Source: Citrifermentans bemidjiense Bem
GTDB lineage: Bacteria; Desulfobacterota; Desulfuromonadia; Geobacterales; Geobacteraceae
DNA length: 64,000 nucleotides
Direction of reading: 5' to 3'
Assembly (NCBI RefSeq): GCF_000020725.1
Contig: NC_011146.1
Span: forward strand, 3,595,501 to 3,659,500
Shown here: positions 1-64,000 of the stretch, one piece after another
How the letters are laid out: each line of letters begins with the position of its first letter
Numbering within the stretch: the first letter of the stretch is position 1
Notes under the pieces: generated by a model
What the model was told of the DNA's origin: nothing
Seen by the model: the letters and a program-made list of their open reading frames with translations, nothing else
Databases searched by the model: none
Made by a program: the position numbers and the translations under genes

Positions 1-91
1 CATCCCGGCGTGCTGCGATCCCTGCCCCGGGAAAATGAATGCAAAAGATTGCATAAATTACCTCTTTTCTGTTTAGTGCAGCGACTGTGCA

Positions 92-180
92 CCTCCCCCT
101 GGAGGGGGGAGGCCGGGAGGGGGGAAGTCGTATCGAGCCGCTACGCGCCCCCTCCCTGTCCCTCCCCCTCCGGGGGAGGG
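92..180. repeat. GC-rich dyads downstream of fabH
   Basis: Bases 1-199 hold no gene I can support. Two short palindromes are visible: a C5/G6 dyad at about 92-113 and CTCCCCCTCCGGGGGAG at 163-179. The second half of the stretch repeats the CCTCCC/GGGAGG theme. This looks like an intergenic repeat rather than a rho-independent terminator, because no T-run follows on either strand. Function unknown. Confidence 0.45.
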
Positions 181-199
181 AACGTCGATGGGAGACTAT

Positions 200-1180
200 C
201 TACCAGCGGATCAGGGAGGCGCCCCAGGTGAGGCCGCCGCCGAAGGCGTCGATAAGCAGGATGTCCCCTTCCTTGAGCCGGCCGGCGCGCACCGCCTCGT
301 CCAACGCGATCGGGATCGACGCAGCCGAGGTGTTGCCGTAGCGGTCCAGGTTGACGAAGACGCGCTCGCCGGTGATGCCGAGCCTCTTGCCGATGGAATC
401 GACGATCCTCTGGTTGGCCTGGTGCGGGATGAAAAGGGAGACGTCATCGGGGGTGAGCCCGTTTGCCGCAAGCGCCTCCTGGGCGACCTCGCCCATGGCG
501 CGCACCGCCAGCTTGAACACCTCGTTCCCCTGCATGGTCAGGTAGACCAGGCGGTCGTCCAGGTTCTTCTGGGTCGCCGGGTTGCGGCTACCGGCCCCCT
601 TCTGGTACAGGATCTCCCAGTAGTTGCCGTCGCTGTGCATGTGGGTGGAGAGGATGCCGCTCTCACCTTCGACCGCCTCCAGGACCACCGCGCCGGAACC
701 GTCCCCGAAAAGAAGGCAGGTGTTGCGGTCGGTCCAGTCCACGATGCGGGAAAGGACCTCGGCGCCGATGACCAGCGCCTTTTTGACCTTGCCGGAAAGG
801 ATGTATTTCTCGGCGGTGGCTAAGGCGTAGATGAAACCGGAGCAGGCGGCGGAGAGGTCGAAGCAGAATGCGTTGGGGGCCTTGATGATCTGTTGCACGA
901 TGCAGGCGGTAGCGGGGAAGGGGAAGTCGGGGGTCAGGGTGCCGACCACTATGAGGTCGAGTTCTTCCGGCGCCACCCCCGCTGCCTCCAGCGCCCTTTG
1001 TGCCGCCAGCGCCGCGAAGGTCGAGGTGAACTCCCCTTCCGAGGCGATGCGCCTCTCCCGGATCCCGGTACGGGAGACGATCCATTCGTCGCTGGTGTCC
1101 ACCATTTTTTCAATGTCGAAATTGGTCAGTACTTTCTGCGGCACGGCGGAGCCGGTACCGGTGATCTTCGGACGAATCAT
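200..1180 (-). CDS. fabH: Beta-ketoacyl-ACP synthase III (FabH)
   Basis: FabH condenses acetyl-CoA (or another acyl-CoA) with malonyl-ACP to start type II fatty acid synthesis in the cytoplasm. The 326-residue length is typical. The catalytic triad is visible: Cys in DLSAACSGF (about residue 113), His in FIPHQANQR (about 253) and Asn in YGNTSAAS (about 283). The ATG overlaps the plsX stop (ATGA), so the two genes are probably translationally coupled. Gene order yceD-rpmF-plsX-fabH is the classical bacterial arrangement. The next fatty-acid gene, if present, lies beyond the left edge. Confidence 0.97.
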
Positions 1181-2235
1181 GAAGCAACCCTTTCTGTTCC
1201 TGCGTCGGGCGCCGGGGCGCCCTCACGCTCACGTGCGTCGCCGGGGAAACTCTCGTTGAGCTTCTCGGCCATGCGGCCGTTAACCCCCTTGAGCGCATAT
1301 TCATGAGCAAAGCGGATAGCGTTTTTGATTGCTTTGGGATTGGAACCGCCGTGGCAGATCATGCCGACGCCGTTGATCCCAAGCAGGGGCGCGCCGCCAT
1401 ACTCTGCGTAGTCTACGGTTTTCTTGAAGTTATTGAAGGCCTTGCGGCTTAGGAGGTAGCCGATCTGGGACAGGAAGCTGCTTTTGATCTCGGCCTTGAG
1501 CATCTTGCCTACGGCCTCTGCGAGTCCTTCGGAGAGTTTCAGCGCGACGTTGCCGACGAAGCCGTCGCAAACAACCACATCGACCGAGCCGTTGAAGATG
1601 TCCCGCCCCTCGACGTAGCCGATGTAGTTGATCGGTTTTTCGCGCAAGAGGGCGCTGGTTTCGCGGGTGAGCTCGTTCCCCTTGCTCGCCTCCTCGCCGT
1701 TGGAAAGGAGGCCGACCTTGGGGTTGTCGACCCCCATGACGAACCTGGCGTACACCTCGCCCATGACGGCGAACTGCACCAGGTGTATCGGCTTGCAGTC
1801 GACGTTGCCGCCGACGTCGAGCACTAGGGTCTTGCCGGAGACGGTGGGAAAAAGCTGGGCGATCGCGGCGCGGTCTATCCCCTTCATCCTTTTCAGCACG
1901 AACATGCCGGCAGCCATGGTGGCGCCCGAGTTGCCGGCGCTTACCACGGCTACAGCCTCGCCCCCTTTGACCAGCTCAAAGGCGATGCGGATGGAGGAGT
2001 CCTTCTTCTTGCGTACCGCGTCGGAGGCGGAGTCGTGCATGCCGACCACTTCGGAGGCATGCCAGACCTCGATGTCGAGTCCCTTGCAGTCGTAGCGGGC
2101 CAGTTCAGCCCGAACCTTTTCGGCGTCTCCGACCAGGGTGACCGGCACGCCGAATTCCCTGGCCGCAGCTACTGCACCTTCTACTTCAACATGAGGGGCG
2201 TTGTCGCCCCCCATTACATCGACAGCAACTCTCAT
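1177..2235 (-). CDS. plsX: Phosphate acyltransferase PlsX
   Basis: PlsX converts acyl-ACP to acyl-phosphate, the acyl donor for PlsY in phospholipid synthesis. The start was placed at the ATG of [14 protein letters not shown], the conserved N-terminus of the family. An in-frame upstream GTG would add 11 unconserved residues. The protein is 352 aa, the usual size. It lies 54 nt after rpmF and overlaps fabH by 4 nt. The C-terminal 20 or so residues ([14 protein letters not shown]) are low-complexity. Confidence 0.96.
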
Positions 2236-2289
2236 ATTTCCCCTGGGGAATGTATTCCGTACAGTCACGACAGTGTGAAACCGAGAAGA

Positions 2290-2472
2290 CTAGAGTTCTT
2301 CGGCTTTCAGCACCTGGCGTCCCTTGTAGGTGCCGCAGGAGGGGCAGACGCAATGCGGGAGCTTGGGGGCTTTGCACTGGGGGCAGGTCGAGACAGTGGG
2401 AGGAGTCAGGAAGTCGTGTGCACGCCTCATGTTCTTGCGCGACTTGGAGGTCTTCTTCTTAGGTACAGCCAT
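2290..2472 (-). CDS. rpmF: 50S ribosomal protein L32
   Basis: Small basic ribosomal protein of 60 aa starting [13 protein letters not shown]. It carries a four-cysteine zinc ribbon (CPQC ... CPSC, residues 27-46), so it is the zinc-binding (C+) form. It follows yceD by 15 nt and precedes plsX, as in many bacteria. Confidence 0.97.
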
Positions 2473-2487
2473 GGTAATTCTCCTTTT

Positions 2488-3024
2488 TTACTTTTCTATC
2501 TTGATCTTCTTCAGGGCGGCCATCTTCAAATTAATCCCGCCGCGATCGCAGCCGCATTCTCCGGCGTTAAGGTCAGCGCCGCACTGCGGACAAAGCCCCA
2601 GGCACGACTCTTTGCACAAAGGCTTATAGGGTATCTCCAGCATGACCTGTTCCGCGATCTCGGGTGTCAGGTCGATCTCGTCGCCGCTGTAGCTGGCGGA
2701 GATCAGTTCCTCGTCGGAGAGTTCAACTTCCTCGTCGAGCTCCTCACCTTTGGCTTCCGTATAGAAGATGGTGAACTCCGAGGAGACGGAGGACTGGTAC
2801 TCGGCAAGGCAGCGCGAGCAGGTAAGCCTGACTGCCGTTTCCACCTTGCCGGCCGCCCTTACGTGGTCGTATTCCCAGACCGCCGAAACTTGGGCTGTGA
2901 CCGGTGCGGTGAAGCTGCACTCGCCTGCCTTTTCCATCTCCATCAGGGTGGGAAAGTGGGAGGCTGGCTCAACTTCGGAGAGGTCGACCTGCTTCTTCTT
3001 AACCTTCTCGATCTCTATCTTCAA
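2488..3024 (-). CDS. YceD/DUF177 family protein
   Basis: First gene of the rpmF-plsX-fabH operon. The DUF177 family is linked to 23S rRNA/50S maturation and is nearly always next to rpmF. Cysteine pairs are visible at CSRC in the middle and CKESC...CPQCG...CGC near the C-terminus, suggesting metal binding. The start was set at a TTG (MKIEIEKVKKK) because GGGGGAG sits 6 nt upstream. The earlier in-frame TTG at 3045 is almost at the predicted transcription start. Length about 178 aa. Confidence 0.85.
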   Translation of the reverse strand: MKIEIEKVKKKQVDLSEVEPASHFPTLMEMEKAGECSFTAPVTAQVSAVWEYDHVRAAGKVETAVRLTCSRCLAEYQSSVSSEFTIFYTEAKGEELDEEVELSDEELISASYSGDEIDLTPEIAEQVMLEIPYKPLCKESCLGLCPQCGADLNAGECGCDRGGINLKMAALKKIKIEK

Positions 3025-3053
3025 GACGGTCTCCCCCTTTTTCAAAGTTTCTC

Positions 3054-3081
3054 AGTATATAGATGGCGACTTTTTTGTCAA
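3054..3081 (-). promoter_or_regulatory. Sigma-70 promoter for yceD-rpmF-plsX-fabH
   Basis: Reading the minus strand: TTGACA (3081-3076), a 16-nt spacer, then TATACT (3059-3054). The -35 is perfect and the -10 matches 5 of 6. Transcription would start near 3047, about 23 nt before the TTG start chosen for yceD. Confidence 0.75.
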
Positions 3082-3129
3082 GGCAAATCTGAGGAACGAT
3101 ACGCCTATCACAGCCCCATTGTCAGGGCT

Positions 3130-4011
3130 TTACCAACCCAACTTGTAGTCGAGACTGACGCCACTGTCTGAGCCGGAAAACTGTTCCAGTTGCTGCTCGG
3201 CCCGCTCACTCAGAGCGCCGAAAATCCTGCTCTTCTTCCTGGGAGGACTTATCAGCTCGGGCTCACCCTTGATACCCCCCAGCCGCCCGGCTTCCTCGAC
3301 TGCGTCCTGCAGGGTGCCGATCCGGTCCACGAGCTTTGCAGCCAGCGCCTGCTCTCCGGAAAAGATCCTGCCGTCGGCGATGGCGCGCACCTGTTCGACC
3401 GGAAGCTTCCTTCCCTCGGCGACCGCCTTTATAAACTGCTGGTGCGTGCTGTCGATCACCCCCTGCAGCATCCCCCTCTCCTCGTCGCTCATGGTGCGGA
3501 CCGGGGAGCCTACGTCCTTGAACTTGCCGGTCTTGATGGTGAAGGCCTTCAGCCCCACCTTGTCCATCAGCCCCTCGATGTTGGAGAACTTCATCAGGAC
3601 GCCAATGCTCCCGGTGATGGTGCCGGGGTTGGCGTAGATGAGGGTAGCCGGCGCAGCCGCGTAGTATCCACCCGAAGCGGCGACGCTCCCCATGGAGACC
3701 ACCACCTTCTTCACCTTCGCCACCCCCTTCACGGCAGCGTAGATCTCCTGGGAGGGGCCGACGACACCGCCCGGCGAGTCGATGCGCAAAACCACCGCCT
3801 TCACCCGCTCGTCCTTTTTCAGCTCGCGCAGCTGCCGCACCGTCTCCTGCCCGTCGACGATCAGCCCCTTCAGTTCGACCAGGCCGACCCCGTCGCCCTT
3901 CAAGCTATCCCCGTCGTTCAATAACACTTTGACGACGCCGACACAGAAAAGGAAAAGAAGCAACACCCCTGCTATAAACAAGGAGCCATAGAACATGCAT
4001 CCCTTTTTCAT
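3130..4011 (-). CDS. sppA: Signal peptide peptidase SppA
   Basis: Membrane-anchored serine protease that degrades cleaved signal peptides. The start is the ATG of MKKGCMFYG, giving 293 aa with one N-terminal membrane helix (FYGSLFIAGVLLLFLFCVGVV). Motifs of the short SppA form are seen: the nucleophile serine region GSVAASGGYY (about 120-130), GSIGV, and the general-base lysine in IKTGKFKDVGSP. A longer in-frame start would add 13 unlikely residues ahead of the membrane helix. Confidence 0.93.
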   Translation of the reverse strand: MKKGCMFYGSLFIAGVLLLFLFCVGVVKVLLNDGDSLKGDGVGLVELKGLIVDGQETVRQLRELKKDERVKAVVLRIDSPGGVVGPSQEIYAAVKGVAKVKKVVVSMGSVAASGGYYAAAPATLIYANPGTITGSIGVLMKFSNIEGLMDKVGLKAFTIKTGKFKDVGSPVRTMSDEERGMLQGVIDSTHQQFIKAVAEGRKLPVEQVRAIADGRIFSGEQALAAKLVDRIGTLQDAVEEAGRLGGIKGEPELISPPRKKSRIFGALSERAEQQLEQFSGSDSGVSLDYKLGW

Positions 4012-4094
4012 TCTTCCTCCTAAAAGCTGACCTGCAGTTGGCGAACACAATCAGGCAGCTGCTTTGGTGTAAACTCAATCCCGCAGTTTTTTCC

Positions 4095-4124
4095 TTGTCA
4101 TAGGCGCAGCCGTTATCCTATATC
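4095..4124 (+). promoter_or_regulatory. Possible sigma-70 promoter for the YfcE-type gene
   Basis: TTGTCA (4095-4100), an 18-nt spacer and TATATC (4119-4124) lie about 115 nt before the start codon. The fit is moderate, and the spacing is one base longer than ideal. Confidence 0.35.
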
Positions 4125-4239
4125 TGTAATGCGCGCATGACAAAGCCGGACGCTGCGGCACCAACAACTCTACACTATGAGCGGTCACGCGCAAAAACAA
4201 AATAACCAGCGCGAATCCGCAGCAACGAGAAGAGGAGCT

Positions 4240-4704
4240 ATGAGACTACTTGTTATCTCTGACAGCCACGGCAATTACGCACATGCCTTCAGGGCGCATC
4301 AGATGGCCGGCGATGTCGACGGGATAATCCATTTGGGAGACGGCTCCGAGGATGCACGCATGCTGGAAGAAGTGCTGGGAGTGACGGTACACAAGGTGGC
4401 GGGCAACTGCGACTTCGACCGCGGTCTCCCGGCGGAGCTCACCTTGGAACTGGGCGAGTGCCGCATCCTGGCGACGCACGGCAACAGGGAGCGGGTGAAA
4501 AGCGGGTTGAAGGAGCTGATCGGCAAGGGGATCGAGGCGAAAGCTTCCGTGGTGCTCTACGGCCACACGCACCTACCGGCGGTCGAGGCGGCGCAAGGCA
4601 TGCTGCTCGTCAACCCCGGTCCGTTAAAAGAAGGGTTAGCGGGAAGCTTCGCCATCGTCACCATTCACGGCGCGACGGCGAGCGCGAAGTTGTACCCTAT
4701 CTAG
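4240..4704 (+). CDS. YfcE/MJ0936-type metallophosphoesterase
   Basis: Small (154 aa) calcineurin-like phosphodiesterase. The metal-binding blocks appear in order: SDSHGN, HLGD, GNCD, THGN and GHTH. The start is the ATG at 4240, preceded by GAGGAG at good spacing; 21 further in-frame upstream residues do not look coding. Its 3' end overlaps the convergent gene at 4701 by 4 nt. The substrate cannot be told from sequence; relatives hydrolyse model phosphodiesters or act on nucleotide second messengers. Confidence 0.92.
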   Translation: MRLLVISDSHGNYAHAFRAHQMAGDVDGIIHLGDGSEDARMLEEVLGVTVHKVAGNCDFDRGLPAELTLELGECRILATHGNRERVKSGLKELIGKGIEAKASVVLYGHTHLPAVEAAQGMLLVNPGPLKEGLAGSFAIVTIHGATASAKLYPI

Positions 4705-5090
4705 CAGCCGCAGCCGCAGTTATGGCAGACCTTGCGGTTCTCGCTGTCGGGGGGGACCGTTTCCGGCGCGAACGCAATGCGGTTCACGGCGCGCCTGATG
4801 TCTTCGAGCGGGTCGAGGTGGGGGCTCTGGCCGATGACGTGTCCCACGCAGACGTTGCTTATCCCGTCCGAAGGGGAAGCGATCCTCACCGAATTCAAAA
4901 GGTCGCCGTAGCTCTTCACCTCGATGACCTCGCCGCAGGCGACACCGCGCTCCAGCGTAATGCCGAAGCGCTCCAGCTCCTGCGCCAGTTCCGCGAAAAA
5001 CAGATCGAACGTCACCCCGCCGAGGGGGCTTTCCCACTCCGGCCTGCTTTGCGTCCGCCCGTAGCAGGTGAGCCTCATTTGTTTTGCCAT
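4701..5090 (-). CDS. Conserved hypothetical protein with Cys-rich tail
   Basis: 129-residue soluble protein that I do not recognise. The start is the ATG of MAKQMRLTCYGRTQ. The body is acidic and mixed alpha/beta, with no signal peptide or membrane helix. The last eight residues, CHNCGCGC, contain five cysteines, suggesting metal or cluster binding. Upstream in-frame codons run into a G-rich repeat and were excluded. Confidence 0.7.
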   Translation of the reverse strand: MAKQMRLTCYGRTQSRPEWESPLGGVTFDLFFAELAQELERFGITLERGVACGEVIEVKSYGDLLNSVRIASPSDGISNVCVGHVIGQSPHLDPLEDIRRAVNRIAFAPETVPPDSENRKVCHNCGCGC

Positions 5091-5109
5091 TCTTAAACCT
5101 CGTAAAAAA

Positions 5110-5231
5110 CAGGGACTGGGGGCTAGGGGCTGGGGGCTGGCAAAATCAAAAGCCGACCCATCCCGGAGCACTTCGTCCCTATTATATTAATTACTCGCAA
5201 TTACCAACCAGTCCCTAGTCCCTAGCCCCTG
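5110..5231. repeat. G-rich imperfect inverted repeat, copy 1
   Basis: The left arm (about 5112-5140) is built from GGGGCTRG-like units. The right arm (about 5208-5231) is the inverted counterpart, CCCTAGTCCCTAGCCCCT. About 65 nt of AT-richer sequence lies between. The left arm has four G-runs separated by 2-3 nt, a G-quadruplex pattern. A second copy of the pair lies at 24319-24406. The right arm overlaps the 3' end of the receiver gene. Confidence 0.65.
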
Positions 5232-5604
5232 CCTTTCGATGCATGGAGCTGAAGATCATGTCCAGTACCGCCTTTTGCTTGGCCTCATACTTGTTCAATA
5301 CAGCGAGACAGGTTCCCATCGGGAACTGCTCGTGCAGGTAGTCCGAATCACGCCCCGACAATATCACGATCCTGTTCTTGTCCATTCCTAAAGAGACCGC
5401 GTAGTTGAGAATCTTGGTCCCATCCAGCATCGGCATTTCCAGGTCGACCAGCAGCAGGTCGATATCCTGTTCCTTGAGTGCGGTGAGCGCCTCCAAGGGA
5501 TCGGTACACCCCACCACATCCAGAAGTGGATAGAGAGCCCGTATCTTGTCAGTCAATGCCCCAATGAAAGGTGCATCGTCATCCACAATAAGAATCTTTC
5601 CCAT
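5215..5604 (-). CDS. Single-domain response regulator (receiver only)
   Basis: A 129-residue CheY-like receiver with no output domain. The acidic pair is in ILIVDDD, the phosphoacceptor Asp in LLLVDLEMPMLDG (about residue 53), the switch Ser in VILSGRDS and the Lys in VLNKYEA. It is the last gene of the operon that starts at 10613, 16 nt after the binding-protein gene. The partner kinase is not adjacent. Its C-terminus overlaps the right arm of the G-rich repeat. Confidence 0.9.
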   Translation of the reverse strand: MGKILIVDDDAPFIGALTDKIRALYPLLDVVGCTDPLEALTALKEQDIDLLLVDLEMPMLDGTKILNYAVSLGMDKNRIVILSGRDSDYLHEQFPMGTCLAVLNKYEAKQKAVLDMIFSSMHRKAGARD

Positions 5605-5620
5605 CGATACCTCAACCTAT

Positions 5621-6583
5621 CTATTTAAGAACCCGGGTCGCTGCGGTGAGCACCGGGAAGGGGACGTTCAAGTCCATGGACTTGGCTGCTTTCATGTTGA
5701 CGATCAAGTCAACGCGTTTGGGGGTCACTACCGGGAGCTGCCCGGGCCTCTTTCCCGCCAGTATGCGAGCTACGTACTCGGCGGCCACTTGCCCCTGCTC
5801 GACCGGGTCTGCCTCAAGCGAGATAGTCGCCCCCTTGTGCGCCGCCCCGGGCATCTGCGAGATCACCGGGATTCTCAGGTCGGTGGCGCGGTGCACGATC
5901 TTCTCGAAATTGCGGCTGCCCACGGTGCACTCGGTCACATAGATGCAGTCTACACGGGAAGCGAAAAGCGACGCAAGCGCGGCATCGAACCCCGCCGAGG
6001 AAGCGAGGTTCGCCTCTACCACGACCATTCCTGCTTGCGCGGCTATCCTGCGGGCCTCTTTCAATTGCACCTGCGACCCTTCTTCCCTGCTGGCGCAGAC
6101 AACACCCAGCGACCGGATCGGCTTGAGATCCATGGCGGTCTTGACCAGGGTGACCAGGGGGACCTTGGAACTGACCCCGGCGATGTTGCGCCCGCTCGAT
6201 ACCATGCTCTTCGCCACCCCGGTCTCGACCGGCCCGTAGACGTCGGCATAGACTATCGGGATATCGTGCGACTCGCGCAGCGCGGCCAATGCGGCGGAAG
6301 TCCCGTAAGCGACGATGACGTCGGCGCCGATGGCGTTGAACTTGCGGATGCTGTTGGACCAGGAGATGAGATCGGGGTTGGGGGTCTGGGTGATGACTTC
6401 GACGTTGCTTTGGTCATACCCCTTGAGCACAAGCGCCTTCACGAAGGCCTTGTGGGCATCGCGGTAGCGCGGCAGATCGCAGGTCAGAAGCGCGGCGACC
6501 AGTTTTCCGGCCGCGCGGGAGTCCGACGCCGGGACGAGGGCGCATATCACAATCAGCAGGAGTATGAAGCGGATCGATTTCAG
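5621..6583 (-). CDS. ABC transporter substrate-binding protein (TrpX/COG2984-like)
   Basis: Periplasmic binding protein of the ABC_sub_bind type, often linked to aromatic amino acids or to sensing. The body starts at about residue 30 with AGKLVAALLTCDLPRYRDA. The first GTG (6550) falls inside a hydrophobic run. Reading upstream in frame to a CTG at 6583 gives LKSIRFILLLIVICALVPAS, a good signal peptide, with GAGGAG 8 nt before the CTG. I therefore propose a CTG start and 320 aa. It lies 22 nt after the porin gene, and no permease gene is nearby. Confidence 0.8.
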   Translation of the reverse strand: MKSIRFILLLIVICALVPASDSRAAGKLVAALLTCDLPRYRDAHKAFVKALVLKGYDQSNVEVITQTPNPDLISWSNSIRKFNAIGADVIVAYGTSAALAALRESHDIPIVYADVYGPVETGVAKSMVSSGRNIAGVSSKVPLVTLVKTAMDLKPIRSLGVVCASREEGSQVQLKEARRIAAQAGMVVVEANLASSAGFDAALASLFASRVDCIYVTECTVGSRNFEKIVHRATDLRIPVISQMPGAAHKGATISLEADPVEQGQVAAEYVARILAGKRPGQLPVVTPKRVDLIVNMKAAKSMDLNVPFPVLTAATRVLK

Positions 6584-6605
6584 GGTACCTGCTCCTCGTT
6601 CTTAA

Positions 6606-8762
6606 TCACCACTTGGCCGCGACCACGGCTACTATCGCATGAGCCGAGCCGTTGAAGGCGCTGTTTTCTGCTTTCTTGTCTTCGTAATCCCTGAAGGTGT
6701 ACTCAAGCGAGGTCGACAACACCTGGTTGAAGCGGTACTCCCCCCGCGCCGAAACGGTGCGTTGGACGGCACGCGAGGTGCTCAACTCGCCGATCCCCGC
6801 GGTGCTCCCAGGTATGCCCACTGTGAAGACGGCAGGGTCGGGGCTGAAGATCGAGGTCGACTCGATTTGCTGCAGCAAAAGCGAGAGGTCGAGCTTTTCG
6901 GTCGCAGCATACGCAGCGTTGAGGGAATAGACATGGGCCCGGTTCACGTACTTGGCACCTGACTGGCTAGGGACAAAGACCCCGGTAAAGAACACCGGCT
7001 GATCGATCTTGTTGCGCAGGTAGGAGTAGTTCGCCCCCAAGGTCAGCCTGTGCACCGGAACCACCCATGCCCCTATGTTCGAGTTCTCGCTGCGCTTGTC
7101 TCTGAAGGAGAGGGGAGCGGCGGTGTAGCTGACCGGGTCGGGATTCGCCCGGTTCAACAGCACCAGGTAGTGCGGCACCTCGTCGTTTTTGTCATGCCTG
7201 AAGAGGGCGTGGCCCGTCAATCCCCATACGTTGCTGCGCGTGTAGTTCGCCAGAAGCTTACCCTCGCGCCTTTCCCCAAACGACTCTCCATAGGAAGGAT
7301 TGTCACTCGTGGCGTAGGACAGATGGGCGCTGGTGCGCAGCCCCTTGATCGGGCGGTAGTGGACCGCGAGCGATCCGGTGTTGGTGTTGGTATTCTCCGG
7401 CAGGGCCCAACTGCTCTCGGACGGGAACAGGGAAACGTGCTTTCTCTGCAGGAACTCTCCGCGGTACTCACCCACCAGCGAGAGGTTTAGCCGCGGCTTG
7501 TAGGAGACGGAGGCTATGACGAGATCCTTCACCGTGTCGACGGGAGGGCGCGACAGCGCTGCGGGAAGAAGCAGGTTTGAACTTAGGACCGCGCCGCGGT
7601 TTCCGTGCTCCACCTCCTGGCGCCGGTATCTGATGGAAAAGGTGTACTCGCGGTCGGGCGTATAGACGAAGTCGCCGGCGGCGTTTTGCAGATAGGTCCT
7701 GGCGTGCTGTACCCCGACGGTGTCGGTCAGCTTGGAAAGATTCTCGCGCTGTTCCACCGAGTAGGAGGCGCCGGTTACCAGCCCGCCGGACATGGAGCTG
7801 TGCAGCTTTATCGTGTGCGAGTAAAAACGGCTGTCGGGGTTTTCGTTGTGCTGCTGCGCCCCTGCCAGAGTTAGGGGATTTCCGGCCAGATCGGGACGTG
7901 CCACGTAGTCGGCGACCGGGGTGGAGAGCTTGTCCTCGAAGCTGCGGAATTTGAAATCGTAGATGACGTCCACCAGCCCGAGATGGGCGTCGAAACCCAG
8001 GCGCCCTTCCTGGACCTGCTGATTCACCGGCCTTGCCTGCGCGAAGACCCGGTTCACCGTCCCCTCGAAGGAGGCGTCGGAGAAGATCTGCTGCACGCTC
8101 CCCTCCCTCTGGTAGCGCCAGTAGCCAAGGTTCAGGTGCATTGGAAAGTCGTGCAGACGGTAGCGGAAGTCGGCCCGGTCCTGCACCACGCTGACGCCGT
8201 ACTTGGCGCCGGCGTCGAGCTGTATCGGCTCATAGGTCGCTAAGCCGCCGCTGTTTGACCCTGACTGAAAAGAAGGGGAGAACAGGATTTCGCGGTCCAG
8301 GTTGTGGTAGAGCGACTCGGTCCTCAGATGCAGGCGGTAGTCGCCGCGGTAGTCGAGGATCAGGTCGCCGTGATAGTCGTTTTCGTTGAGGTAGAACCCT
8401 TCCAGCTCGAGGTTGCTGTCCTTTTCCATGTGCCGGTAAAACACGCCGCCACTGCGGCTGGATTCCGAGAAGCCGTACTCAAGGGCTCGCCCGGCGTTTC
8501 GATCCTTGAAAAGCCAGTTGTACCCGAGCGAGCCTCCCTTTTGCTCCAGCACCTCGACCTGCCGGTCGTACTCGGCCGGGAGCGGGTTCAGGTCCACCAG
8601 CAGCTGCGGCTCCGGCTCGGGGGGCGCCTCCAAAAGGTCTGCGTCCGCCACCGGCACCTCGATTATGTCCCCCTCTGCCGCGCAGACGCTGCCGGCTGCC
8701 AGCAGCAGCAAGATAAGAGGCGAGATTACGGCAGATACAAGATCAAGAGGCTTGTTCACCAT
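6606..8762 (-). CDS. MtrB/PioB-like outer-membrane beta-barrel porin
   Basis: 718-residue predicted outer-membrane barrel. The signal peptide (about residues 1-29) ends VCA|AEGD. Many alternating hydrophobic/aromatic strands follow, such as YRLHLRTESLYHNLD and YTFSIRYRRQEVEHG, and the last residue is Trp, a typical BAM signal. Placement directly after a decaheme cytochrome suggests a porin-cytochrome conduit carrying electrons across the outer membrane, as in MtrAB, PioAB or MtoAB. Unlike Shewanella MtrB, no CXXC is seen near the N-terminus. Family assignment is inferred from context and barrel features. Confidence 0.78.
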   Translation of the reverse strand: MVNKPLDLVSAVISPLILLLLAAGSVCAAEGDIIEVPVADADLLEAPPEPEPQLLVDLNPLPAEYDRQVEVLEQKGGSLGYNWLFKDRNAGRALEYGFSESSRSGGVFYRHMEKDSNLELEGFYLNENDYHGDLILDYRGDYRLHLRTESLYHNLDREILFSPSFQSGSNSGGLATYEPIQLDAGAKYGVSVVQDRADFRYRLHDFPMHLNLGYWRYQREGSVQQIFSDASFEGTVNRVFAQARPVNQQVQEGRLGFDAHLGLVDVIYDFKFRSFEDKLSTPVADYVARPDLAGNPLTLAGAQQHNENPDSRFYSHTIKLHSSMSGGLVTGASYSVEQRENLSKLTDTVGVQHARTYLQNAAGDFVYTPDREYTFSIRYRRQEVEHGNRGAVLSSNLLLPAALSRPPVDTVKDLVIASVSYKPRLNLSLVGEYRGEFLQRKHVSLFPSESSWALPENTNTNTGSLAVHYRPIKGLRTSAHLSYATSDNPSYGESFGERREGKLLANYTRSNVWGLTGHALFRHDKNDEVPHYLVLLNRANPDPVSYTAAPLSFRDKRSENSNIGAWVVPVHRLTLGANYSYLRNKIDQPVFFTGVFVPSQSGAKYVNRAHVYSLNAAYAATEKLDLSLLLQQIESTSIFSPDPAVFTVGIPGSTAGIGELSTSRAVQRTVSARGEYRFNQVLSTSLEYTFRDYEDKKAENSAFNGSAHAIVAVVAAKW

Positions 8763-8777
8763 CCGGCTCCTTTGCGT

Positions 8778-9782
8778 TTACTGGCGCAGCGTGCCCCTGC
8801 CAGTCAGCGCCTGGGAGGGGGTATCGGTGCCGTGCACCTGGGAATGACAGTCGGTGCAGCGATTGTTGAAAAGGCTCTTCAACCCGGGCGTCTCCATGGC
8901 CAGGTGCCCGGTATGGCACTGCAGGCAGAGAAACGGCATGCTCGCGTTAAGCAGGTTGTTGTTCACCGATCCGTGGGGAGTGTGGCAATTGGTGCAGTTC
9001 TCGGTGACGTCGCCATGTTCGAAGGCGAACGGCCCCTGCTTCTCCATGTGGCACCTGGTGCAGGTTTCCTTGATGGAGTTTCCCTTGAGCAGGCGCTCCT
9101 GCGTCGAGCCGTGCACCTCGTGGCAATCAACGCAGGACATCTTCTTCTCCCGCAGCGGATGGTGCGAGAAAAGCGAGTTCTCCGCCTGCACCTGCGGATG
9201 GCAGCTAAAGCACATCTCCGACATCTGGTCGCGGCTCACCTTCTGCTGGGGCCCCTGGTGCAGTTTGTGGCAGTCGAAGCAGCTCACGTCGTTCAAGGCG
9301 TGGACGCTGGAGCGCCAGTGGGCGAGGGCCGGGATGGACGCGGCGGAGTGGCATTTCAGGCAGATCAGGGACTGGGCCTGCGGGGGGAGGTTCATGATGT
9401 CCAGGAACTTGGAGGTGTCGCACTTCTTCTTGAGCCGGCTGTTCTCTTCTGTGTCGTCGGAGAGGTGCGCGATGGCGAGGCTGCCGGGGCCGTGGCACGA
9501 CTCGCAGTTGACCAGGGGAAGCCCGGTCTCGGGCTTGATCTGCTCGCCGTGGATGCTGTGGCCGAAGTCGTCGCTGATCTTGTCGTGGGCGTGGCACTTG
9601 GAGACGCAGTTGCTGGTCCCGACGTACTCGGCGTCGAGCCTCCCTACGATCATCTTCTCGTAGTCGCGGGTGGGGAGGAGCGGATGGCTCTGTTTGAGGT
9701 TGGCGCAGGAAACGGAGATGACAGGGACGAGCGCCACGAGGATAAACAACTTGATGCAGCGCAGGGTGCGTGCAGATGCCAT
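8778..9782 (-). CDS. Decaheme c-type cytochrome (MtrA/DmsE-like)
   Basis: 334 residues with nine CXXCH motifs at about 93, 141, 168, 191, 217, 241, 263, 286 and 309. The first site, CVSKCH at 59-64, has three residues between the cysteines. Counting it gives ten hemes, as in MtrA/DmsE. The N-terminus has a hydrophobic export signal and a Cys at 26 (ISVSC) that is only a weak lipobox. Translation begins directly after the ATPase stop (TAGATG), and the porin follows 15 nt downstream. Likely the periplasmic electron carrier plugged into the porin. Confidence 0.9.
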   Translation of the reverse strand: MASARTLRCIKLFILVALVPVISVSCANLKQSHPLLPTRDYEKMIVGRLDAEYVGTSNCVSKCHAHDKISDDFGHSIHGEQIKPETGLPLVNCESCHGPGSLAIAHLSDDTEENSRLKKKCDTSKFLDIMNLPPQAQSLICLKCHSAASIPALAHWRSSVHALNDVSCFDCHKLHQGPQQKVSRDQMSEMCFSCHPQVQAENSLFSHHPLREKKMSCVDCHEVHGSTQERLLKGNSIKETCTRCHMEKQGPFAFEHGDVTENCTNCHTPHGSVNNNLLNASMPFLCLQCHTGHLAMETPGLKSLFNNRCTDCHSQVHGTDTPSQALTGRGTLRQ

Positions 9783-10613
9783 CTATTCCCCCCTTATCCC
9801 CTTTGTAGTGGTGTAGATGAAGCCGCGCACGATGGGGTTCTCGCTCCGTTTGATCTCGCGCGGGGTCCCGACCTCGACGATGGAGCCGCCGTGCATCATG
9901 GCGATGCGGTCGGAGATGTACAGCGCGAAGTTCAGGTCGTGGGTGACGATGACCGTCGTGTTCCGGGTGCTTTCTTTGAGCTTGATGATGGTGTTGGCCA
10001 GCTCGTCCGTGGTCACCGGGTCGAGTTCGGCGGTAGGCTCGTCGTAGAGGATCAGGTCAGGGTTCATCGCCAGCGACCGGGCGATGGCAACGCGTTTTTT
10101 CATCCCGCCGGAGAGCTCGGAGGTGCGGAGTTCTTCCTTGCCGACGAGCCCCACCATCTCCAGCTTCTGCTTGATGATCTCCCGGACCTGCGCTTCCTTG
10201 CAGACCCTCTTCTCCCGAAGCCAAAGGCCTACGTTCTCTCCCACGGTCAGCGAGTTGAAGAGCGCCGAGGACTGGAAAACCATGCTGTAGCGGTAGTCGC
10301 GCGCCACGGCTCCCTGCCCTTGGGCGAAGATGGGCATGTCGTCGATGAAGATCTCGCCGCTATCGGGGGTCTCCAGCTTGACGATGTGTTTCAAGAGGAC
10401 GCTTTTACCGGTACCCGAGGGGCCGATGATGCAGAAGGTCTCGCCGGCGTAGATCTCCAGGTCGATGTCCTTCAGCACGTGGTTCGGCCCGAAGAACTTG
10501 TTCAACTGCTCGACCCTGATGCCGACCCCCCTGGTATCTTCCAGATTTACCGGGCGATGGCTATCCTGATGAAAGAAGGAGGCGGACAGGCCGTGTTTTA
10601 TCTTCTCGAACAT
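9783..10613 (-). CDS. ABC transporter ATP-binding protein, MlaF-like
   Basis: 276-residue ATPase beginning MFEKIKHG, with AAGGAG just upstream. Walker A is GPSGTGKS, the signature is SELSGGMKKR, Walker B is LILYDEPTAELDP and the H-loop is VTHD. The Q-loop stretch FQSSALFNSLTVGENV is characteristic of Mla/Ttg2A lipid-transport ATPases. No MlaE-type permease or MCE protein is in the window. It is the first gene of the cytochrome-porin operon, so the usual lipid-trafficking role is uncertain here. Confidence 0.88.
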   Translation of the reverse strand: MFEKIKHGLSASFFHQDSHRPVNLEDTRGVGIRVEQLNKFFGPNHVLKDIDLEIYAGETFCIIGPSGTGKSVLLKHIVKLETPDSGEIFIDDMPIFAQGQGAVARDYRYSMVFQSSALFNSLTVGENVGLWLREKRVCKEAQVREIIKQKLEMVGLVGKEELRTSELSGGMKKRVAIARSLAMNPDLILYDEPTAELDPVTTDELANTIIKLKESTRNTTVIVTHDLNFALYISDRIAMMHGGSIVEVGTPREIKRSENPIVRGFIYTTTKGIRGE

Positions 10614-10709
10614 CCTTCTCCTTTGAGCGCGCCGCGGGCGGTGCCGGCGGAGGCTTCCCTCACCTTGACAGGAGCAGTGAGCGCCTGACGGCTGGATGAG
10701 ACGCGCCAC

Positions 10710-10739
10710 ATACTAACAGAGATGGACGTTCACTGGCAA
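10710..10739 (-). promoter_or_regulatory. Probable sigma-70 promoter of the cytochrome-porin operon
   Basis: On the minus strand: TTGCCA (10739-10734), an 18-nt spacer, then TAGTAT (10715-10710). Transcription would start near 10703, leaving a leader of about 90 nt before the ATPase gene. Confidence 0.45.
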
Positions 10740-10796
10740 CAGGAATGTTTGTGATAAGTTACGATTAGGTAACGACGAAACGGCACCGGCAGCGGT

Positions 10797-11225
10797 CTAA
10801 AAAAGATAGGGAGATCGGTTGTCGAACTGGCGCCTGATACGGAAAAGGTACAGGTTCAACAGCACGACTATGACAGTGGCGAAAAGGGTATTGAAACGGA
10901 GGTCGTCCTCAGAGACAGCAACGGCCGCAAGTTTCGCGTATTCCTCGATGGGAATGATGGCGAGGTTGATCCAGGCATTGCAGATGTCGAACAGGTTGTA
11001 GGCCATCAGGAGCCAGACGGTCAGCTGCTGCCGTTTCAGCACCCCGATCAGCAGGTAGAGAGAGAGGAGCGAGTCCATGAAGGCGAGGGACTTCGCCGCC
11101 CCCCCCTCGTAGATGACACCCAGGAAGGGGAAGGGGGCGCCGTAGTTGGAAAATGCCATGAGCAGGGAGAAGCCGGCCACCACGGCAAGCGGCAACAGCG
11201 CAAAGGGGGGGCGCTCAGCGGGCAT
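10797..11225 (-). CDS. Hypothetical membrane protein
   Basis: 142 residues with about four hydrophobic helices (near 10-30, 45-62, 68-90 and 112-130). The C-terminus is basic (FRIRRQFDNRSPYLF). I do not recognise the family. It lies 54 nt after the CoA-binding protein gene on the same strand and is probably the last gene of the deacetylase operon. Confidence 0.7.
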   Translation of the reverse strand: MPAERPPFALLPLAVVAGFSLLMAFSNYGAPFPFLGVIYEGGAAKSLAFMDSLLSLYLLIGVLKRQQLTVWLLMAYNLFDICNAWINLAIIPIEEYAKLAAVAVSEDDLRFNTLFATVIVVLLNLYLFRIRRQFDNRSPYLF

Positions 11226-11279
11226 CGCCGCCCCGCTGCCTTTCCAGCCGCTTTCGTACCGCGCTTCCGGCGGGAGGGA

Positions 11280-11684
11280 TCATCGATGCACCGCCTTGGC
11301 ATGCTCCTTCAGCATGCAGCGGTTCATCACCACCTCAAGCCCCGCGTCCATGGCTCTTTGGGCCGCGGCCTCGTTGATGATCCCTTCCTGCATCCAGATC
11401 ACCTTGGCCCCCTTGGCGATGGCCTGCTCCACTATCTCCGGCAGGAACTCGGAGCGGCGGAAGACGTCGACGATCTCGACCTCGCCGGGGATCTCAGCGA
11501 GGGTGGGATAACAAAGCTCCCCCAGCACCTCCTGGCAGGCGGGGTTGACCGGTATGATCCGGTAACCGGCTTTTTGCAGATAGTGGGCCACCTCGTGGCT
11601 CGGCTTGCCGGCATCGGGGGAGAGCCCGACCACGGCGACGGTGCGGTACCTGGTAAGTATCTGCTTCAGATCCGGGACTGCCAT
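11280..11684 (-). CDS. CoA-binding domain protein (YccU family)
   Basis: 134-residue Rossmann-fold protein of the CoA_binding_2 type. Typical features are the N-terminal strand-loop VAVVGLSPDAGKPSHEVA, the segment YRIIPVNP, and the C-terminal IWMQEGIINEAAAQRA...MNRCMLKEH. These proteins bind CoA-like nucleotides; no catalytic role is established. In an operon headed by a deacetylase-family gene, a link to acyl-CoA or acetyl metabolism is a plausible inference. Confidence 0.9.
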   Translation of the reverse strand: MAVPDLKQILTRYRTVAVVGLSPDAGKPSHEVAHYLQKAGYRIIPVNPACQEVLGELCYPTLAEIPGEVEIVDVFRRSEFLPEIVEQAIAKGAKVIWMQEGIINEAAAQRAMDAGLEVVMNRCMLKEHAKAVHR

Positions 11685-11706
11685 AATGCACCTCCGAAAG
11701 GTTGAT

Positions 11707-11802
11707 TTACCTCTTGCGCATGCCGCTAAGCGCGACGAAGAAGAAGATTACCACCATCACCCCGGCAATGAAGATACAGTCCGCCGCGGAAAATCCGAAC
11801 AT
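11707..11802 (-). CDS. 31-residue single-helix membrane protein
   Basis: Short reading frame starting ATG-TTC-GGA, preceded by AGGGGGC at good spacing. It begins MFGFSAADC, continues with about 18 hydrophobic residues (IFIAGVMVVIFFFVALSG) and ends in basic MRKR, so it should insert with the C-terminus in the cytoplasm. It fits exactly between the TPR gene (14 nt upstream) and the CoA-binding gene (22 nt downstream), all on the minus strand. Function unknown. Confidence 0.65.
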   Translation of the reverse strand: MFGFSAADCIFIAGVMVVIFFFVALSGMRKR

Positions 11803-11816
11803 AAAGCGCCCCCTAT

Positions 11817-12758
11817 TTATTGCTGCAGTTTCTCAAGAAGGCTTTTGGCCTCGGAAAAGTCGGGATTGAGCCTCAGGGCCTGGCGCAGATAGACGCGGGC
11901 ATCGCCGGCGCCCCCCATGTCCTGACAGCAAAGGGCCAGCAGGTAGGGGATCTCCGCCATCGGGAATTCCAGCGCGAACCAGGCGTCGGCCATGACGTCG
12001 TTCAAAATGGCTGCCGCCTCCTGGAAAGCCCCCTCTTCCCTGAGCGACATGGAGCAGGCGATCGCCTCCAGGTAATCGACGGCGGGAACCCTCGGGACCT
12101 CCCCCTTCTCGATACGCTCCAGCCGCGCGTTCAGTTCCGCCAAAGTCTTCTCTTCCACGCCCGGGAGCAGCTCGCGCCAAAGCGCCGCCGCCTTCTCGTA
12201 TTTGCCCAGGAGAAAATAGACCTCCGCAAGCGTCGACTTCGCCTTCATCAGGTCGGGGGCAAGCCGCAGCGCCTTCTCCAGGTACGCCTCGGCCTTGTAC
12301 AGGGTCACTGTGGAGAGGTGCAGCGCCGAGAAGCGCAGTCCCTGTTCCAGGAGCGTCGCCCCGATCTCCAGGGGGAAGTTGCCGTCCTGCGGCTCCATGA
12401 GGCAGAGGACCCTAAGGAGCTTCACCCGCCGCTCCAGGTAGGGAACCTCGACGTCCTTCTCCCCCAGCATGAGGATGTGGGTGGCCAGTTCGGATACGTA
12501 GTGGGGGTACCCCTTGAGCATCTGCGCGTAGCGCTCGCAGTGGCGGCAGCCGGGATCCGAGCGCAGCGCCTGGTAGATGCCGCGCCCCACGGCGTCGTAG
12601 CCCGGGGCTTCCCCTGCCAGCTTTTGGTAGTCCTCCTCCAGAAGCGGCAGCGGCTCGGGGCCAAGCGGCAGGACCACCTTGCCGTCAAGGCCGGTGACCT
12701 GGCTGCCGGCACCAGGTTGGTAATAGATAATCCCGGGAATGGGTGTGCTCTCTTCCAT
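11817..12758 (-). CDS. Tetratricopeptide repeat protein
   Basis: 313 residues. The N-terminal region has a CRHCERY motif (about residue 71). TPR-like helix pairs follow, e.g. AEAYLEKALRLAPDLMKAK, LAEVYFLLGKYEKAAALW, and the C-terminal ARVYLRQALRLNPDFSEAK. No signal peptide. It starts 13 nt after the preceding gene's stop. Probably a protein-interaction scaffold; partners unknown. Confidence 0.85.
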   Translation of the reverse strand: MEESTPIPGIIYYQPGAGSQVTGLDGKVVLPLGPEPLPLLEEDYQKLAGEAPGYDAVGRGIYQALRSDPGCRHCERYAQMLKGYPHYVSELATHILMLGEKDVEVPYLERRVKLLRVLCLMEPQDGNFPLEIGATLLEQGLRFSALHLSTVTLYKAEAYLEKALRLAPDLMKAKSTLAEVYFLLGKYEKAAALWRELLPGVEEKTLAELNARLERIEKGEVPRVPAVDYLEAIACSMSLREEGAFQEAAAILNDVMADAWFALEFPMAEIPYLLALCCQDMGGAGDARVYLRQALRLNPDFSEAKSLLEKLQQ

Positions 12759-12771
12759 ATCTGTCTCCTTC

Positions 12772-13587
12772 TTAAAGTACCTGAGGCTCTTCGGTGGTGA
12801 AGGTGTTCACCCCGGCATGGACGCCGATGCTCTTGTAGATCCTGACACCGTCCCACGGTTCGTCCATGATCCCGTCGTGGATGGCCCAGCTGCGCCCCAT
12901 GACGCTCTTTTCCATCCCCGGCCTGCGGAAGGGGGTGGAGCCGTCCAGGCGCCGGAACAGCGCGCCGCCGGGCTTAAAGCCGGCGTCGATCTCCTGCATC
13001 AGCCTTTTCCCCACCAGATAGTCGAAGCCGTATTTCTCGTAGCGGATCGCGTTGTCGTAGGTGAGCGGCTCGGCCATGATCAGGTCCATGCCGAGCCTCG
13101 CGGTGAACAGCTCCAATAGCGGCAGGAATTCCCCGAACATCCTCAAGCCATGGCGGGTCTGGTTGGGAAAGAGCCCCGCCTCCATGGCCCTTTGCTCCTC
13201 GGTGAGGTTTCTCCCGAGGGTGGCGAAGAGGTTGTTGCGCCCCTGCGGGTCGAGATCGACGTCGAAGCGGGGGGCGGCCGGGTCGGCTATGACGCAGAAG
13301 GAAAGTTCCATCTGCCCGTGATGGGTGTCGCAAAGCTCAAGAAAGAAGACCGGATCAGGGTCGCCCGGGGACCTGCGGGCCTGCAGGCGCACAAAGCGCA
13401 GCCCCTGAGGCGCGATGACATCCACCGTCCCTTCCCCCTGCCGCAGCATCTGCTTCAGGCGCGCAGGGAGAAGCGACCGGTAGATCTCCTCCTTCTCGGG
13501 AGGGTCCAGCCGGTTGATGTCGTACAGGGAGAAAAGCTGATTCCCCCCGACCTCCAGCTTAAGCTCATGTGCTCCGTTTAGTGCCAT
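12772..13587 (-). CDS. Conserved hypothetical protein, possibly GNAT-like
   Basis: 271-residue protein starting MALNGAHELKLE. The start lies inside the 3' end of the deacetylase gene (23-nt overlap), indicating coupling. The family is unrecognised. The stretch LTYDNAIRYEKYGFDYLVG resembles the last motif of GNAT acetyltransferases (YekyGF), which would pair an acetyltransferase with a deacetylase, but the acetyl-CoA loop is not obvious. Longer in-frame starts lie in the deacetylase gene's other frame and were rejected. Confidence 0.72.
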   Translation of the reverse strand: MALNGAHELKLEVGGNQLFSLYDINRLDPPEKEEIYRSLLPARLKQMLRQGEGTVDVIAPQGLRFVRLQARRSPGDPDPVFFLELCDTHHGQMELSFCVIADPAAPRFDVDLDPQGRNNLFATLGRNLTEEQRAMEAGLFPNQTRHGLRMFGEFLPLLELFTARLGMDLIMAEPLTYDNAIRYEKYGFDYLVGKRLMQEIDAGFKPGGALFRRLDGSTPFRRPGMEKSVMGRSWAIHDGIMDEPWDGVRIYKSIGVHAGVNTFTTEEPQVL

Positions 13588-14722
13588 AGTCGCCGATGAG
13601 AACCGGGAAGATCTGGGCCCGCAGGTAAGCGATGCTCTTCTCCACCGCGTCCAGCGCCCGGTTGCGGTCGTCCTCCTGGGCCCAATGCATGGCGTCCAGG
13701 AGCATGCGGTGCGGGTACCCAAGGTCCGAGATCAGTTTGACGAAGGACGCGGGAAGCCGGGGCGAGAGCACCCGGTCGTTCATCACCCCCCAGGCGATGG
13801 TCCAGGCGCGGGCCACGTTCATCATGTCGTACCCCCCTCCCCCCACCGCCACCCAGGGGATCTGCAGGGCGCGCAGTTTGCGCAGTATATAAGAATAGGC
13901 GTGGGTGGTGACCTCGAGCCTGGTGAGCGGATCGGTCCTGAAGGTGTCGGCGCCAAGCTGGGTGAAGAGCACGTCCGGGTCGAACGCCGCGATCAGCGGG
14001 AAGGCCACCTCGTCGAACGCCTTCATGAAGAGCGCGTCGTCGGTGTGGGCCAAAAGCGGCAGGTTCACCGAGTAGCCCCGCCCCGCCCCCTCGCCCGACT
14101 CCCGCTCGAAGCCGGTGCCGGGAAAGAAATAGACGCCGCTTTCGTGCAGCGAGATGCTCAAGACCCGGTCGCTTTGGTAGAAGGCGTTTTGCACCCCGTC
14201 GCCGTGGTGGGCGTCCAGGTCCAGGTAAACCACCCGCTTCCCCTGTTGCACCAGGTGGTTTATGGCCACCACGGCGTCGTTCAAATAAGAAAACCCCGAC
14301 GCGCGGCTTCTTTGGGCGTGATGATAGCCGCCGAAGGGGTTGAAGGCGGCGGCAAAGCCTTCTTCCGTCACCAGGCGCGCCGCCTCCACGGTACCGGAGA
14401 CCCCGAGGCAGGCCCAGTCGTAAACGCCTGGGAAGACAGGATTTTCCACGTCGCCAAGGCCGAAGCGGAAATCCGCCCTGGGTTCTGCCGAAGCGCTGAA
14501 CTCCCGCAGCCGGTCCAGGTACTCGCGGCTGTGCGCCGTCAACAGTTCCGCCTCGCCGACCGGGCGCGGCCGCACCAGTTCCATCCCCGGCAGCTCCAAG
14601 AGGCCGTAGGCCTCCATGAGGTCGTGGGCCAGCCGGTAGCGCTGAACCTTGAACGGATGGTGGTCGCCGTAGCTGTAGCCTGCCAGATCGGCGCAGGCGA
14701 TGAGAGCGGTTTTGCGGGACAA
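13565..14722 (-). CDS. Histone deacetylase family protein (AcuC-like)
   Basis: 385-residue arginase/deacetylase-fold enzyme. Visible motifs are GGYHHAQ (active-site His pair, about 131-135), YLDLDAHHGDGVQNAFY (zinc Asp/His, about 170) and GADTFRTDPLTRL. The start is TTG with GGAGGTAG just upstream, the only start with a good ribosome site. Related proteins deacetylate acetyl-CoA synthetase (AcuC) or polyamines; the substrate here is unknown. First gene of a same-strand run down to 10797. Confidence 0.9.
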   Translation of the reverse strand: MSRKTALIACADLAGYSYGDHHPFKVQRYRLAHDLMEAYGLLELPGMELVRPRPVGEAELLTAHSREYLDRLREFSASAEPRADFRFGLGDVENPVFPGVYDWACLGVSGTVEAARLVTEEGFAAAFNPFGGYHHAQRSRASGFSYLNDAVVAINHLVQQGKRVVYLDLDAHHGDGVQNAFYQSDRVLSISLHESGVYFFPGTGFERESGEGAGRGYSVNLPLLAHTDDALFMKAFDEVAFPLIAAFDPDVLFTQLGADTFRTDPLTRLEVTTHAYSYILRKLRALQIPWVAVGGGGYDMMNVARAWTIAWGVMNDRVLSPRLPASFVKLISDLGYPHRMLLDAMHWAQEDDRNRALDAVEKSIAYLRAQIFPVLIGDYGTKRST

Positions 14723-14891
14723 AAGCTACCTCCGGCCGAATAGGCGACAAATCTACCTGCTCGCTTCCGGCAGGTCAACCACTAATTCCTGCTTACCGCT
14801 TAGGCAGCTTCGCCCATTTTACAGGCAATATACGGCTGCCTCCTCATTAGGGGGGAAGGGAGAAGTCTCTGTTTACAGGTAGATACCGGAT

Positions 14892-14907
14892 TGGCAAAGA
14901 GCTTGCT
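14892..14907 (+). promoter_or_regulatory. Sigma-54 promoter of the ammonium transporter gene
   Basis: TGGCA-(6)-TTGCTT... with GG at 14893-14894 and GC at 14905-14906, exactly the 12-base register of -24/-12 promoters. Transcription would start near 14918, 44 nt before the amt ATG. Nitrogen-controlled NtrC/sigma-54 regulation is the known mode for amt genes. Confidence 0.75.
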
Positions 14908-14961
14908 TTCTTTGGGCGCTTCCCCAACGAAGGGGGGGCATTTACCAACGGAGGTAGCTAG

Positions 14962-16182
14962 ATGAACGGGATGTCAGCGACGACAGCGCTTGGCAGCAGC
15001 AGCGATGTACTCTTCCTTATGCTCGGAGCGGTCATGGTTTTCGCCATGCACGCAGGGTTTGCCTTTCTTGAAGTGGGGACGGTACGCCGGAAAAACCAGG
15101 TCAACGCCTTCGTCAAGATCCTCACCGACTGGTCCGTGTCGACCGTGGTCTACTTCCTGATCGGCTTCCCCATCGCCTACGGCATCAGCTTCCTGAAGCC
15201 GGTCAAGCAGATCCTCGGCGACAACCAGGGGTACGACATCACCCACTATTTCTTCCTGCTCTGCTTCGCGGCCTGCATCCCCGCCATCATCTCCGGCGGC
15301 ATAGCGGAGCGCGCCAAGTTCTGGCCGCAGGTCATCGCCGGCGCAATCTTCGCCGGGATCACCTACCCCGTCTTCGAGTCCCTCATCTGGGGACAGAGCA
15401 GCGCCGGGCTCCAGGCGTTCTTCAAGCAGGTCGGTGGCGCCGAGTTCCACGACTATGCAGGCTCGGTGGTGGTGCACTCCATCGGGGGCTGGCTCGCGCT
15501 CCCCGCAGTCATCATCCTCGGCCCGCGCATGGGGCGCTACCTGAAAGGGAAGTCGCACCCGATCCCGATCAGCAACATCCCCTTCCTGGCCCTGGGTTCC
15601 TGGATCCTCGCCATCGGCTGGTTCGGCTTCAACGTGATGAGCGCCGGCCACCTGGAGAAAATCTCAGGCATCGTCGCCGTCAACTCGCTCATGGCCATGG
15701 TGGGGGGCGTGCTGGCAGCGCTCATCGCCGGGAAGAACGACCCGGGCTTCGTGCACAACGGCGCGCTCGCCGGGCTCATCGCCGTCTGCGCAGGCTCCGA
15801 CCTGATGCACCCGCTCTGTGCCTTTGTCACCGGCGCTATCGCCTCCGTCATCTTCGTCTACGGCTTCCACATCGAGCAGGAGAAGCTCAAGATCGACGAC
15901 GTGCTCGGCGTCTGGCCGCTGCACGGTGTCATCGGCTCCTGGGGCGGCATTGCGGCCGGCATCTTCGGCCAGGAAGCGCTGGGCGGAATGGGCGGGGTGA
16001 GCTTAGCCTCCCAGACCCTCGGTAGCCTCGCCGCCATCGTCTTCGCGCTCTGCAACGGCTTCCTGATCTACGGCATCCTCTCCAAGACTGTCGGCATAAG
16101 GCTGGAGCAGGAGGACGAGTTCAGGGGGGCAGACCTCTCCATTCACAGCATCGGCGCCTATCCCGAGGAGCATATCCGGTAG
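14962..16182 (+). CDS. amt: Ammonium transporter (Amt family)
   Basis: 406-residue inner-membrane ammonium channel with about 11 helices. Conserved pieces include FAMHAGFAFLEVG near the N-terminus, DYAGSVVVHSIGGW (first pore histidine) and WPLHGVIGSWGGIAAG (second pore histidine). The start is ATG with GGAGGTAG upstream. No glnB/glnK gene is next to it, unlike many amt loci. It is followed by a strong terminator, so it is monocistronic. Confidence 0.96.
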   Translation: MNGMSATTALGSSSDVLFLMLGAVMVFAMHAGFAFLEVGTVRRKNQVNAFVKILTDWSVSTVVYFLIGFPIAYGISFLKPVKQILGDNQGYDITHYFFLLCFAACIPAIISGGIAERAKFWPQVIAGAIFAGITYPVFESLIWGQSSAGLQAFFKQVGGAEFHDYAGSVVVHSIGGWLALPAVIILGPRMGRYLKGKSHPIPISNIPFLALGSWILAIGWFGFNVMSAGHLEKISGIVAVNSLMAMVGGVLAALIAGKNDPGFVHNGALAGLIAVCAGSDLMHPLCAFVTGAIASVIFVYGFHIEQEKLKIDDVLGVWPLHGVIGSWGGIAAGIFGQEALGGMGGVSLASQTLGSLAAIVFALCNGFLIYGILSKTVGIRLEQEDEFRGADLSIHSIGAYPEEHIR

Positions 16183-16200
16183 TTGCCCGGCATAATTGGC

Positions 16201-16240
16201 AAAAAAAAGGGGTTCCGGTATCGGAACCCCTTTTTTTATT
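16201..16240 (+). terminator. Rho-independent terminator after amt
   Basis: Perfect hairpin GGGGTTCC/GGAACCCC with a 6-nt loop (16209-16230), preceded by an A-run and followed by seven Ts. The A-run means it could also work on the minus strand. Confidence 0.92.
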
Positions 16241-16315
16241 TTGAATTTTGCAGGGAAGAATGTATTATCTCCACTGTTAATAAATTCTAATAACATTTAT
16301 GAGGCGTACTCTATC

Positions 16316-17167
16316 ATGAAGATACCCTTGGGACAGATCCTGGTACAGTCCGGCATCATCACGGTAAAGACACTGGAACGTGCCCTGACCCGGCAAGAGG
16401 GGTCCGGCAAGCGGCTGGGGGCTATTCTCGATGAGATGGGGGTGATCACCCCGGAAGAACTGGTCGAGGCCCTGGCCCAGCAGTCGGGGATGGAGATGGT
16501 GAAGAGGATCGCTGTGCAAAACGTTCCCGGCGAGCTCCTAGAGCTGGTTCCGGGCGAAGTCGCCATCAACAAGCTGGTCTTTCCGCTGAAGCGGCAGGGG
16601 GGGGTCCTCGCCATCGCCGTCAGCGACCCCATCGACAGCGAGACCCTCGACCTCTTGGAACGGCATAGCTGCAACAAAATCGTGCAGGTGCTGGCCGCCC
16701 GCGAGGAGATCCTGGGCGCGATCAAGCAGCACTACCTTCGTAACCAGGCAGCGGATAACGTTTCCTTGAAGATCCTCCTGGTCGACGATAGCGCCGGCAT
16801 AAGCTGCGACGTCGAGGGTGCCCTAAAAAACGAAGGATACCAAGTATATACTGCCCGGGACGGGGTCGAAGGGCTGAAGATAGCCTTCTCTCAACGGCCG
16901 GACCTGATCCTTTGCGACGCCGGGGCGCCCAAGATGGACGGCTACGCCCTGATGCGCGCCATCAAGGCAAACCCTGCCAGCGCCGGGACCCCCATGATAC
17001 TTTTGACCTCGAAAGCCTCGCCTGAAGAAGAACACCGTGCGCTCAAAGCCGGCTTTCACGACTTCATAGCCAAGCCCATGATGACTATCCGCGTAGTCTC
17101 GCGCGTGAAACGCGCATTCCAGATTTTGGACAAGGGGAAAGAGCAGCAGGCAGTTGCTACGCTGTGA
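16316..17167 (+). CDS. MshEN-domain response regulator
   Basis: 283 residues. Residues 1-140 form an N-terminal MshEN/T2SSE_N-type domain (LGQILVQSGIITVKTLERALTRQ; LGAILDEMGVITPEELVEAL), known in some proteins as a c-di-GMP-binding module. Residues 148-275 form a receiver (KILLVDDS; acceptor Asp in LILCDAGAPKMDG; Lys in FIAKPM). The start is the ATG at 16316, just after an AT-rich promoter-like stretch. It may join c-di-GMP sensing to phosphorelay input; the partner is unknown. Confidence 0.87.
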   Translation: MKIPLGQILVQSGIITVKTLERALTRQEGSGKRLGAILDEMGVITPEELVEALAQQSGMEMVKRIAVQNVPGELLELVPGEVAINKLVFPLKRQGGVLAIAVSDPIDSETLDLLERHSCNKIVQVLAAREEILGAIKQHYLRNQAADNVSLKILLVDDSAGISCDVEGALKNEGYQVYTARDGVEGLKIAFSQRPDLILCDAGAPKMDGYALMRAIKANPASAGTPMILLTSKASPEEEHRALKAGFHDFIAKPMMTIRVVSRVKRAFQILDKGKEQQAVATL

Positions 17168-17560
17168 CCTCTCCCCACGGTGCCTCGGCTCTTTTCGCTA
17201 AACAGCCGAATGCCGGACGCCTTGCCGCTTCCCTTTCCAACCGCAACAGCTAAGTTTTGGCGGTGGCCGTGTTCCCCACAGTGCGGAGAAGACAGCCGTT
17301 TTCTTCCCGACCTCAGTGAGAAATCCCCCCGCATTTCGCCGCACCCCAAAGAGGCCTTTACCCCCCACTTAGAACTCCCATTAGATTGGTTTCCCATGAG
17401 AATGAGAATGTGCTCCGAAGCGACGGAGCCCGGATTACCCCTGCTACCTAAATTTACAGAACTTTTTCGGACCTTTCTTGCAATCAAAATAGATTAAAGT
17501 AAACTAACGTCGACAAAAACAACGAGGTCAGAATAAATTAATTAGAAAAAGGGAGGGGCG
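17168..17560. other. Intergenic region without a supported gene
   Basis: 393 nt between the MshEN regulator and the PilZ gene. An open frame at 17180-17497 has unbalanced, proline-rich composition and no ribosome site, so it was not accepted. The last 90 nt are AT-rich and probably hold the promoter of the PilZ gene, but I cannot name convincing -35/-10 boxes. Confidence 0.5.
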
Positions 17561-17833
17561 ATGTACAAAGAGAAAAGAAACTTCGCCAGGTTGGCCTTAC
17601 ATGCAAAAGCCAACATCCATCAGAATGATCTGACCCTTGAGGGGGAAGTGGAGAACCTCAGCATGAAGGGGGTTTTCGTTACCGTGGCAAAGAAGCTGGA
17701 CCTGAACGATGCGGTCTCGGTCACCATCTACCACACGCTTACGCCGCAGGTACTTTGCGACCTTAAGGCTAAGGTGGTCAGGATAACCGACAAGGGGATG
17801 GGGCTGCAGTTTGAGAAGACCCTGCTCGATTGA
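17561..17833 (+). CDS. PilZ domain protein
   Basis: 90-residue stand-alone PilZ domain. The c-di-GMP-binding arginine motif is RNFAR (residues 7-11) and the second motif is ENLSMKGVFV (about 31-40, N/DxSxxG). Preceded by GGGAGGGG. Likely a diffusible c-di-GMP effector; the target is unknown. It is convergent with hypE. Confidence 0.93.
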   Translation: MYKEKRNFARLALHAKANIHQNDLTLEGEVENLSMKGVFVTVAKKLDLNDAVSVTIYHTLTPQVLCDLKAKVVRITDKGMGLQFEKTLLD

Positions 17834-17890
17834 GTGGGATCCAGGCCAGTCACCTAAACGGGGAGTGGCGCGGATCCGCCGGGCGCAACC

Positions 17891-18901
17891 TCAGCAGATG
17901 CGGGGTAGTTGCTCGCCGGCAAGCATCTCCACTCCCCGAACTCCTCCCACCATAGTCTCCATCACCACCCGACCGGCTGAACTCTCGGTCACCTCGCCGA
18001 TGACAGCGGCATCCTTGCCAAGCGGGTGGCGCCGCATGATTGCCAGCGCCTCCCCGGCCCTCTCCGGCGCCACCAGGGCCAGCAGCTTCCCCTCGTTAGC
18101 CACGTAAAGCGGATCCAGCCCCAGTATCGAACAGACCCCCTTCACCCCCGCGTTCACCGGCAGATTTTCCTCGCTGAGCTTGACGGTAACCCCCGATTGC
18201 AGCGCGATCTCCTTGAGCGTCGTCGCCACCCCTCCGCGGGTAGGGTCGCGCAGCACGTGCAGCGCGTCCCCCAGCGGGAGGAGCTCGGTCACGAGGCCGT
18301 TCAGAGGAGCGGAGTCACTCTTGATGCCGCTGTCTATCTCCAGCCCTTCGCGGGCGGAGAGGACCGCGATGCCGTGGTCGCCGATGCAGCCGTTGACGAT
18401 GACCTTGTCGCCCACGCGCGCCGCGGCGCCGTTGATGGAAAGGCTGTGCTCAACGGCGCCTATGCCTGAGGTGTTGATGAAGATGCGGTCCCCTTTCCCC
18501 CTGGGGACCACCTTGGTGTCGCCGGTGACGATGGCGACGCCGGCAGCGTCGGCGGCCTCCCTCATGGAGATGACGATGCGGGCCAATTCGCTCTTGAGAA
18601 ACCCCTCCTCAAGGATGAAGCCGACGCTGAGGCAGAGCGGACGCGCCCCCATCATGGCCAGGTCGTTCACCGTCCCGTTCACCGCGAGGTCGCCGATGTT
18701 CCCCCCCGGGAAGAAGATGGGGTCCACCACGTACGAGTCGGTAGTGAAGGCGAGCTTGACGCCGCCGATGTTGAGCAGGGCCGCGTCGTTTTGTCCCGCT
18801 GCCGGGACCCCGGAGAGGTTCGGTATGATCAGCTCGTCCAGAAGCTGGTGTGAAAGCTTCCCCCCGCTGCCGTGTCCCAAGAGGATGAGGTCGTCGTTCA
18901 A
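17891..18901 (-). CDS. hypE: Hydrogenase maturation protein HypE
   Basis: 336-residue PurM-like ATPase that dehydrates the carbamoyl group on its own C-terminal cysteine to make the cyanide ligand of the [NiFe] site. The protein ends PRIC, as required. It begins MNDDLILLGHGSGGKLSHQL, with a TTG start preceded by GGAG 6 nt upstream. Last gene of the hyp run, after a short tandem repeat that separates it from hypD. Confidence 0.97.
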   Translation of the reverse strand: MNDDLILLGHGSGGKLSHQLLDELIIPNLSGVPAAGQNDAALLNIGGVKLAFTTDSYVVDPIFFPGGNIGDLAVNGTVNDLAMMGARPLCLSVGFILEEGFLKSELARIVISMREAADAAGVAIVTGDTKVVPRGKGDRIFINTSGIGAVEHSLSINGAAARVGDKVIVNGCIGDHGIAVLSAREGLEIDSGIKSDSAPLNGLVTELLPLGDALHVLRDPTRGGVATTLKEIALQSGVTVKLSEENLPVNAGVKGVCSILGLDPLYVANEGKLLALVAPERAGEALAIMRRHPLGKDAAVIGEVTESSAGRVVMETMVGGVRGVEMLAGEQLPRIC

Positions 18902-18917
18902 TGCATGCTCCTTTTTT

Positions 18918-18953
18918 GTCTGACCTGTCTGACCTGTCTGACCTGTCTGACCC
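18918..18953. repeat. Four tandem 9-bp repeats between hypD and hypE
   Basis: The unit GTCTGACCT is present four times, the last ending in C. It lies 17 nt upstream of the hypE start. Copy-number change here would alter the hypD-hypE spacing but no reading frame. Confidence 0.9.
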
Positions 18954-18971
18954 GGTTGAAGGCCCGTTTCT

Positions 18972-20063
18972 CTAACGTCCGTATTTGAAGGCGGCGGCGC
19001 AGGTCCCCTCGCTGGAGACCATGCAGGCGCCGACGGGCGATTCCGGGGTGCACTTGCCGCCGAAGAGCGGGCAGTCGCCGGGCGCCACCTTCCCCTTCAG
19101 GATCTCCCCGCAAAGGCATCCCTGGTGTTCCTTCAGCTCCTCTACCTGCACCGGGAGGGCAAGCTCGGCGTCGAATTCGCCGTAGGCGTCGGCGATCCTG
19201 AGGCCGCTGCCGGGCAAGACGCCGATGCCGCGCCACGGGGCGTCAAAGGGGGTGAAAACCTCCGCCAGCAAGCCCTGCGCCTTGGCATTTCCCTCCCACC
19301 TGACCACCCGCGAATACTGGATCTCCACCCGGCTCTCCCCTTGCAGTGCCTGGCGCGCCAGCATCTCCACCCCCTGCATCACGTCGGTCGGCTCAAACCC
19401 CGTCACCACGCAGGGGACCTGGTATTCGGCGCACAGGAACCGATAGGCGTCGGCCCCGATGATGGCGCTGACGTGGGCCGGGCAGATGTAGCCGTCGACC
19501 GAGAGATCCGGGTCGGCCGACAGGATCGCCATCGGCTGCGGCATGGTCTTATGCGAGGCGAGCACGAAGTAGTTGGAGAGCCCCTGCGCCTTGGCGGCCA
19601 GGATGCTCCCGGCCACGGTGGGCGCGGTGGTCTCGAAACCGACGCCGAGAAAGACCACCCGTTTAGCCGGATTGGCAGCGGCGATCCGCACCGCGTCCAG
19701 CGGCGAGTAGACGACGCGGATATCGGCTCCCTTGGCGCGCTCCTCCATCAGCGAGGAACTGGAACCGGGGACCCGGAGCATGTCGCCGAAGGTGGTGATG
19801 GTGAGGTCGGGGAGCCGGCTCAGGGCGATGGCCCGGTCCAGGTAGCCGTTGGGGGTGACACATACTGGGCAGCCGGGCCCGGAGATCAGCTTAACCTCCG
19901 GCGGCAGGAGGCTCCTCAACCCGTACTGGTAGATCGCCATGGTGTGCGTGCCGCAGACCTCCATGAACACCAGCGGCTTCTTCCTACCGCGGGTCAGCTC
20001 GGCGATGCGTCGCGCCAGCCCCTGCACCAACTCCTTGTCGCGAAAACTGTCCTGGTAGTTCAT
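18972..20063 (-). CDS. hypD: Hydrogenase maturation protein HypD
   Basis: 363-residue Fe-S protein that, with HypC, carries the Fe(CN)2CO unit. Conserved blocks are CGTHTMAI, GPGCPVCVTP, GFETTAP and ICPAHVSAIIGA. The C-terminal cysteine set (CLCGEI...GDCPLFGGKC...GACMVS) binds a 4Fe-4S cluster. The ATG overlaps the hypC stop (ATGA). The longer in-frame extension runs inside hypC in another frame and was rejected. Confidence 0.97.
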   Translation of the reverse strand: MNYQDSFRDKELVQGLARRIAELTRGRKKPLVFMEVCGTHTMAIYQYGLRSLLPPEVKLISGPGCPVCVTPNGYLDRAIALSRLPDLTITTFGDMLRVPGSSSSLMEERAKGADIRVVYSPLDAVRIAAANPAKRVVFLGVGFETTAPTVAGSILAAKAQGLSNYFVLASHKTMPQPMAILSADPDLSVDGYICPAHVSAIIGADAYRFLCAEYQVPCVVTGFEPTDVMQGVEMLARQALQGESRVEIQYSRVVRWEGNAKAQGLLAEVFTPFDAPWRGIGVLPGSGLRIADAYGEFDAELALPVQVEELKEHQGCLCGEILKGKVAPGDCPLFGGKCTPESPVGACMVSSEGTCAAAFKYGR

Positions 20064-20290
20064 CCCATAAGCTCCGGTTCGAAAACCTCCCGCATCAGCT
20101 CCAGTGTGGCCTTGGCGTCCTCCTCGTCCAGCTTGGAGATGGCGAAGCCGGCATGGATGATGACGAAATCGCCCACCTTGACCTCCTGGTCCAGCAGCAT
20201 GAGGCTCGCCTCGCGCTTGACCCCGTCGACCTCGGTGAGCGCCTGATCGCCTTCGATACTGATCACCTGCATGGGTACACCGACACACAT
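20060..20290 (-). CDS. hypC: Hydrogenase maturation chaperone HypC
   Basis: 76-residue HypC/HupF chaperone starting MCVGVPMQV. Cys2 is the conserved residue that holds the iron unit and docks on the large-subunit precursor. An in-frame extension into a hexanucleotide repeat (LNLNLN) was excluded. Its stop overlaps hypD by 4 nt. Confidence 0.97.
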   Translation of the reverse strand: MCVGVPMQVISIEGDQALTEVDGVKREASLMLLDQEVKVGDFVIIHAGFAISKLDEEDAKATLELMREVFEPELMG

Positions 20291-20324
20291 ATAAAGCTCC
20301 TTCGCTGCGCTCAGTCGCAGATAA

Positions 20325-20348
20325 AGATTAAGATTAAGATTAAGATTT
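20325..20348. repeat. Hexanucleotide tandem repeat between hypF and hypC
   Basis: AGATTA occurs three times, followed by AGATTT, in the 103-nt hypF-hypC spacer. The same spacer also has two copies of GCTGCGCTCAGTCGC (near 20304 and 20380), which suggests a local duplication. Confidence 0.85.
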
Positions 20349-20393
20349 AGCAAAACCTGGGGGTTGCCCCCCCTCTTGCGCTGCGCTCAGTCG

Positions 20394-22670
20394 CTAACCG
20401 CGGGCCTGCATCGTCCCGGCTATCGCCGCCTGGCCCAAGGCGAGCCCGCCGTCGTTCGGTGGGACTAACCGGTGGCAGTAGACCTGGAACGCATCGCCTG
20501 CCAGCAACTCCGCCACCTCCTCGGTCAGGAGCCGGTTCTGGAATACCCCCCCGGAGAGCACCACCCTCACGTAGCCAGTCTCCTCCCGCAGCCTGCGGCA
20601 GACGTCGAGAACGCCGCGGGCTACGGTGCGGTGGAAAGCGCGCGCGATATCGGCGCGGCTTCTCCCCCGGGCAAGGTCGGCACAGATGGCGGCGATGGCG
20701 GGAGCAAAATCCAAAACGTGCCCCCACTCTTCCCGCACCTGGCACGGGTAGGGCTCCACCTCCCCCCCCTGTTCGGCCAGGGCCTCCAGCTCGATGGCCG
20801 CCTGCCCCTCGTAGCTGATGCGGCTGCGCACGCCGATCAAGGCGGACACGGCATCGAAGAGCCGGCCGCAACTCGAAGTGAGCGGGGAGTTGATCCCTTT
20901 CTCCAGCATCTTCAAAAAGAGCGGCCGGTCGGCCTGCGCCACTTCGGAAAGAACCGCCGGCGGCTGATCGAAAAGTCGGTCGCCGTGCAGGGAGTAGAGC
21001 GCCGAGAGCGCCATGCGGTACGGCTCCTTAACGGCAGCATCCCCCCCAGGCAGCCTCAACGGGGCAAAGTGCGCGTGCCTTTCGAAGCGGCTGTAGCCGC
21101 CCACCAGGAACTCGCCCCCCCAGGTGGTGCCGTCGGTCCCGTAGCCGGTGCCGTCCAGGATGACTCCTATGACTTCGCCCTCCAACCCGTTCTCCGCCAT
21201 GCAGGAGGCCATGTGGGCGTGGTGGTGCTGCACCCCCACGGCCGGAAGCCCGAGAGCGGTAGCGTAGTGGGTGGAGAGATAGTCCGGGTGCAGGTCATGC
21301 GCCACCAGCGCAGGTGTTATCTCCAAAAGGCTCTGCAGGTCCGACGCGCTCTGTTCCAGGGACGCCAGCGTCGCCGCGTTCTTGAGATCGCCGATATGCT
21401 GGCTCATGAAAGCCCGGTCCCCGCGGGTAAGGCAAAGGGTCGCCTTCAGTTCGCCCCCGACGGCGAGAACGCTTGCCTGTTCTGCCGGCAGTTGCACGGC
21501 GCGCGGCACGTAACCGCGCGAGCGACGCAGGAAAAGCGGCTCCCCCCGGTAGAGGCGGAGCACCGAATCGTCGGTGCGGGTATGGATCTCCCGGTCGTGG
21601 GTGAGGAAAAGGTCGGCGATGCCGGAGAGCATCTCCAGCGCCTCGCCGTCCCGGTAGGCGATCGGCTCGTCGGAGAGATTGCCGCTGGTCATGACCAGGG
21701 GGGCGCCGTGGCCTCTGGCCAGCAGATGCTGCAGCGGGTTTCCCGGCAGCATGAACCCGAACCACCCGTTGCCGGGAGCGACCAGGTCGCTGATTGAGGA
21801 GCCGGCAAGTTTCCTCATCAGCACGATGGGGCGCTCAACCCCGAGCAGCAGCCGTCCCTCCAGCTCGGAACAGTGCGCGTGACGGCGCACCATTTCGAGG
21901 TCGGCCGCCAGCATGGCAAAGGGCTTCTCATCGCGCCTTTTACGCTGCCTCAGCCGCTCCACCGCAGCCTGGTTGCCGGCGTCCACCGCCAGGTGGTACC
22001 CTCCTACACCCTTCACCGCTACGATCTTCCCTTGGGAGAGCGCCTCCAGCGCCAGCTTGAGCGCGTCGCCGCAGACCGGGGCGCCGCTTGGCTCCAAAAG
22101 GGACAAATGCGGACCGCAGACCGGGCAGGCGTTTGGTTGCGCGTGGAAGCGCCGGTTGCCGGGATCGTGGTATTCGGCCAGGCAGTCGTCGCACATGGCG
22201 AAGCCTGCCATGGTGGTGGCGGGGCGGTCGTAGGGGATGCCGGTGATGATGGAATAGCGCGGGCCGCAGTTGGTGCAGTTGATGAATGGGTAGCCGTGGC
22301 GGCGGTTATCGGGGTCGAAGAGTTCGGCGAGGCAGTCGTCGCAGACGTCGCAATCGGGGGAGACCTCGCCGCCGGCGGTGCTCCGGGCGCTCTCGACGAT
22401 GGCGAAGCCGGTTGCCCCTGCCGCGGGAATCGGCTGCGCACGCAGCTGGTAGATCACCGCCAAAGGGGGCGCCTCGTCGCGCACGGCAAGACGAAATTCC
22501 TCTATGGCGGCGGCATCTCCCTCGACCTCGATCTGCACGCCTTCACCGGTGTTGCGGACCCAGCCGGAGAGGCCGAGGCGATTGGCGAGCCGGTAGACGA
22601 AGGGGCGGAAACCCACGCCCTGCACTATGCCGCCTATCTCGATGGCGGCACGCTCCGGCGCGCTCTGCAT
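20394..22670 (-). CDS. hypF: Carbamoyltransferase HypF
   Basis: 758 residues. Makes carbamoyl-AMP and transfers the carbamoyl group to HypE for cyanide synthesis. Domains in order: acylphosphatase (GIVQGVGFRPFVYRLA, 1-95), two zinc fingers (CDVCDDCLAELFDP...CTNCGP; CDDCLAEYHDP...CPVCGP, 108-190), YrdC-like (about 200-385) and Kae1-like (VGVQHHHAHMAS, DGTGYGTDGTTWGGEF). Full length. It lies 7 nt after hypB. Confidence 0.97.
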   Translation of the reverse strand: MQSAPERAAIEIGGIVQGVGFRPFVYRLANRLGLSGWVRNTGEGVQIEVEGDAAAIEEFRLAVRDEAPPLAVIYQLRAQPIPAAGATGFAIVESARSTAGGEVSPDCDVCDDCLAELFDPDNRRHGYPFINCTNCGPRYSIITGIPYDRPATTMAGFAMCDDCLAEYHDPGNRRFHAQPNACPVCGPHLSLLEPSGAPVCGDALKLALEALSQGKIVAVKGVGGYHLAVDAGNQAAVERLRQRKRRDEKPFAMLAADLEMVRRHAHCSELEGRLLLGVERPIVLMRKLAGSSISDLVAPGNGWFGFMLPGNPLQHLLARGHGAPLVMTSGNLSDEPIAYRDGEALEMLSGIADLFLTHDREIHTRTDDSVLRLYRGEPLFLRRSRGYVPRAVQLPAEQASVLAVGGELKATLCLTRGDRAFMSQHIGDLKNAATLASLEQSASDLQSLLEITPALVAHDLHPDYLSTHYATALGLPAVGVQHHHAHMASCMAENGLEGEVIGVILDGTGYGTDGTTWGGEFLVGGYSRFERHAHFAPLRLPGGDAAVKEPYRMALSALYSLHGDRLFDQPPAVLSEVAQADRPLFLKMLEKGINSPLTSSCGRLFDAVSALIGVRSRISYEGQAAIELEALAEQGGEVEPYPCQVREEWGHVLDFAPAIAAICADLARGRSRADIARAFHRTVARGVLDVCRRLREETGYVRVVLSGGVFQNRLLTEEVAELLAGDAFQVYCHRLVPPNDGGLALGQAAIAGTMQARG

Positions 22671-22677
22671 GGCCGCA

Positions 22678-23526
22678 TCACGCTCCAGGGGACCCCCCGG
22701 AGGCCTGCTTCATCTGCTCTTTGAGCCAGCCGTACCAGGCGTCCATCCCGGCGCCGGTCTTGCTGGAGACCTCGAAGATCCTGATCTGCGGCGACACCCG
22801 CCGCGCCATCTCCTTGCACGCCTCGACGTCGAAATCGAGATAAGGAAGCAGGTCGACCTTGTTGAGGAGCATCACGTCCGCCGCATGGAACATCTGCGGG
22901 TACTTGAGCGGCTTGTCCTCACCCTCGGTCACGCTCAACACCACCACCTTGTGGTGCTCGCCCAGGTCGAAGGAAGCGGGGCAGACCAGGTTGCCGACGT
23001 TCTCGATCAAGAGCAGGTCCAGGCGGTCCAGGTCGAAGTGCTCCACGGCGTGCAGCACCATGTGCGCGTCCAGGTGACAACCAGCCCCGGTGTTCACCTG
23101 CTTTACCGGTACGCCGGTAGCGGCGATCCTCACCGCGTCATTGTCGGTCTGCTGATCCCCTTCGATCACCGCCGGATGGCAGGAGCCGGAGAGATCCCTC
23201 AGGGTCCGTTCCAGGATGGTGGTCTTGCCGGACCCCGGAGAGCTGACCAGGTTCAGCACGAAAAGCCCCTTGTCGCGGAACAGCGCCCGGTTTCCCTGCG
23301 CCATGCGGTTGTTTTTGGCAAGGATGTCAGTTTCTATCAGCACTTTCCTGGCGGGCTGCGCCTGATCGTGGTGCTGGTGATGATGGTGCTTTTGGCCGTG
23401 ATCATGACTGTGGCCATGCCCGTGGTCGTGACCGTGGTGGTGACCATCCCCATGGTGTTCGTGCTCATGGTCATGGTCATGGGCATGTTTGCCGTCAGAC
23501 GGGCCGCACCCGCAATCTACACACAT
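22678..23526 (-). CDS. hypB: Hydrogenase nickel-insertion GTPase HypB
   Basis: 282 residues. The N-terminal MCVDCGCGP is the CxxCGC high-affinity nickel site. A His/Asp-rich nickel-storage tract of about 45 residues follows (14-58). The GTPase core has the P-loop SSPGSGKTT, the metal-binding GAGCHLD and the specificity loop NKVDL. It delivers nickel to the large subunit together with HypA. Start ATG after GGAGG. Confidence 0.97.
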
Positions 23527-23629
23527 ATTAGTCGATCCTCCAAGGCTGGCTCATGAGCGTTGATCCCACAGAGCGCCAAGTATACCCGAAAACCGCGGCA
23601 AGAGGTGCATAAAGCGCACCCTGTCGCGG

Positions 23630-23797
23630 TTACCTTTTTTCTTCTACCTTGACGCTATCGTCACTGTTCAGGGCTTTCTTGAATCCCCTGATGCTGCTCC
23701 CCAGCGCCTGGCCGAACTGCGGCAGTTTGGAGGGTCCTGCGACCACCAGCAGTATCGCCGCCACGACGCAGAGTTCCGGTAAACCGATTCCGAACAT
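23630..23797 (-). CDS. tatA: Twin-arginine translocase subunit TatA/E
   Basis: 55-residue protein starting MFGIGLPELCVVAAILLVV. It has the classic TatA plan: a short periplasmic end, one membrane helix, the hinge GPSKLPQFGQALGSSIRGFKKAL and a charged tail ending VEEKR. AAGGAG lies just upstream. It sits 17 nt after the hydrogenase protease gene. The small and HybA subunits have twin-arginine signals, so a dedicated TatA inside the hydrogenase operon makes sense. Confidence 0.93.
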   Translation of the reverse strand: MFGIGLPELCVVAAILLVVAGPSKLPQFGQALGSSIRGFKKALNSDDSVKVEEKR

Positions 23798-23814
23798 ATC
23801 CTTCTCCTTTGGCG

Positions 23815-24294
23815 CTATTTGCGCTCGAGGTCGATTCCGACCTTATTCAGCTCTTCGACCACCAGCTTGGCTACCTTCTCCAGCCCCGCTTTGAGCGGCG
23901 GGGTGAGCTGGTCTCCCGGTTCGAGCGAGCCCGCTACGATACCGAAGAAGGTGAGATCCGGCTTCGGCGCGTCGCGCATCTCGGAGATCAGCAGCATCTC
24001 CTGGAGCCCTATCTGGTGCGGGGACATCTTCACCGGGATGTTCTTAAGCATGATGTCCTCGCGCTCGTAGCGGAAGATATCTCCCGGCTCTCCCTTGGCC
24101 TGGACCACGTCCACCAGGATGACCCGGTCGGCCTCCTCGAATTTGAAGTGCACCATGATCCCCAGGGTGCCGCCGTCGTAGAGCTCGACGTTCTCCGGTA
24201 TCCGGTACACCTCTTCCATATGTCTGACGAAATGGACGCCGAAACCCTCATCGGAAAGGATGAGGTTCCCGGCGCCGTAGATAAGGACCTGCAT
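23815..24294 (-). CDS. hybD: Hydrogenase maturation endopeptidase (HybD/HyaD family)
   Basis: 159-residue nickel-dependent protease that trims the C-terminus of the large subunit after metal insertion. Family features are IYGAGNLILSDEGFGVH (conserved Glu), VILVDVVQAKGEPGD (conserved Asp) and MSPHQIGLQEML (conserved His), the three nickel-binding positions. It is separated from the large-subunit gene by a G-rich inverted repeat. Confidence 0.93.
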   Translation of the reverse strand: MQVLIYGAGNLILSDEGFGVHFVRHMEEVYRIPENVELYDGGTLGIMVHFKFEEADRVILVDVVQAKGEPGDIFRYEREDIMLKNIPVKMSPHQIGLQEMLLISEMRDAPKPDLTFFGIVAGSLEPGDQLTPPLKAGLEKVAKLVVEELNKVGIDLERK

Positions 24295-24318
24295 GGTAAC
24301 TCCTTGAACTGCTAAAGG

Positions 24319-24406
24319 TGGGGCTGGGGGCTGGGGGCTAGCAAAAGCGGAGTCTTGCCTCCCGCCGTTCTTTGCCAGCCCCCAGCCCCTAGTCCCTAGC
24401 CCCTGG
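24319..24406. repeat. G-rich imperfect inverted repeat, copy 2
   Basis: The left arm GGGGCTGGGGGCTGGGGGCTAG (about 24319-24341) and the right arm CCAGCCCCCAGCCCCTAGTCCC... (24374-24405) form an imperfect inverted repeat with a spacer of about 32 nt. The minus strand of the right arm has four G-runs (quadruplex pattern). Same sequence family as 5110-5231. It lies between the large-subunit and protease genes. Confidence 0.75.
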
Positions 24407-24408
24407 TT

Positions 24409-26088
24409 TTACAGCACTTTCACCTTGGTGATTTCCTTTCCTTCGGGGTCGACCGTGTGCACGGCGCAGGCGATGCAGGGGTCGAAGGAGTGGATGGTCC
24501 TCAAGACCTCCAGCGGCTTGCTGCTGTCGGCGATGGGGTTCCCGACGAGCGACGCCTCGTAGGGGCCGAGTTCTCCCTTGTCATTTCTGGGAGCGGCGTT
24601 CCAGGTGGAGGGAACGACGGCCTGGTAGTTCTCGATCTTCTTGTCCTTGATGACGATCCAGTGGCTCAGGGTGCCGCGCGGCGCCTCGTGGAAGCCCACC
24701 CCGCGATACTCCCCTTTGGGGATCTCGGTGTGGTTCGCGTAGGTTTGGTCGCCGGTGGCGATGTTGGCGATCAGCTTGTCCAGGTTTTCCAGCGCGATGT
24801 CGGCCATGATGTGGGCGCGCGCGCCGCGGCAGTACAGGCGCCCCATGGTGGAGTGGATGTCCTTCATCGAGAGGCCGAGGGTGGAGACGGCGCCGTCGAC
24901 GAGCTTTTTCACCTTCGGGTTTCCTGCGGCGTAGGCGGCCATGATCTGGGCCGGAGGACCTACCTGCACCGGCTTTCCGTCCAGGGTCGGCGCCTTGCAC
25001 CAGGAGTACTTTCCGTTTTCCTTGAAGTCGGTGTAGTCGGGCTTGGTCTCCCCTTCCCAGGGGTGCAGCGTGCCGTTCCCCTCGTACCAAGCGTGGGTGA
25101 CGTTTTCCTTGATGTTCTTGATCAGGTATTCGTCGCGATGGTCCTTGACCGGCCTGATGCCGGCGATGTTCCCCGCCATGACCACGCCGCCCGGGAGCGA
25201 GAACTTGCCGTTTTTGGTGTCTTCCGGGAACTCGGGGACCGCCATGTAATTGGTGACCCCTGCCCCGTACTTGAACCAATCCTTGTAGGCGCCGGCGATG
25301 GCGAGGAGGTCCGGGTAGTACACCTTCTGCACGAAGTCGCGGGTCTCCTCCATCAGGGTCCTCAGGTAGATGAGGCGCTCCATGTTGAGGGTGGCTATGT
25401 TCTCGGTGTTGATCGCGGTGGCGACGCCGCCGACCACGAGGTTCTGGATATGCGGGTTCTTCCCCCCCAGGATGGCGGTCGCCTGGGACGCCTTTCTCTG
25501 GTAGTCGAGCGCCTTCAGGTAGTGAGCCACCGCCATCAGGTTCACCTCGGGAGAGAGCTTCATGGCCGGATGCCCCCAGTAGCCGGAGGCGAAAATGCCA
25601 AGCTTGCCGCCGGCGACGAACGCCTTCAGCTTGTCCTGGACCGCCTTGAACTCCTTCTCCGAGTTACCCGGCCAGTCGGAGATGCTCTGGGCTATCTGCG
25701 CGGTCTTCTTGGGATCGGCCTTGAGCGCCGAGACGATGTCGACCCAGTCCAGCGCCGAGAGGTGGTAGAAGTGGACGATGTGGTCCTGCACCGAATGCTG
25801 GGCGATCATGATGTTGCGGATGTACTGGGCGTTGAGCGGCACCTCGACGTTCAGGGCGTGCTCTACGGCGCGGATCGAGGAGATGGCGTGCACCGTGGTG
25901 CAGACGCCGCAAAAGCGCTGCACGAAGCTCCAGGCGTCCTCGGGGGCGCGCCCCTTGAGGATGACCTCGATGCCGCGCCACATCTGGGCCGAGGACCAGG
26001 CGTTGGTAACCTTGCCGCCGTTGGCTTCGACGTCTATCCTGAGGTGCCCTTCGATGCGGGTGATGGGATCAAGCGTGATTCTAGACAT
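24409..26088 (-). CDS. hybC: [NiFe] uptake hydrogenase large subunit (Hyb type)
   Basis: 559 residues; carries the Ni-Fe active site for H2 oxidation in the periplasm. The N-terminal cysteine pair is in RFCGVCTTVHA (about 58-64). The C-terminal pair is DPCIACAVH, after which the protease removes the 15-residue tail TVDPEGKEITKVKVL. No signal peptide, as expected for export with the Tat-bearing small subunit. In some Geobacter papers the gene is called hybL. Start ATG after GGAGG. Confidence 0.97.
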   Translation of the reverse strand: MSRITLDPITRIEGHLRIDVEANGGKVTNAWSSAQMWRGIEVILKGRAPEDAWSFVQRFCGVCTTVHAISSIRAVEHALNVEVPLNAQYIRNIMIAQHSVQDHIVHFYHLSALDWVDIVSALKADPKKTAQIAQSISDWPGNSEKEFKAVQDKLKAFVAGGKLGIFASGYWGHPAMKLSPEVNLMAVAHYLKALDYQRKASQATAILGGKNPHIQNLVVGGVATAINTENIATLNMERLIYLRTLMEETRDFVQKVYYPDLLAIAGAYKDWFKYGAGVTNYMAVPEFPEDTKNGKFSLPGGVVMAGNIAGIRPVKDHRDEYLIKNIKENVTHAWYEGNGTLHPWEGETKPDYTDFKENGKYSWCKAPTLDGKPVQVGPPAQIMAAYAAGNPKVKKLVDGAVSTLGLSMKDIHSTMGRLYCRGARAHIMADIALENLDKLIANIATGDQTYANHTEIPKGEYRGVGFHEAPRGTLSHWIVIKDKKIENYQAVVPSTWNAAPRNDKGELGPYEASLVGNPIADSSKPLEVLRTIHSFDPCIACAVHTVDPEGKEITKVKVL

Positions 26089-26124
26089 TTATTTCCTCCA
26101 AAAGCTGAATTGAATTTATTGGTT

Positions 26125-27465
26125 TCAGTGCGCCTCGACCGGCGCGTGCGGGACGTCCAGCGCAGCTTTCTTGCCATGCTTGGCCGCCGTCTTTTTCGCG
26201 GGGGCATGCCCGCCACCATGAGCCGAAGTGTTGGGAAGCACGGGGAAGAGGGCTACGAACACCTTGTACCCCAGCACCTCCAGCGCCACGATGCCGACGG
26301 TGACCATCACCTCGGCGAAGGAGGGGAAGTACCTCCACCCCTGCCCCGGGTTGAAGCCGATCAGGTAGACGTTGAAACGGTAAAGGGCGCCGCCTAAGAC
26401 GATCAGCGAGGCGCTGGTGAAGAGCCAGCGCGGCGATCTCCTGAATTTCTTGAAGAAAAGGAGCAGGGAGCCGCTCGCCACCAGCAGGAACTCGGTCAGG
26501 AACCAGCCGGAGTAGAAATCCCCCTTGAGGGCGGCGCCAATCTGGCCGCGGTACGCCAGGTCCCCGATCACGACGCAGAGCCAGATCACGGTGACGAACG
26601 GAATCAGCGCGGCGAGGCCGGAAAGCTCCTCGGTCTCGAAGGGCCTCTTGAAGGAGTAGCTGGAGATGATGGACTCCAGGATCGCTATGGCGTAGCCGAT
26701 GAAGACGCAGTTCAAGAGGAACAACAGCGGCAGGAAGCCGGTGTGCCAGAGCGGGTGCAGCTTGGTCGAGGCGATGAGGAGCAGGCTCCCCAATGACGAC
26801 TGATGCATGGTCGGAAGCGTAATGCCGAGGACGATGAAGAAGATGAGGACCTTGTTCAGGCGCGGCTTGAGCCACACGGCCCCCAGGCGTACCATCTCCA
26901 GCTTGTCCTGCATGCTCTTTTGGTCCGGGGCTATTTTCGGGTGCAGCCAGTTCCTGACCGCGTTCATCCGATCCCACTTGCTCTGCTCGATGGAGGTCAG
27001 GATGGCCGGGAGGAACTCGAGGATGAGAACCGTGGAATAGGCCATGACGCAAAGGGCGACCTCGAACATGGCGGAGTTCGCCTGCCACTTGCTCGGGATG
27101 AAGAAGTTGTAGGCGTTCCAGGGGCGACCCAAGTCGACCATGACCGAGAAGCCGGCCAGGCCGTAGCCGAACATGGAGGTGAGGATCGCCGAGCGGATCA
27201 TCGGGTGGTACTGCATCCGGTTCCGGATGTAGACCAGGATGGCGACCGCGTAGCCGCCGCAGGCGATGGCGGTTCCGGTGGCGACGTCGTAGGTGATCCA
27301 GATCCCCCAGGGGTAGCCGTCGCTCATGTTGGAGACCGCGCCGATACCCTTCACGTAGCGCACCCCCACGAAGTAGAAGCCGAGCAGCACCACCGACAGG
27401 AGGATGAAGAATGACTTGGTAAAGATCTTACCTTCCAGCTTTTGGTATTCTTCAGGATTTCCCAT
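26125..27465 (-). CDS. hybB: Hydrogenase membrane quinone-reducing subunit (HybB, NrfD-like)
   Basis: 446 residues with about ten transmembrane helices, of the NrfD/PsrC family rather than a cytochrome b. It passes electrons from HybA to the quinone pool without heme. Examples are SFFILLSVVLLGFYFVGVRYVKG and the conserved DGYPWGIWITYDVATGTAIACGGYA. The C-terminal tail is basic and Ala/His-rich (GGGHAPAKKTAAKHG). The ATG overlaps the hybA stop by one base (TAATG). Confidence 0.95.
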   Translation of the reverse strand: MGNPEEYQKLEGKIFTKSFFILLSVVLLGFYFVGVRYVKGIGAVSNMSDGYPWGIWITYDVATGTAIACGGYAVAILVYIRNRMQYHPMIRSAILTSMFGYGLAGFSVMVDLGRPWNAYNFFIPSKWQANSAMFEVALCVMAYSTVLILEFLPAILTSIEQSKWDRMNAVRNWLHPKIAPDQKSMQDKLEMVRLGAVWLKPRLNKVLIFFIVLGITLPTMHQSSLGSLLLIASTKLHPLWHTGFLPLLFLLNCVFIGYAIAILESIISSYSFKRPFETEELSGLAALIPFVTVIWLCVVIGDLAYRGQIGAALKGDFYSGWFLTEFLLVASGSLLLFFKKFRRSPRWLFTSASLIVLGGALYRFNVYLIGFNPGQGWRYFPSFAEVMVTVGIVALEVLGYKVFVALFPVLPNTSAHGGGHAPAKKTAAKHGKKAALDVPHAPVEAH

Positions 27466-28394
27466 TACTTATCCTCCTGCTTCTGGTCGTGACCGTCGTG
27501 CCCCTTGTGCTTCTTCATGTTCTTCACCGCTATGAAGCAAAGGGTGCTGTAAAGCGCGACCGGGGCGATAAAGCCCTTGTAGATGGTGTGCTGGATCTTC
27601 TCGGAGAACTCGGCCGGCGCCTCGGGCTTGATGTCGGGAAGCCCCAGCTTGTTGAACGGCATCGAGGCCAGGTAGAGGTGGTTCGTCCCCCCTCCCTCGT
27701 GCTCGCCGTAGACGTGCGGCACGTACCGGTCCGGAGCATCCTTTAGCCTTTGGTGCGCCTCGGAAAGGAGGTCCTTTCTCTTGCCGAACTTGATGGCACC
27801 GACCGGGCAGACCTCGGCGCAGGCGGAAATCCCCTTCTCGCGCAGGTTGGTCGCCTTGCAGAGATCGCACTTAACGATCTGCGGCAGCGCCTTTTCCCAC
27901 TGGAACTTCGGGATGTTGTAGGGGCAGGCGATCTGGCAGTAACGGCAGCCGATGCAGGTGTTCTTGTTGTAGTCGACGATACCGGAGACCTTCTCCTTGG
28001 TCATGGCGGAAACCGGGCAGACCGAGACGCAGGAAGGCTTCTGGCAGTGCATGCAGGAGTACTTGACGTAGCTCCAGCGCTGCTCGCTCTCCTTGAAGAG
28101 CTTGATCAGGGTCCGGGTGGAACCGGAGAGGTCGCTCGGGGCGTCCCAGAGCCCGTCGCTGTCGAACTTGGCCTTTTCGTAGGAGAGGGAGCCGTAGTCG
28201 CTGTTCACCCTCTTGCAGGAGGCCATGCACGCCTTGCAGCCGACGCACTTGGTGGCGTCGTAGAGCATCCCCAGTTCCTCGTTGTTGATCTGGGTCCCCT
28301 CGTTGGCGAGCGCGCTCCCGGCGCCACAGGCCAAGAGCCCCGCCCCGGTCGCTCCCGCCAGCTTCAGGAAGTCGCGTCTACTCGGATTTTTCAT
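27465..28394 (-). CDS. hybA: Hydrogenase Fe-S electron-transfer subunit HybA
   Basis: 309 residues starting MKNPSRRDFLKLAGA, a twin-arginine signal. Four cysteine groups for 4Fe-4S clusters are CVGCKACMASC, CMHCQKPSCVSVCPV, CIGCRYCQIACPY and CDLC...CAEVCPV. A C-terminal helix (APVALYSTLCFIAVKNM) anchors it in the membrane. The start overlaps the end of the small-subunit gene by 17 nt. It links the small subunit to HybB. Confidence 0.96.
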   Translation of the reverse strand: MKNPSRRDFLKLAGATGAGLLACGAGSALANEGTQINNEELGMLYDATKCVGCKACMASCKRVNSDYGSLSYEKAKFDSDGLWDAPSDLSGSTRTLIKLFKESEQRWSYVKYSCMHCQKPSCVSVCPVSAMTKEKVSGIVDYNKNTCIGCRYCQIACPYNIPKFQWEKALPQIVKCDLCKATNLREKGISACAEVCPVGAIKFGKRKDLLSEAHQRLKDAPDRYVPHVYGEHEGGGTNHLYLASMPFNKLGLPDIKPEAPAEFSEKIQHTIYKGFIAPVALYSTLCFIAVKNMKKHKGHDGHDQKQEDK

Positions 28395-29484
28395 CGCCGC
28401 CCTCCTGCGTGTTGCCCGGAAGCTTCTTGGCGAGCATGGCGCCTGCGCCAAGTGCCGCGCCGGCGGCAAGGCCCACGAAGCCCGTGGTGAGCGGGTCGGG
28501 CCCCTTACCCTTTTCTTTCAGGTCGACCGGCGCGTAGCTGTCGAACGGGGTGGGCTCGTGGATCTGCACCTTCTCGGCGATCGCCGTCTTGAAGAGTATG
28601 TCCGGTTCCGTGCAGCCGATGCAGGGGTGACCGATGGAGACCGGCCACGCCCCCACGTCGTTGAAGCGCTGCACGGAGCAGTTGGCGCTGGTCGCGGGTC
28701 CCTTGCACCCCAGCTTATAGAGGCAGTACCCCTGGGCATGGGTCGGGTCGCCGTAGGCCTTGGCGAAGCGGCCGGCGTCGAAGTGCGGACGCCTTTCGCA
28801 ATGCTCGTGGATCTTCCTGCCGTAGGCGAACTTCGGGCGCCCCAGGTTGTCAAGTTCGGGAAGCTTCTTGAAGGTCAGGTAGTAGAGGACGGTGGAAAGG
28901 AAGTTGTAAGGGTTGGGAGGGCAGCCCGGGATGTTGATGATCGGCTTGTCCTTCACGATGTCCCTGACCCCTACGGCGCCGGTGGGGTTCGGGGCCACGG
29001 ACTGGATGCCGCCGTAGGAGGCGCAGGTCCCGATGCTGATGATGGCGGCAGCCCCTTTGGCCGCTTCCTGCAGCGACTCCATGGCGGTCTTGCCGGAAAC
29101 CTTGCAGAAGATCCCGTTCTGCTTGGTCGGGATCGCCCCCTCGACCACCAGAATGTACTTCCCCTGGTTCGCCTTCATCGAGTCGTGCAGCGACTTCTCG
29201 GCCTGGTGCCCGGCACCTACCATCAGCGTCTCGTGATAGTCCAGCGAAATCATGTCCAGGATCAGCGTGGAAATGGTCGGATGGCTCGAACGCAGAAGCG
29301 ACTCGGAACAGCCGGTGCACTCCTGGAAATGGAGCCAGATCACCGCGGGGTTGCCGTTTTTCTCGATCGCCTCGGCAACCTGCGTGTGCATGGCGAAGGG
29401 AAGCCCCATCATGGCCGTCGCGGTGACGCAGGTCTTCATGAAACTCCTCCGGGTTACCCCCTCGCAGAACATCTCTTCTTTCAT
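28378..29484 (-). CDS. hybO: [NiFe] hydrogenase small subunit (HybO)
   Basis: 368 residues; holds the three Fe-S clusters. Twin-arginine signal TRRSFMKTCVTATAMMG at the N-terminus. Proximal cluster ligands lie in ECTGCSES, GTCASYGG and GCPPNP; the distal/medial set is in CLYKLGCKGP and HPCIGCTEP. A C-terminal hydrophobic helix (GFVGLAAGAALGAGAML) anchors it. The start is the ATG after GAGGGAGG; an earlier in-frame start would spoil the Tat signal. First gene behind the sigma-54 promoter. Some Geobacter papers use hybS. Confidence 0.96.
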   Translation of the reverse strand: MKEEMFCEGVTRRSFMKTCVTATAMMGLPFAMHTQVAEAIEKNGNPAVIWLHFQECTGCSESLLRSSHPTISTLILDMISLDYHETLMVGAGHQAEKSLHDSMKANQGKYILVVEGAIPTKQNGIFCKVSGKTAMESLQEAAKGAAAIISIGTCASYGGIQSVAPNPTGAVGVRDIVKDKPIINIPGCPPNPYNFLSTVLYYLTFKKLPELDNLGRPKFAYGRKIHEHCERRPHFDAGRFAKAYGDPTHAQGYCLYKLGCKGPATSANCSVQRFNDVGAWPVSIGHPCIGCTEPDILFKTAIAEKVQIHEPTPFDSYAPVDLKEKGKGPDPLTTGFVGLAAGAALGAGAMLAKKLPGNTQEGGDEKSE

Positions 29485-29528
29485 AACAACCCTCCCTCGG
29501 AATAAAGAACAAAAACCGCACGTATACG

Positions 29529-29543
29529 GCAACACCCGTGCCA
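29529..29543 (-). promoter_or_regulatory. Sigma-54 promoter of the hydrogenase operon
   Basis: The minus strand reads TTGGCACGGGTGTTGCCG. Every consensus base of TGGCACG-N4-TTGC is present, with exact GG/GC spacing. Predicted transcription start near 29517, 33 nt before hybO. An NtrC-type activator gene lies 1.9 kb upstream in the same locus. Confidence 0.9.
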
Positions 29544-29591
29544 ATTTCGTAAACAAATTCCAAAGACGAAAGATGCTGATTTTACAGGAAC

Positions 29592-29634
29592 AAAAAAAGC
29601 GGCTGCCGTGGGGTAATCCCGCCGGTGCCGCTTT
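29592..29634 (-). terminator. Terminator between hypA and hybO
   Basis: On the minus strand AAAGCGGC (29634-29627) pairs with GCCGCTTT (29603-29596), with a GGGATTACCCC inner stem, and seven Ts follow. It would end the regulator-hypA transcript and isolate the hyb promoter. Confidence 0.65.
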
Positions 29635-29685
29635 TGTCCCAATTTGCCTGGGTACTTCTGTCCCGCGATTGTATCATTTTGTCCC
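29632..29685. promoter_or_regulatory. Triple GTCCC direct repeat upstream of the hyb promoter
   Basis: TTTTGTCCC, TTCTGTCCC and TTTTGTCCC end at 29640, 29664 and 29685, spaced 24 and 21 bp (about two helical turns). They lie about 90-145 bp upstream of the -24 element, the usual distance for enhancer sites of sigma-54 activators. Role inferred only. Confidence 0.4.
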
Positions 29686-29704
29686 GCCGCAAGGGGGACC
29701 CGCC

Positions 29705-30037
29705 TTATTCCAGCTCCAGCTCCTTGACCCTCAACTCCTCTCCGGCTACGACGCTCAGGCCAAAGGCGCCGCACCCGGGACATGGCTGGTACAGGGTGGA
29801 GATGGAGAACTCGCCGTGGCAGGCGGGGCAGCTGCCGACGCCCGGGACCAGTTCCAGTTGCAGGCGCGCTCCCTCCAGGAGGGTTCCCTTGCTGCACGCC
29901 TCGAAGCAGAATTCCACGCTCTCGGGAACCACCCCCGAAAGCTCTCCGATCAGGAGCACCACCTCGGTCACCTTACGCCCTGCGGCATGCCCCTCGCAAA
30001 TTTCCACCACGCTTTGTGTTATCGACATCTCGTGCAT
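29705..30037 (-). CDS. hypA: Hydrogenase nickel chaperone HypA
   Basis: 110 residues starting MHEMSITQSVVEICE, where His2 is the nickel ligand. The zinc site is CPAC...CPGC (about residues 71-90). It works with HypB in nickel delivery. It is separated from the other hyp genes by the structural operon and lies 65 nt after the upstream kinase gene. A 23-residue in-frame extension was rejected. Confidence 0.96.
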   Translation of the reverse strand: MHEMSITQSVVEICEGHAAGRKVTEVVLLIGELSGVVPESVEFCFEACSKGTLLEGARLQLELVPGVGSCPACHGEFSISTLYQPCPGCGAFGLSVVAGEELRVKELELE

Positions 30038-30102
30038 CTTCCGCCTCCTTGCAGCTCGAAGGCGGATGATAGCAGATAACGGGCCGCTGCAAAAGCTCTC
30101 AT

Positions 30103-31026
30103 TCACGCAGTGATGCAGGACTGCAGGGTGAAGTAGAAGATCGCTCCTTTGTCCACCTCGCCTTCGGCCCAGATCCTTCCGCCGTGGCGGTTAATGATCC
30201 GCTGCACCGTGGTGAGGCCGATGCCGTTGCCGGGGAACTCGCTGCTTGGGTGCAGTCGCTGGAAGGCGTGGAACATCTTGTCGGCGTTTGCCATGTCGAA
30301 GCCGATCCCGTTGTCCTTGACGAAGCAGGTCTTATCCGCTGCCACCTCGCGGGCGCCGAATTCGATGCAGGCCACCTCCCGCATCTGAGTGAATTTCCAG
30401 GCGTTTCTCAAGAGGTTTTTTATGGCGATCTCCAGGAGGTTCGCGTCGCCGAAGGTACGGATGCGCGGCTGGATGATGAAGTCCGCTTTGCGGTCCGGGG
30501 CGCTCTGCTTCAGGTCGTTGGCCGTCTCGCTCACGAGCTCGGAGAGGTCGACCACCTCCCGCTTCAGGTTTAGGTAGGAGAGCTGGGAGAGCTGCAAGAG
30601 CGCCTCGATCAGATCGTTCATATGCTGCGAGGACTTGAAGATCCGCTCCAGGTAATCCATCCCTTCCAGGTCGAGCCTGCCGGCATACTGCTCCTGCAAG
30701 GCTCTGGTGAAGCCGCAGATCCTTCTCAGCGGCGCGCAGAGGTCGTGGGCTACCGAGTAGTTGAAGGCCTCCAGATCGCGGTTGATCGATTCCAACCGCT
30801 CGGTCTGTTCGGTCAAAAGGCGCTCGACCTGTTGGGTCAGGAGGCTGATCTCCTCGTTGTTGGGCCTTTCCAGCAGCATGTTCCTGATGGTTTCCAACGA
30901 GCTGTGCACCGCGGACTTCAGGTCCACCGCGTAGGAGGCGTTCAGCATGCTTGATGCCACTTCCTTGTCTATGTTCAAATACCTGCCCTCCCCGTTCGTC
31001 TTCCTTTCCCTGAACATGCCGGCCAT
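30103..31026 (-). CDS. Histidine kinase without membrane sensor
   Basis: About 307 residues starting MAGMFRERK after AAAGGGGG. A coiled-coil-like linker (LLTQQVERLLTEQTERLESINRDLEAF) leads to the H-box SVAHDLCAPLRRICGF, of the phytochrome-type kinase class. The ATPase domain has NLLRNAWKFT (N-box), VKDNGIGFD and GNGIGLTTVQRI. No transmembrane segment, so it is cytoplasmic. Placed between the NtrC-type regulator and hypA, it probably signals to that regulator. Confidence 0.88.
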   Translation of the reverse strand: MAGMFRERKTNGEGRYLNIDKEVASSMLNASYAVDLKSAVHSSLETIRNMLLERPNNEEISLLTQQVERLLTEQTERLESINRDLEAFNYSVAHDLCAPLRRICGFTRALQEQYAGRLDLEGMDYLERIFKSSQHMNDLIEALLQLSQLSYLNLKREVVDLSELVSETANDLKQSAPDRKADFIIQPRIRTFGDANLLEIAIKNLLRNAWKFTQMREVACIEFGAREVAADKTCFVKDNGIGFDMANADKMFHAFQRLHPSSEFPGNGIGLTTVQRIINRHGGRIWAEGEVDKGAIFYFTLQSCITA

Positions 31027-31388
31027 TGGGCACCCCCTTTTATGAACCTGGTCGCCCCCGTACTTCTCCTCTTCCCTGGGGCTTTCTTCAAGAGGAACGT
31101 CTCCCCTGCTACCTCCCGCATGGGGCGTAATCGCCCGGGGTCCCCCCGGAGCCGGGCCTTCCACTGCACCCGCTCACTGCCTGCATTTACTACAGCAGTA
31201 ACCATGCCCACCCTTGCCGGGTTAGTTTTTCACAATGATTCTGAAAACTTGTTCCGCAACAGGGGAGCTGGATGGAGCCGCGGGGACCGCAATAAATCTG
31301 TCTTTTTCCGGCTTGGGGGCGCGGACCCTTGCGTGGGGCGGGTTTAGGTCGAACAACATTTGTGGCAGTTGCAACGTTTGTTGCCGGT
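31027..31388 (-). promoter_or_regulatory. 362-nt spacer with candidate regulatory sites
   Basis: No supported gene. Just after the regulator stop, two 12-bp direct repeats (AACATTTGTGGC at 31355 and AACGTTTGTTGC at 31373, plus strand) are spaced 18 bp. On the minus strand GGGCATGGTTACTGCT (31209-31194) keeps the GG/GC register of a sigma-54 promoter but departs from consensus at three positions. Together they could drive the downstream kinase and hypA. Low confidence. Confidence 0.35.
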
Positions 31389-32765
31389 TCAGGGAAAACC
31401 CGCCTTTCTTCTGAGCCGGTTGTTGAGGGCCTGCCGGGAAATGCCCAGCAGCGAGGCGGCTTCTCCCTGATTGCCGTTGGACATGCGGAGCGCCTCGCTG
31501 ATCAGAAGCGTCTGGGCCTCCCTCATACTGGGAAAGCCGTGGAAGGTGACGGTGACGCTTTCCTGTTCCGCGACCAGACGCGAATCCCCGGAAGCCAATT
31601 CGATCCTCTTTCTGAAGCTGGAGAGCGGCAAGCCACCTTTCTCGTGCAGCGCCACGGCGTCATAGACCATTGCCTGCAGTTCGCGCACGTTGCCGGGAAA
31701 GTGATAGTGCTCCAGCATGCGCAGCAGCTCAGGCGGATACGACGGCTTGGCCTTACCCATCCGGCGCGCCGCCTGGCTTACGAAGTGGTCCAGAAGAAGC
31801 GGAATGTCCCCCCTGCGCTCCCGAAGCGGTGGGACATGGATCTGGTGGCAGCAAAGCCGGTAATACAGGTCTTCGCGCAGCCGGCCCTGTTCCAGCAGCA
31901 TTTTGAGGTCGCGGTTGGTGGCGACAACGATCCCGGCATCGCTTAAGGAAGGCATGTCGGAACCCAGCGGCAGGTACTCGTGCTCCTGGATCAGCCTGAG
32001 GAGCTTGATCTGGGAAACCTCCCGCAGTTCGCCGATCTCGTCCAAAAAGAGCGTTCCGCCGGAGGCCCTTCTGATCAGGCCGTCCCGGTTCTGCTGGGCC
32101 CCGGTAAAAGCACCCTTGCGATGCCCGAAAAGGGTGTCCGAGAAGACCGCGTCGTCCAGCCCCGCGACGTTCACCGTGACGAACTCCCCCTGGCTCCCGC
32201 CGTAGCGGTGTACCGCCTCCGCGAAGAGCTCCTTGCCAACCCCGGTTTCCCCGGTTACCAGTACCGGCTGCCCTGAACGCGACACGGCTTTCGTCCGCCG
32301 CAAAAGGGCCAACATCTGCCGGTCCTCGGTGACGATCTCGTGAGACGCCGTATCCCTCTCCCAGTGGTGCGCCGGTCCGCGTGCAAGCCCAAGCGCCCGG
32401 TCGATTGCCGCCAGAAAACTTAAGTTGTCTAGTGGTTTGATAAGATAGTCGCAGGCGCCTGCCCGCATGCAGGATACGGCCTGTCCCACCTCGGCGATCC
32501 TGGTGCTTATCAATACCGGCAGCTGCGGAAACTCCTCCACCACCTTTTCCAGGAGCTCCTTGCCGCTGACCGTGGAAAGCGACAGATCCAGGATCACGGC
32601 CGCCGCCTCGTTGCGCCTCAAAAACGGGAGCAACTGAGCCCCGTCGTCAAAGGCCATCACCGGCCCGATGCCGCGCCCCTTCAGGAGCATGGCGTACAGC
32701 ATGAGCATCCCTTCGTCGTCGTCGACGAGCACGACTGGGAGCGGCGTTGTGCGACCACTTTTCAT
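31389..32765 (-). CDS. Sigma-54-dependent response regulator (NtrC family)
   Basis: 458 residues in three parts. Receiver (VVLVDDDEG; acceptor in AVILDLSLSTVSG, about residue 58; LIKPLDN). AAA+ domain with Walker A TGETGVGKE, the sigma-54 contact loop GAFTGA and Walker B GGTLFLDEIGEL. Fis-type helix-turn-helix at the end (GNQGEAASLLGISRQALNNRL). 18 nt after the MEDS kinase gene. By position and by the nearby perfect sigma-54 promoter it is the likely activator of hyb, comparable to HoxA. Confidence 0.95.
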   Translation of the reverse strand: MKSGRTTPLPVVLVDDDEGMLMLYAMLLKGRGIGPVMAFDDGAQLLPFLRRNEAAAVILDLSLSTVSGKELLEKVVEEFPQLPVLISTRIAEVGQAVSCMRAGACDYLIKPLDNLSFLAAIDRALGLARGPAHHWERDTASHEIVTEDRQMLALLRRTKAVSRSGQPVLVTGETGVGKELFAEAVHRYGGSQGEFVTVNVAGLDDAVFSDTLFGHRKGAFTGAQQNRDGLIRRASGGTLFLDEIGELREVSQIKLLRLIQEHEYLPLGSDMPSLSDAGIVVATNRDLKMLLEQGRLREDLYYRLCCHQIHVPPLRERRGDIPLLLDHFVSQAARRMGKAKPSYPPELLRMLEHYHFPGNVRELQAMVYDAVALHEKGGLPLSSFRKRIELASGDSRLVAEQESVTVTFHGFPSMREAQTLLISEALRMSNGNQGEAASLLGISRQALNNRLRRKAGFP

Positions 32766-32783
32766 GATAGTGCCTCTTCTCCG

Positions 32784-34628
32784 CTAAACCTGGAAGTACA
32801 GGGTACCTCCCCTGCCCGTTTGATCGGCGCACCAGAACCGGCCGCGGTGCAGGTTGATGATCCTTTGTACCGTGGCAAGGCCGATGCCGCTGGAGATGCG
32901 CTCCTGCCCCTCTGCTTTGCCGACTATTCCCTTGCCCGGCTGCTCGCCGGGCCTGGGGCCGTTGTCGGAGACGTAGAAGCTCCGCTCCCCTTTCACCTGC
33001 GCGGTGCCGAACTTGATCACCGGGTGCTTTACGCCCACAGTGCAGTTGAAGGCATTCTCCAGCAGTTGTTCCATGGCCAACCGGAGCATCTCCCGGTCGC
33101 CGGTCACAGTGACACCGTCCTCGATCCTGAAGGTGACCGGGCGGGCAACCGTATCCGATAGCTTCTCGGCTATCTCCGAGGCCATGGCGCTCAAATCCAC
33201 CTCTTCGGGCTGCAGGCCGGCAGCCGCCAGCGCGGTCAGCCGCTGCAGGGCAGCGATGGGGCCTGCCAGCTCCAGCGCCGCGACGCCTACCTTTTGCAGC
33301 ATCTCGCGGCAGGGGGTCGAGAGGTCGCCGCCGTAGAGCTTTTGCATTGCGCGGCAGTCCTCGCCGATCCGGGCCAGCCGCCCGCTAAGGTCGTGGGAGA
33401 CGGCCTCGCCGAACGCCTCCAGCTCGGCGTTTCTCGCCTCCAACTCGTCGCGCAGCCCCTTGAGGGCGTTCTCCGCATGGAGTTTGGCCGACACGTCCAG
33501 TCCCACGATCCAGTTGTTCCACCCCCTGATCGGGACATAGCGGGAGATATTGGACCAGGCGACGGTCTTCACCGAGTTGTCTCTGCAGCGCAGGCTCCAC
33601 TCCCTCCCCCGGTAATCCCCCCCATCCCGCGGGTGCGCCGAGACCACCTCTTCGCGCTGCTCCCCTTCCACGTGGAGCAGCTCCAACATGGGCTTGCCGA
33701 TAACCTCTTCCACCCTGAAGCCCGTGGCACGTTCGAACTCATGATTGCAGGCGGCAAGCCTGTCGCCGCTGTCGAACGCCATCAGCATGGCCGGTATATG
33801 CTGCAGGATGGTCTGCAATTTCCTCTTGTGTTCCAAAAGAGCCTCGTCCTTCTCCTGCATCTCCTTCTCGTTGGCCCTAAGCGAGTCCTCCTCCTGCCAA
33901 TTCTCATAGATCTTGCGGGCCAGCGCGCCATAGGCCTGTTCCAGCTCCTGCTTGAGACGGTCGCTCTCGGCCAAAAGCGTCGTCATTCTCTGCGCTGTTG
34001 CCATAAAGACGTCCACTTCGCAACGCGCCCCCTTGATGCGGCGATCCGAAGCCGCAGGGAAATAGAAAGGGTTGCTGCAGGTTCTGCCGCCGACGATCAC
34101 CTGCGGGTGCAGCTTCGCCAGCTCCAGGATGGTTTCCTCCGGAAAAAGCTCCCGGTTGTACAGGCAAAGTAGCGTCACGTCGTTTTGTGAAGCGAATGCG
34201 GTCAATTCCCTCTCAATACGCTGCAGCAGTTCCTGGCGCTTAGGCTCTAAGACGGCCCACCCCATGTCACAGATGACCCTGGTGCCGCTAAAGCCGTCAT
34301 CAATGGCGGCAGCGCAGAGCTTGTGCAAGAGTTTCAGCACCCGTTCCTGCTTGAACGCGCCATCCTTGTGCCAGAAATCCTCAAGCGGGAACAGTATCAG
34401 AGCGCCTGAGTCCTCCTGTTGTGAGGAGACCGCATTCTGCAGCAAACGCTCCAGCCGGTCCTCCGATCCATGCAGATAGATGCAGCGCTCTCCGATAGCC
34501 ACCCCCTTCTGTATGAAGGGAAACACCGGGTGGTAGATCTCTCCCTCTCCATGGTAGATGAGGCAGATGTGGTCGTGGCAGTTGACTGTCCCTATGTCCG
34601 CGAATTCCAGTTCTTTCGTATCTTCCAT
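32784..34628 (-). CDS. MEDS- and PAS-domain histidine kinase
   Basis: 614 residues, no membrane segment. Residues 10-205 match the MEDS (DcmR-like sensory) fold: NCHDHICLIYHGEGEIYHPVF at the start and ELFPEETILELAKLHPQVIVGG later. A coiled coil (210-275) and a PAS domain (about 278-390, ILQHIPAMLMAFDSGDRL) follow. The kinase core has AVSHDLSGRLARIGED as H-box, an ATPase N-box (EQLLENAFNCT), VSDNGPRPG and SSGIGLATVQRI. It heads the two-component genes of the hydrogenase locus. The ligand of the MEDS domain is unknown. Confidence 0.85.
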   Translation of the reverse strand: MEDTKELEFADIGTVNCHDHICLIYHGEGEIYHPVFPFIQKGVAIGERCIYLHGSEDRLERLLQNAVSSQQEDSGALILFPLEDFWHKDGAFKQERVLKLLHKLCAAAIDDGFSGTRVICDMGWAVLEPKRQELLQRIERELTAFASQNDVTLLCLYNRELFPEETILELAKLHPQVIVGGRTCSNPFYFPAASDRRIKGARCEVDVFMATAQRMTTLLAESDRLKQELEQAYGALARKIYENWQEEDSLRANEKEMQEKDEALLEHKRKLQTILQHIPAMLMAFDSGDRLAACNHEFERATGFRVEEVIGKPMLELLHVEGEQREEVVSAHPRDGGDYRGREWSLRCRDNSVKTVAWSNISRYVPIRGWNNWIVGLDVSAKLHAENALKGLRDELEARNAELEAFGEAVSHDLSGRLARIGEDCRAMQKLYGGDLSTPCREMLQKVGVAALELAGPIAALQRLTALAAAGLQPEEVDLSAMASEIAEKLSDTVARPVTFRIEDGVTVTGDREMLRLAMEQLLENAFNCTVGVKHPVIKFGTAQVKGERSFYVSDNGPRPGEQPGKGIVGKAEGQERISSGIGLATVQRIINLHRGRFWCADQTGRGGTLYFQV

Positions 34629-34674
34629 CAGCCCCTCTCCTCAGTAATGAGACCGGGTTAGAAAATCCTAAGAC

Positions 34675-34702
34675 AATATACTGGAATAAATTTCCATTGC
34701 AA
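34675..34702 (-). promoter_or_regulatory. Sigma-70 promoter of the kinase-regulator genes
   Basis: Minus strand TTGCAA (34702-34697), a 16-nt spacer and TATATT (34680-34675), about 47 nt before the MEDS-kinase ATG. Sits in a short AT-rich island. Confidence 0.5.
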
Positions 34703-34856
34703 TTCAAGTGCGGGGTGAATTTGAAGTCGGCAACAGAGCGCTGGAAGAGGAAAAAAGGCTTTCCATCGGGGAATTATTGACGCAGATCAAGGCGCTGACA
34801 CCGGAGAAAAGGTACCTTTCCCGCCAGGCCAAGAGGCTATCGAAAAGGAGGATAAG

Positions 34857-35159
34857 ATGTGCGACTGCGGATCTGGTAGTTCTAGGGGGGGAGGTCCTTA
34901 CGCCACCGGGAGGGAACTGGTGGAGTTCGTGCTGGCGGCCCATGGGGGACAGGTAGCAGTCTCGCCGCTGCCCGGCGGCGCTTTGCAGGTGAGCTGCCAG
35001 GAATGCGGCAAGGGATTCGAGCTGAAGACCTTCGTCCAGGGATGCCCCGCCTGCGGCGGGGTGCACGCCGTTTCGCCCCCCAGGGCAAGCGACCCCTGCG
35101 CCGTGCAGTACGCCGGAGCCGGCTTCGGGGCGCTCGCCGGTGAAGCCGGGTGGAAATAG
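34857..35159 (+). CDS. Small Cys-rich zinc-ribbon-like protein
   Basis: 100-residue protein starting MCDCGSGSS, with AAGGAGG at ideal spacing. Cysteines occur at 2 and 4, then as a ribbon pair CQECG...CPACGG (about 47-66), and once more in SDPCAVQYAGAG. No signal peptide. Divergent from the hydrogenase regulatory genes. The N-terminal MCxCG recalls the HypB nickel motif, but no family could be named. A longer upstream frame (34708) overlaps it and was not accepted. Confidence 0.75.
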   Translation: MCDCGSGSSRGGGPYATGRELVEFVLAAHGGQVAVSPLPGGALQVSCQECGKGFELKTFVQGCPACGGVHAVSPPRASDPCAVQYAGAGFGALAGEAGWK

Positions 35160-35191
35160 AACCAGCTGTCCGCCATCCCGGTGCCGGCATA

Positions 35192-35218
35192 AAAAAAGCC
35201 CGCCGACGAGGCGGGCCC
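35192..35218 (-). terminator. Terminator of the rsgA/methyltransferase operon
   Basis: On the minus strand GCCCGCC-TCGTC-GGCGGGC followed by seven Ts. It lies 33 nt downstream of the methyltransferase stop. Confidence 0.88.
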
Positions 35219-35250
35219 GGAGATGCTTGGCCGAGAAGCGCTGGTTGAGA

Positions 35251-35955
35251 TCAGCGCTTCCCCTGCCGTCCAGGTTCCGACCGCTGCTGCACCCGCGCGA
35301 GGTAGACCACGTGGCGCAGTCCGCCGCGGCCGGGACGGTCGCAGGTGACGGAAAAGCCTGCAGCGCGCAGCCGCTTGTCGAATCCCTGGTCGTAGTTTTC
35401 GCCCCACACGGCGAAGATCCCGCCCGGTTTCAGCGCGGCACGGGTCATCTCGATGGCGATGGCGCCGTAGAGAGGATCTTCGATCTTGTGCGTCTTCGCG
35501 TGCGGCCCGGTGTACAGGTCGAGCACGATGGCGTCGAAACGCGACCTCCCCATGGCGTTTTTCCTGATGGCGTCGGCCACGTCGGTTATCTCCACGGTCA
35601 CCCGCGGGTCGCTGGCGGCCTGGTTCGTCACCGCAGCCAAAGGACCCCGGCACCACTCAAGCACCACCGGGTTCAGCTCCGCCACCACGACCGTGGCCTT
35701 GGGCGGGAGGTTGTCCAGGACCGCCCTCAGGGTGATCCCCATCCCCAGCCCCCCCACCAGCACCCGCGGCGCCTCCTGCTGTTTCAGGTGGCCGCAGGCG
35801 AGCTCCCCCAGCGCTACTTCGGAGCGGTGCAGCGAGCTGTTCATCAGCACCAGCCCGTTCACGGTGATCAGGAAATCGCTCTCGCCGCGCTGTCTCAGTT
35901 CCAGCACGCCGTCGGCGGTCTTTACGCTTTGCAATACTTGCCAGGGCTGGGCCAT
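35251..35955 (-). CDS. Spermidine-synthase-like methyltransferase-fold protein
   Basis: 234 residues with the spermidine synthase/class I methyltransferase fold: VLVGGLGMGITLRAVLDNLP (nucleotide loop), VVVAELNPVVLEW, then DAIVLDLYTGPHAKTH. It lacks the N-terminal beta domain of true spermidine synthases and is shorter than they are (about 280 aa). Substrate unknown. It starts 15 nt after the rsgA stop and shares its operon. Confidence 0.8.
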   Translation of the reverse strand: MAQPWQVLQSVKTADGVLELRQRGESDFLITVNGLVLMNSSLHRSEVALGELACGHLKQQEAPRVLVGGLGMGITLRAVLDNLPPKATVVVAELNPVVLEWCRGPLAAVTNQAASDPRVTVEITDVADAIRKNAMGRSRFDAIVLDLYTGPHAKTHKIEDPLYGAIAIEMTRAALKPGGIFAVWGENYDQGFDKRLRAAGFSVTCDRPGRGGLRHVVYLARVQQRSEPGRQGKR

Positions 35956-35970
35956 GGTCGGTAACTCTCC

Positions 35971-36894
35971 TTATTTCTTCCAGTGGCGCCGCTGTGCCGC
36001 CTCTTCTATCGCCTCGACCTCGGTGAGGAGGGCGAGGTAAGTCTGGTAACGGTCGTTGTTGATCTCGCCGGAGCCGACCCGGTCCCTCACGGTACAGCCG
36101 GGTTCCTGACGGTGCCGGCAGTTGTGGAAGCGGCAGGCGTTTTGCTCCAGCGCCTCGAAACCGGGAAAATGGGCCACGAGTTCGGTGGTGGAGATGTCCA
36201 CCAGCCCGAAATCCCTGAACCCCGGGGTGTCCACCAGCTCGCCTCCCCCGGCCAGGGCATGCAGCGAGGAAACCGTCGTCGTGTGCCTGCCGGTCCAGTT
36301 CTGGTCGTCGCTCAGCTCCCCCACCTTCAGGTTGATGTCGGGACAGAGCGCGTTCAAAAGGGAGCTCTTGCCGACGCCGGTGGTGCCGACGAAGGCCCCG
36401 CGATGCCCCTCGTGCAGGTAGTCGCGCAAGGGATCGAGCCCCTCGCCGGTGACCGCACTCAGGGTGAAGAAGCGGAGGATGCCGGCGTAGATGCCTGAGA
36501 GCTCGGTGCTTTGGGCGCGGGCTTCGGGGAGGTCGCACTTGTTGAAGACGATGAAGGGGATAAGCTGCGCGGCACGCGCCGCGACTATGGCCCGGTCGAG
36601 GAAGCCGGCCGGCGTCCCCGGCGCGACCACGATCCCCAAAACGTCCAGGTTGGCGGCGACCATGTGGACCCCGCCGCGGGCGTCGCTGCGGCGCAGCTCG
36701 GTCCTTCTGGGGAGCCGCTCCAGCACCTCCCCCACGACGCGGACCTGGTCCCCTACCACATGCCCCGAGTTTCTCTTGACCCGGACCATGCGGCGTTCCT
36801 CGTTTTGGAACAGCACCTCGACAGCCACGCCGAAATGGGAGACGATCACTCCGCTTGCTCCCTGCGCGCTTGTCTGTTGCGACTTTTTAACCAT
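35971..36894 (-). CDS. rsgA: Ribosome small-subunit-dependent GTPase RsgA
   Basis: 307 residues. Assembly GTPase of the 30S subunit. N-terminal OB fold (about 20-95); circularly permuted GTPase with NKCDLP (G4) before GTTGVGKSS (G1) and DTPG (G3); C-terminal zinc site CRFHNCRHRQEPGC. All expected motifs are present in the permuted order that defines the family. Confidence 0.96.
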   Translation of the reverse strand: MVKKSQQTSAQGASGVIVSHFGVAVEVLFQNEERRMVRVKRNSGHVVGDQVRVVGEVLERLPRRTELRRSDARGGVHMVAANLDVLGIVVAPGTPAGFLDRAIVAARAAQLIPFIVFNKCDLPEARAQSTELSGIYAGILRFFTLSAVTGEGLDPLRDYLHEGHRGAFVGTTGVGKSSLLNALCPDINLKVGELSDDQNWTGRHTTTVSSLHALAGGGELVDTPGFRDFGLVDISTTELVAHFPGFEALEQNACRFHNCRHRQEPGCTVRDRVGSGEINNDRYQTYLALLTEVEAIEEAAQRRHWKK

Positions 36895-37028
36895 ATGCCG
36901 TCCGCTCTCCCGTCCTTAGTCGCCCCCGCTTCCGGGCGGCCAGGGATGGAGAGTACGGCAGGAGCGGAAAGTTGTCAACAAAACCCTATTTACGGCGATG
37001 AGAGAGGAGTATAGGGACAACTGGAGAG

Positions 37029-37057
37029 TTGACATGAAGAAGCTTTTGTCTGATAGT
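37029..37057 (+). promoter_or_regulatory. Probable sigma-70 promoter for the 37.2-kb gene
   Basis: In the 310-nt gap between rsgA and the gene at 37205: TTGACA (37029-37034), a 17-nt spacer, GATAGT (37052-37057). The leader would be about 140 nt. Near its end GGGCGCC-GGCG-GGCACCC can form a short hairpin before the start codon. The rest of the gap shows nothing I can name. Confidence 0.5.
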
Positions 37058-37204
37058 TTGCCTTATGCGGCCCCTGCGTTTATTTAACCTGTTGCCAGAA
37101 TCAGAGCAGCTCGCTTTTAAGAGCATCGGGGCGGATGAGGGAAGAACCTGATAGAGAAGAGTTGCAGGCAAAGGGCGCCGGCGGGCACCCGAAGGATGGC
37201 AGTC

Positions 37205-37642
37205 ATGAGCAAAGAGACAGTGGACGAAGCAATCGACATGTATCTCGCGGAACGGATGCAACATGGGAAACAGTTGGCTATCTCGCACTTCCTCGCCTGC
37301 CTTTACCTGAAGCAGCAAAGAGACGAGATCGTAGAGTCGATGCGCCGGGTGCGCGGCATGACCCGCTACTACATCGACCTCACCAAGGTGATGCTGAACC
37401 CGTTCAAGGGTCCCGAAATCGCCTGGCTCGCCTCCATGCTGAACATCGCCATCTACGGCGCGGTGCTGATCTCGGTCGAGGAGCAGAGGATGCTCGGCAT
37501 AGCGTTATTGTCCGGAACGCTCGCCAACGGCTTCTACCTGATACGCAGCGTGGCCAGGAAATGGTGCGACCTGCACGTCAGGCTGGCGATCTACGACGAG
37601 ATCGTGCAGATCACCGACAGTGAGTTGAAGGCGCTCGCCTGA
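37205..37642 (+). CDS. Hypothetical membrane-associated protein
   Basis: 145 residues starting MSKETVDEAID (ATG after GAAGGA; an ATG 9 nt earlier overlaps that site). The N-terminal half is helical and charged. Two hydrophobic segments follow (about 80-97 and 100-116) and then an amphipathic C-terminus. Not recognised. It is convergent with the HAD gene, 8 nt apart. Confidence 0.7.
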   Translation: MSKETVDEAIDMYLAERMQHGKQLAISHFLACLYLKQQRDEIVESMRRVRGMTRYYIDLTKVMLNPFKGPEIAWLASMLNIAIYGAVLISVEEQRMLGIALLSGTLANGFYLIRSVARKWCDLHVRLAIYDEIVQITDSELKALA

Positions 37643-37650
37643 GCCTTGCC

Positions 37651-38265
37651 TCACGCCAGCGCCAGGGCCAGTTCGGTCAGGCTCCCGACCGCGATATCGC
37701 TCAGTTCGGGCCACCGGAAACTGCGCGCCGGATCGACATGGATGGTACCGGCGCCGGCAGCGCGGCCGGTGAGCAGGTCGAAGGCATAATCACCCACCAT
37801 TACCAGTGCCGCCGGGGAGACTCCCCAGCGGCACGCTAGTTTCAGGATCCCGTCCGGGTCCGGTTTCGCCAGCGCATCGTCACGCCCGAGCACGTCGTCC
37901 GCAGCTATAAAGGGCATAAGCCCGATCCTTCCCAGCGTCTTCAGCGCGATCTCCCGCGTGTTGCGGGTCAGCACCCCCAGCCGCGCCCCCCGCAGGTGCA
38001 ACAGCTGCACCAGCTCCCGGGCCCCTTCCGCAGGTTCGGTCCTTCCCGCCAGTTCCTCCTCGATGCTCACCAAAAGCGCCTTGGCCGCAGCCGCTTCCGG
38101 CTCCGGGAGAGCATCCAGGTGCCCAAGGATGTCGCACCCTTCCGGGACGCCTAAAAGCGAGCGGATCTGCGCGAAATCGTGGATGGCGACGGTAAGGGTC
38201 CCGTCCAGGTCGAAGACCCAGTGCCGGCTCTGCAAGAGGTTCATTTTCAAAGGTGATTTCTCCAT
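37651..38265 (-). CDS. HAD-family hydrolase (phosphoglycolate phosphatase-like)
   Basis: 204 residues from MEKSPLKMNLL. HAD motifs: DLDGTLT (nucleophile Asp), VLTRNTRE, KPDPDGIL, and MVGDYAFDLLTGRAAGA. The cap domain is short and helical. The substrate cannot be assigned. It follows the acyltransferase-hydrolase fusion gene by 8 nt and is the last gene of that operon. Confidence 0.9.
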   Translation of the reverse strand: MEKSPLKMNLLQSRHWVFDLDGTLTVAIHDFAQIRSLLGVPEGCDILGHLDALPEPEAAAAKALLVSIEEELAGRTEPAEGARELVQLLHLRGARLGVLTRNTREIALKTLGRIGLMPFIAADDVLGRDDALAKPDPDGILKLACRWGVSPAALVMVGDYAFDLLTGRAAGAGTIHVDPARSFRWPELSDIAVGSLTELALALA

Positions 38266-38273
38266 AGGAAGGT

Positions 38274-40484
38274 TCAGGGGGTCGTCGCCTCGGCGCCGGG
38301 GAGCTTGGGCGCTTCCAGGGCCGGATGCGACACGGCCCGCGCCAGGAGCTCCTCCACGAAGGAGCCCAGGGCCGCATGGACCTCGTGCGACCCAGACCCC
38401 GCCAGTATGCCGTGGCGCTGCAGGGGGAACATCAGGTATTTCTTCTTCGCGCTCCCCAGCATCTCGAAGAGCCGCTGCGACCCCTGCGGGTCCACCACCG
38501 GGTCCCATTCCGCCTGGGCCACCAGCACCGGCACCCCGATCTTCGCCAGCTTCGGCTCGAGCCCCCTCATGAACCGTTCCATGGCACGCAGCGCCGATAC
38601 CGGAATCCTGGTGTAGTTAAGTTCCGGCCGCTCGGGGACCGACTCGACGAACTCCTTCTTGGCCCACTGGTATTTTATGGCGTCCATGACCCGGTTCCAG
38701 ACGTTGACTGCCGGCGCGAAGCGCGACGAGATGTCCAAAAGCCGCTGCGGGGGACAGACCGCGAAGACCCCAGCCACCTGCGGGATCCGGGCTGCGCAGT
38801 CGAGCGCGACCCCGCCGCCGAAAGAGAATCCTCCCAGCACCACCCGGTCGCAGAGCGCGCTCATCAGGGCATAGCCAAGGTCCACCGATTCCACCCACTC
38901 CCGCCCGGTCCGTCGGGCCAGGTCCTCCGGCGAGGTGCCGTGTCCCCTGAGACGCACCAGGTAGACCCAGAACCCGCGCTCCTGCAGGTAGCGCCCAAGT
39001 TCCAGCATCTGGGCCGGAACCGAGAGCAGCCCGTGCACGAGGACCACCCCCAGACGGCGCGACCTCCCCTGGAGCAGCAGCGGCGCTCCGACCTCGGGCG
39101 GCTTGCTTTCGTTTTCCAGATAGAACTGGGCGTAGTCCTTGGCGAACTCATCCTTCGCCTCCCGCTCCAAAAGCGCCGCGACCCGGTTTTTCACCATGCG
39201 GCCGGGTAGCCAAGCGGTCAGGTGCACCTCCCGCTGCAAGACGGTGAGCGGCAGCACCTCGTTGGCGATGACCCCAAGCGGGTTGTCGATCCTCGCGCGC
39301 TGCAGCTCGAAGGGGGCGGAGAACTTGGCTCGGTCCTTGACCAGTTCGCCGTCCCGCAGGACGACCACTCCCTTTTCCTGCGCGATCTGGATGAACTCGC
39401 TGTACTTATGGTAGCGGTCGTCGGTGAGCAGGGAGACCTGCCCCGTGGTGAGGCTGCGGTGCCTGTGACAGTCGGTGGAGCTCAGGCATTGGGTGGCGAG
39501 CAGGAAAACCCGGCGGCGGAAATCGTCCTCGGCTATGGACTTGAAGGGGTAGGCCCTCAGCATCGACGCGAAGAGGTGGTCGTGGTTCACCGTGGTGAGC
39601 TGGTAGATGGAGGCCATGCAGCGCTCCATGAGCTTTCCCGACGCCCGTTTCATGTCGTCCAGCGAGGGGAGCCTGTCGTCGAACCCTATCGGCTCCCTGG
39701 AGGCGATGTCGGCCTGGATCGCGTTGCCGCGGAGATAAAGCGCCGGATCGATCGCCTCGCCGAAGCGGACGTCTATGTCGACCCCGGAGAGGAGCATGCT
39801 CCCTTCGGTCAGGATCTCTTCCCTCAGGCGTAGCGACATCTCCTTCATGAAAAGTCCGGCCAGCGAACTCAGCGCGTTTTCCCGCGCCCTCAATGGATAG
39901 TAGGTGATGTTCACCGGGACGATCCAGCACTTCCCCTGTACGACCGGCGCCAATTCGGCGATCTGGAAGAGCCCTTTTAGTCTCGCCACCTCTTCCGGCG
40001 CGCTATGCTCCAGCTGCGTCAGCCTCTGCCGGTAGAATTCGGTGCGCAGCGCGAGCGTCGCGGCCCCCGAATGGGGGCGCTCGCCTATCGAGGGAAGCAG
40101 CCTGCGCTGCCGGAAGAGTTCCTTGTCCTTCACCATCCGCCCTTCGGGGAAGATGATCCAGTTGGCCTCCCCGGTCAGAAGCGTCTTCACCATGACGCGG
40201 TCGCGGTCTGGGTTTCTTGTGGAGACGGCCCCCATCATGTCGAGGAAGCGCCCCAATGGCCCGGCGAACAGCGAGGCATGGGCCAGCGACCAGACCGGCA
40301 CCCCGGTCAACTGGTGGATATGGTAGGGAAGGAGCATGGTCTCGATGCGGGTGAAGTGGTTCACCGCGAAGATCACGCCCCCCTTGGGGATGTTCTCCTT
40401 GCCGTGCACATGCACCCTCAGCTTGGAGAACCCTTCCAGCAGGGCGATCATCCGGCCGGTGGCTAGATACGCCTGGCGGTTCAT
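38274..40484 (-). CDS. Acyltransferase (PlsC-type) fused to alpha/beta hydrolase
   Basis: 736 residues. The N-terminal part (1-240) is a glycerolipid acyltransferase: NHFTRIETMLLPYH at the NHx4D-like motif (Glu in place of Asp), FPEGRMVKDKE as the EGxR block. A middle region of about 200 residues is unassigned. The C-terminal part (about 450-720) is an alpha/beta hydrolase: VVLVHGLLSVP, LRGHGTSPED, nucleophile GFSFGG, acid in AEWDPVVDP, His in LQRHGIL. Probably acts in lipid remodelling. Overlaps the phosphodiesterase gene by 4 nt. Confidence 0.88.
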   Translation of the reverse strand: MNRQAYLATGRMIALLEGFSKLRVHVHGKENIPKGGVIFAVNHFTRIETMLLPYHIHQLTGVPVWSLAHASLFAGPLGRFLDMMGAVSTRNPDRDRVMVKTLLTGEANWIIFPEGRMVKDKELFRQRRLLPSIGERPHSGAATLALRTEFYRQRLTQLEHSAPEEVARLKGLFQIAELAPVVQGKCWIVPVNITYYPLRARENALSSLAGLFMKEMSLRLREEILTEGSMLLSGVDIDVRFGEAIDPALYLRGNAIQADIASREPIGFDDRLPSLDDMKRASGKLMERCMASIYQLTTVNHDHLFASMLRAYPFKSIAEDDFRRRVFLLATQCLSSTDCHRHRSLTTGQVSLLTDDRYHKYSEFIQIAQEKGVVVLRDGELVKDRAKFSAPFELQRARIDNPLGVIANEVLPLTVLQREVHLTAWLPGRMVKNRVAALLEREAKDEFAKDYAQFYLENESKPPEVGAPLLLQGRSRRLGVVLVHGLLSVPAQMLELGRYLQERGFWVYLVRLRGHGTSPEDLARRTGREWVESVDLGYALMSALCDRVVLGGFSFGGGVALDCAARIPQVAGVFAVCPPQRLLDISSRFAPAVNVWNRVMDAIKYQWAKKEFVESVPERPELNYTRIPVSALRAMERFMRGLEPKLAKIGVPVLVAQAEWDPVVDPQGSQRLFEMLGSAKKKYLMFPLQRHGILAGSGSHEVHAALGSFVEELLARAVSHPALEAPKLPGAEATTP

Positions 40485-41233
40485 GGCTTGTCCCCCAGTG
40501 CATCCCTAAGCCACCCCGGGCGGTTGGTCATGATGGAATCCACCCCCAAGAGCAACAGCCTCCGCGCGGCCCGCGCCCGGTCCACGGTCCAGACGTGAAG
40601 CTCCAGATCCCTTTGCCTCAGCTCCCGCACCAACTCGGAGTCGAGCGCGCCCTTGTCACTGCTCGCCAGTCCGTCGGCGCCGCAGCCGGCCAGGGTGGCG
40701 ATGATCTCCTGGTGCGACGGGCGCCATCCGTTTCTATAGCGGTAGTCGGTGAGCCAGCAGGCGCGGTAGGCGGGAAGCTCTTCCTTCACCGCCTTGATGA
40801 GCCCGGCGTCGAAGGCGAGAAAACGCACCTGCTCCGCCGGCACCCCTGACGCCGCCAGCTCCTCCTTAAGCTTGGGGACGATCTCGGTGCCGCTTTTCAA
40901 CTCGATGTAGATCCTCTTTCCTTGTGGCAGGAGGGCAAGTATCTCGCGCAGGGTCGGGATGCGCTCCCCCCTCCACTGCGCCCCTTTCCAGGAGCCGAAA
41001 TCGAGCCGTTCAAGCTCGGGGAGGGACATCTGCGCCACGGCAAGGTCCCCGTCCGAGGTGCGGGCGGTGCGCTCGTCGTGCAGGCAGACGATCCGGCCGT
41101 CGCCGGTCAGGCGGAAATCGGCCTCGATCCCGTCCGCCCCCTGCTCGAAGGCAAGCCGGATCGAAGCGAGGGTGTTCTCGGGGGCATCCCGGGAGGCGCC
41201 ACGGTGGCCGATGATGAGCGTGTTGCAAGCCAT
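40481..41233 (-). CDS. Glycerophosphodiester phosphodiesterase
   Basis: 250 residues from MACNTLIIGHRGASRDAPENT, start chosen by GAGGAAC upstream. TIM-barrel GDPD motifs: HRGA..APENT, EADFRLTGDGRIVCLHDE, and the C-terminal VWTVDRARAARRLLLLGVDSIMTNRP. Releases glycerol-3-phosphate from deacylated phospholipids. No signal peptide, so cytoplasmic. The stop overlaps the downstream acyltransferase start (ATGA), which supports a joint lipid-turnover role. Confidence 0.93.
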   Translation of the reverse strand: MACNTLIIGHRGASRDAPENTLASIRLAFEQGADGIEADFRLTGDGRIVCLHDERTARTSDGDLAVAQMSLPELERLDFGSWKGAQWRGERIPTLREILALLPQGKRIYIELKSGTEIVPKLKEELAASGVPAEQVRFLAFDAGLIKAVKEELPAYRACWLTDYRYRNGWRPSHQEIIATLAGCGADGLASSDKGALDSELVRELRQRDLELHVWTVDRARAARRLLLLGVDSIMTNRPGWLRDALGDKP

Positions 41234-41295
41234 GCTGTTCCTCACGTTTTGGTCGGCGGAAACGTTCATTAGCATACGCGTGCCCGGATTAGAAA

Positions 41296-42807
41296 TCAAC
41301 ATAACCCCTTCTCACCTTTGCCTTTTCCCCTGAGGAAATGACTGTAGAGGGCGCTGGCGCAGATGGTGAGGAACTTGGTGAGATCGCTGTCGCTGCGCGA
41401 GGTGAGTATGATGGGGGCGCTGGCGCCCAGGACCACGTTGGCAACCTCGGCCCCCATGGTGAAGACCCAGCTCTTGTAGAGAAAATTCCCCCCCGAGATG
41501 TGCGGCACCACGAGGATGTCGGCGCGCCCGGCCACCGGGTTCCCCACCATCCCCTTCTTGGCCACCGCCTCCGGGTAGAGCGCCAAGTCGTAGGAGAGCG
41601 GCCCGTAGACGTCGGCCCCCTCCCACTCCCTTTTCGAGAGTGCCTGCTCCAAAAGCGTCGTCGGGATCTTTGCCGACGGCACCTCGTTCGCCTCCAAAAG
41701 CGCCACCTTCGGGCGCTCCACCCCGAGGGCGCGGGCCACCTCGATGGCGTTGTCTATGATGTCGACGCCCGAAGCCGCCTCGGCGTGGGCAAAGAGCTCG
41801 GGATTTATGGCCGGGTCGGTGAGGAAAACAAGCCGCTCCACCCCGGGAAGCTCGAAGATGCTCACGTTGGAAAGCCGCCTGCCGGTCCCGATCCCCTCTT
41901 CCTTGGCGAGCGCTGCCTTGATGATGACGGCGGTGTTGAGCCCCCCCTTCATCAGCATGTCCCCCGCACCCGAACGGATCAGTTCCACGCCGATGCGCGC
42001 CGCCTCCCGCTCGGACTCCCCCCCCGGCTCCAGATCGACGAACCGGTACTGCCCCGGGAAGAGAAGGTCCCGGCCGCAGCTCTCTTCTATGCAGGCGCGG
42101 TTCCCCACCAGGTACGCCTTTTCCAGGATTCCCTCCTCTATCCCCTTGTTCACCGCGCGCAGCGAGGTGGCGTCGGGACAGACGAGGACCAGGCTCTGCC
42201 CCTGGACCAGCCGAGCCGCCTCGATCACGCTCTTCATGCCGTGCCCCTTGGTGAGCTGCAGCATGGAGGCCCCTTTGTAGATGACCGCGACCAGCCGGCA
42301 GCTTTCGCTCAAAGAGGAGAGCGCATGCGGCAGTTGCGAGTCGAAATAAAGCGAATCCCCCGCCTCCAGGCGGAACACCTCCCCGGCAACCGTCACCTGC
42401 AGCTCGCCGCTCAGAAGGAATAAAAATTCCTCCCCGGCATGGCGGCTCACGTCCTCGCTCCCTTGAGCACCGCGATACACCTCCACCACGAAGGGCTCCA
42501 GGTGCCTCCCGGCAAAGGCGGAGGCGAGGCTCTCGTAGTGGAGAAAATTTTTCCGGTCCACGCCGACCCGCTCGCCTACGCCGGTCTTCACCGCCTTTTT
42601 CCCGATCTGCTCCGCCCCCCCCAAAAGCTCGGAGATGCCGACCCCGAGAAAGGTGGCCAGCCGCAAGAGCTCGGAGATGCCGGGCGAGAGCCGGTCGGCC
42701 AGCACCCGGTCCAGCGTGTCCCGATCCCATCCCAGCGCCTCGCGCACGCTCTCCGGTGCTACCCCCCTCGCCTGCAGCACCGCCTGCAGATTACCCCCTA
42801 TCTTCAT
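41296..42807 (-). CDS. XRE-cupin regulator fused to phosphate acetyl/butyryltransferase
   Basis: 503 residues. Residues 1-65 form an XRE-type helix-turn-helix (LGWDRDTLDRVLADRLSPGISELLRLATFLGVGISELL). Residues 95-180 form a cupin (HAGEEFLFLLSGELQVTVAGEVFRLEAGDSLYFDS). Residues 190-495 form a phosphotransacylase with the Ptb signature ADILVVPHISGGNFLYKSW. Its ATG overlaps the butyrate kinase stop, so the pair makes acyl-CoA/acyl-phosphate/ATP interconversion. The DNA-binding half may make the enzyme a self-regulating sensor. Confidence 0.9.
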   Translation of the reverse strand: MKIGGNLQAVLQARGVAPESVREALGWDRDTLDRVLADRLSPGISELLRLATFLGVGISELLGGAEQIGKKAVKTGVGERVGVDRKNFLHYESLASAFAGRHLEPFVVEVYRGAQGSEDVSRHAGEEFLFLLSGELQVTVAGEVFRLEAGDSLYFDSQLPHALSSLSESCRLVAVIYKGASMLQLTKGHGMKSVIEAARLVQGQSLVLVCPDATSLRAVNKGIEEGILEKAYLVGNRACIEESCGRDLLFPGQYRFVDLEPGGESEREAARIGVELIRSGAGDMLMKGGLNTAVIIKAALAKEEGIGTGRRLSNVSIFELPGVERLVFLTDPAINPELFAHAEAASGVDIIDNAIEVARALGVERPKVALLEANEVPSAKIPTTLLEQALSKREWEGADVYGPLSYDLALYPEAVAKKGMVGNPVAGRADILVVPHISGGNFLYKSWVFTMGAEVANVVLGASAPIILTSRSDSDLTKFLTICASALYSHFLRGKGKGEKGLC

Positions 42808-43877
42808 GCCGCTCCCCCCGTGTACTCCTTCGCCTGCTCCTCGCCGTTCATCACCCTTAGGGCCGCGGCCAAAAGCGCCTCGATCTCGTGTTCCCCGGGA
42901 CGCAGGTACAGCGGCGCGATGAAGCGCACCTTGCGCGTCAACTGCTCCACCAGGCTCGCGCTGTAAGCAACCCCGCCGGTCAGGACGATGCCGTCGACCT
43001 CCCCGTCGAGCGCCGCCGCCAAGGCGCCGATTTCCTTGGCCACCTGGTAAATCATGGCATCGACCGCCAGCCGGGCCTTGAGATTCCCCTGCGCCGCCAT
43101 CCGCTCCACCTCGCGCAGGTCGGGAGAACCCAGATAGGAGAAGAGCCCCCCTCTGCGCGCCACGATGGCCTTGAGTTCGTCCGGGGTGTGAATCCCCTCT
43201 TCGATGAGCTGCAACACGCCGATCACCGGGAGCCCTCCGCTTCGCTCCGGCGAGAAGGGGCCGTCGCCGTTCAGGCCGTTGTTGACGTCGACCACCCTCC
43301 CCTTCCGGTGCGCCCCCGCCGTAATACCGCTCCCCATGTGCACCACGATCAGGTTGACCTCGTCGTAGCCCCGACCGATCTCCTGGGCTACGTCCCGCGC
43401 CACGGCTTTTTGATTCAAGGCGTGGAACATGCTCTTGCGCTCGATCCCCTTAAGCCCGGAGAAGCGGGCCAGCGGCCACATCTCGTCTATGACGGGGGGG
43501 TCCACCACGAAAGCGGGAACGCCGTGGAGCTCGGCAAATCCCAGCGCCAGTACCCCCCCCAGGTTCGCCGCATGTTCGCCGCTTACCGCGTCGCGCAGAT
43601 CCCGCACCAGGGCGTCGTTGACGAGATAGATCCCTCCGGGCACCGGCCGCACCAGCCCGCCGCGCCCCACCACGGCATCGAACCCGCATGCTCCGAAACC
43701 TTCCTGTTCCAGGTACTGCCGGACGACCTGCATGCGGTAGTCGAACTGGTCCATGACGGAGGCGAAGCAGCCGATCTCCGGGCGCGGATGCTCGATCCCC
43801 CCCTTGGTGGTGAGCCCGTCCTGATACACGCCGATTTTAGTGGATGTGGACCCGGGATCGATGGCCAGTATTCTCAT
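42804..43877 (-). CDS. buk: Butyrate kinase
   Basis: 357 residues from MRILAIDPGSTSTKIGVYQD (ATG after GAGG). ASKHA-fold kinase with phosphate-1 loop DPGSTSTK, HMGSGITAGAHRKG, and LTGGVAYSASLVEQL near the end. It interconverts butyryl (or branched-chain acyl) phosphate and ADP with the acid and ATP. First gene of the five-gene run down to 37651. Confidence 0.93.
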   Translation of the reverse strand: MRILAIDPGSTSTKIGVYQDGLTTKGGIEHPRPEIGCFASVMDQFDYRMQVVRQYLEQEGFGACGFDAVVGRGGLVRPVPGGIYLVNDALVRDLRDAVSGEHAANLGGVLALGFAELHGVPAFVVDPPVIDEMWPLARFSGLKGIERKSMFHALNQKAVARDVAQEIGRGYDEVNLIVVHMGSGITAGAHRKGRVVDVNNGLNGDGPFSPERSGGLPVIGVLQLIEEGIHTPDELKAIVARRGGLFSYLGSPDLREVERMAAQGNLKARLAVDAMIYQVAKEIGALAAALDGEVDGIVLTGGVAYSASLVEQLTRKVRFIAPLYLRPGEHEIEALLAAALRVMNGEEQAKEYTGGAA

Positions 43878-44231
43878 GTGAACCTCGATGCTAGACAATC
43901 GCTCTACGGCAGATCATGAATTGCAGGTGACTATATCTTTGTAATGATGCTGCAACAGTTGGCATTATATTGCCGTTAGAATCAGATGCGTTCGATTACT
44001 ATTACATTGTGATTACAAATATTGTTAACAGTTTATTTCCAGCGCGTCTCTGGATATTGCCAACTTTGTTACGCGATGAATTATCGTTTACATTATAAAC
44101 GTTCAACTTTTATTGAAAAAGCTAAATTTCTCCTCGGACTTTCGATAGGTTCAATCACCGAACACAAAGGTTCTCCGCATCGAGTGCATCTGCTACAGAA
44201 ACTTACCGCACACAGCAAAAGGGATAGAGCC
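43878..44231. other. AT-rich intergenic stretch with short palindromes
   Basis: 354 nt, clearly lower in GC than its surroundings. Palindromes GGCATTATATTGCC (43961-43974) and CGTTTA-CATTA-TAAACG (44085-44101) could be operators. Several poly-A/T promoter-like sequences are present for the leftward buk genes. An open frame from 44022 has no ribosome site and only its end resembles CheW (next entry). Confidence 0.5.
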
Positions 44232-44303
44232 GTGGCAGTTGACACAGTTAAGGAAACCATACTGTATCTGACTTTCAAGCTGGAACAATCATGTTCCCCA
44301 TGA
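44232..44303 (+). pseudogene. N-terminal fragment of a second cheW
   Basis: Reads (V)AVDTVKETILYLTFKLE before diverging and stopping. The intact CheW at 45458 begins MAVETITETTQYLTFKLE, so 13 of 18 positions agree. Only the first 18 or so codons remain; the rest of the roughly 160-codon gene is gone. Interpreted as a deletion remnant. Confidence 0.75.
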
Positions 44304-44337
44304 ACGAAACGAAATAGTTATAGAGGAGACTGCAGCA

Positions 44338-44657
44338 ATGACCTGGTTCTACAAACTGAACGGAGCGCTGCTTTCAAAAGACGATCGTCTCCGAGCAAGG
44401 GAGGAAGCTTTTCGAGGAGTTCAAAAAAAGCAGGCAGGAGTATACCCAGGTGCTAGACCGATTGGTTCCGCTGGCGCAGGCTGACAAGGACGCCGAGGCG
44501 ATGGCGCTTTTAAACGGCGAGGGCAAAAAGGCGGCGCTGGCCGAGCAGGAAGCCGGCCGCCGCAGCCGCGGCGAAGGGGCAGCGCCTGACCCGTTCCAGC
44601 ACGGTGCGACCGACGGTCGACCTGAAGCTGGAGGATGAGGCTTTCGAGAGCAACTAG
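44338..44657 (+). pseudogene. Remnant of a methyl-accepting chemotaxis protein
   Basis: Starts ATG after GAGGAG and reads MTWFYKL, a common MCP N-terminus in this group, then loses frame. A second frame (from about 44404) reads LFEEFKKSRQEYTQVLDR...DAEAMALLNGEGKK, the signature of a four-helix-bundle MCP sensor. A third frame, from about 44546, ends RPTVDLKLEDEAFESN-stop, like an MCP tail. The membrane helices, HAMP and signalling hairpin are missing. Decayed by at least two frameshifts and large deletions. Confidence 0.75.
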
Positions 44658-44685
44658 GACTTCCCGCCGCTGCCACCAACAAACA

Positions 44686-44721
44686 ACGCGGCAGCATCGA
44701 TATCCGATGCTGCCGCGTTTT
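44686..44721. terminator. Terminator after the MCP remnant
   Basis: Perfect stem CGCGGCAGCATCG / CGATGCTGCCGCG with a small ATATC-type loop, followed by TTTTG. It may also serve the convergent gene at 44790. Confidence 0.85.
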
Positions 44722-44789
44722 GTCGCCTGGCATACGGCAAGCCCCACTCTCCCCGCAACTGCACAGACCGTCAACTCCCCACAACCGTT

Positions 44790-45254
44790 TCAATAGTTGC
44801 TCTTGCCGGAGAGCTCCTCGATGTCGACCGCGAACACCAGCGTCCTCGCCAGCGAAGCATCCGGGAAGACGAAGTCCCCCGGTGCGTACTGGGCCATGAT
44901 GATGGCGAGGCCCCGGCGCTTCTCCTCGGGGTCCTCGAGCACGCGTACGGCCCCGTAGCCGACCACGCTTTCGTATTTCATGCTGAAGTCGCACCCTTTT
45001 TCAGCCGCCAGCAGCTCATGGCGGGGGACGACGGTGAAGCAGACACGGCTGCCACACTCTAGCAGGTCCTTTTTTCTCCCCTGCATGGCGCAGTGGAAAT
45101 ACATGATCGAGTCACGGTAACCGTAGTTGAGGGTGACCAGGTAAGGCTCTCCACGGTCCACCATCGCCAGATGACAGACGTCGCCCTTTTCCAGCAGTGC
45201 AGATACATGCGCTTCATCCAGTTGCCGCTCTCTCCTTCTCATCTCATGCCGCAT
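44790..45254 (-). CDS. Pyridoxamine 5'-phosphate oxidase-like flavoprotein
   Basis: 154 residues from MRHEMRRRERQLDEAHVSALL, start after GAGGGAGG. Split-barrel fold of the nitroreductase-associated/NimA type: GDVCHLAMVDRGEPYLVTLNYGYRDSIMYFHCAMQGRKKDLL. Probably binds a flavin or heme; substrate unknown. Monocistronic, between the decayed chemotaxis genes and cheW. Confidence 0.87.
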   Translation of the reverse strand: MRHEMRRRERQLDEAHVSALLEKGDVCHLAMVDRGEPYLVTLNYGYRDSIMYFHCAMQGRKKDLLECGSRVCFTVVPRHELLAAEKGCDFSMKYESVVGYGAVRVLEDPEEKRRGLAIIMAQYAPGDFVFPDASLARTLVFAVDIEELSGKSNY

Positions 45255-45362
45255 TGATCCTCCCTCGGGGTGCTCATAGTCCGGGATAAGCCACCGGTAA
45301 CAAGGCATAAAGCAGGCTTTGGATTATATCTGAATAATGTGGAAAAAACTTCTCAAATTTTT

Positions 45363-45389
45363 TCTGTATCTGTCGATACTTTATACAGA
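45363..45389. promoter_or_regulatory. Inverted repeat upstream of cheW
   Basis: TCTGTAT-(13)-ATACAGA in an AT-rich stretch 69 nt before cheW. Possible operator; no regulator can be named. Confidence 0.4.
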
Positions 45390-45457
45390 AAAGAACCACC
45401 GGGCTGTCGACCGGCCCCAAGTCCTATAGCATCAATCCCTGAGAGAGGAGAACAACT

Positions 45458-45952
45458 ATGGCAGTCGAGACTATCACGGAGACTACACAGTATCTGACGT
45501 TCAAACTGGAGGACGAGCTCTTCGCACTCGACATCGGGAAGGTGCGTGAAGTGCTCGATTTCACCACCATCACCAAGGTGCCCCAGACGCCGGACTACAT
45601 GCGCGGTGTCATCAACCTGCGCGGCAGCGTGGTGCCGGTAGTGGACCTGCGCTTGAAGTTCGGGATGGTGATGGCGGAGCAGACGGTAAACACCTGCGTC
45701 ATCATCGTCGAGGTCGAGCTGGAAGGGGAGCGTGTGGTGATGGGCGCCATGGCAGATGCGGTCCAGGAAGTGCTCGATCTCGAGCCGGACCAGATCGAGC
45801 CGCCGCCGCGCATCGGCACGAAGCTCAATACCGAGTTCATCAAGGGGATGGGGAAACACAACGACCAGTTCATCATCATCCTGGACATCGACAAGGTGTT
45901 CACCTCCAGCGAGCTGGAACTGGCGCGCGAAGTGGAAGGCGCCGCAGCTTAA
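45458..45952 (+). CDS. cheW: Chemotaxis coupling protein CheW
   Basis: 164 residues. Couples MCP receptors to CheA. CheW fold throughout: QYLTFKLEDELFALDIGKVREVL, VPQTPDYMRGVINLRGSVVPVVDLRLKFG, and FIIILDIDKVF at the end. AGAGAGGAG lies upstream. No cheA or intact receptor is adjacent; the neighbours are remnants of receptor and response regulator genes. The gene itself is complete and has its own terminator. Confidence 0.95.
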   Translation: MAVETITETTQYLTFKLEDELFALDIGKVREVLDFTTITKVPQTPDYMRGVINLRGSVVPVVDLRLKFGMVMAEQTVNTCVIIVEVELEGERVVMGAMADAVQEVLDLEPDQIEPPPRIGTKLNTEFIKGMGKHNDQFIIILDIDKVFTSSELELAREVEGAAA

Positions 45953-45976
45953 GCGCCAAACACAGCGTCAGCAACC

Positions 45977-46016
45977 AAAAGGCAGCCGGGTCATGCACCC
46001 AGGCTGCCTTTTTTGC
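45977..46016 (+). terminator. Terminator after cheW
   Basis: AAAGGCAGCC...GGCTGCCTTTTTT hairpin 25 nt after the stop, with a T6 tail. Confidence 0.9.
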
Positions 46017-46048
46017 GTCTGCCTGCCTCACTGGTAAAGGGGGCGGTG

Positions 46049-46674
46049 CTAATCGAGGGGGATAAACCCGGCGCGGAGTGCGTATTTGGCAAGGGCTGCC
46101 ATCCCGGAGAGCCCCAGTTTCTTCATGATCTGCTGCCGGTGGGTATCCACCGTCTTCACGTTGATGTTGAGCAGGTACGCCACGTTCTTGGCGTTGCTGC
46201 CCTCGGCGATCAGTTGCAGCACTTCCCTTTCCCTCGGGGTAAGCGGTATTTCAGGCTGTATCAGCGATTCGGGAAGGCGCGTGACGTAATACACCTATGA
46301 TGCCGTGGCAGACGTACATCTCGCCGGCGGCGACCCGCCGCACCGCCTGCACCAGCTCGGCGGAGGCACACTCCTTGAGTAGATATCCACGGGTCCGGCA
46401 CGAAACGCCTGCGAGACGAAGCGCTTGTCCTTGTGCATGGAGAGAATCAGCACGCGGACCTCGGGATAGCCCGCAAAAAGGCGCTGCGTGGCATCTATGC
46501 CGTTCATCCCCGGCATGGTCAGATCCATCAGCACCACATGGGGTGCTGCTTCGGCCACCAGTTCCAACGCTTTCCTGCCGTTATCGGCCTCAGCCACCAC
46601 GGTCAGATCGGGGAACTGCTCCGTACCCCCTCCCGGACTATGCTGTGATCGTCAACGACCATGACCCTTATCAT
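46049..46674 (-). pseudogene. NarL/LuxR-type response regulator, broken by frameshifts
   Basis: Begins MIRVMVVDDHSIVREGV, then shifts. A second frame reads EQFPDLTVVAEADNGRKALELV...VVLMDLTMPGMNGIDATQRL. A third continues YLLKECASAELVQAVRRVAAGEMYV, and a fourth gives the LuxR helix-turn-helix IPLTPREREVLQLIAEG...VKTVDTHRQQIMKKL. Apart from small indels (near 46620, 46385 and 46295) the full receiver-LuxR gene is recognisable. At least three frame changes make sequencing error unlikely as the sole cause. Confidence 0.85.
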
Positions 46675-46719
46675 CTCTTCTCCTGCTTTTTCGCCCTCTG
46701 GTACTGTTCGCGTTCTTCG

Positions 46720-47598
46720 TTATTCCTGTTCCTTATCCAGCAGCCTTGCCAAAGCCTCAAGGCCTGAGTCGCTTGCCTGACCGCGCCTGCGGGAAAGGTC
46801 CAGAGCCACGACGGCAAGGTCGCGGTAGAGCCGCGCCATTTCGCCATCCCAAGCTTCGAGCGCTTCCAGTTGCGCCGACACGACGGCCGCGTCTCCGCGC
46901 GCGATGGGGCCGGTCAGCGCCTGCACCGTCCCGGTCCTGAAGACGTTCTCCACCGTGGCGCGCACCAAGGGCTCCATGACCTGGAACGCCTGCTCGCGGG
47001 GGACCCCTCCCTTTTGGTAGGCCTTGGCGCCGGCCTCGATCAGAGCGGTGAGGTAGTTGCAGACCAGTACGGAACCGGCGTGGTAGATGGTCTTGAACCT
47101 GGGGTCGAGGGTGAAGAGCTCGCCCCCGATGGCGCGGAAGGCGCCGCTGAGAAAATCCACCGCCGCCGGGTCCCCTTCGATGCCGCACCAGGTGCCGGCG
47201 AAGTCCATGACGCAAAGGTTCGGGTGCGCGAAGCTCTTTACCGGGTGCACGCTGGCAACCGCTGCCCCGAGACGCGCGACCGGCTCCAGTACGGCGCTGG
47301 AAAGGGCGCCGCTCAGATGGCAGACGACCGCTCCCGGCTGCACCGCCCCGCTCTCCGCAAGGGACTTGGCGCAGGTGGCGATGGCATCGTCGGAGGCGGC
47401 CACCAGGTAGAGGTCGGCCTCGCGCAGTTCCTGCCAGGAAGCCGTCGCCCTCCCCGCCCCGATGAATGCGGCGGCGTCCTTGGCGCTTGGCAGCGAGCGT
47501 GTCAGGATATCCCGCGGCTCGAGTATGCCCGCCTCATAAAAAAGGCGGCCGACCGTCTTGCCGACGGCGCCGCAGCCGATGATGCTGAAAGATTTCAT
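46720..47598 (-). CDS. Rossmann-like/DUF2520 domain protein
   Basis: 292 residues from MKSFSIIGCGAVGKTVGRL. N-terminal dinucleotide-binding fold (GCGAVG) like that of NADP oxidoreductases; C-terminal helical DUF2520 domain (FKTIYHAGSVLVCNYLTALIEAG, LTGPIARGD). Related to ProC and ketopantoate-reductase-type enzymes; reaction unknown. An in-frame extension of about 100 residues was dropped because it crosses a terminator. Confidence 0.9.
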   Translation of the reverse strand: MKSFSIIGCGAVGKTVGRLFYEAGILEPRDILTRSLPSAKDAAAFIGAGRATASWQELREADLYLVAASDDAIATCAKSLAESGAVQPGAVVCHLSGALSSAVLEPVARLGAAVASVHPVKSFAHPNLCVMDFAGTWCGIEGDPAAVDFLSGAFRAIGGELFTLDPRFKTIYHAGSVLVCNYLTALIEAGAKAYQKGGVPREQAFQVMEPLVRATVENVFRTGTVQALTGPIARGDAAVVSAQLEALEAWDGEMARLYRDLAVVALDLSRRRGQASDSGLEALARLLDKEQE

Positions 47599-47674
47599 AT
47601 GAGACCACCTCTTGCCGTGAACAGTTCGGTCAGGGTACAGCAAACCTTCGCGCGGTGTCAACGCTGCCGCAAAA

Positions 47675-47705
47675 ACAAACCCCCACCGGTGAGGAGGGGG
47701 TTTCA
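47675..47705 (-). terminator. Terminator of the zinc-ribbon gene
   Basis: Minus strand AAACCCCCTCCTCACCGGTGGGGGTTTG followed by TTTTT. It lies about 45 nt after the stop of the gene at 47748. Confidence 0.8.
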
Positions 47706-47747
47706 GGGGGGATCTATGATACCGCAGCCGAGCGGCGCGGGTTGAGG

Positions 47748-47975
47748 TTACGGCTTTTTGCCGTCGGGGTTCAGGCTGTAGTCGTCCCCCTCGACGCACT
47801 CGCTTTGCGCCTGGAGAAAGGAGTCGACCTGCGGGTCTCTCACGATTTCGGTGACGCCGTGGTTCACCGACCAGGCGGCGCCGCAGATGCTGCACTCGGT
47901 GATTCCTTCCTTGAAACCGTCGGAGTGAAAGTTGGTGTTCACCTGCTTATGGTTCCTGCATACCGGGCATTTCAT
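47748..47975 (-). CDS. Small zinc-ribbon protein
   Basis: 75 residues starting MKCPVCRNHKQVN. CPVC (3-6) and CSIC (28-31) form a four-cysteine zinc ribbon. The C-terminus is acidic. AGGAGAGAG is upstream and a terminator downstream. Not assignable to a known function. Confidence 0.8.
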   Translation of the reverse strand: MKCPVCRNHKQVNTNFHSDGFKEGITECSICGAAWSVNHGVTEIVRDPQVDSFLQAQSECVEGDDYSLNPDGKKP

Positions 47976-48137
47976 AGCTCTCTCCTCTCATGGAAGCGGC
48001 AGACGATGTCCTTTCATGAAAAAGATTATGACGGGAAATCCAGGCTCCGCAACTGTAAAAACAGGCTCCTGTCGCCGCCATGTTCTCGTTGCCGTCCGTA
48101 AGCCTCCCTTTTCGGCCCCGCGTTCGCGCCACCTGAG

Positions 48138-48392
48138 CTAAAGGCTCGGTTTCTTAGTCTTCGGGCTCGCCGTCCTCCTCCTCGGCTTTACGGGCGGAAC
48201 CTCTTTTGCCGCCGGCAGGTAAGAGCTCGGATCGGCCGGCTTCAGGCTTCGAAAGTGCGAGGAGACGATTTTCCTGATGATGCCGTCGTTGAAGCGGATG
48301 GTCGCCCGGATCTCGTTGACCTCTACGACTTTGCCGACGCCCCATTCTTTGGCAACGGAATGAATAACGACGCTACCACGTTTGACGATCAT
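48138..48392 (-). CDS. DUF3553-like small protein
   Basis: 84 residues starting MIVKRGSVVIHSVAKEWGVGKVVEV. The WGVGKV core and the following beta strands (IRATIRFNDGIIRKI) match the short SH3-like DUF3553 type. The tail is Pro/Lys-rich and basic (KPRRRTASPKTKKPSL), possibly nucleic-acid binding. The upstream in-frame 56 residues lack a ribosome site and were excluded. Confidence 0.8.
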   Translation of the reverse strand: MIVKRGSVVIHSVAKEWGVGKVVEVNEIRATIRFNDGIIRKIVSSHFRSLKPADPSSYLPAAKEVPPVKPRRRTASPKTKKPSL

Positions 48393-48642
48393 TGTTATTC
48401 CCCTTGGAGGCACTGAAGTAGTTTTCAGACGCGGCTTAGCAACCGGCCTGGAAACAGGTCGAACAGGAAAAGCTGGATGGATATGGATTTTGGTGTAATC
48501 AAAAACGGGTACTGAATAGATATGACGAACAGCGTGGAGCCGGCCTGCTTCAGCAGGCACGAACGAAACTATACACCGGAAAAACGAAATGAACAGTGGC
48601 TGCCGGGATATTAGTTTCGCAGGACGTTCATGAAGGCTGCGG

Positions 48643-49518
48643 TCACAGCCCAGGAGGCGTTGTCGGCGGAAGCTGCGGGGGGAGCTCGACGGGCTTCAAC
48701 TGCTCGGGGGGAATCTGCGGTTCGCCCATGATGATCACCACCGGCCCCCGGAATTTCTGCAAGGCTCCGGTATCTTTGTCGCCCACCACCCAGCGGTAGA
48801 GCTTTTTCGCATCCATGAGTAGCGGCCGGTCGGGCTCGCCGTAGTACTCCGCCTGCATCTCCTCGTCGTAGAGGCCGATGCAGCCGTGGGAGGCGGGGTA
48901 TCCGGGAAGGTCCCTGCCGTGGATCCAGTACGAGGTCCAGCCATCCATCCGCTTGTCGATGTGGAAGCGCAGCCCGTAGTGCATCGGGTAGGCGCGCTCC
49001 GTCCCTTCCACCGGGTAGAGGCTCGATTCGTGGACCGGGTCCACCGTGTCGATCTGGTAGCTGCCGTTTTTGAGGCGGTACTCCTCGACCCCCACGGCGA
49101 CCGGCGCGGAGAATACCAGGCTTCCGTACTCATAGGCGCCCAAGAACATCTCGTTTTGATCGATGAGGATGAGTTGCGGTTGCTTCTCCGCCTCGTAATA
49201 AAAGGGAGGCATCGGGTTGAAGCCCCTGATCTCCTCGATCCGCTTGGGTACCTTTATGGACATTCCCGCGATGAAATGGCGCCGGTCCATTCTGTTGAAG
49301 CGCAGCCCGTCCTGCCAGAGCTTGCCGAAGATCCGGTAGGGAGTGTCCTTTGAGGTCAGTTTTACACAGTCCCACTCATAGAGATAGTCACTGGGGTAGT
49401 GCAGGTCGCATAGGGATTGGAGTTTTTGAACTGCAGCAGAGGGGAGAGAGCATATGCCCACTATCATTACAAGAAAGATGCATGTCCGTATCAAGAGTCT
49501 CATCACATGCCTCGTCAC
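48643..49518 (-). CDS. L,D-transpeptidase (YkuD family)
   Basis: 291 residues with an N-terminal signal (MRLLIRTCIFLVMIVGICSLPSA). YkuD catalytic region YWIHGRDLPGYPASHGCIGLYDEE (about 195-220, with the nucleophile Cys in SHGCIGL). The segment PQLILIDQNEMFLGAYEYGSLVFSAPV is the conserved first part of the domain. It cross-links peptidoglycan or attaches proteins to it in the periplasm. The C-terminus is proline-rich. Start either ATG at 49518 or the one 15 nt in. Confidence 0.9.
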   Translation of the reverse strand: MTRHVMRLLIRTCIFLVMIVGICSLPSAAVQKLQSLCDLHYPSDYLYEWDCVKLTSKDTPYRIFGKLWQDGLRFNRMDRRHFIAGMSIKVPKRIEEIRGFNPMPPFYYEAEKQPQLILIDQNEMFLGAYEYGSLVFSAPVAVGVEEYRLKNGSYQIDTVDPVHESSLYPVEGTERAYPMHYGLRFHIDKRMDGWTSYWIHGRDLPGYPASHGCIGLYDEEMQAEYYGEPDRPLLMDAKKLYRWVVGDKDTGALQKFRGPVVIIMGEPQIPPEQLKPVELPPQLPPTTPPGL

Positions 49519-49712
49519 GAGACAAAGAAGCTTGGAGACTTTCCTATGGCAGATTCATTCTACCAAAGGGCCAGATAAAGAGGAAGATAGTTCAGCTTGT
49601 TTTCACTTGACCCGCCGAAACTATCCGCATATATCTTTGCTGGCTTTCTTGGAGAGTGCTGACAACAACAGCATGCGGACCTGCCGTCTGCATCGATAAA
49701 ACCGGAGCGATT

Positions 49713-50330
49713 GTGTCAGAGGTGGAAAAAGGCGATGTAACAGGTGTCATTCTCGTCGGGGGGAAGAGCCGCCGCATGGGTCGTGACAAGGCCTTTCTTG
49801 AGGTCGCCGGGAAGCCTCTTTTCCAGCGCGTCCTGGAACTCTTCCAGGAGAGCTTTTCGCGCGTGGTCCTGGCGGGGGGCGCGCCGGAGCGTTTCGCCGG
49901 CTACGATCTCCCGGTCCTCCCCGACCTCTATCCCGGATCCCCCCTGGGGGGCATCTATACCGCCTTGAGCCTGGCCGATACCGAGGCCGTTTTCGTCTCC
50001 TCCTGCGATCTCCCTTTCCCGAACGCGGCAGTGCTCCGCTATCTCTGCTCCCTAAGCGACGGCTATGCTGCGGTGGTGCCGGAGACGCCCCAGGGGTATG
50101 AACCGCTTTTCGCGCTCTACAAGAAGGGGTGCCTGGAGCCGATCCGCTTGCAGTTGGAAAGGGGGGATTTCTGCGCCTACGCCTGGTACCCGGAGGTAAA
50201 AGTGCGGCTGGTCCCCCCCGGAGAACTCGCGCCCCTGGACCCGGACGGCACTGCCTTTTGCAACATCAACACGCCCGAGCAGTTCGCGCAACTGGCAGCG
50301 GGGACCGGTGGCCGGTGCCCCGCCGGTTGA
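49713..50330 (+). CDS. mobA: Molybdenum cofactor guanylyltransferase MobA
   Basis: 205 residues. Transfers GMP to molybdopterin to make the bis-MGD cofactor. Nucleotide-binding motif ILVGGKSRRMGRDKAFL, then PDLYPGSPLGGIYTAL, SSCDLPFPN, and FCNINTPEQF at the end. The start is GTG at 49713 because GGAG lies 5 nt upstream; an earlier GTG has its ribosome site touching the codon. Its 3' end overlaps the convergent cysM frame by 65 nt. Confidence 0.93.
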   Translation: MSEVEKGDVTGVILVGGKSRRMGRDKAFLEVAGKPLFQRVLELFQESFSRVVLAGGAPERFAGYDLPVLPDLYPGSPLGGIYTALSLADTEAVFVSSCDLPFPNAAVLRYLCSLSDGYAAVVPETPQGYEPLFALYKKGCLEPIRLQLERGDFCAYAWYPEVKVRLVPPGELAPLDPDGTAFCNINTPEQFAQLAAGTGGRCPAG

Positions 50331-51348
50331 GGAAGTCGGAAACAGGAGGATCAGAGATGGGGGAAGAGGACAAACAAAAAGCCCCGGCGGGATGCCGGGG
50401 CTTTCTTTTTTCTTCAGTTGGGCAGACAGCGTCAGGGGGGCACTGCGCGCACATGGACTTGAAGAGGTTGGTGCTGAGGTAACGATCCCCGCGGTCCGGG
50501 ACGATGACCACGATCACCCCGGAGGAAAGTTCCGAGGCCAGCTGCAGCGCGCCGAAGACCGCGGCACCGCCCGACATGCCGCAGAAGATCCCCTCGTGGG
50601 CCGCGAGAAGCCGGGCCGTTTCGAAGGCGTCGTCGTCTTCCACCACGAGGTTGCGGTGGTAGGCAGCACAGTCGTAGATGGGGGGAACGATCGCCTCCTT
50701 CATGTTTTTCAGCCCCTGGATCTTGTGCCCCAGGGTCGGTTCGACCCCTACCACCTGGACCGAGGGCTTTACCTCCTTGAAGTAGGAGGCGAGCCCCATG
50801 AGCGTGCCGCTCGTGCCCATTCCCGCCACCACATGCGTTACCTCTCCGCCGGTCTGATGCCATATCTCCGGGCCGGTGGTCTTGTAGTGGGCCAGCACGT
50901 TGTTGGGATTGGCGTACTGGTTGGGCATGTAATATTTTGCCGGATCCTCGGCCAGGATCTTGTGGGCCAGCCTGATGGCGCCGTCGGTCGCCTCGCACCC
51001 CGGCGAGAGCACGATCTCCGCGCCGTACGCCTCCAGCACGCTGCGCCGCTCCACGCTCACGCACGCGGGCATCACCAGCTTGATCCGGTACCCCCTCGCC
51101 GCCGCGATCATCGCCAGGGCTATGCCGGTGTTGCCCGAGGTCGGCTCCAGGATTACCTTGTCCGGCGTCAGTTCGCCGCTCGCCTCGGCGGCCAGTATCA
51201 TCTGCCGCGCAGGCCGATCCTTTACCGACCCCCCTGGGTTGTTCCCTTCCAGTTTCGCCACTATGCGGACCGCAGGGTTCTTGCACAGGGAGTAGATTTC
51301 AGCGACCGGTGTACCACCGATGGAATCCAATAAACTTTGACCTCTCAC
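50266..51348 (-). CDS. cysM: Cysteine synthase (CysM/CysK family) with run-on C-terminus
   Basis: PLP enzyme making cysteine from O-acetylserine (or phosphoserine) and sulfide. PLP lysine in NNPGGSVKDRPA, phosphate loop in GMGTSGTLMG, substrate loop EPTSGNTGIAL. GTG start at 51348 after GCGAGG. The homologous part ends at about STNLFKSMCAQCPPDAVCP. The frame then runs through a terminator hairpin for about 45 residues of unlikely sequence and into mobA. A stop (TGA) one base out of frame, directly after PT, suggests the natural end was lost by a small indel. Confidence 0.88.
   Translation of the reverse strand: MRGQSLLDSIGGTPVAEIYSLCKNPAVRIVAKLEGNNPGGSVKDRPARQMILAAEASGELTPDKVILEPTSGNTGIALAMIAAARGYRIKLVMPACVSVERRSVLEAYGAEIVLSPGCEATDGAIRLAHKILAEDPAKYYMPNQYANPNNVLAHYKTTGPEIWHQTGGEVTHVVAGMGTSGTLMGLASYFKEVKPSVQVVGVEPTLGHKIQGLKNMKEAIVPPIYDCAAYHRNLVVEDDDAFETARLLAAHEGIFCGMSGGAAVFGALQLASELSSGVIVVIVPDRGDRYLSTNLFKSMCAQCPPDAVCPTEEKRKPRHPAGAFCLSSSPISDPPVSDFLNRRGTGHRSPLPVARTARAC
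50376..50412. terminator. Bidirectional terminator between mobA and cysM
   Basis: AAAAAGCCCCGGC-GGGAT-GCCGGGGCTTTCTTTTTT: strong stem with A-tract before and T-tract after, so it can stop transcription from both sides. It lies inside the extended cysM frame. Confidence 0.9.
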
Positions 51349-51504
51349 TGTCAGCCTCGCTTCTCTCAGGAGTGGCAATGACAACCATTCCCGATGAGTT
51401 ATTTCAAACAGACGCAGCATATCACGCATGGGCTGCAGCCAACAATCAAATATTGGCCTCTCCCTGTATCGATGTACCGCCCCTCTGAAACAGGCTTTAA
51501 ATTA

Positions 51505-51533
51505 TTGACAGGTCACGGCGCGGGGGCTAGTTT
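51505..51533 (+). promoter_or_regulatory. Sigma-70 promoter for the deoxyribosyltransferase-like gene
   Basis: TTGACA (51505-51510), a 17-nt spacer and TAGTTT (51528-51533) in the context GGCTAGTTTTGCCAGG. Start near 51540, 20 nt before the ATG. The -10 context is nearly the same as at 52728. Confidence 0.65.
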
Positions 51534-51559
51534 TGCCAGGATCGAGGGAGGTTTCGCCT

Positions 51560-52057
51560 ATGACAGAAAATTCGCCCGGCTTCAGGGCCGGAAAACAGAT
51601 GAAAGTATATCTGGCCTCGCCTCTAGGCTTCAGCCCGGAGAACGACCATTACCGCGGCAAGGTGAAAGAGCGCCTGAACCAGTTGCATTGCACCGTCTTC
51701 GACCCCTGGGACCAAGAGGAGGTCGGGCGGCGCATAGAGGACGCGCTTGGCACAGCTTTCGGCCCGGAGCGCGCCGGCGCCATCGAGGAGGCAGCACGAT
51801 GCGCCGGCCGGGTCAATGCAGAGGGGATACGCGCGGCGGACGTGGTCCTCGCCGTCTTGGACGGAACCGAGCCCGACAGCGGGACCGTGGCGGAAGTGGG
51901 ATTCGGAGCGGGGATAGGCAAAAGATGCTTCGGGCTGCGGACCGACATCCGCGATTGCGGCGACCTGCCAGGCCTCCCCCTCAACCTGCAGTTGCTCCAT
52001 TTCATCGAGTACAGCGGCGGCAGGCTTTTCAGGAGCATCGAGGCAATAGAGTTTTAG
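51560..52057 (+). CDS. Nucleoside 2-deoxyribosyltransferase-like protein
   Basis: 165 residues from MTENSPGFRAGKQMKVYLASP (ATG after GGGAGG). Nucleoside deoxyribosyltransferase fold: MKVYLASPLGF at the first strand and ADVVLAVLDGTEPDSGTVAEVGFGAG, with the catalytic Glu in the AEVG block. May swap bases on deoxynucleosides or act as a nucleotide N-glycosidase; substrate unknown. Confidence 0.88.
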   Translation: MTENSPGFRAGKQMKVYLASPLGFSPENDHYRGKVKERLNQLHCTVFDPWDQEEVGRRIEDALGTAFGPERAGAIEEAARCAGRVNAEGIRAADVVLAVLDGTEPDSGTVAEVGFGAGIGKRCFGLRTDIRDCGDLPGLPLNLQLLHFIEYSGGRLFRSIEAIEF

Positions 52058-52162
52058 TACACTGTCACTGCCACCTTTACCATTGACAAATAAGCGTAAA
52101 ATTACAAGAATGCACTGACTCAGGCTGCGTAGTTACAGTCAACCTGCTTCTGGAGGTACGAC

Positions 52163-52594
52163 ATGATACGGGCGCTCTCGGCATACAAAGCCATCATGGA
52201 AGCATCAGCCATTGATAAGCCGGCTAGGAGAGAGGACAAGACAACCTCGGGGCCCGGCGCTCTCGCCTTACTTTCCGACGGCGAGCAAGCAAGCGGCGCA
52301 GCTGCTGCAGATCATGACTTCGTCAACATCTCTACCTCCCAGGACGTCTTCAGCGCCGTCGACGACTTCTTCAATCTGGGGAACTCCAACAGGTTCGACG
52401 GTTTCCACAACCTCTCCCGCGAGGACAAGGAAAGCTTCGTGAAGATCGTCGCCGAACTGGCAAAGGCCGGGTACATGGGTTATGAGGAACTTAAGGTCAA
52501 CAACAAGCTGGAAAGGCACGAGATCGCGCACCAGATCGGCGACCAGCGCCTGCGCGGAGCGAAGGTTTACGACGACGCCAACCGGCGCCGGTAG
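52163..52594 (+). CDS. Conserved hypothetical protein
   Basis: 143 residues starting MIRALSAYKAIMEAS after TGGAGG. The N-terminal third is low-complexity (Ala/Ser/Gly). The rest is charged and helical (LSREDKESFVKIVAELAKAGYMGYEELKV). No signal peptide or membrane helix. Family not recognised; stand-alone between two promoter-bearing genes. Confidence 0.72.
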   Translation: MIRALSAYKAIMEASAIDKPARREDKTTSGPGALALLSDGEQASGAAAADHDFVNISTSQDVFSAVDDFFNLGNSNRFDGFHNLSREDKESFVKIVAELAKAGYMGYEELKVNNKLERHEIAHQIGDQRLRGAKVYDDANRRR

Positions 52595-52703
52595 TTGCCC
52601 GCTCACCTAAGAAAATCCCCTACCCTCTGACAGTTTCCTCTTCGCCGCCGCCCCGCTTACCCGCCAAAGCCCACCCTTTGCCTGCGGGGCAAGTAGTTTG
52701 TTA

Positions 52704-52733
52704 TTGACACCCCCCGCCCTGCGGCGCTAGTTT
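52704..52733 (+). promoter_or_regulatory. Sigma-70 promoter giving a near-leaderless MFS transcript
   Basis: TTGACA (52704-52709), an 18-nt spacer, TAGTTT (52728-52733) within GCGCTAGTTTTGCCGGA. Transcription should start near 52740, only about 3 nt before the ATG at 52743. Confidence 0.6.
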
Positions 52734-52742
52734 TGCCGGATT

Positions 52743-53963
52743 ATGAGCGACTCTGCTACAGACAACCAGCCACACGAACAACACCAAACCCCGGGAGAGC
52801 GCCAGGCGGCACAGGTCCTGATCTGCTGCGCGATCGGCTTCGTCTGTTTCCTGGGCGCCTACATGCGGATTCCCGTCCTGCCGCTTCTGGCCAGCGGCAT
52901 CGGCGCCAGCACCACGCAGATCGGCCTGATCAACGCCGCCTTCATGCTTTCCGCGGGGCTTCTGGCCGTACCCTCCGGGCTGATATCGGACAAGGTCGGC
53001 ATCACCCCGGTCCTTCTTGCCGGACTGGCGCTGATGAGCGCGGCGTCGCTACTCATCCCGCTAAGCGGCAACTGGGTCGCACTGGGCGCCATCTACCTCG
53101 TCTTCGGCGTCGGGCTCGCCGCCTTCACCCCGACCATGATGTCCTCGGTTGCGAGGATCGTCCCGCGCTCGCACGTCGGCCGCGCCTACAGTTGGTACAC
53201 GACCGCCGTCTACCTCGCCATGACCATCGGCCCGGCCGCCGGCGGCTGGTTCGGGCAGAGGCTCGGGTTCAGGCAGGTCTTCCTGGTTTCCGGCGTGCTG
53301 ATCGCCGTGGCGCTGATAGCGGTCCTTTGCTTTCTCCCCAAGGACACCCACGCCACCCACCGCACCCACGGCGAAGGCCAGCATCCGCCAAGCTCCATAT
53401 TCTCCAACGGGCGGCTCATGGCCGCGCTCGCCGGGACCTTGGGCGGCTGTTTCGGCTTCGGCATGTACCTCTCCTTTCTCCCCCTGCATGCGCGCGCGGC
53501 GGGGCTGAGCGTCGACCAGATAGGAATCGTCTTCGCGGCCCAAGCCTTGGTCAACGTCCTCTTGCGCATCCCGTTCGGGCATTTGAGCGACCGCATCGAC
53601 CGCGGCGCCATGTCCGGCATCGGCCTCGTCGTCTGCGCCGTCGCCCTCGCCCTGACCGGCGCCAGCCACACCCTCGCCGCCATGATCCTCGGCGCCTGTC
53701 TTCTCGGGGCCGGGATGGGGACCAGTTTCACCGCGCTGAGTTCGCTGGTGGCGATCGTGATGCCTGCCGGCCAGCGCGGCCTGGGGATGGGGCTTTACAA
53801 CAGCTGCGTCTATCTGGGCATGATGCTCAGTTCCGCCACCATGGGGGTGGTGATCAAAAGGACCGGCTTTGCCACCGGGTTTCTGGCCGCCGGTTGCATC
53901 ACCTTTGCGGCGACCTTGCTGTTTCTGCTCCTGTACCGAGGTAGCACCTCGAAAGAAAAATAA
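52743..53963 (+). CDS. MFS transporter
   Basis: 406-residue major facilitator protein with 12 predicted helices. The loop 2-3 motif is PSGLISDKVGITPV (family GxLxDrxG), and RIPFGHLSDRIDRGAMSG is the matching motif in the second half. No ribosome site precedes the ATG, consistent with the promoter position. Substrate unknown; the overall look is that of drug or sugar-phosphate-independent efflux carriers. Confidence 0.9.
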   Translation: MSDSATDNQPHEQHQTPGERQAAQVLICCAIGFVCFLGAYMRIPVLPLLASGIGASTTQIGLINAAFMLSAGLLAVPSGLISDKVGITPVLLAGLALMSAASLLIPLSGNWVALGAIYLVFGVGLAAFTPTMMSSVARIVPRSHVGRAYSWYTTAVYLAMTIGPAAGGWFGQRLGFRQVFLVSGVLIAVALIAVLCFLPKDTHATHRTHGEGQHPPSSIFSNGRLMAALAGTLGGCFGFGMYLSFLPLHARAAGLSVDQIGIVFAAQALVNVLLRIPFGHLSDRIDRGAMSGIGLVVCAVALALTGASHTLAAMILGACLLGAGMGTSFTALSSLVAIVMPAGQRGLGMGLYNSCVYLGMMLSSATMGVVIKRTGFATGFLAAGCITFAATLLFLLLYRGSTSKEK

Positions 53964-54039
53964 GCCCGGACGCACCTGCCCGATATCGAGCCGTTATCCC
54001 ATGTGATGCTTAAATCAAAATGCAAAAGGAGAACTTCGG

Positions 54040-54948
54040 ATGAAAAAGACAGCCGCACTTGCCGCACTCTCCGCACTGGTCCTCACCCTGCTGTTCGTTA
54101 ACAGCGCCTGCGCGGAACTCACCAAGATATCCAACAACGTCTATTCCTACGTCGGCGTAAAGGATGCATCCCCCGGCAACAGCTTCGCCGCCAACGCAGG
54201 GATCGTCATCGGGCGGGACGGTGTCCTCGTCGTCGACACGCTGATCTCCGCCAAAGAAGGAAAGCGTTTCCTGGCCGACATCCGCAAGGTCACCAATAAG
54301 CCGATCAAGTACGTCGTCAACACCCACACCCATCTCGACCACGCCCTGGGGAACTGCGTCTTCGCCAATCTGGGCGCCGCCATCATCTCCCACCAGGCGG
54401 AGCGGGCCAGTTTAGAGGCGAACGGGCCGCTGATGCTGCGCAACATCGGGAGCAAGGGGCTGAAACCTGAGGACGTGGCCGGTACCGAGGTCGTGCTCCC
54501 TAACCTCGCCTTCAGCGATCAGATGCTGATAGACCTGGGAGGGGAGGAGATCCGGCTGATCCGTTTGTCGCCCTCGCACACCGCCGGAAGCATCGTGGTC
54601 TACCTCCCGACGCAGAAGATCCTTTTCAGCGGCGACATCCTCTTCACCGATTTCCATCCCTTTCTTGCCGACGGCGATTTCAAAGGGTGGATCGGCAGCA
54701 TCGACAAACTGCTCGACATGGAGATCGACGGCATCATCCCGGGGCACGGCCCGCTTTCCACCAAGAAGGACCTCCGGGACATGAAGAATTACATCGTCCT
54801 GTTCGACAAGAGGGCGCGGGAGCTGGCCACGAAATCGCAGGATTCCCAGGTCATTTCCGCGCAGTTATTGAAAGAACTGCCGAAGCGCTCCATGGCTGAA
54901 TGGATGGTGAACTACAACGTGCTCAGCAGGTACATCGGGAAAAACTAG
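54040..54948 (+). CDS. Periplasmic metallo-beta-lactamase-fold hydrolase
   Basis: 302 residues with a signal peptide ending ACA|ELTK. Metal motif NTHTHLDHALGN (HxHxDH, about 87-94), then SPSHTAGSIVVYLP, SGDILF, and the C-terminal IIPGHGP. The spacing fits the SoxH/quinoprotein-relay-like subgroup rather than true beta-lactamases. AAAGGAG upstream. Substrate unknown. Confidence 0.9.
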   Translation: MKKTAALAALSALVLTLLFVNSACAELTKISNNVYSYVGVKDASPGNSFAANAGIVIGRDGVLVVDTLISAKEGKRFLADIRKVTNKPIKYVVNTHTHLDHALGNCVFANLGAAIISHQAERASLEANGPLMLRNIGSKGLKPEDVAGTEVVLPNLAFSDQMLIDLGGEEIRLIRLSPSHTAGSIVVYLPTQKILFSGDILFTDFHPFLADGDFKGWIGSIDKLLDMEIDGIIPGHGPLSTKKDLRDMKNYIVLFDKRARELATKSQDSQVISAQLLKELPKRSMAEWMVNYNVLSRYIGKN

Positions 54949-54978
54949 GCGCAGCACTGCGCCGCCAAGCGACGACAG

Positions 54979-55030
54979 AAAAAGGGGACAGGCTACTTTT
55001 CGATTCGAAAAAGTAGCCTGTCCCCTTTTA
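54979..55030. repeat. Long hairpin repeat, copy 1
   Basis: AAAAGGGGACAGGCTACTTTT, a short loop, then its complement with one extra A. About 21-bp stem with T-runs on both strands, so it can also act as a terminator for the MBL gene. Confidence 0.9.
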
Positions 55031-55123
55031 TCTTCCAGTCACCTGTTTGTCCTTACTCCACTCACTGTAGCGCCACGCCTGCGCTCTTTAGCAGTCTTTT
55101 CAGGATGTTATCTGTTTTTATAC

Positions 55124-55176
55124 AAAAAGGGGGACAGGCTACTTTTTGATTATAAAAAGTAGCCTGTCCCCTTTTG
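55124..55176. repeat. Long hairpin repeat, copy 2
   Basis: Same stem sequence as 54979-55030 with a different loop (GATTAT) and one extra G in the left arm. It ends 3 nt before the stop of the leftward hydrolase gene and probably ends its transcript. REP-like palindromes of this kind are often scattered through such genomes. Confidence 0.9.
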
Positions 55177-55178
55177 TT

Positions 55179-56096
55179 TCAGGAGAACTCTTTTTTCAGG
55201 AATTCCAGGATAAGCTCGTTGACCAGGCCCGGTTGCTCCTGGTGCACGAAATGACCGGCAGACGGAATGATGTGTTTTTCGAAATGCCCCTTAAAAGCGC
55301 TTTCCATGCCGGCTACGGTCTCCGCGCCGATGCAGCCGTCGTCGGCACCGTGCAGGTGCAGGGCCGGAACCGGAACGGGTTCGGCCAAGCGCCTGCGAAG
55401 GGGGGCTAGCTCCGGCTGCTGCAGAGCCGGGTTGAACTGGGAACGGTAATAGCCCAAAGCGGCCTTCAGTACGGAAGGGGCTCGGAACGCCGCCTTCACC
55501 TCGTACATCACTTCTTGCGGGCAATCCCATCCCGGCGACCATTCCCGCCGCAGCTCTTCAAGGAACCTGAAATCGTCGTTGGCCATGGCCCTTTCCGCAA
55601 TGGGGAGCTGGAAAAAATACATGTACCATGAACGCCGCTGCTGGATGGGGCTCGTCAACAGCGCCCGCGCAAAATTATCCGCCGTAGGAACTGCCATGGT
55701 GACGATTCCGGCCACTTTCTCCGGAGCCATTATCGCCGCGCCGCGCACCACGGCGCCCCCCCAGTCATGACCTATCAGAGCCGCCGTCTTGTCGGTCAGC
55801 CGGTCTATCAGCGCCAGCAGATCCTGGACCAGTACGGCAACCTCGAAGGGCCCGTCCGATGCGACATCCAAAGGGGAATACCCACGCAAGCAGGGGGCGA
55901 CCACGCGGTAGCCGCTTTCGGCCAGAGCCTTCATCTGGTGGCGGAAAGAGAGCGGCAGATCCGGAAAGCCGTGGATGGCTATGGCTAACGCCCCCTCGCC
56001 CGCTTCGAGAGCCTGCACGGTGCGCCCGTTGGCCTCAACGGCCAGCGGCCTGATACCTGCGTTACCCGTCGTCCCTTTTGTACCTTTTGCTGTCAT
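55179..56096 (-). CDS. Alpha/beta hydrolase (epoxide hydrolase/dehalogenase-like)
   Basis: 305 residues. Oxyanion region IHGFPDLPLSF, nucleophile elbow GHDWGG with Asp as nucleophile (typical of epoxide hydrolases and haloalkane dehalogenases), acid in HGADDGCIG, His in SAGHFVHQE. No signal peptide. Single gene followed by the hairpin repeat. Substrate not predictable. Confidence 0.92.
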   Translation of the reverse strand: MTAKGTKGTTGNAGIRPLAVEANGRTVQALEAGEGALAIAIHGFPDLPLSFRHQMKALAESGYRVVAPCLRGYSPLDVASDGPFEVAVLVQDLLALIDRLTDKTAALIGHDWGGAVVRGAAIMAPEKVAGIVTMAVPTADNFARALLTSPIQQRRSWYMYFFQLPIAERAMANDDFRFLEELRREWSPGWDCPQEVMYEVKAAFRAPSVLKAALGYYRSQFNPALQQPELAPLRRRLAEPVPVPALHLHGADDGCIGAETVAGMESAFKGHFEKHIIPSAGHFVHQEQPGLVNELILEFLKKEFS

Positions 56097-56161
56097 GTCT
56101 TCAGCCTCCTTGTTTGGTGATGTCTATTAGACGCAACCGGAGGCAAAAAGTTACATTTCAA

Positions 56162-56983
56162 TCAGCAGAAAATACCCCATTCCTTGCTTTCAATCCCTTC
56201 GCGGATTCTCTTAACGTAGGTTTCGTCTGCGTTTTTCCGACAACTACTCTGGTAGATGACGCGCAACGCCTTCATCGCACCGATATCTTCCTTTACCTGC
56301 ACCATATCGGCGGAAGACGAAGCGGCTGCAGCCTCCGCGCTGAACCACCCCTGTGACACCCCGAACCTCACCCACTGCTTGCACGAGCAACTCCCCGACT
56401 TGTTGATAAGTTGGCACCGGTCGTCCATATAGCCAAACCAGCGCGCCTTGGCGCGGTGCAGGGAGGTTTTCACCGAAGCTACCGAACATTCCAGGATCTC
56501 GGCGACCAGCTTGTGAGGCAACCCCAGGGTGATGGCCAGGCAAAAGACCTTGCGCTGTTCGAGCGGAAGGCATTCGGTCAAGCTGTGCAGGCATTTGTCT
56601 CTGGCTAGATTCGCCAAAAGCGCAGTTTCAGGGTTGTTGTCGGGATTTGGGTCGAGCACTTCTTCCAGAAGGTAGCCCAAGTCCTCGGTAAGCGCGGGAA
56701 CGGGGAGTTTGGCCCGCTGCCTCAGGTAGTCCTTGGAAACGTTGATGGCGATGCGGTAGATCCAGGTGGAGAAAGCGCACTCCTCGCGGAAGGTATGGTA
56801 GGAACGAAACGCCTTGAGAAAAGCCTCCTGGGTCACTTCCTCGGCGTCGGCAATATTTCCCGTAAGCCCCAAGGCGAGCTTGTACACCAGGTCCAGGTTG
56901 TCGCGGTACAACTGGTCGAACAGCTCGGGGAGAACCTTCAGATTGTTTCGATCGGTTTGTTCCGGCACGCTCAGGCTCGTCAC
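56162..56983 (-). CDS. ECF-type sigma factor with Cys-containing C-terminal extension
   Basis: 273 residues. Sigma-2 (LYRDNLDLVYKLALGLTGNIADAEEVTQEAFLKAF, 25-60) and sigma-4 (LPLEQRKVFCLAITLGLPHKLVAEILECSVASVKTSLHRAKAR, about 140-183) are clear. About 90 further residues follow, with a cysteine group DRCQLI...SCSCKQWVRF that may sense redox or bind metal. GTG start overlapping the stop of the methyltransferase gene (GTGA), so coupled. No separate anti-sigma gene is seen. Confidence 0.9.
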   Translation of the reverse strand: MTSLSVPEQTDRNNLKVLPELFDQLYRDNLDLVYKLALGLTGNIADAEEVTQEAFLKAFRSYHTFREECAFSTWIYRIAINVSKDYLRQRAKLPVPALTEDLGYLLEEVLDPNPDNNPETALLANLARDKCLHSLTECLPLEQRKVFCLAITLGLPHKLVAEILECSVASVKTSLHRAKARWFGYMDDRCQLINKSGSCSCKQWVRFGVSQGWFSAEAAAASSSADMVQVKEDIGAMKALRVIYQSSCRKNADETYVKRIREGIESKEWGIFC

Positions 56984-57693
56984 CGCGCTTTATGAGCCAG
57001 GATCACCTCGGAAGGAAATAGCATCTGCTGATGGTACTCCCTCACCTCGACCGTGAAACCGTGCTGTTTCAGCTTGTCGGCCAGCCGCACCCCGCGGCAC
57101 CCTCCCATGGTTTTGGGAGATAGCCGGTAAACGAAGTCGTAGAGCCGGCTGGGCAGACTCTCGCCGACCGTCATGTTGACCAGGATGAGCCTGCCGCCGC
57201 TTTTGAGAACACGCCGGAACTCTGCCAGTACTCTATCCATGTCATCGTAAGGAATCAGGTCGAACATGTAATTGTTGACGAGCAAGTCTGCGCACCCCGT
57301 TTCTACAGGAAGGTCGAACGCAGTGCCGATAGTGAGGTCGTAATGGACGCCTGAGAGCTTCTTCAAGCGGTTCTTCGCCTTCTCCAGCATGCCGGCGGAC
57401 AGATCGATTCCGGTGTTGCGGCCGTTTGGGTTTCGCTTCACGATCTCGTTAAAAGCAAGTCCCGTCCCTACCGCTACCTCCACAATTCTTTGGCCATCTT
57501 CGATCTCGGCAAGCTCAATCGCCCGATGCCTGGCACGTGACTCGGCAAGATTCCCCCAAATGTCGTAGATGCTCGACAGCCTGTCGTACACGCTTCCGAT
57601 TTGGTCCTGGGAAATCCTTGCGTCGAGCATCCCTTTGGCATAGGGGGATACCGTGCCACTGCAACAGAAAACACTACAGCATGAGAGCTTCAT
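56980..57693 (-). CDS. SAM-dependent methyltransferase (class I)
   Basis: 237 residues. SAM loop IVEVAVGTGLAFNEI, acidic turn NTGIDLSAGMLEKA, and RVLKSGGRLILVNMT, like UbiE/COQ5-type enzymes. The first 12 residues hold five cysteines (MKLSCCSVFCCSG), unusual for the fold. Start ATG after AAGGAG. Coupled with the ECF sigma gene. Confidence 0.88.
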   Translation of the reverse strand: MKLSCCSVFCCSGTVSPYAKGMLDARISQDQIGSVYDRLSSIYDIWGNLAESRARHRAIELAEIEDGQRIVEVAVGTGLAFNEIVKRNPNGRNTGIDLSAGMLEKAKNRLKKLSGVHYDLTIGTAFDLPVETGCADLLVNNYMFDLIPYDDMDRVLAEFRRVLKSGGRLILVNMTVGESLPSRLYDFVYRLSPKTMGGCRGVRLADKLKQHGFTVEVREYHQQMLFPSEVILAHKAR

Positions 57694-57727
57694 GGTTTCT
57701 CCTTTTGTTCCCCTGGGGAGAGATCCC

Positions 57728-58234
57728 CTAGTGCATGAAGTTGCTCTGCACCAAGGCCGCCACCAGGGATATCGATACCGTCGCGATCAGGAACAGGAGC
57801 AGGTTCGTCATGGTGAAGTACTTGCGCTGAAACTTCTTCCAGGGAGTCAGTAAAACTGCCTTGCAGAAAGGACAGCTCTGCGCAGCTTTGCTTACAGGCG
57901 CACTGCATGACGGGCAGTTGGCAAGGTCGGAAGTGATACGGCGCTCGCCCCGGGTCCTGTTGCCCACCGCACTGACCGTCTTATTTTGATCTTTTGACTT
58001 ACTGGCATAGCTTACCGAGCATGTGATGGTGTGGTACATCCTCTCGATGATGGCCAGCTGCTCGCGAGCCACCTCCTTGATACTCGGGTCGATAGAGTTG
58101 AATTCCGCCTTGTACTTCCGCACCAGCCGCTCGTACGTTTCTTCAATCAGCTGAGGGGAGTCGCTGATACAGACTCCCAAGGCTTGGTAGCAAAGGCTGG
58201 TGTCGAGGACCTCCTGGTTTTGTCCGCCGTACAT
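57728..58234 (-). CDS. Zinc-ribbon membrane protein
   Basis: 168 residues. The N-terminal 70 residues resemble a J-domain-like or helical bundle (SPQLIEETYERLVRKYKAEFNSID), without a clear HPD. A zinc ribbon CPSC...CPFC lies at 110-128 and one membrane helix at about 143-163. 34 nt upstream of the methyltransferase gene and probably its operon leader. Family unknown. Confidence 0.75.
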   Translation of the reverse strand: MYGGQNQEVLDTSLCYQALGVCISDSPQLIEETYERLVRKYKAEFNSIDPSIKEVAREQLAIIERMYHTITCSVSYASKSKDQNKTVSAVGNRTRGERRITSDLANCPSCSAPVSKAAQSCPFCKAVLLTPWKKFQRKYFTMTNLLLFLIATVSISLVAALVQSNFMH

Positions 58235-58579
58235 GATTCGTCTCCTTTAGGCATAAAAGTGCATCATAGACAAGGTAAGAACCCTATCATTCAATAAAGT
58301 TCAGCGAATATACCTAAATGTTTACAATTAGAAAAGAAAAATATGCGGCTGCACAAGGTTGCTTGCTTCAAGCTCTGTCAAAACAAGTTCTCCGTCGATA
58401 AACAGGCATCGATCTCCTCCATTGAGTCGATGGCGTTACAGGAATACAGCTAAAGTCCTGTAGTTTTTTATCCGAAGACTTCTGACAGGGTGGTACTGCA
58501 CACGTAGTAGCAATGGAGTTCACTTGCAATGGCAGCTTTGGTCTTTGTCTGGGGTTGAAGCTTCTCTTGGAGATCATTC
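58235..58579 (+). other. Intergenic region with terminator-like hairpin
   Basis: 345 nt between divergent genes, with no supported gene. At 58437-58469 TACAGGA-(12)-TCCTGTA is followed by GTTTTTT, an intrinsic-terminator shape on the plus strand about 110 nt before the pseudopilin gene. Just upstream CATCGA...TCGATG (58407-58432) can form a second stem. It could be an attenuator, but I could not match it to a known riboswitch such as GEMM. Confidence 0.4.
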
Positions 58580-59095
58580 GTGCGGAATAATCAGCAGGTA
58601 ACACGCTTGATCCTATCTGGAGCGGAAACGCCGGAGATGCACTCCGGCCAGCGAGGATTCAGCCTGATCGAACTACTCACAGTCGTAGCTATCATCGGCA
58701 TACTGGCGGCTATAGCTCTACCTGCGTTCTCCGACTATGTCTACAAGGCGCGCGTCGCCCGCTGCAAAGCAGAGATCGTGACGCTGCAAACCTCGATCAC
58801 GGCCTATAAAATCAGCAACAACCACCAGCCGGATACACTGGCAGAGGCAGGCTACGAGAACCTTCTGGACCCTTGGGGGCATCCTTATCGATACCTGAAC
58901 ATCGCAGACGGCTCGGTAAAAGGTAAAGGGAGTTTCCGAAAGGACCGCTTCCTCAATCCCCTCAACTCGGATTTCGACCTCTACAGCATGGGTGCGGACG
59001 GCTTGAGCCGCACCCCGCTAAGCGCCGCGGAAAGCCATGACGACGTCATTCGTGCCAGCAATGGCGGGTTTATCGGCCTGGCATCGGATTTCTAG
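58580..59095 (+). CDS. Type IV pilin/GspG-like pseudopilin
   Basis: 171 residues. Prepilin cleavage motif RG|FSLIELLTVVAIIGILAAIALPAF (Glu5 present), then a GspG-like region with DPWGHPYRYLN, typical of major pseudopilins. GTG start at 58580 with GGAGA 6 nt before; an ATG at 58637 would give a shorter, more usual leader. Likely part of a type II secretion or type IV pilus-like machine whose other genes are elsewhere. Confidence 0.9.
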   Translation: MRNNQQVTRLILSGAETPEMHSGQRGFSLIELLTVVAIIGILAAIALPAFSDYVYKARVARCKAEIVTLQTSITAYKISNNHQPDTLAEAGYENLLDPWGHPYRYLNIADGSVKGKGSFRKDRFLNPLNSDFDLYSMGADGLSRTPLSAAESHDDVIRASNGGFIGLASDF

Positions 59096-59107
59096 CAGGG
59101 GGCGGGC

Positions 59108-61249
59108 ATGAAACTCAACTTTGCATTCATACGAAGAGGAGTAGGAAGGCGCATCTTCGGCCTCTTCGTCGCCTGTGCACTGCTCCCCGTGTGCGCCTTG
59201 GCGGTGCTGTCGCTGCGGCAGGTCGCCGAAAGCACCCGCAACGAAAGCCGTGTTCTGCTGAGGCACACCAGCAAAAACGCCGCCATGGCCATCCATCAAG
59301 TCCTGCTCATGCTGCAGATCGAGCTTAAAGCTCAGGCGTCTTCAGTCACAGGGGTCCCTTCCAGACCGGGGAGGGGTGAGCGCCAGGCGCTGTCCGAAAG
59401 CATGCAGGAAAGGCTCACGGCAGTCACCATGTTCAACCGGGGGAAAGCTAGAAACATCTTCGGCGCCCCCTGCCCGCTTCCGCAGCTGACTGCGACAGCG
59501 AAAGAGCATCTCGCCCTGGGGAAGATGCTGATGTTCTTGCAGGCAGCAGGAACGGGACCCAGTCGGATCTTCATCGCCACCTCTTTGGACAAGAACCCAG
59601 ACGAAACGCTTTTGGTTGGAGAGGTCAACGGGAGTTACCTCTGGGAGGTTGTCGGCTACACTCTTCCACCCGGCATATCCATCTGCATACTCGATCCGGC
59701 AGGCAAGGCGCTGTTCACCTCTGTTGCACCGGTGCCGGCTTTCATTGAGCGGGTAAAGGCGGAGCTGACAAAATCGACCATCGGCGGTTTTGAGGCGCGC
59801 CAGGACAACAGGTCCTATCTCGTCAGTTACTGGCAACTCTTCCTGGAATCTTCCTTCTGCGCCGAACCGCTTACCGTTGTCACCAGTCAGTCCGCCCATG
59901 ACGCTTACCTTTCCTTCGGCAAATTTGCCCGTACCTTCTATCTGGTGGCGTCACTGACATTACTCGTGGTGATTTTCATAAGTAGCCGGCAGATACGCAG
60001 GAATCTGCTTCCCCTCACCATCCTGAAGGAAGGGGCAGAGAAAATAAGCCAAGGGGATTTCGATCACAAGGTGACGATCAACAGTGACGACGAGTTTGCA
60101 AGACTCGCCGACTCTTTCAACGAGATGTCGGACCACCTGAAGATGCATTTTTACATTCTGACCGAGACGTCTCTTATCGTGCGAAAGGTACTGTCAGGCC
60201 ACAACAATGAGGAAATCGTCGAAGCGGTTTTGACTAACCTGCACACAATCATCCCATGCGACTGGATTTGCGTTTCTTTGATGCACCCGATGATCAAGGA
60301 CATGACGGTTAATTTCAGTAGCCGCTGCACGCCTGCAGGGCCCGAGGCCATTAAGCAGAGCGTCACCGTGCTGAAATCGCAAGAGACGTCGATGCTGCAC
60401 AAAAACGGCGAGAGCCTGGAAGTCGCCGCAGGCGGCAAGCCTTTTAGCGCTTTCCTTGCCCCCATCGCAGCGGAAGGGGCGCGGGACACTTTCCTCGTTC
60501 CCGTGTTTTTCAAAAAAAGCCTTTACGCGATCCTCACCCTGGGATACAGGCAGAAACCCGAGCACGTCCGCGAAGATCTGTTGCGGGCCCGGCAGATAGC
60601 GGACCAGATAGCGATAGCGCTCGAGAACGTCCGTCTCATCGAGGAATTGAACAACCTGAACCTGGGGACCATACGAGCCCTGGCCAATGCCGTCGACGCC
60701 AAATCCCCCTGGACCTCGGGCCATTCCTTGAGGGTAACCAACATCGCCCTCAACATCGGCAGGGAATTGGGGCTTTCCGCGACGGAACTGGAATCGCTGC
60801 ATAGAGGCGGATTGTTCCACGACATCGGCAAGATCGGCGTTCCCGAATCGATACTGGACAAGCCGGGCAAACTGACAGACGAAGAGTTCGCAACGATACG
60901 CAAGCATCCCGAAATAGGTGTCGAGATCCTCAACCCTATCGAGGCGTACCACAAGCTCATTCCCATAGTGCTCCAGCATCATGAATGGTTTAACGGAAAA
61001 GGCTATCCCAATGGGCTGGCCGGAGACGCCATCTCGCCGCTTGCCCGCATCCTGGCAGTGGCGGACGTCTACGACGCCTTGATCTCCGACCGTCCTTACC
61101 GGCAGGGATGGGAGTTCGGGCGGGTGCTGTCGTATCTGGAGGAAAGCTCCGGGACCCAGTTCGACCCGGTAGTAATACAGGCGGTCCTCAGAATGAGTAA
61201 CCGCGGCACCCTGGAGTCTTCGCCCCTTCTCTACCAGGAGACGGCATGA
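59108..61249 (+). CDS. HD-GYP domain c-di-GMP phosphodiesterase-type sensor
   Basis: 713 residues. N-terminal helix (IFGLFVACALLPVCALAVL), a periplasmic sensor region of about 240 residues, a second helix (LVASLTLLVVIFI), HAMP (about 295-345), GAF-like (370-510), then HD-GYP: GLFHDIGKIGVP, HHEWFNGKGYP, VADVYDAL. The active-site residues are intact, so it probably hydrolyses c-di-GMP in response to a periplasmic signal. 12 nt after the pseudopilin gene. Confidence 0.93.
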   Translation: MKLNFAFIRRGVGRRIFGLFVACALLPVCALAVLSLRQVAESTRNESRVLLRHTSKNAAMAIHQVLLMLQIELKAQASSVTGVPSRPGRGERQALSESMQERLTAVTMFNRGKARNIFGAPCPLPQLTATAKEHLALGKMLMFLQAAGTGPSRIFIATSLDKNPDETLLVGEVNGSYLWEVVGYTLPPGISICILDPAGKALFTSVAPVPAFIERVKAELTKSTIGGFEARQDNRSYLVSYWQLFLESSFCAEPLTVVTSQSAHDAYLSFGKFARTFYLVASLTLLVVIFISSRQIRRNLLPLTILKEGAEKISQGDFDHKVTINSDDEFARLADSFNEMSDHLKMHFYILTETSLIVRKVLSGHNNEEIVEAVLTNLHTIIPCDWICVSLMHPMIKDMTVNFSSRCTPAGPEAIKQSVTVLKSQETSMLHKNGESLEVAAGGKPFSAFLAPIAAEGARDTFLVPVFFKKSLYAILTLGYRQKPEHVREDLLRARQIADQIAIALENVRLIEELNNLNLGTIRALANAVDAKSPWTSGHSLRVTNIALNIGRELGLSATELESLHRGGLFHDIGKIGVPESILDKPGKLTDEEFATIRKHPEIGVEILNPIEAYHKLIPIVLQHHEWFNGKGYPNGLAGDAISPLARILAVADVYDALISDRPYRQGWEFGRVLSYLEESSGTQFDPVVIQAVLRMSNRGTLESSPLLYQETA

Positions 61250-61282
61250 CGGTTGCGGCTTTAAAGGCGAGGTTGAAAGGCC

Positions 61283-62209
61283 ATGAAAATCATCTGTCCT
61301 AACTGCCACCACCGGCACCGGGGGCACATACCTCAAAGCACGATTACGCCTTTTTCACTGGTCTGCGCCCGATGCTCCACGGAGTTCCTGGTGAACTGGA
61401 AAATCAGGCTGGCAGGAAAGACGGACGACACCATCGTCGTCTGTTCCTGGTGCGCCGCAAAGCAACCGGACTCCGATCGATGCCAATACTGCGGGCGCCC
61501 CTTCTATGACTATGCCCACTGCAGGCAAACGCCAAGAAGAGCACCGAAGGCCAACCCAAAACGACGCGACGAAAAACCGGTTCAGGCTCAGCGGGCCGCA
61601 CAAGGGGTTCCCGATACGCGGCGGGTGGCGGGTAGATTCCCTTCTGCCGCCAGACGGAAAATCTGCATGCTGGCATTAACGGCAATAGCTGTTCTTGGTA
61701 TCTCGCTGAACTCCTTCTGGCACAAAAACAGCGAACAGCAGTACCTGACCAATTACGTGATCGCGCTTTACGGCATCCGGTCCGGGCTTGAGTTGAGCGG
61801 CAGGACATGCAGCGACATCGCCGCCGACTGGCAGAAGGACCTCGATGCAGGGAGGGAGGTGTCGAACGATATAAGCAGGAAGGAATCGGAAGACCTGGCG
61901 ACAGTGAAGCGCGAGATCGACCTGGTAATGAGCAAGCTGAAACCGGCTCCGGAGAAGTTGGGCAGAAGTAGTGCAAAGCTGCAAGAGATGTATGACATCT
62001 ATCTTGAGGTACACACCTTGGCGAACAGGCCCTTCGGCTCACCAAAGAGCATCATTTCGACGGTCGACAGCTTAAAGACCGCTTTTCGGCTGAAGGTTCG
62101 CGAGCTGAAACAGATCATGCCCCCGCAACTCTCAGACGAAATCACCAAGTCGGCCGTCAAATACGATCTGACTTTCCTGGACCAGGAAAACGCAACGGGG
62201 GAGAGGTAG
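61283..62209 (+). CDS. Zinc-ribbon membrane protein
   Basis: 308 residues. Two cysteine-pair ribbons at the N-terminus (CPNC...CARC; CSWC...CQYCGRP, residues 5-75), a basic linker, one membrane helix (ICMLALTAIAVLGISLNSF, about 131-150) and a helical C-terminal part of about 155 residues outside the cytoplasm. Follows the HD-GYP gene by 33 nt. Function unknown. Confidence 0.78.
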   Translation: MKIICPNCHHRHRGHIPQSTITPFSLVCARCSTEFLVNWKIRLAGKTDDTIVVCSWCAAKQPDSDRCQYCGRPFYDYAHCRQTPRRAPKANPKRRDEKPVQAQRAAQGVPDTRRVAGRFPSAARRKICMLALTAIAVLGISLNSFWHKNSEQQYLTNYVIALYGIRSGLELSGRTCSDIAADWQKDLDAGREVSNDISRKESEDLATVKREIDLVMSKLKPAPEKLGRSSAKLQEMYDIYLEVHTLANRPFGSPKSIISTVDSLKTAFRLKVRELKQIMPPQLSDEITKSAVKYDLTFLDQENATGER

Positions 62210-62265
62210 TCCTCCGTGTCCAGCGTAGACCTCAGGGTCCTCTGTGTTCCGCTTCGGTTCGTTCC

Positions 62266-64000
62266 CTAATCGAACTCCAGCTTATAGTAGAGGTCGGCGC
62301 CGCTTTCGCTGCCGCTTTGGGTCTCTATCTGCCAACGCCGGTAGATGTCGTAACGGAGCCTGAAGAGGTTTTCCCCGGTGATGAGCGAGCGCCCGTAGCT
62401 CAGGTAAAGCTCCGGGGTCAGGTATTTGCCGACGGTGAACAGGGACTGCCCGCCTGCGGGTTCGGCCGCCGCGGCGCCGCCTGGGGTGGTAGATATCTCC
62501 TTGTAACCCATCCTTCCGGCCTTGGAGGTGTCCACCGTCTCCAGCCCGAGCGTGCTCAGCCCCAGCCGGTCCTTCACCTGTTCCTGCACGGATTCGGACT
62601 TGCCGAATGAGAAAAGAGAAGCTGCCGCGGTTGCCAGAAGGGCCCCCTGCTCACCGCTCGCGCCTAGCGGGTGGCCTAAAACCATGTAGGCGAGGATGTC
62701 GACCTCGGGCATGGGAGGCTCGGAGTACAGCTTCACCACCGGGGTGTTCAGGAATCCCCCCACGGTGACACCGGCCTTGACATCGCCGACCGTGCGCAGC
62801 GCGAGGATGTCGAGCGTGGGACGGTTTACCGGGTCGTTCACGTAGTAGATGCGTCCGCGCACGATCTCGAGATCCATGCCGTAGGCGCGGTAGCGTCCCT
62901 GGACCACGCGGATCTCGCCGGAGCTCTCGATGTTGTCGATTCCCTTCAGCACGAGGTCCATGTCGCCTACCAGGCGCGCGTCGATGCCGGAGGCCTCTAC
63001 CCGGACCTTGTCGCCCAATACCACCTTGACCCGCCCATCGAGCACCAGCGGGAAGGGCTTTCGCGCGCTTTCGGCCGGCGCCCCCTCCAGGATCACGTCG
63101 GAACTCGCCGTTTCCGCCTGGTGCGCCGGCGACCCCAGGATCAGCATCTCGGGGACCCCGATCTCGCCCTGCAGGGTCACCCGGTCCCCTTCGCCCTTGA
63201 AGGTTAGCTGCGGCGAGGTCGTCATGCGGAGTTCCGGCAGGTAGACGGTCTGGAACCCTTGTCCGCTCAAGGTGCCGGTGTACCCGGCGATCTCCCTGCC
63301 GTTTAGCTGCACCAACAGATTCCCCACCAGTTCCCCCTCGCCGGAGCGGGCGCGCAGCCTTTCTATGCGTATCTGGTTGTGGGTTAGGAGGGCGGAGAGT
63401 TCAACGCCGGTGAGGCGGATTCCGGCGCTCGGGAGGTAGGCTCCGGCATCGGCGAGCCTGAGGCTCCCGACCAGCGCGGGGTCGCCCCAGGTGCCGCTCA
63501 GGGTGAGGTCGAGATCGAGGGCGCCGTGGGTCTCCTGGACCAGCCCCGGGAAAAGCGAGGTGAGGAAACCGCTTTCCTTCACTTTGCCGGCGAAACTCCC
63601 CCGCACCGCGCCTCGCGGGTCCTGCGCCACGGGGAGCCGGGCGGGAATGGGGAGCAGGATGTTCCCCTGAGCCTGCCCGTAGTCGGCAAGGGCCAGCGCC
63701 AGGTTACCGGTGAGCGTCTCGCCGCGCCAGGCGAAGGTGAGCGTGGCCGAGCGGAGGTTTGCGCCGATCACTCCGTTGCCCCCCTGCCAGCTCGCCCTCC
63801 CCTGGGAGAAGCCTGCCTCGCCGCTCAATTCGAGACGCTGCCCCGGCATGAGCCTGCCGTTGGCCTGTCCGCTCAGCTCCCCTTTGAGGTCCAGCGTCCC
63901 CGGAAGCCACGGCTTCAAGAGTTCGGGGCGGATGCCGCTCCAGCGCGCGGAAAGATCGCCCGTCTCCGGGATATTGAACCCGGCCGGGGAGTTGGAGAAG
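62266..64000 (-). CDS. TamB-like translocation/assembly protein, partial
   Basis: At least 577 residues; the N-terminus lies beyond the right edge, since the frame is open to base 64000. Repeating beta-strand pattern with many GxLxG turns, and a C-terminal DUF490/TamB domain: YYVNDPVNRPTLDILALRTVGDVKAGVTVGGFLNTPVV, then MVLGHPLGASGEQGALL, ending in a barrel-like YRLRYDIYRRWQ...YYKLEFD. Acts in lipid or outer-membrane protein traffic with BamA-type partners. Confidence 0.88.
   Translation of the reverse strand, partial: FSNSPAGFNIPETGDLSARWSGIRPELLKPWLPGTLDLKGELSGQANGRLMPGQRLELSGEAGFSQGRASWQGGNGVIGANLRSATLTFAWRGETLTGNLALALADYGQAQGNILLPIPARLPVAQDPRGAVRGSFAGKVKESGFLTSLFPGLVQETHGALDLDLTLSGTWGDPALVGSLRLADAGAYLPSAGIRLTGVELSALLTHNQIRIERLRARSGEGELVGNLLVQLNGREIAGYTGTLSGQGFQTVYLPELRMTTSPQLTFKGEGDRVTLQGEIGVPEMLILGSPAHQAETASSDVILEGAPAESARKPFPLVLDGRVKVVLGDKVRVEASGIDARLVGDMDLVLKGIDNIESSGEIRVVQGRYRAYGMDLEIVRGRIYYVNDPVNRPTLDILALRTVGDVKAGVTVGGFLNTPVVKLYSEPPMPEVDILAYMVLGHPLGASGEQGALLATAAASLFSFGKSESVQEQVKDRLGLSTLGLETVDTSKAGRMGYKEISTTPGGAAAAEPAGGQSLFTVGKYLTPELYLSYGRSLITGENLFRLRYDIYRRWQIETQSGSESGADLYYKLEFD

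Follow-up and report, generated by a model that had tools for sequence, protein, structure and literature searches.

Electron conduits of the MtrAB type, such as that of Shewanella MtrCAB (6r2q), pair a decaheme cytochrome with a 26-stranded barrel encoded by an adjacent gene, and conduits made of MtrAB only are also known (PMC4245776). In Desulfobacterota, including Desulfuromonas acetexigens (2025), mtrAB is clustered, mtrC often lies elsewhere and the conduits are expressed on electrodes (PMC12133095). A related conduit, OmcK-OmcL (GSU2203-GSU2204), occurs in G. sulfurreducens and in syntrophic sulfate reducers (PMC10553843), and omcK is induced on hematite (PMC4070692). For Citrifermentans bemidjiense, the 2014 porin-cytochrome survey recorded one pcc cluster, which belongs to a different family (PMC4245776).

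We analysed a 64,000-nt stretch of the C. bemidjiense Bem genome (NC_011146.1, positions 3,595,501 to 3,659,500), hereafter the window, to which all coordinates refer. The locus under study shares with the MtrAB loci of Shewanella and Desulfobacterota, many of the latter with an unlinked mtrC, the adjacent decaheme cytochrome and 26-stranded barrel. Unlike those conduits as described, it has a CX3CH first heme motif, a cytochrome that is probably a lipoprotein, a constant periplasmic binding protein (SBP), an mlaF gene upstream and a signalling gene downstream. Its cytochrome and barrel are homologous to OmcKL (NF041028, 253.6 bits; NF041027, 102.8 bits) but score below the respective cut-offs of 325 and 350, and the OmcKL-type loci that we fetched encode 10 CXXCH hemes and no SBP. 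As in the Mla (MCE) system MlaFED, MlaF, MlaE and MlaD are all present, contiguously in outgroups, but the Geobacterales genes lie in two loci, and a 490-aa protein takes the first position (OMP490; no Pfam match). The SBP has the fold of the PF04392 binders TrpX, CD0873 and VC_1101 (TM about 0.85), but its locus contains no permease, its selectivity residues differ and it is found with conduits and signalling proteins.

The text of PMC12133095, as searched, makes no mention of chemotaxis, Mla or a binding protein, and that of PMC10553843, as searched, mentions neither Mla nor a binding protein. A literature search that included the likely Gbem locus tags returned no expression, interaction or mutant report on the locus. 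The original prediction knew of no described system with this set of genes. The published Desulfobacterota MtrAB and OmcKL make the conduit type a known one. In the mainly open-access literature searched, there appears to be no description of its link with a split MCE transporter, of the SBP as a constant component or of a signalling gene that is exchanged.

Gene content of the locus

The ORF coordinates confirmed five genes on the minus strand with gaps of 0-22 nt, as predicted; from the ATPase gene to the receiver gene the gaps measure 0, 15, 22 and 16 nt. The third of these, between barrel and SBP, presumes that the SBP starts at the CTG at 6583, which is preceded by GAGGAG. This start gives a full signal peptide, which no ATG start preserves and which the first ATG/GTG/TTG start, the GTG at 6550, would truncate. 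A single promoter had been proposed for all five genes. There is one sigma-70-like match in 4900-11000, lying upstream of the ATPase gene (10710..10739, minus strand), but 1.2 such matches are expected by chance, and we regard it as a weak, possible operon promoter. Based on homology and gene context, the locus is probably a composite operon with a variant MtrAB conduit at its core.

The cytochrome (8778..9782, 334 aa) scored 271 bits against the DmsE/MtrA family model TIGR03508 (cut-off 192), a threshold that no other protein of the window genome passes. Its alignment with MtrA of 6r2q covers most of the protein (E 2.4e-40). Ten heme motifs were found, nine CXXCH and one CX3CH, the latter always first, and this 9+1 pattern was invariant across all full-length orthologs examined. 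The cytochrome is a probable lipoprotein with Cys26 as the lipidation residue, and most orthologs likewise carry a lipobox Cys before the first heme motif.

The barrel (6606..8762, 718 aa) was assigned by fold. No Pfam match was obtained at E<=0.001, a PF11854 search of the window genome was also empty, and searching PDB sequences with a profile of the barrel returned chance matches only; the likeness to MtrB is thus one of fold, which sequence profiles do not show. Its AlphaFold2 model (pLDDT 81) contains 26 long strands, and the best hit of a fold search of the PDB was MtrB (6r2q_B, E 2e-20, TM 0.73), twelve orders of magnitude ahead of the runner-up (2e-8). The MtrA match and the MtrB fold bear out the predicted conduit: the cytochrome and barrel almost certainly form an MtrAB-type pair, which would transfer electrons. 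The gene for the SBP beside them and the CX3CH first heme mark a recognisable conduit subfamily.

The window genome encodes one MtrC-family protein (TIGR03507), about 267 kb from the locus. Of 36 barrel-bearing Geobacteraceae genomes, 16 encode such a protein, and this phylogenetic profile speaks against MtrC as an obligate partner. Since more than half of these genomes lack an MtrC-family protein, many species probably operate the conduit in its absence.

The last gene (5215..5604, 129 aa, PF00072) encodes a receiver-only response regulator with the residues expected of such proteins: the acidic pair, the Asp that accepts the phosphoryl group, the Ser/Thr and the Lys. Among 18 orthologs D8, D10, D54, S83 and K105 are invariant and D9 is nearly so.

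The ATPase gene and its probable distant partners

The first gene (9783..10613, 276 aa, PF00005) had been predicted to encode an Mla-type ATPase, and the best PDB matches of its profile were indeed MlaF-type ATPases (7d06, 6z5u). It is the only MlaF ortholog in the window genome, where the closest-scoring other ATPase shares 39% identity with it and none exceeds about 42%. At E<=1e-85, almost every one of 130 Desulfuromonadia genomes contains a single match to its family. Against NF008809, the NCBIfam MlaF equivalog, the score was 162 bits (cut-off 441); this model is probably narrow, so that the low score limits the name MlaF and not the partnership with MlaE and MlaD.

Family searches for unlinked partner genes located the single mlaE of the window genome 443 kb from the locus, between an OMP490 homolog of 490 aa and mlaD, with no ATPase gene there. 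An OMP490-mlaE-mlaD locus without mlaF was also found in other Geobacterales (L210, L212-L215, L222 and L224). In eight related families of Desulfuromonadia, the genes stand in the contiguous order OMP490-mlaE-mlaF-mlaD-cytochrome-barrel-SBP. The expectation that MtrAB conduits are not usually encoded together with ABC proteins therefore fails in this class, where a whole mla operon lies directly upstream in these eight families. The original prediction also listed permease, MCE protein and outer multiheme cytochrome as absent; none is at the locus, but all three are encoded elsewhere in the genome.

Co-occurrence points in the same direction. In family f4, mlaE and mlaF, though unlinked, were both present or both absent in all 59 genomes of at least 90% completeness: mlaE of the window type and mlaF occurred in the same 11 genomes, and the remaining 48 have neither. 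When presence was shuffled within genera 100,000 times, this agreement was never reached. The barrel is nevertheless encoded in four f4 genomes that lack mlaE and mlaF. In the two of them that were read in detail (L109 and L112), the cytochrome, barrel, SBP and receiver genes are kept, the ATPase gene is gone and the window-type mlaE is absent too. In the f4 loci that were read, mlaD is not adjacent to mlaE, and several incomplete genomes (52-88%) have mlaF without type-A mlaE, which incompleteness may not explain in every case. In-frame stops in mlaF of two genomes (G219 and G223) were considered as signs of decay, but intact ORFs (L220 and L219) place them outside the likely gene, and we make no such claim.

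Contiguity in eight families, co-occurrence in f4 and the position of the remote mlaE beside mlaD thus tie the ATPase genetically to MlaE and MlaD, and judged from these genomic patterns it very likely serves these remotely encoded proteins. The ATPase would then be the motor of a separate Mla/MCE machine that moves lipids between the inner and outer membrane, the rest of the transporter (OMP490-MlaE-MlaD) being encoded 443 kb away. The simplest account would be that the genes were contiguous in an ancestor and became separated in Geobacterales, a direction that we infer. Of the two ABC parts originally proposed, the Mla-type ATPase stands, but the ATPase and the SBP are unrelated to each other, and the SBP belongs with the conduit genes. 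A single ABC importer composed of the two is rejected because the ATPase tracks MlaE.

Conservation and loss of the conduit trio

A search of Geobacterales for the five-gene order had been set beforehand as a check, and it found the genes kept together. The complete order, from ATPase through cytochrome, barrel and SBP to receiver, was present in 33 of 36 Geobacteraceae loci, and two of the three exceptions are truncated by contig ends. The flanks tpr, up_10797, dn_4701, metallophosphoesterase and sppA are likewise syntenic through Geobacteraceae, so that gene order in this family alone is weak evidence. The order cytochrome-barrel-SBP is kept more widely: about 15 families contributed 81 loci, of which 75 have it, the SBP being missing from a few f6 loci. 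Chance does not account for an order that recurs to this extent. Two genomes outside the class but in the same phylum (L227 and L228) also have this trio, with a cytochrome again of 9+1 hemes. Pairwise distances between the genes correlate as vertical descent predicts, a pattern that does not discriminate between the readings considered below.

In a dozen Geobacterales genomes examined that have no barrel, the mlaF and receiver genes are adjacent and the trio is absent, so the receiver gene still adjoins mlaF where the conduit genes are gone. In a close relative of the window genome (G027, locus L196), mlaF and the receiver gene are directly joined, only 12 nt apart. The junction consists of the end of mlaF and the leader of the receiver gene, and it fits a deletion between AATAGAT repeats at the stop codons of mlaF and the SBP gene. 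These data show that the conserved unit is the cytochrome-barrel-SBP trio (5621..9782, minus strand), and that its three genes disappear together from their place between mlaF and the receiver gene. From the adjacency of mlaF and receiver in barrel-less genomes and the G027 junction, the five genes are in two layers, mlaF and the receiver gene with the three-gene cassette lying between them.

The binding protein and readings of the whole locus

The SBP gene (5621..6583, minus strand; PF04392, E 9e-44) encodes an orphan periplasmic binding protein of 320 aa from the CTG start, with neither a permease nor an ATPase of its own at the locus. Its model (pLDDT 92.7) matched 3lkv, 3lft and 6hni, which bind aromatic amino acids, at TM about 0.85. 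It had been called TrpX-like, which holds for the fold but not for the TrpX model NF041285 (126.7 bits against a cut-off of 390) or the selectivity residues: in three known PF04392 proteins the two side-chain selectivity positions read A/A/E and Y/Q/Y (PMC6816091), and the alignment places Met244 and Pro260 there. These substitutions suggest that its ligand probably differs from the aromatic amino acids of those binders.

As a member of the conserved trio, the SBP is likely a functional part of the conduit module. The gene that follows the trio differs by lineage: it encodes the receiver in Geobacterales and a HAMP chemoreceptor in f6, f13 and f25, and at L227 the trio is followed by a second binding protein and a HAMP histidine kinase. 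We infer from this variation in the adjoining signalling gene that sensing is a likelier role for the SBP than service in an importer. The strongest argument for such a role is that the signalling gene is repeatedly exchanged from lineage to lineage, and on these genomic grounds a sensory function is a reasonable candidate at somewhat below even odds. The SBP would most likely bind a small ligand and signal to the neighbouring receiver, chemoreceptor or histidine kinase. It might serve the lipid transporter instead, given that an SBP lies beside mla genes without a conduit in three genomes (G063, G183 and G254); among conduit-free loci, a second SBP adjoins mlaD in L216 and L217, and an SBP adjoins mlaF in L209.

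Gene identities, predicted folds, remote partners, co-loss and cassette behaviour were established by comparison, and they form the basis on which electron transfer, lipid transport, ligand sensing, the direction in which the cluster was split and any coupling, whether physical or regulatory, are proposed. The lipid-anchored decaheme cytochrome would sit inside the 26-stranded barrel and pass periplasmic electrons to acceptors outside the cell. A bolder reading, to which we give a fairly low probability, is a sensing conduit, in which the SBP was recruited as a stable third MtrAB component that reports the state of a ligand or acceptor to a signalling module supplied by the lineage, and the MCE transporter of the same ancestral cluster maintains the surrounding membrane. 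Ligand sensing and a lipid role of the ATPase, first presented as alternatives, are not exclusive: the ATPase role is supported by remote partners and co-loss, and sensing is drawn from comparison only.

It is unlikely that all parts work as one complex, with the MCE transporter coupled physically or functionally to the conduit (for example by supplying or clearing barrel lipids, or by serving the lipid-anchored cytochrome) and the SBP as a shared accessory. The contiguous arrangement in eight families, the persistence of mlaF with the conduit in Geobacterales despite mlaE and mlaD being elsewhere, and the conduit-free SBP genes next to mlaD or mlaF would all suit this coupling. However, mlaF is missing beside the conduit in the f6 and f13 loci as well as in L109 and L112, and it occurs without the conduit in the dozen barrel-less Geobacterales genomes and in f11; each is found alone, and so neither requires the other.

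We consider it rather unlikely that the locus reflects neighbourhood only, that is, slow change of gene order with no joint operon function. The synteny of the flanking genes through Geobacteraceae and the distance correlations are what this explanation predicts, but further families and classes have the trio beside other flanking genes, and its loss takes all three genes at once. A nutrient importer, in which the SBP passes an aromatic amino acid or similar to an unlinked permease by means of the window ATPase, is very improbable: the fold equals that of TrpX and CD0873, but the ATPase is of the MlaF type and co-occurs with MlaE, the selectivity positions depart from A/A/E and Y/Q/Y, and the SBP score is far under the TrpX cut-off.

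The gene arrangement suggests a connection between current output, upkeep of the membrane and sensing. The comparison sets apart a conduit subfamily marked by the SBP gene and the CX3CH first heme, and it illustrates how an "orphan" ATPase without a permease can be assigned to unlinked partners through co-occurrence and co-loss across genomes. For a group of bacteria used in bioremediation and to produce current, it offers testable links, at the level of genes, of electron export with lipid maintenance in the outer membrane and with the sensing of ligands.

Genes adjoining the operon and an antisense frame within it

A gene for a probable membrane protein of 142 aa (window 10797-11225) is conserved 5' of mlaF in much of Geobacterales, and one for a small protein with a C-terminal HNCGCGC (window 4701-5102) is conserved 3' of the receiver gene in Geobacteraceae; neither protein gave a family match. 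On the + strand, a long open frame of 794 aa (window 8304-10688) runs antisense to the genes for the ATPase, the cytochrome and the barrel; it was interpreted as a side effect of GC-rich coding DNA.

Conduit and mlaF-receiver genes at other loci

In three families, the conduit genes were directly followed on their 3' side by a HAMP-MCP chemoreceptor gene (L115, 11511-13865; L126, 11801-14176; L128, 5280-7643). At some loci of family f6, the chemoreceptor gene followed the barrel gene and the periplasmic binding protein gene was absent. Genome G041 carried the mlaF-receiver pair twice (loci L197 and L198), with no conduit barrel in the genome.

Candidate partners of the conduit and the Mla system

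The OmcA/MtrC-family decaheme cytochrome of C. bemidjiense (locus L225, 939-aa frame, C1:3873542-3876007) may be an outer partner for this conduit. Immediately before mlaE at the loci examined (alignment A7) lay the gene for a secreted protein of 490 aa in which Trp-Pro motifs recur (in C. bemidjiense, L149:10287-11759, equivalent to C1:3162286-3163758). The C. bemidjiense protein had no Pfam match and is a candidate outer-membrane or periplasmic partner of this Mla system.
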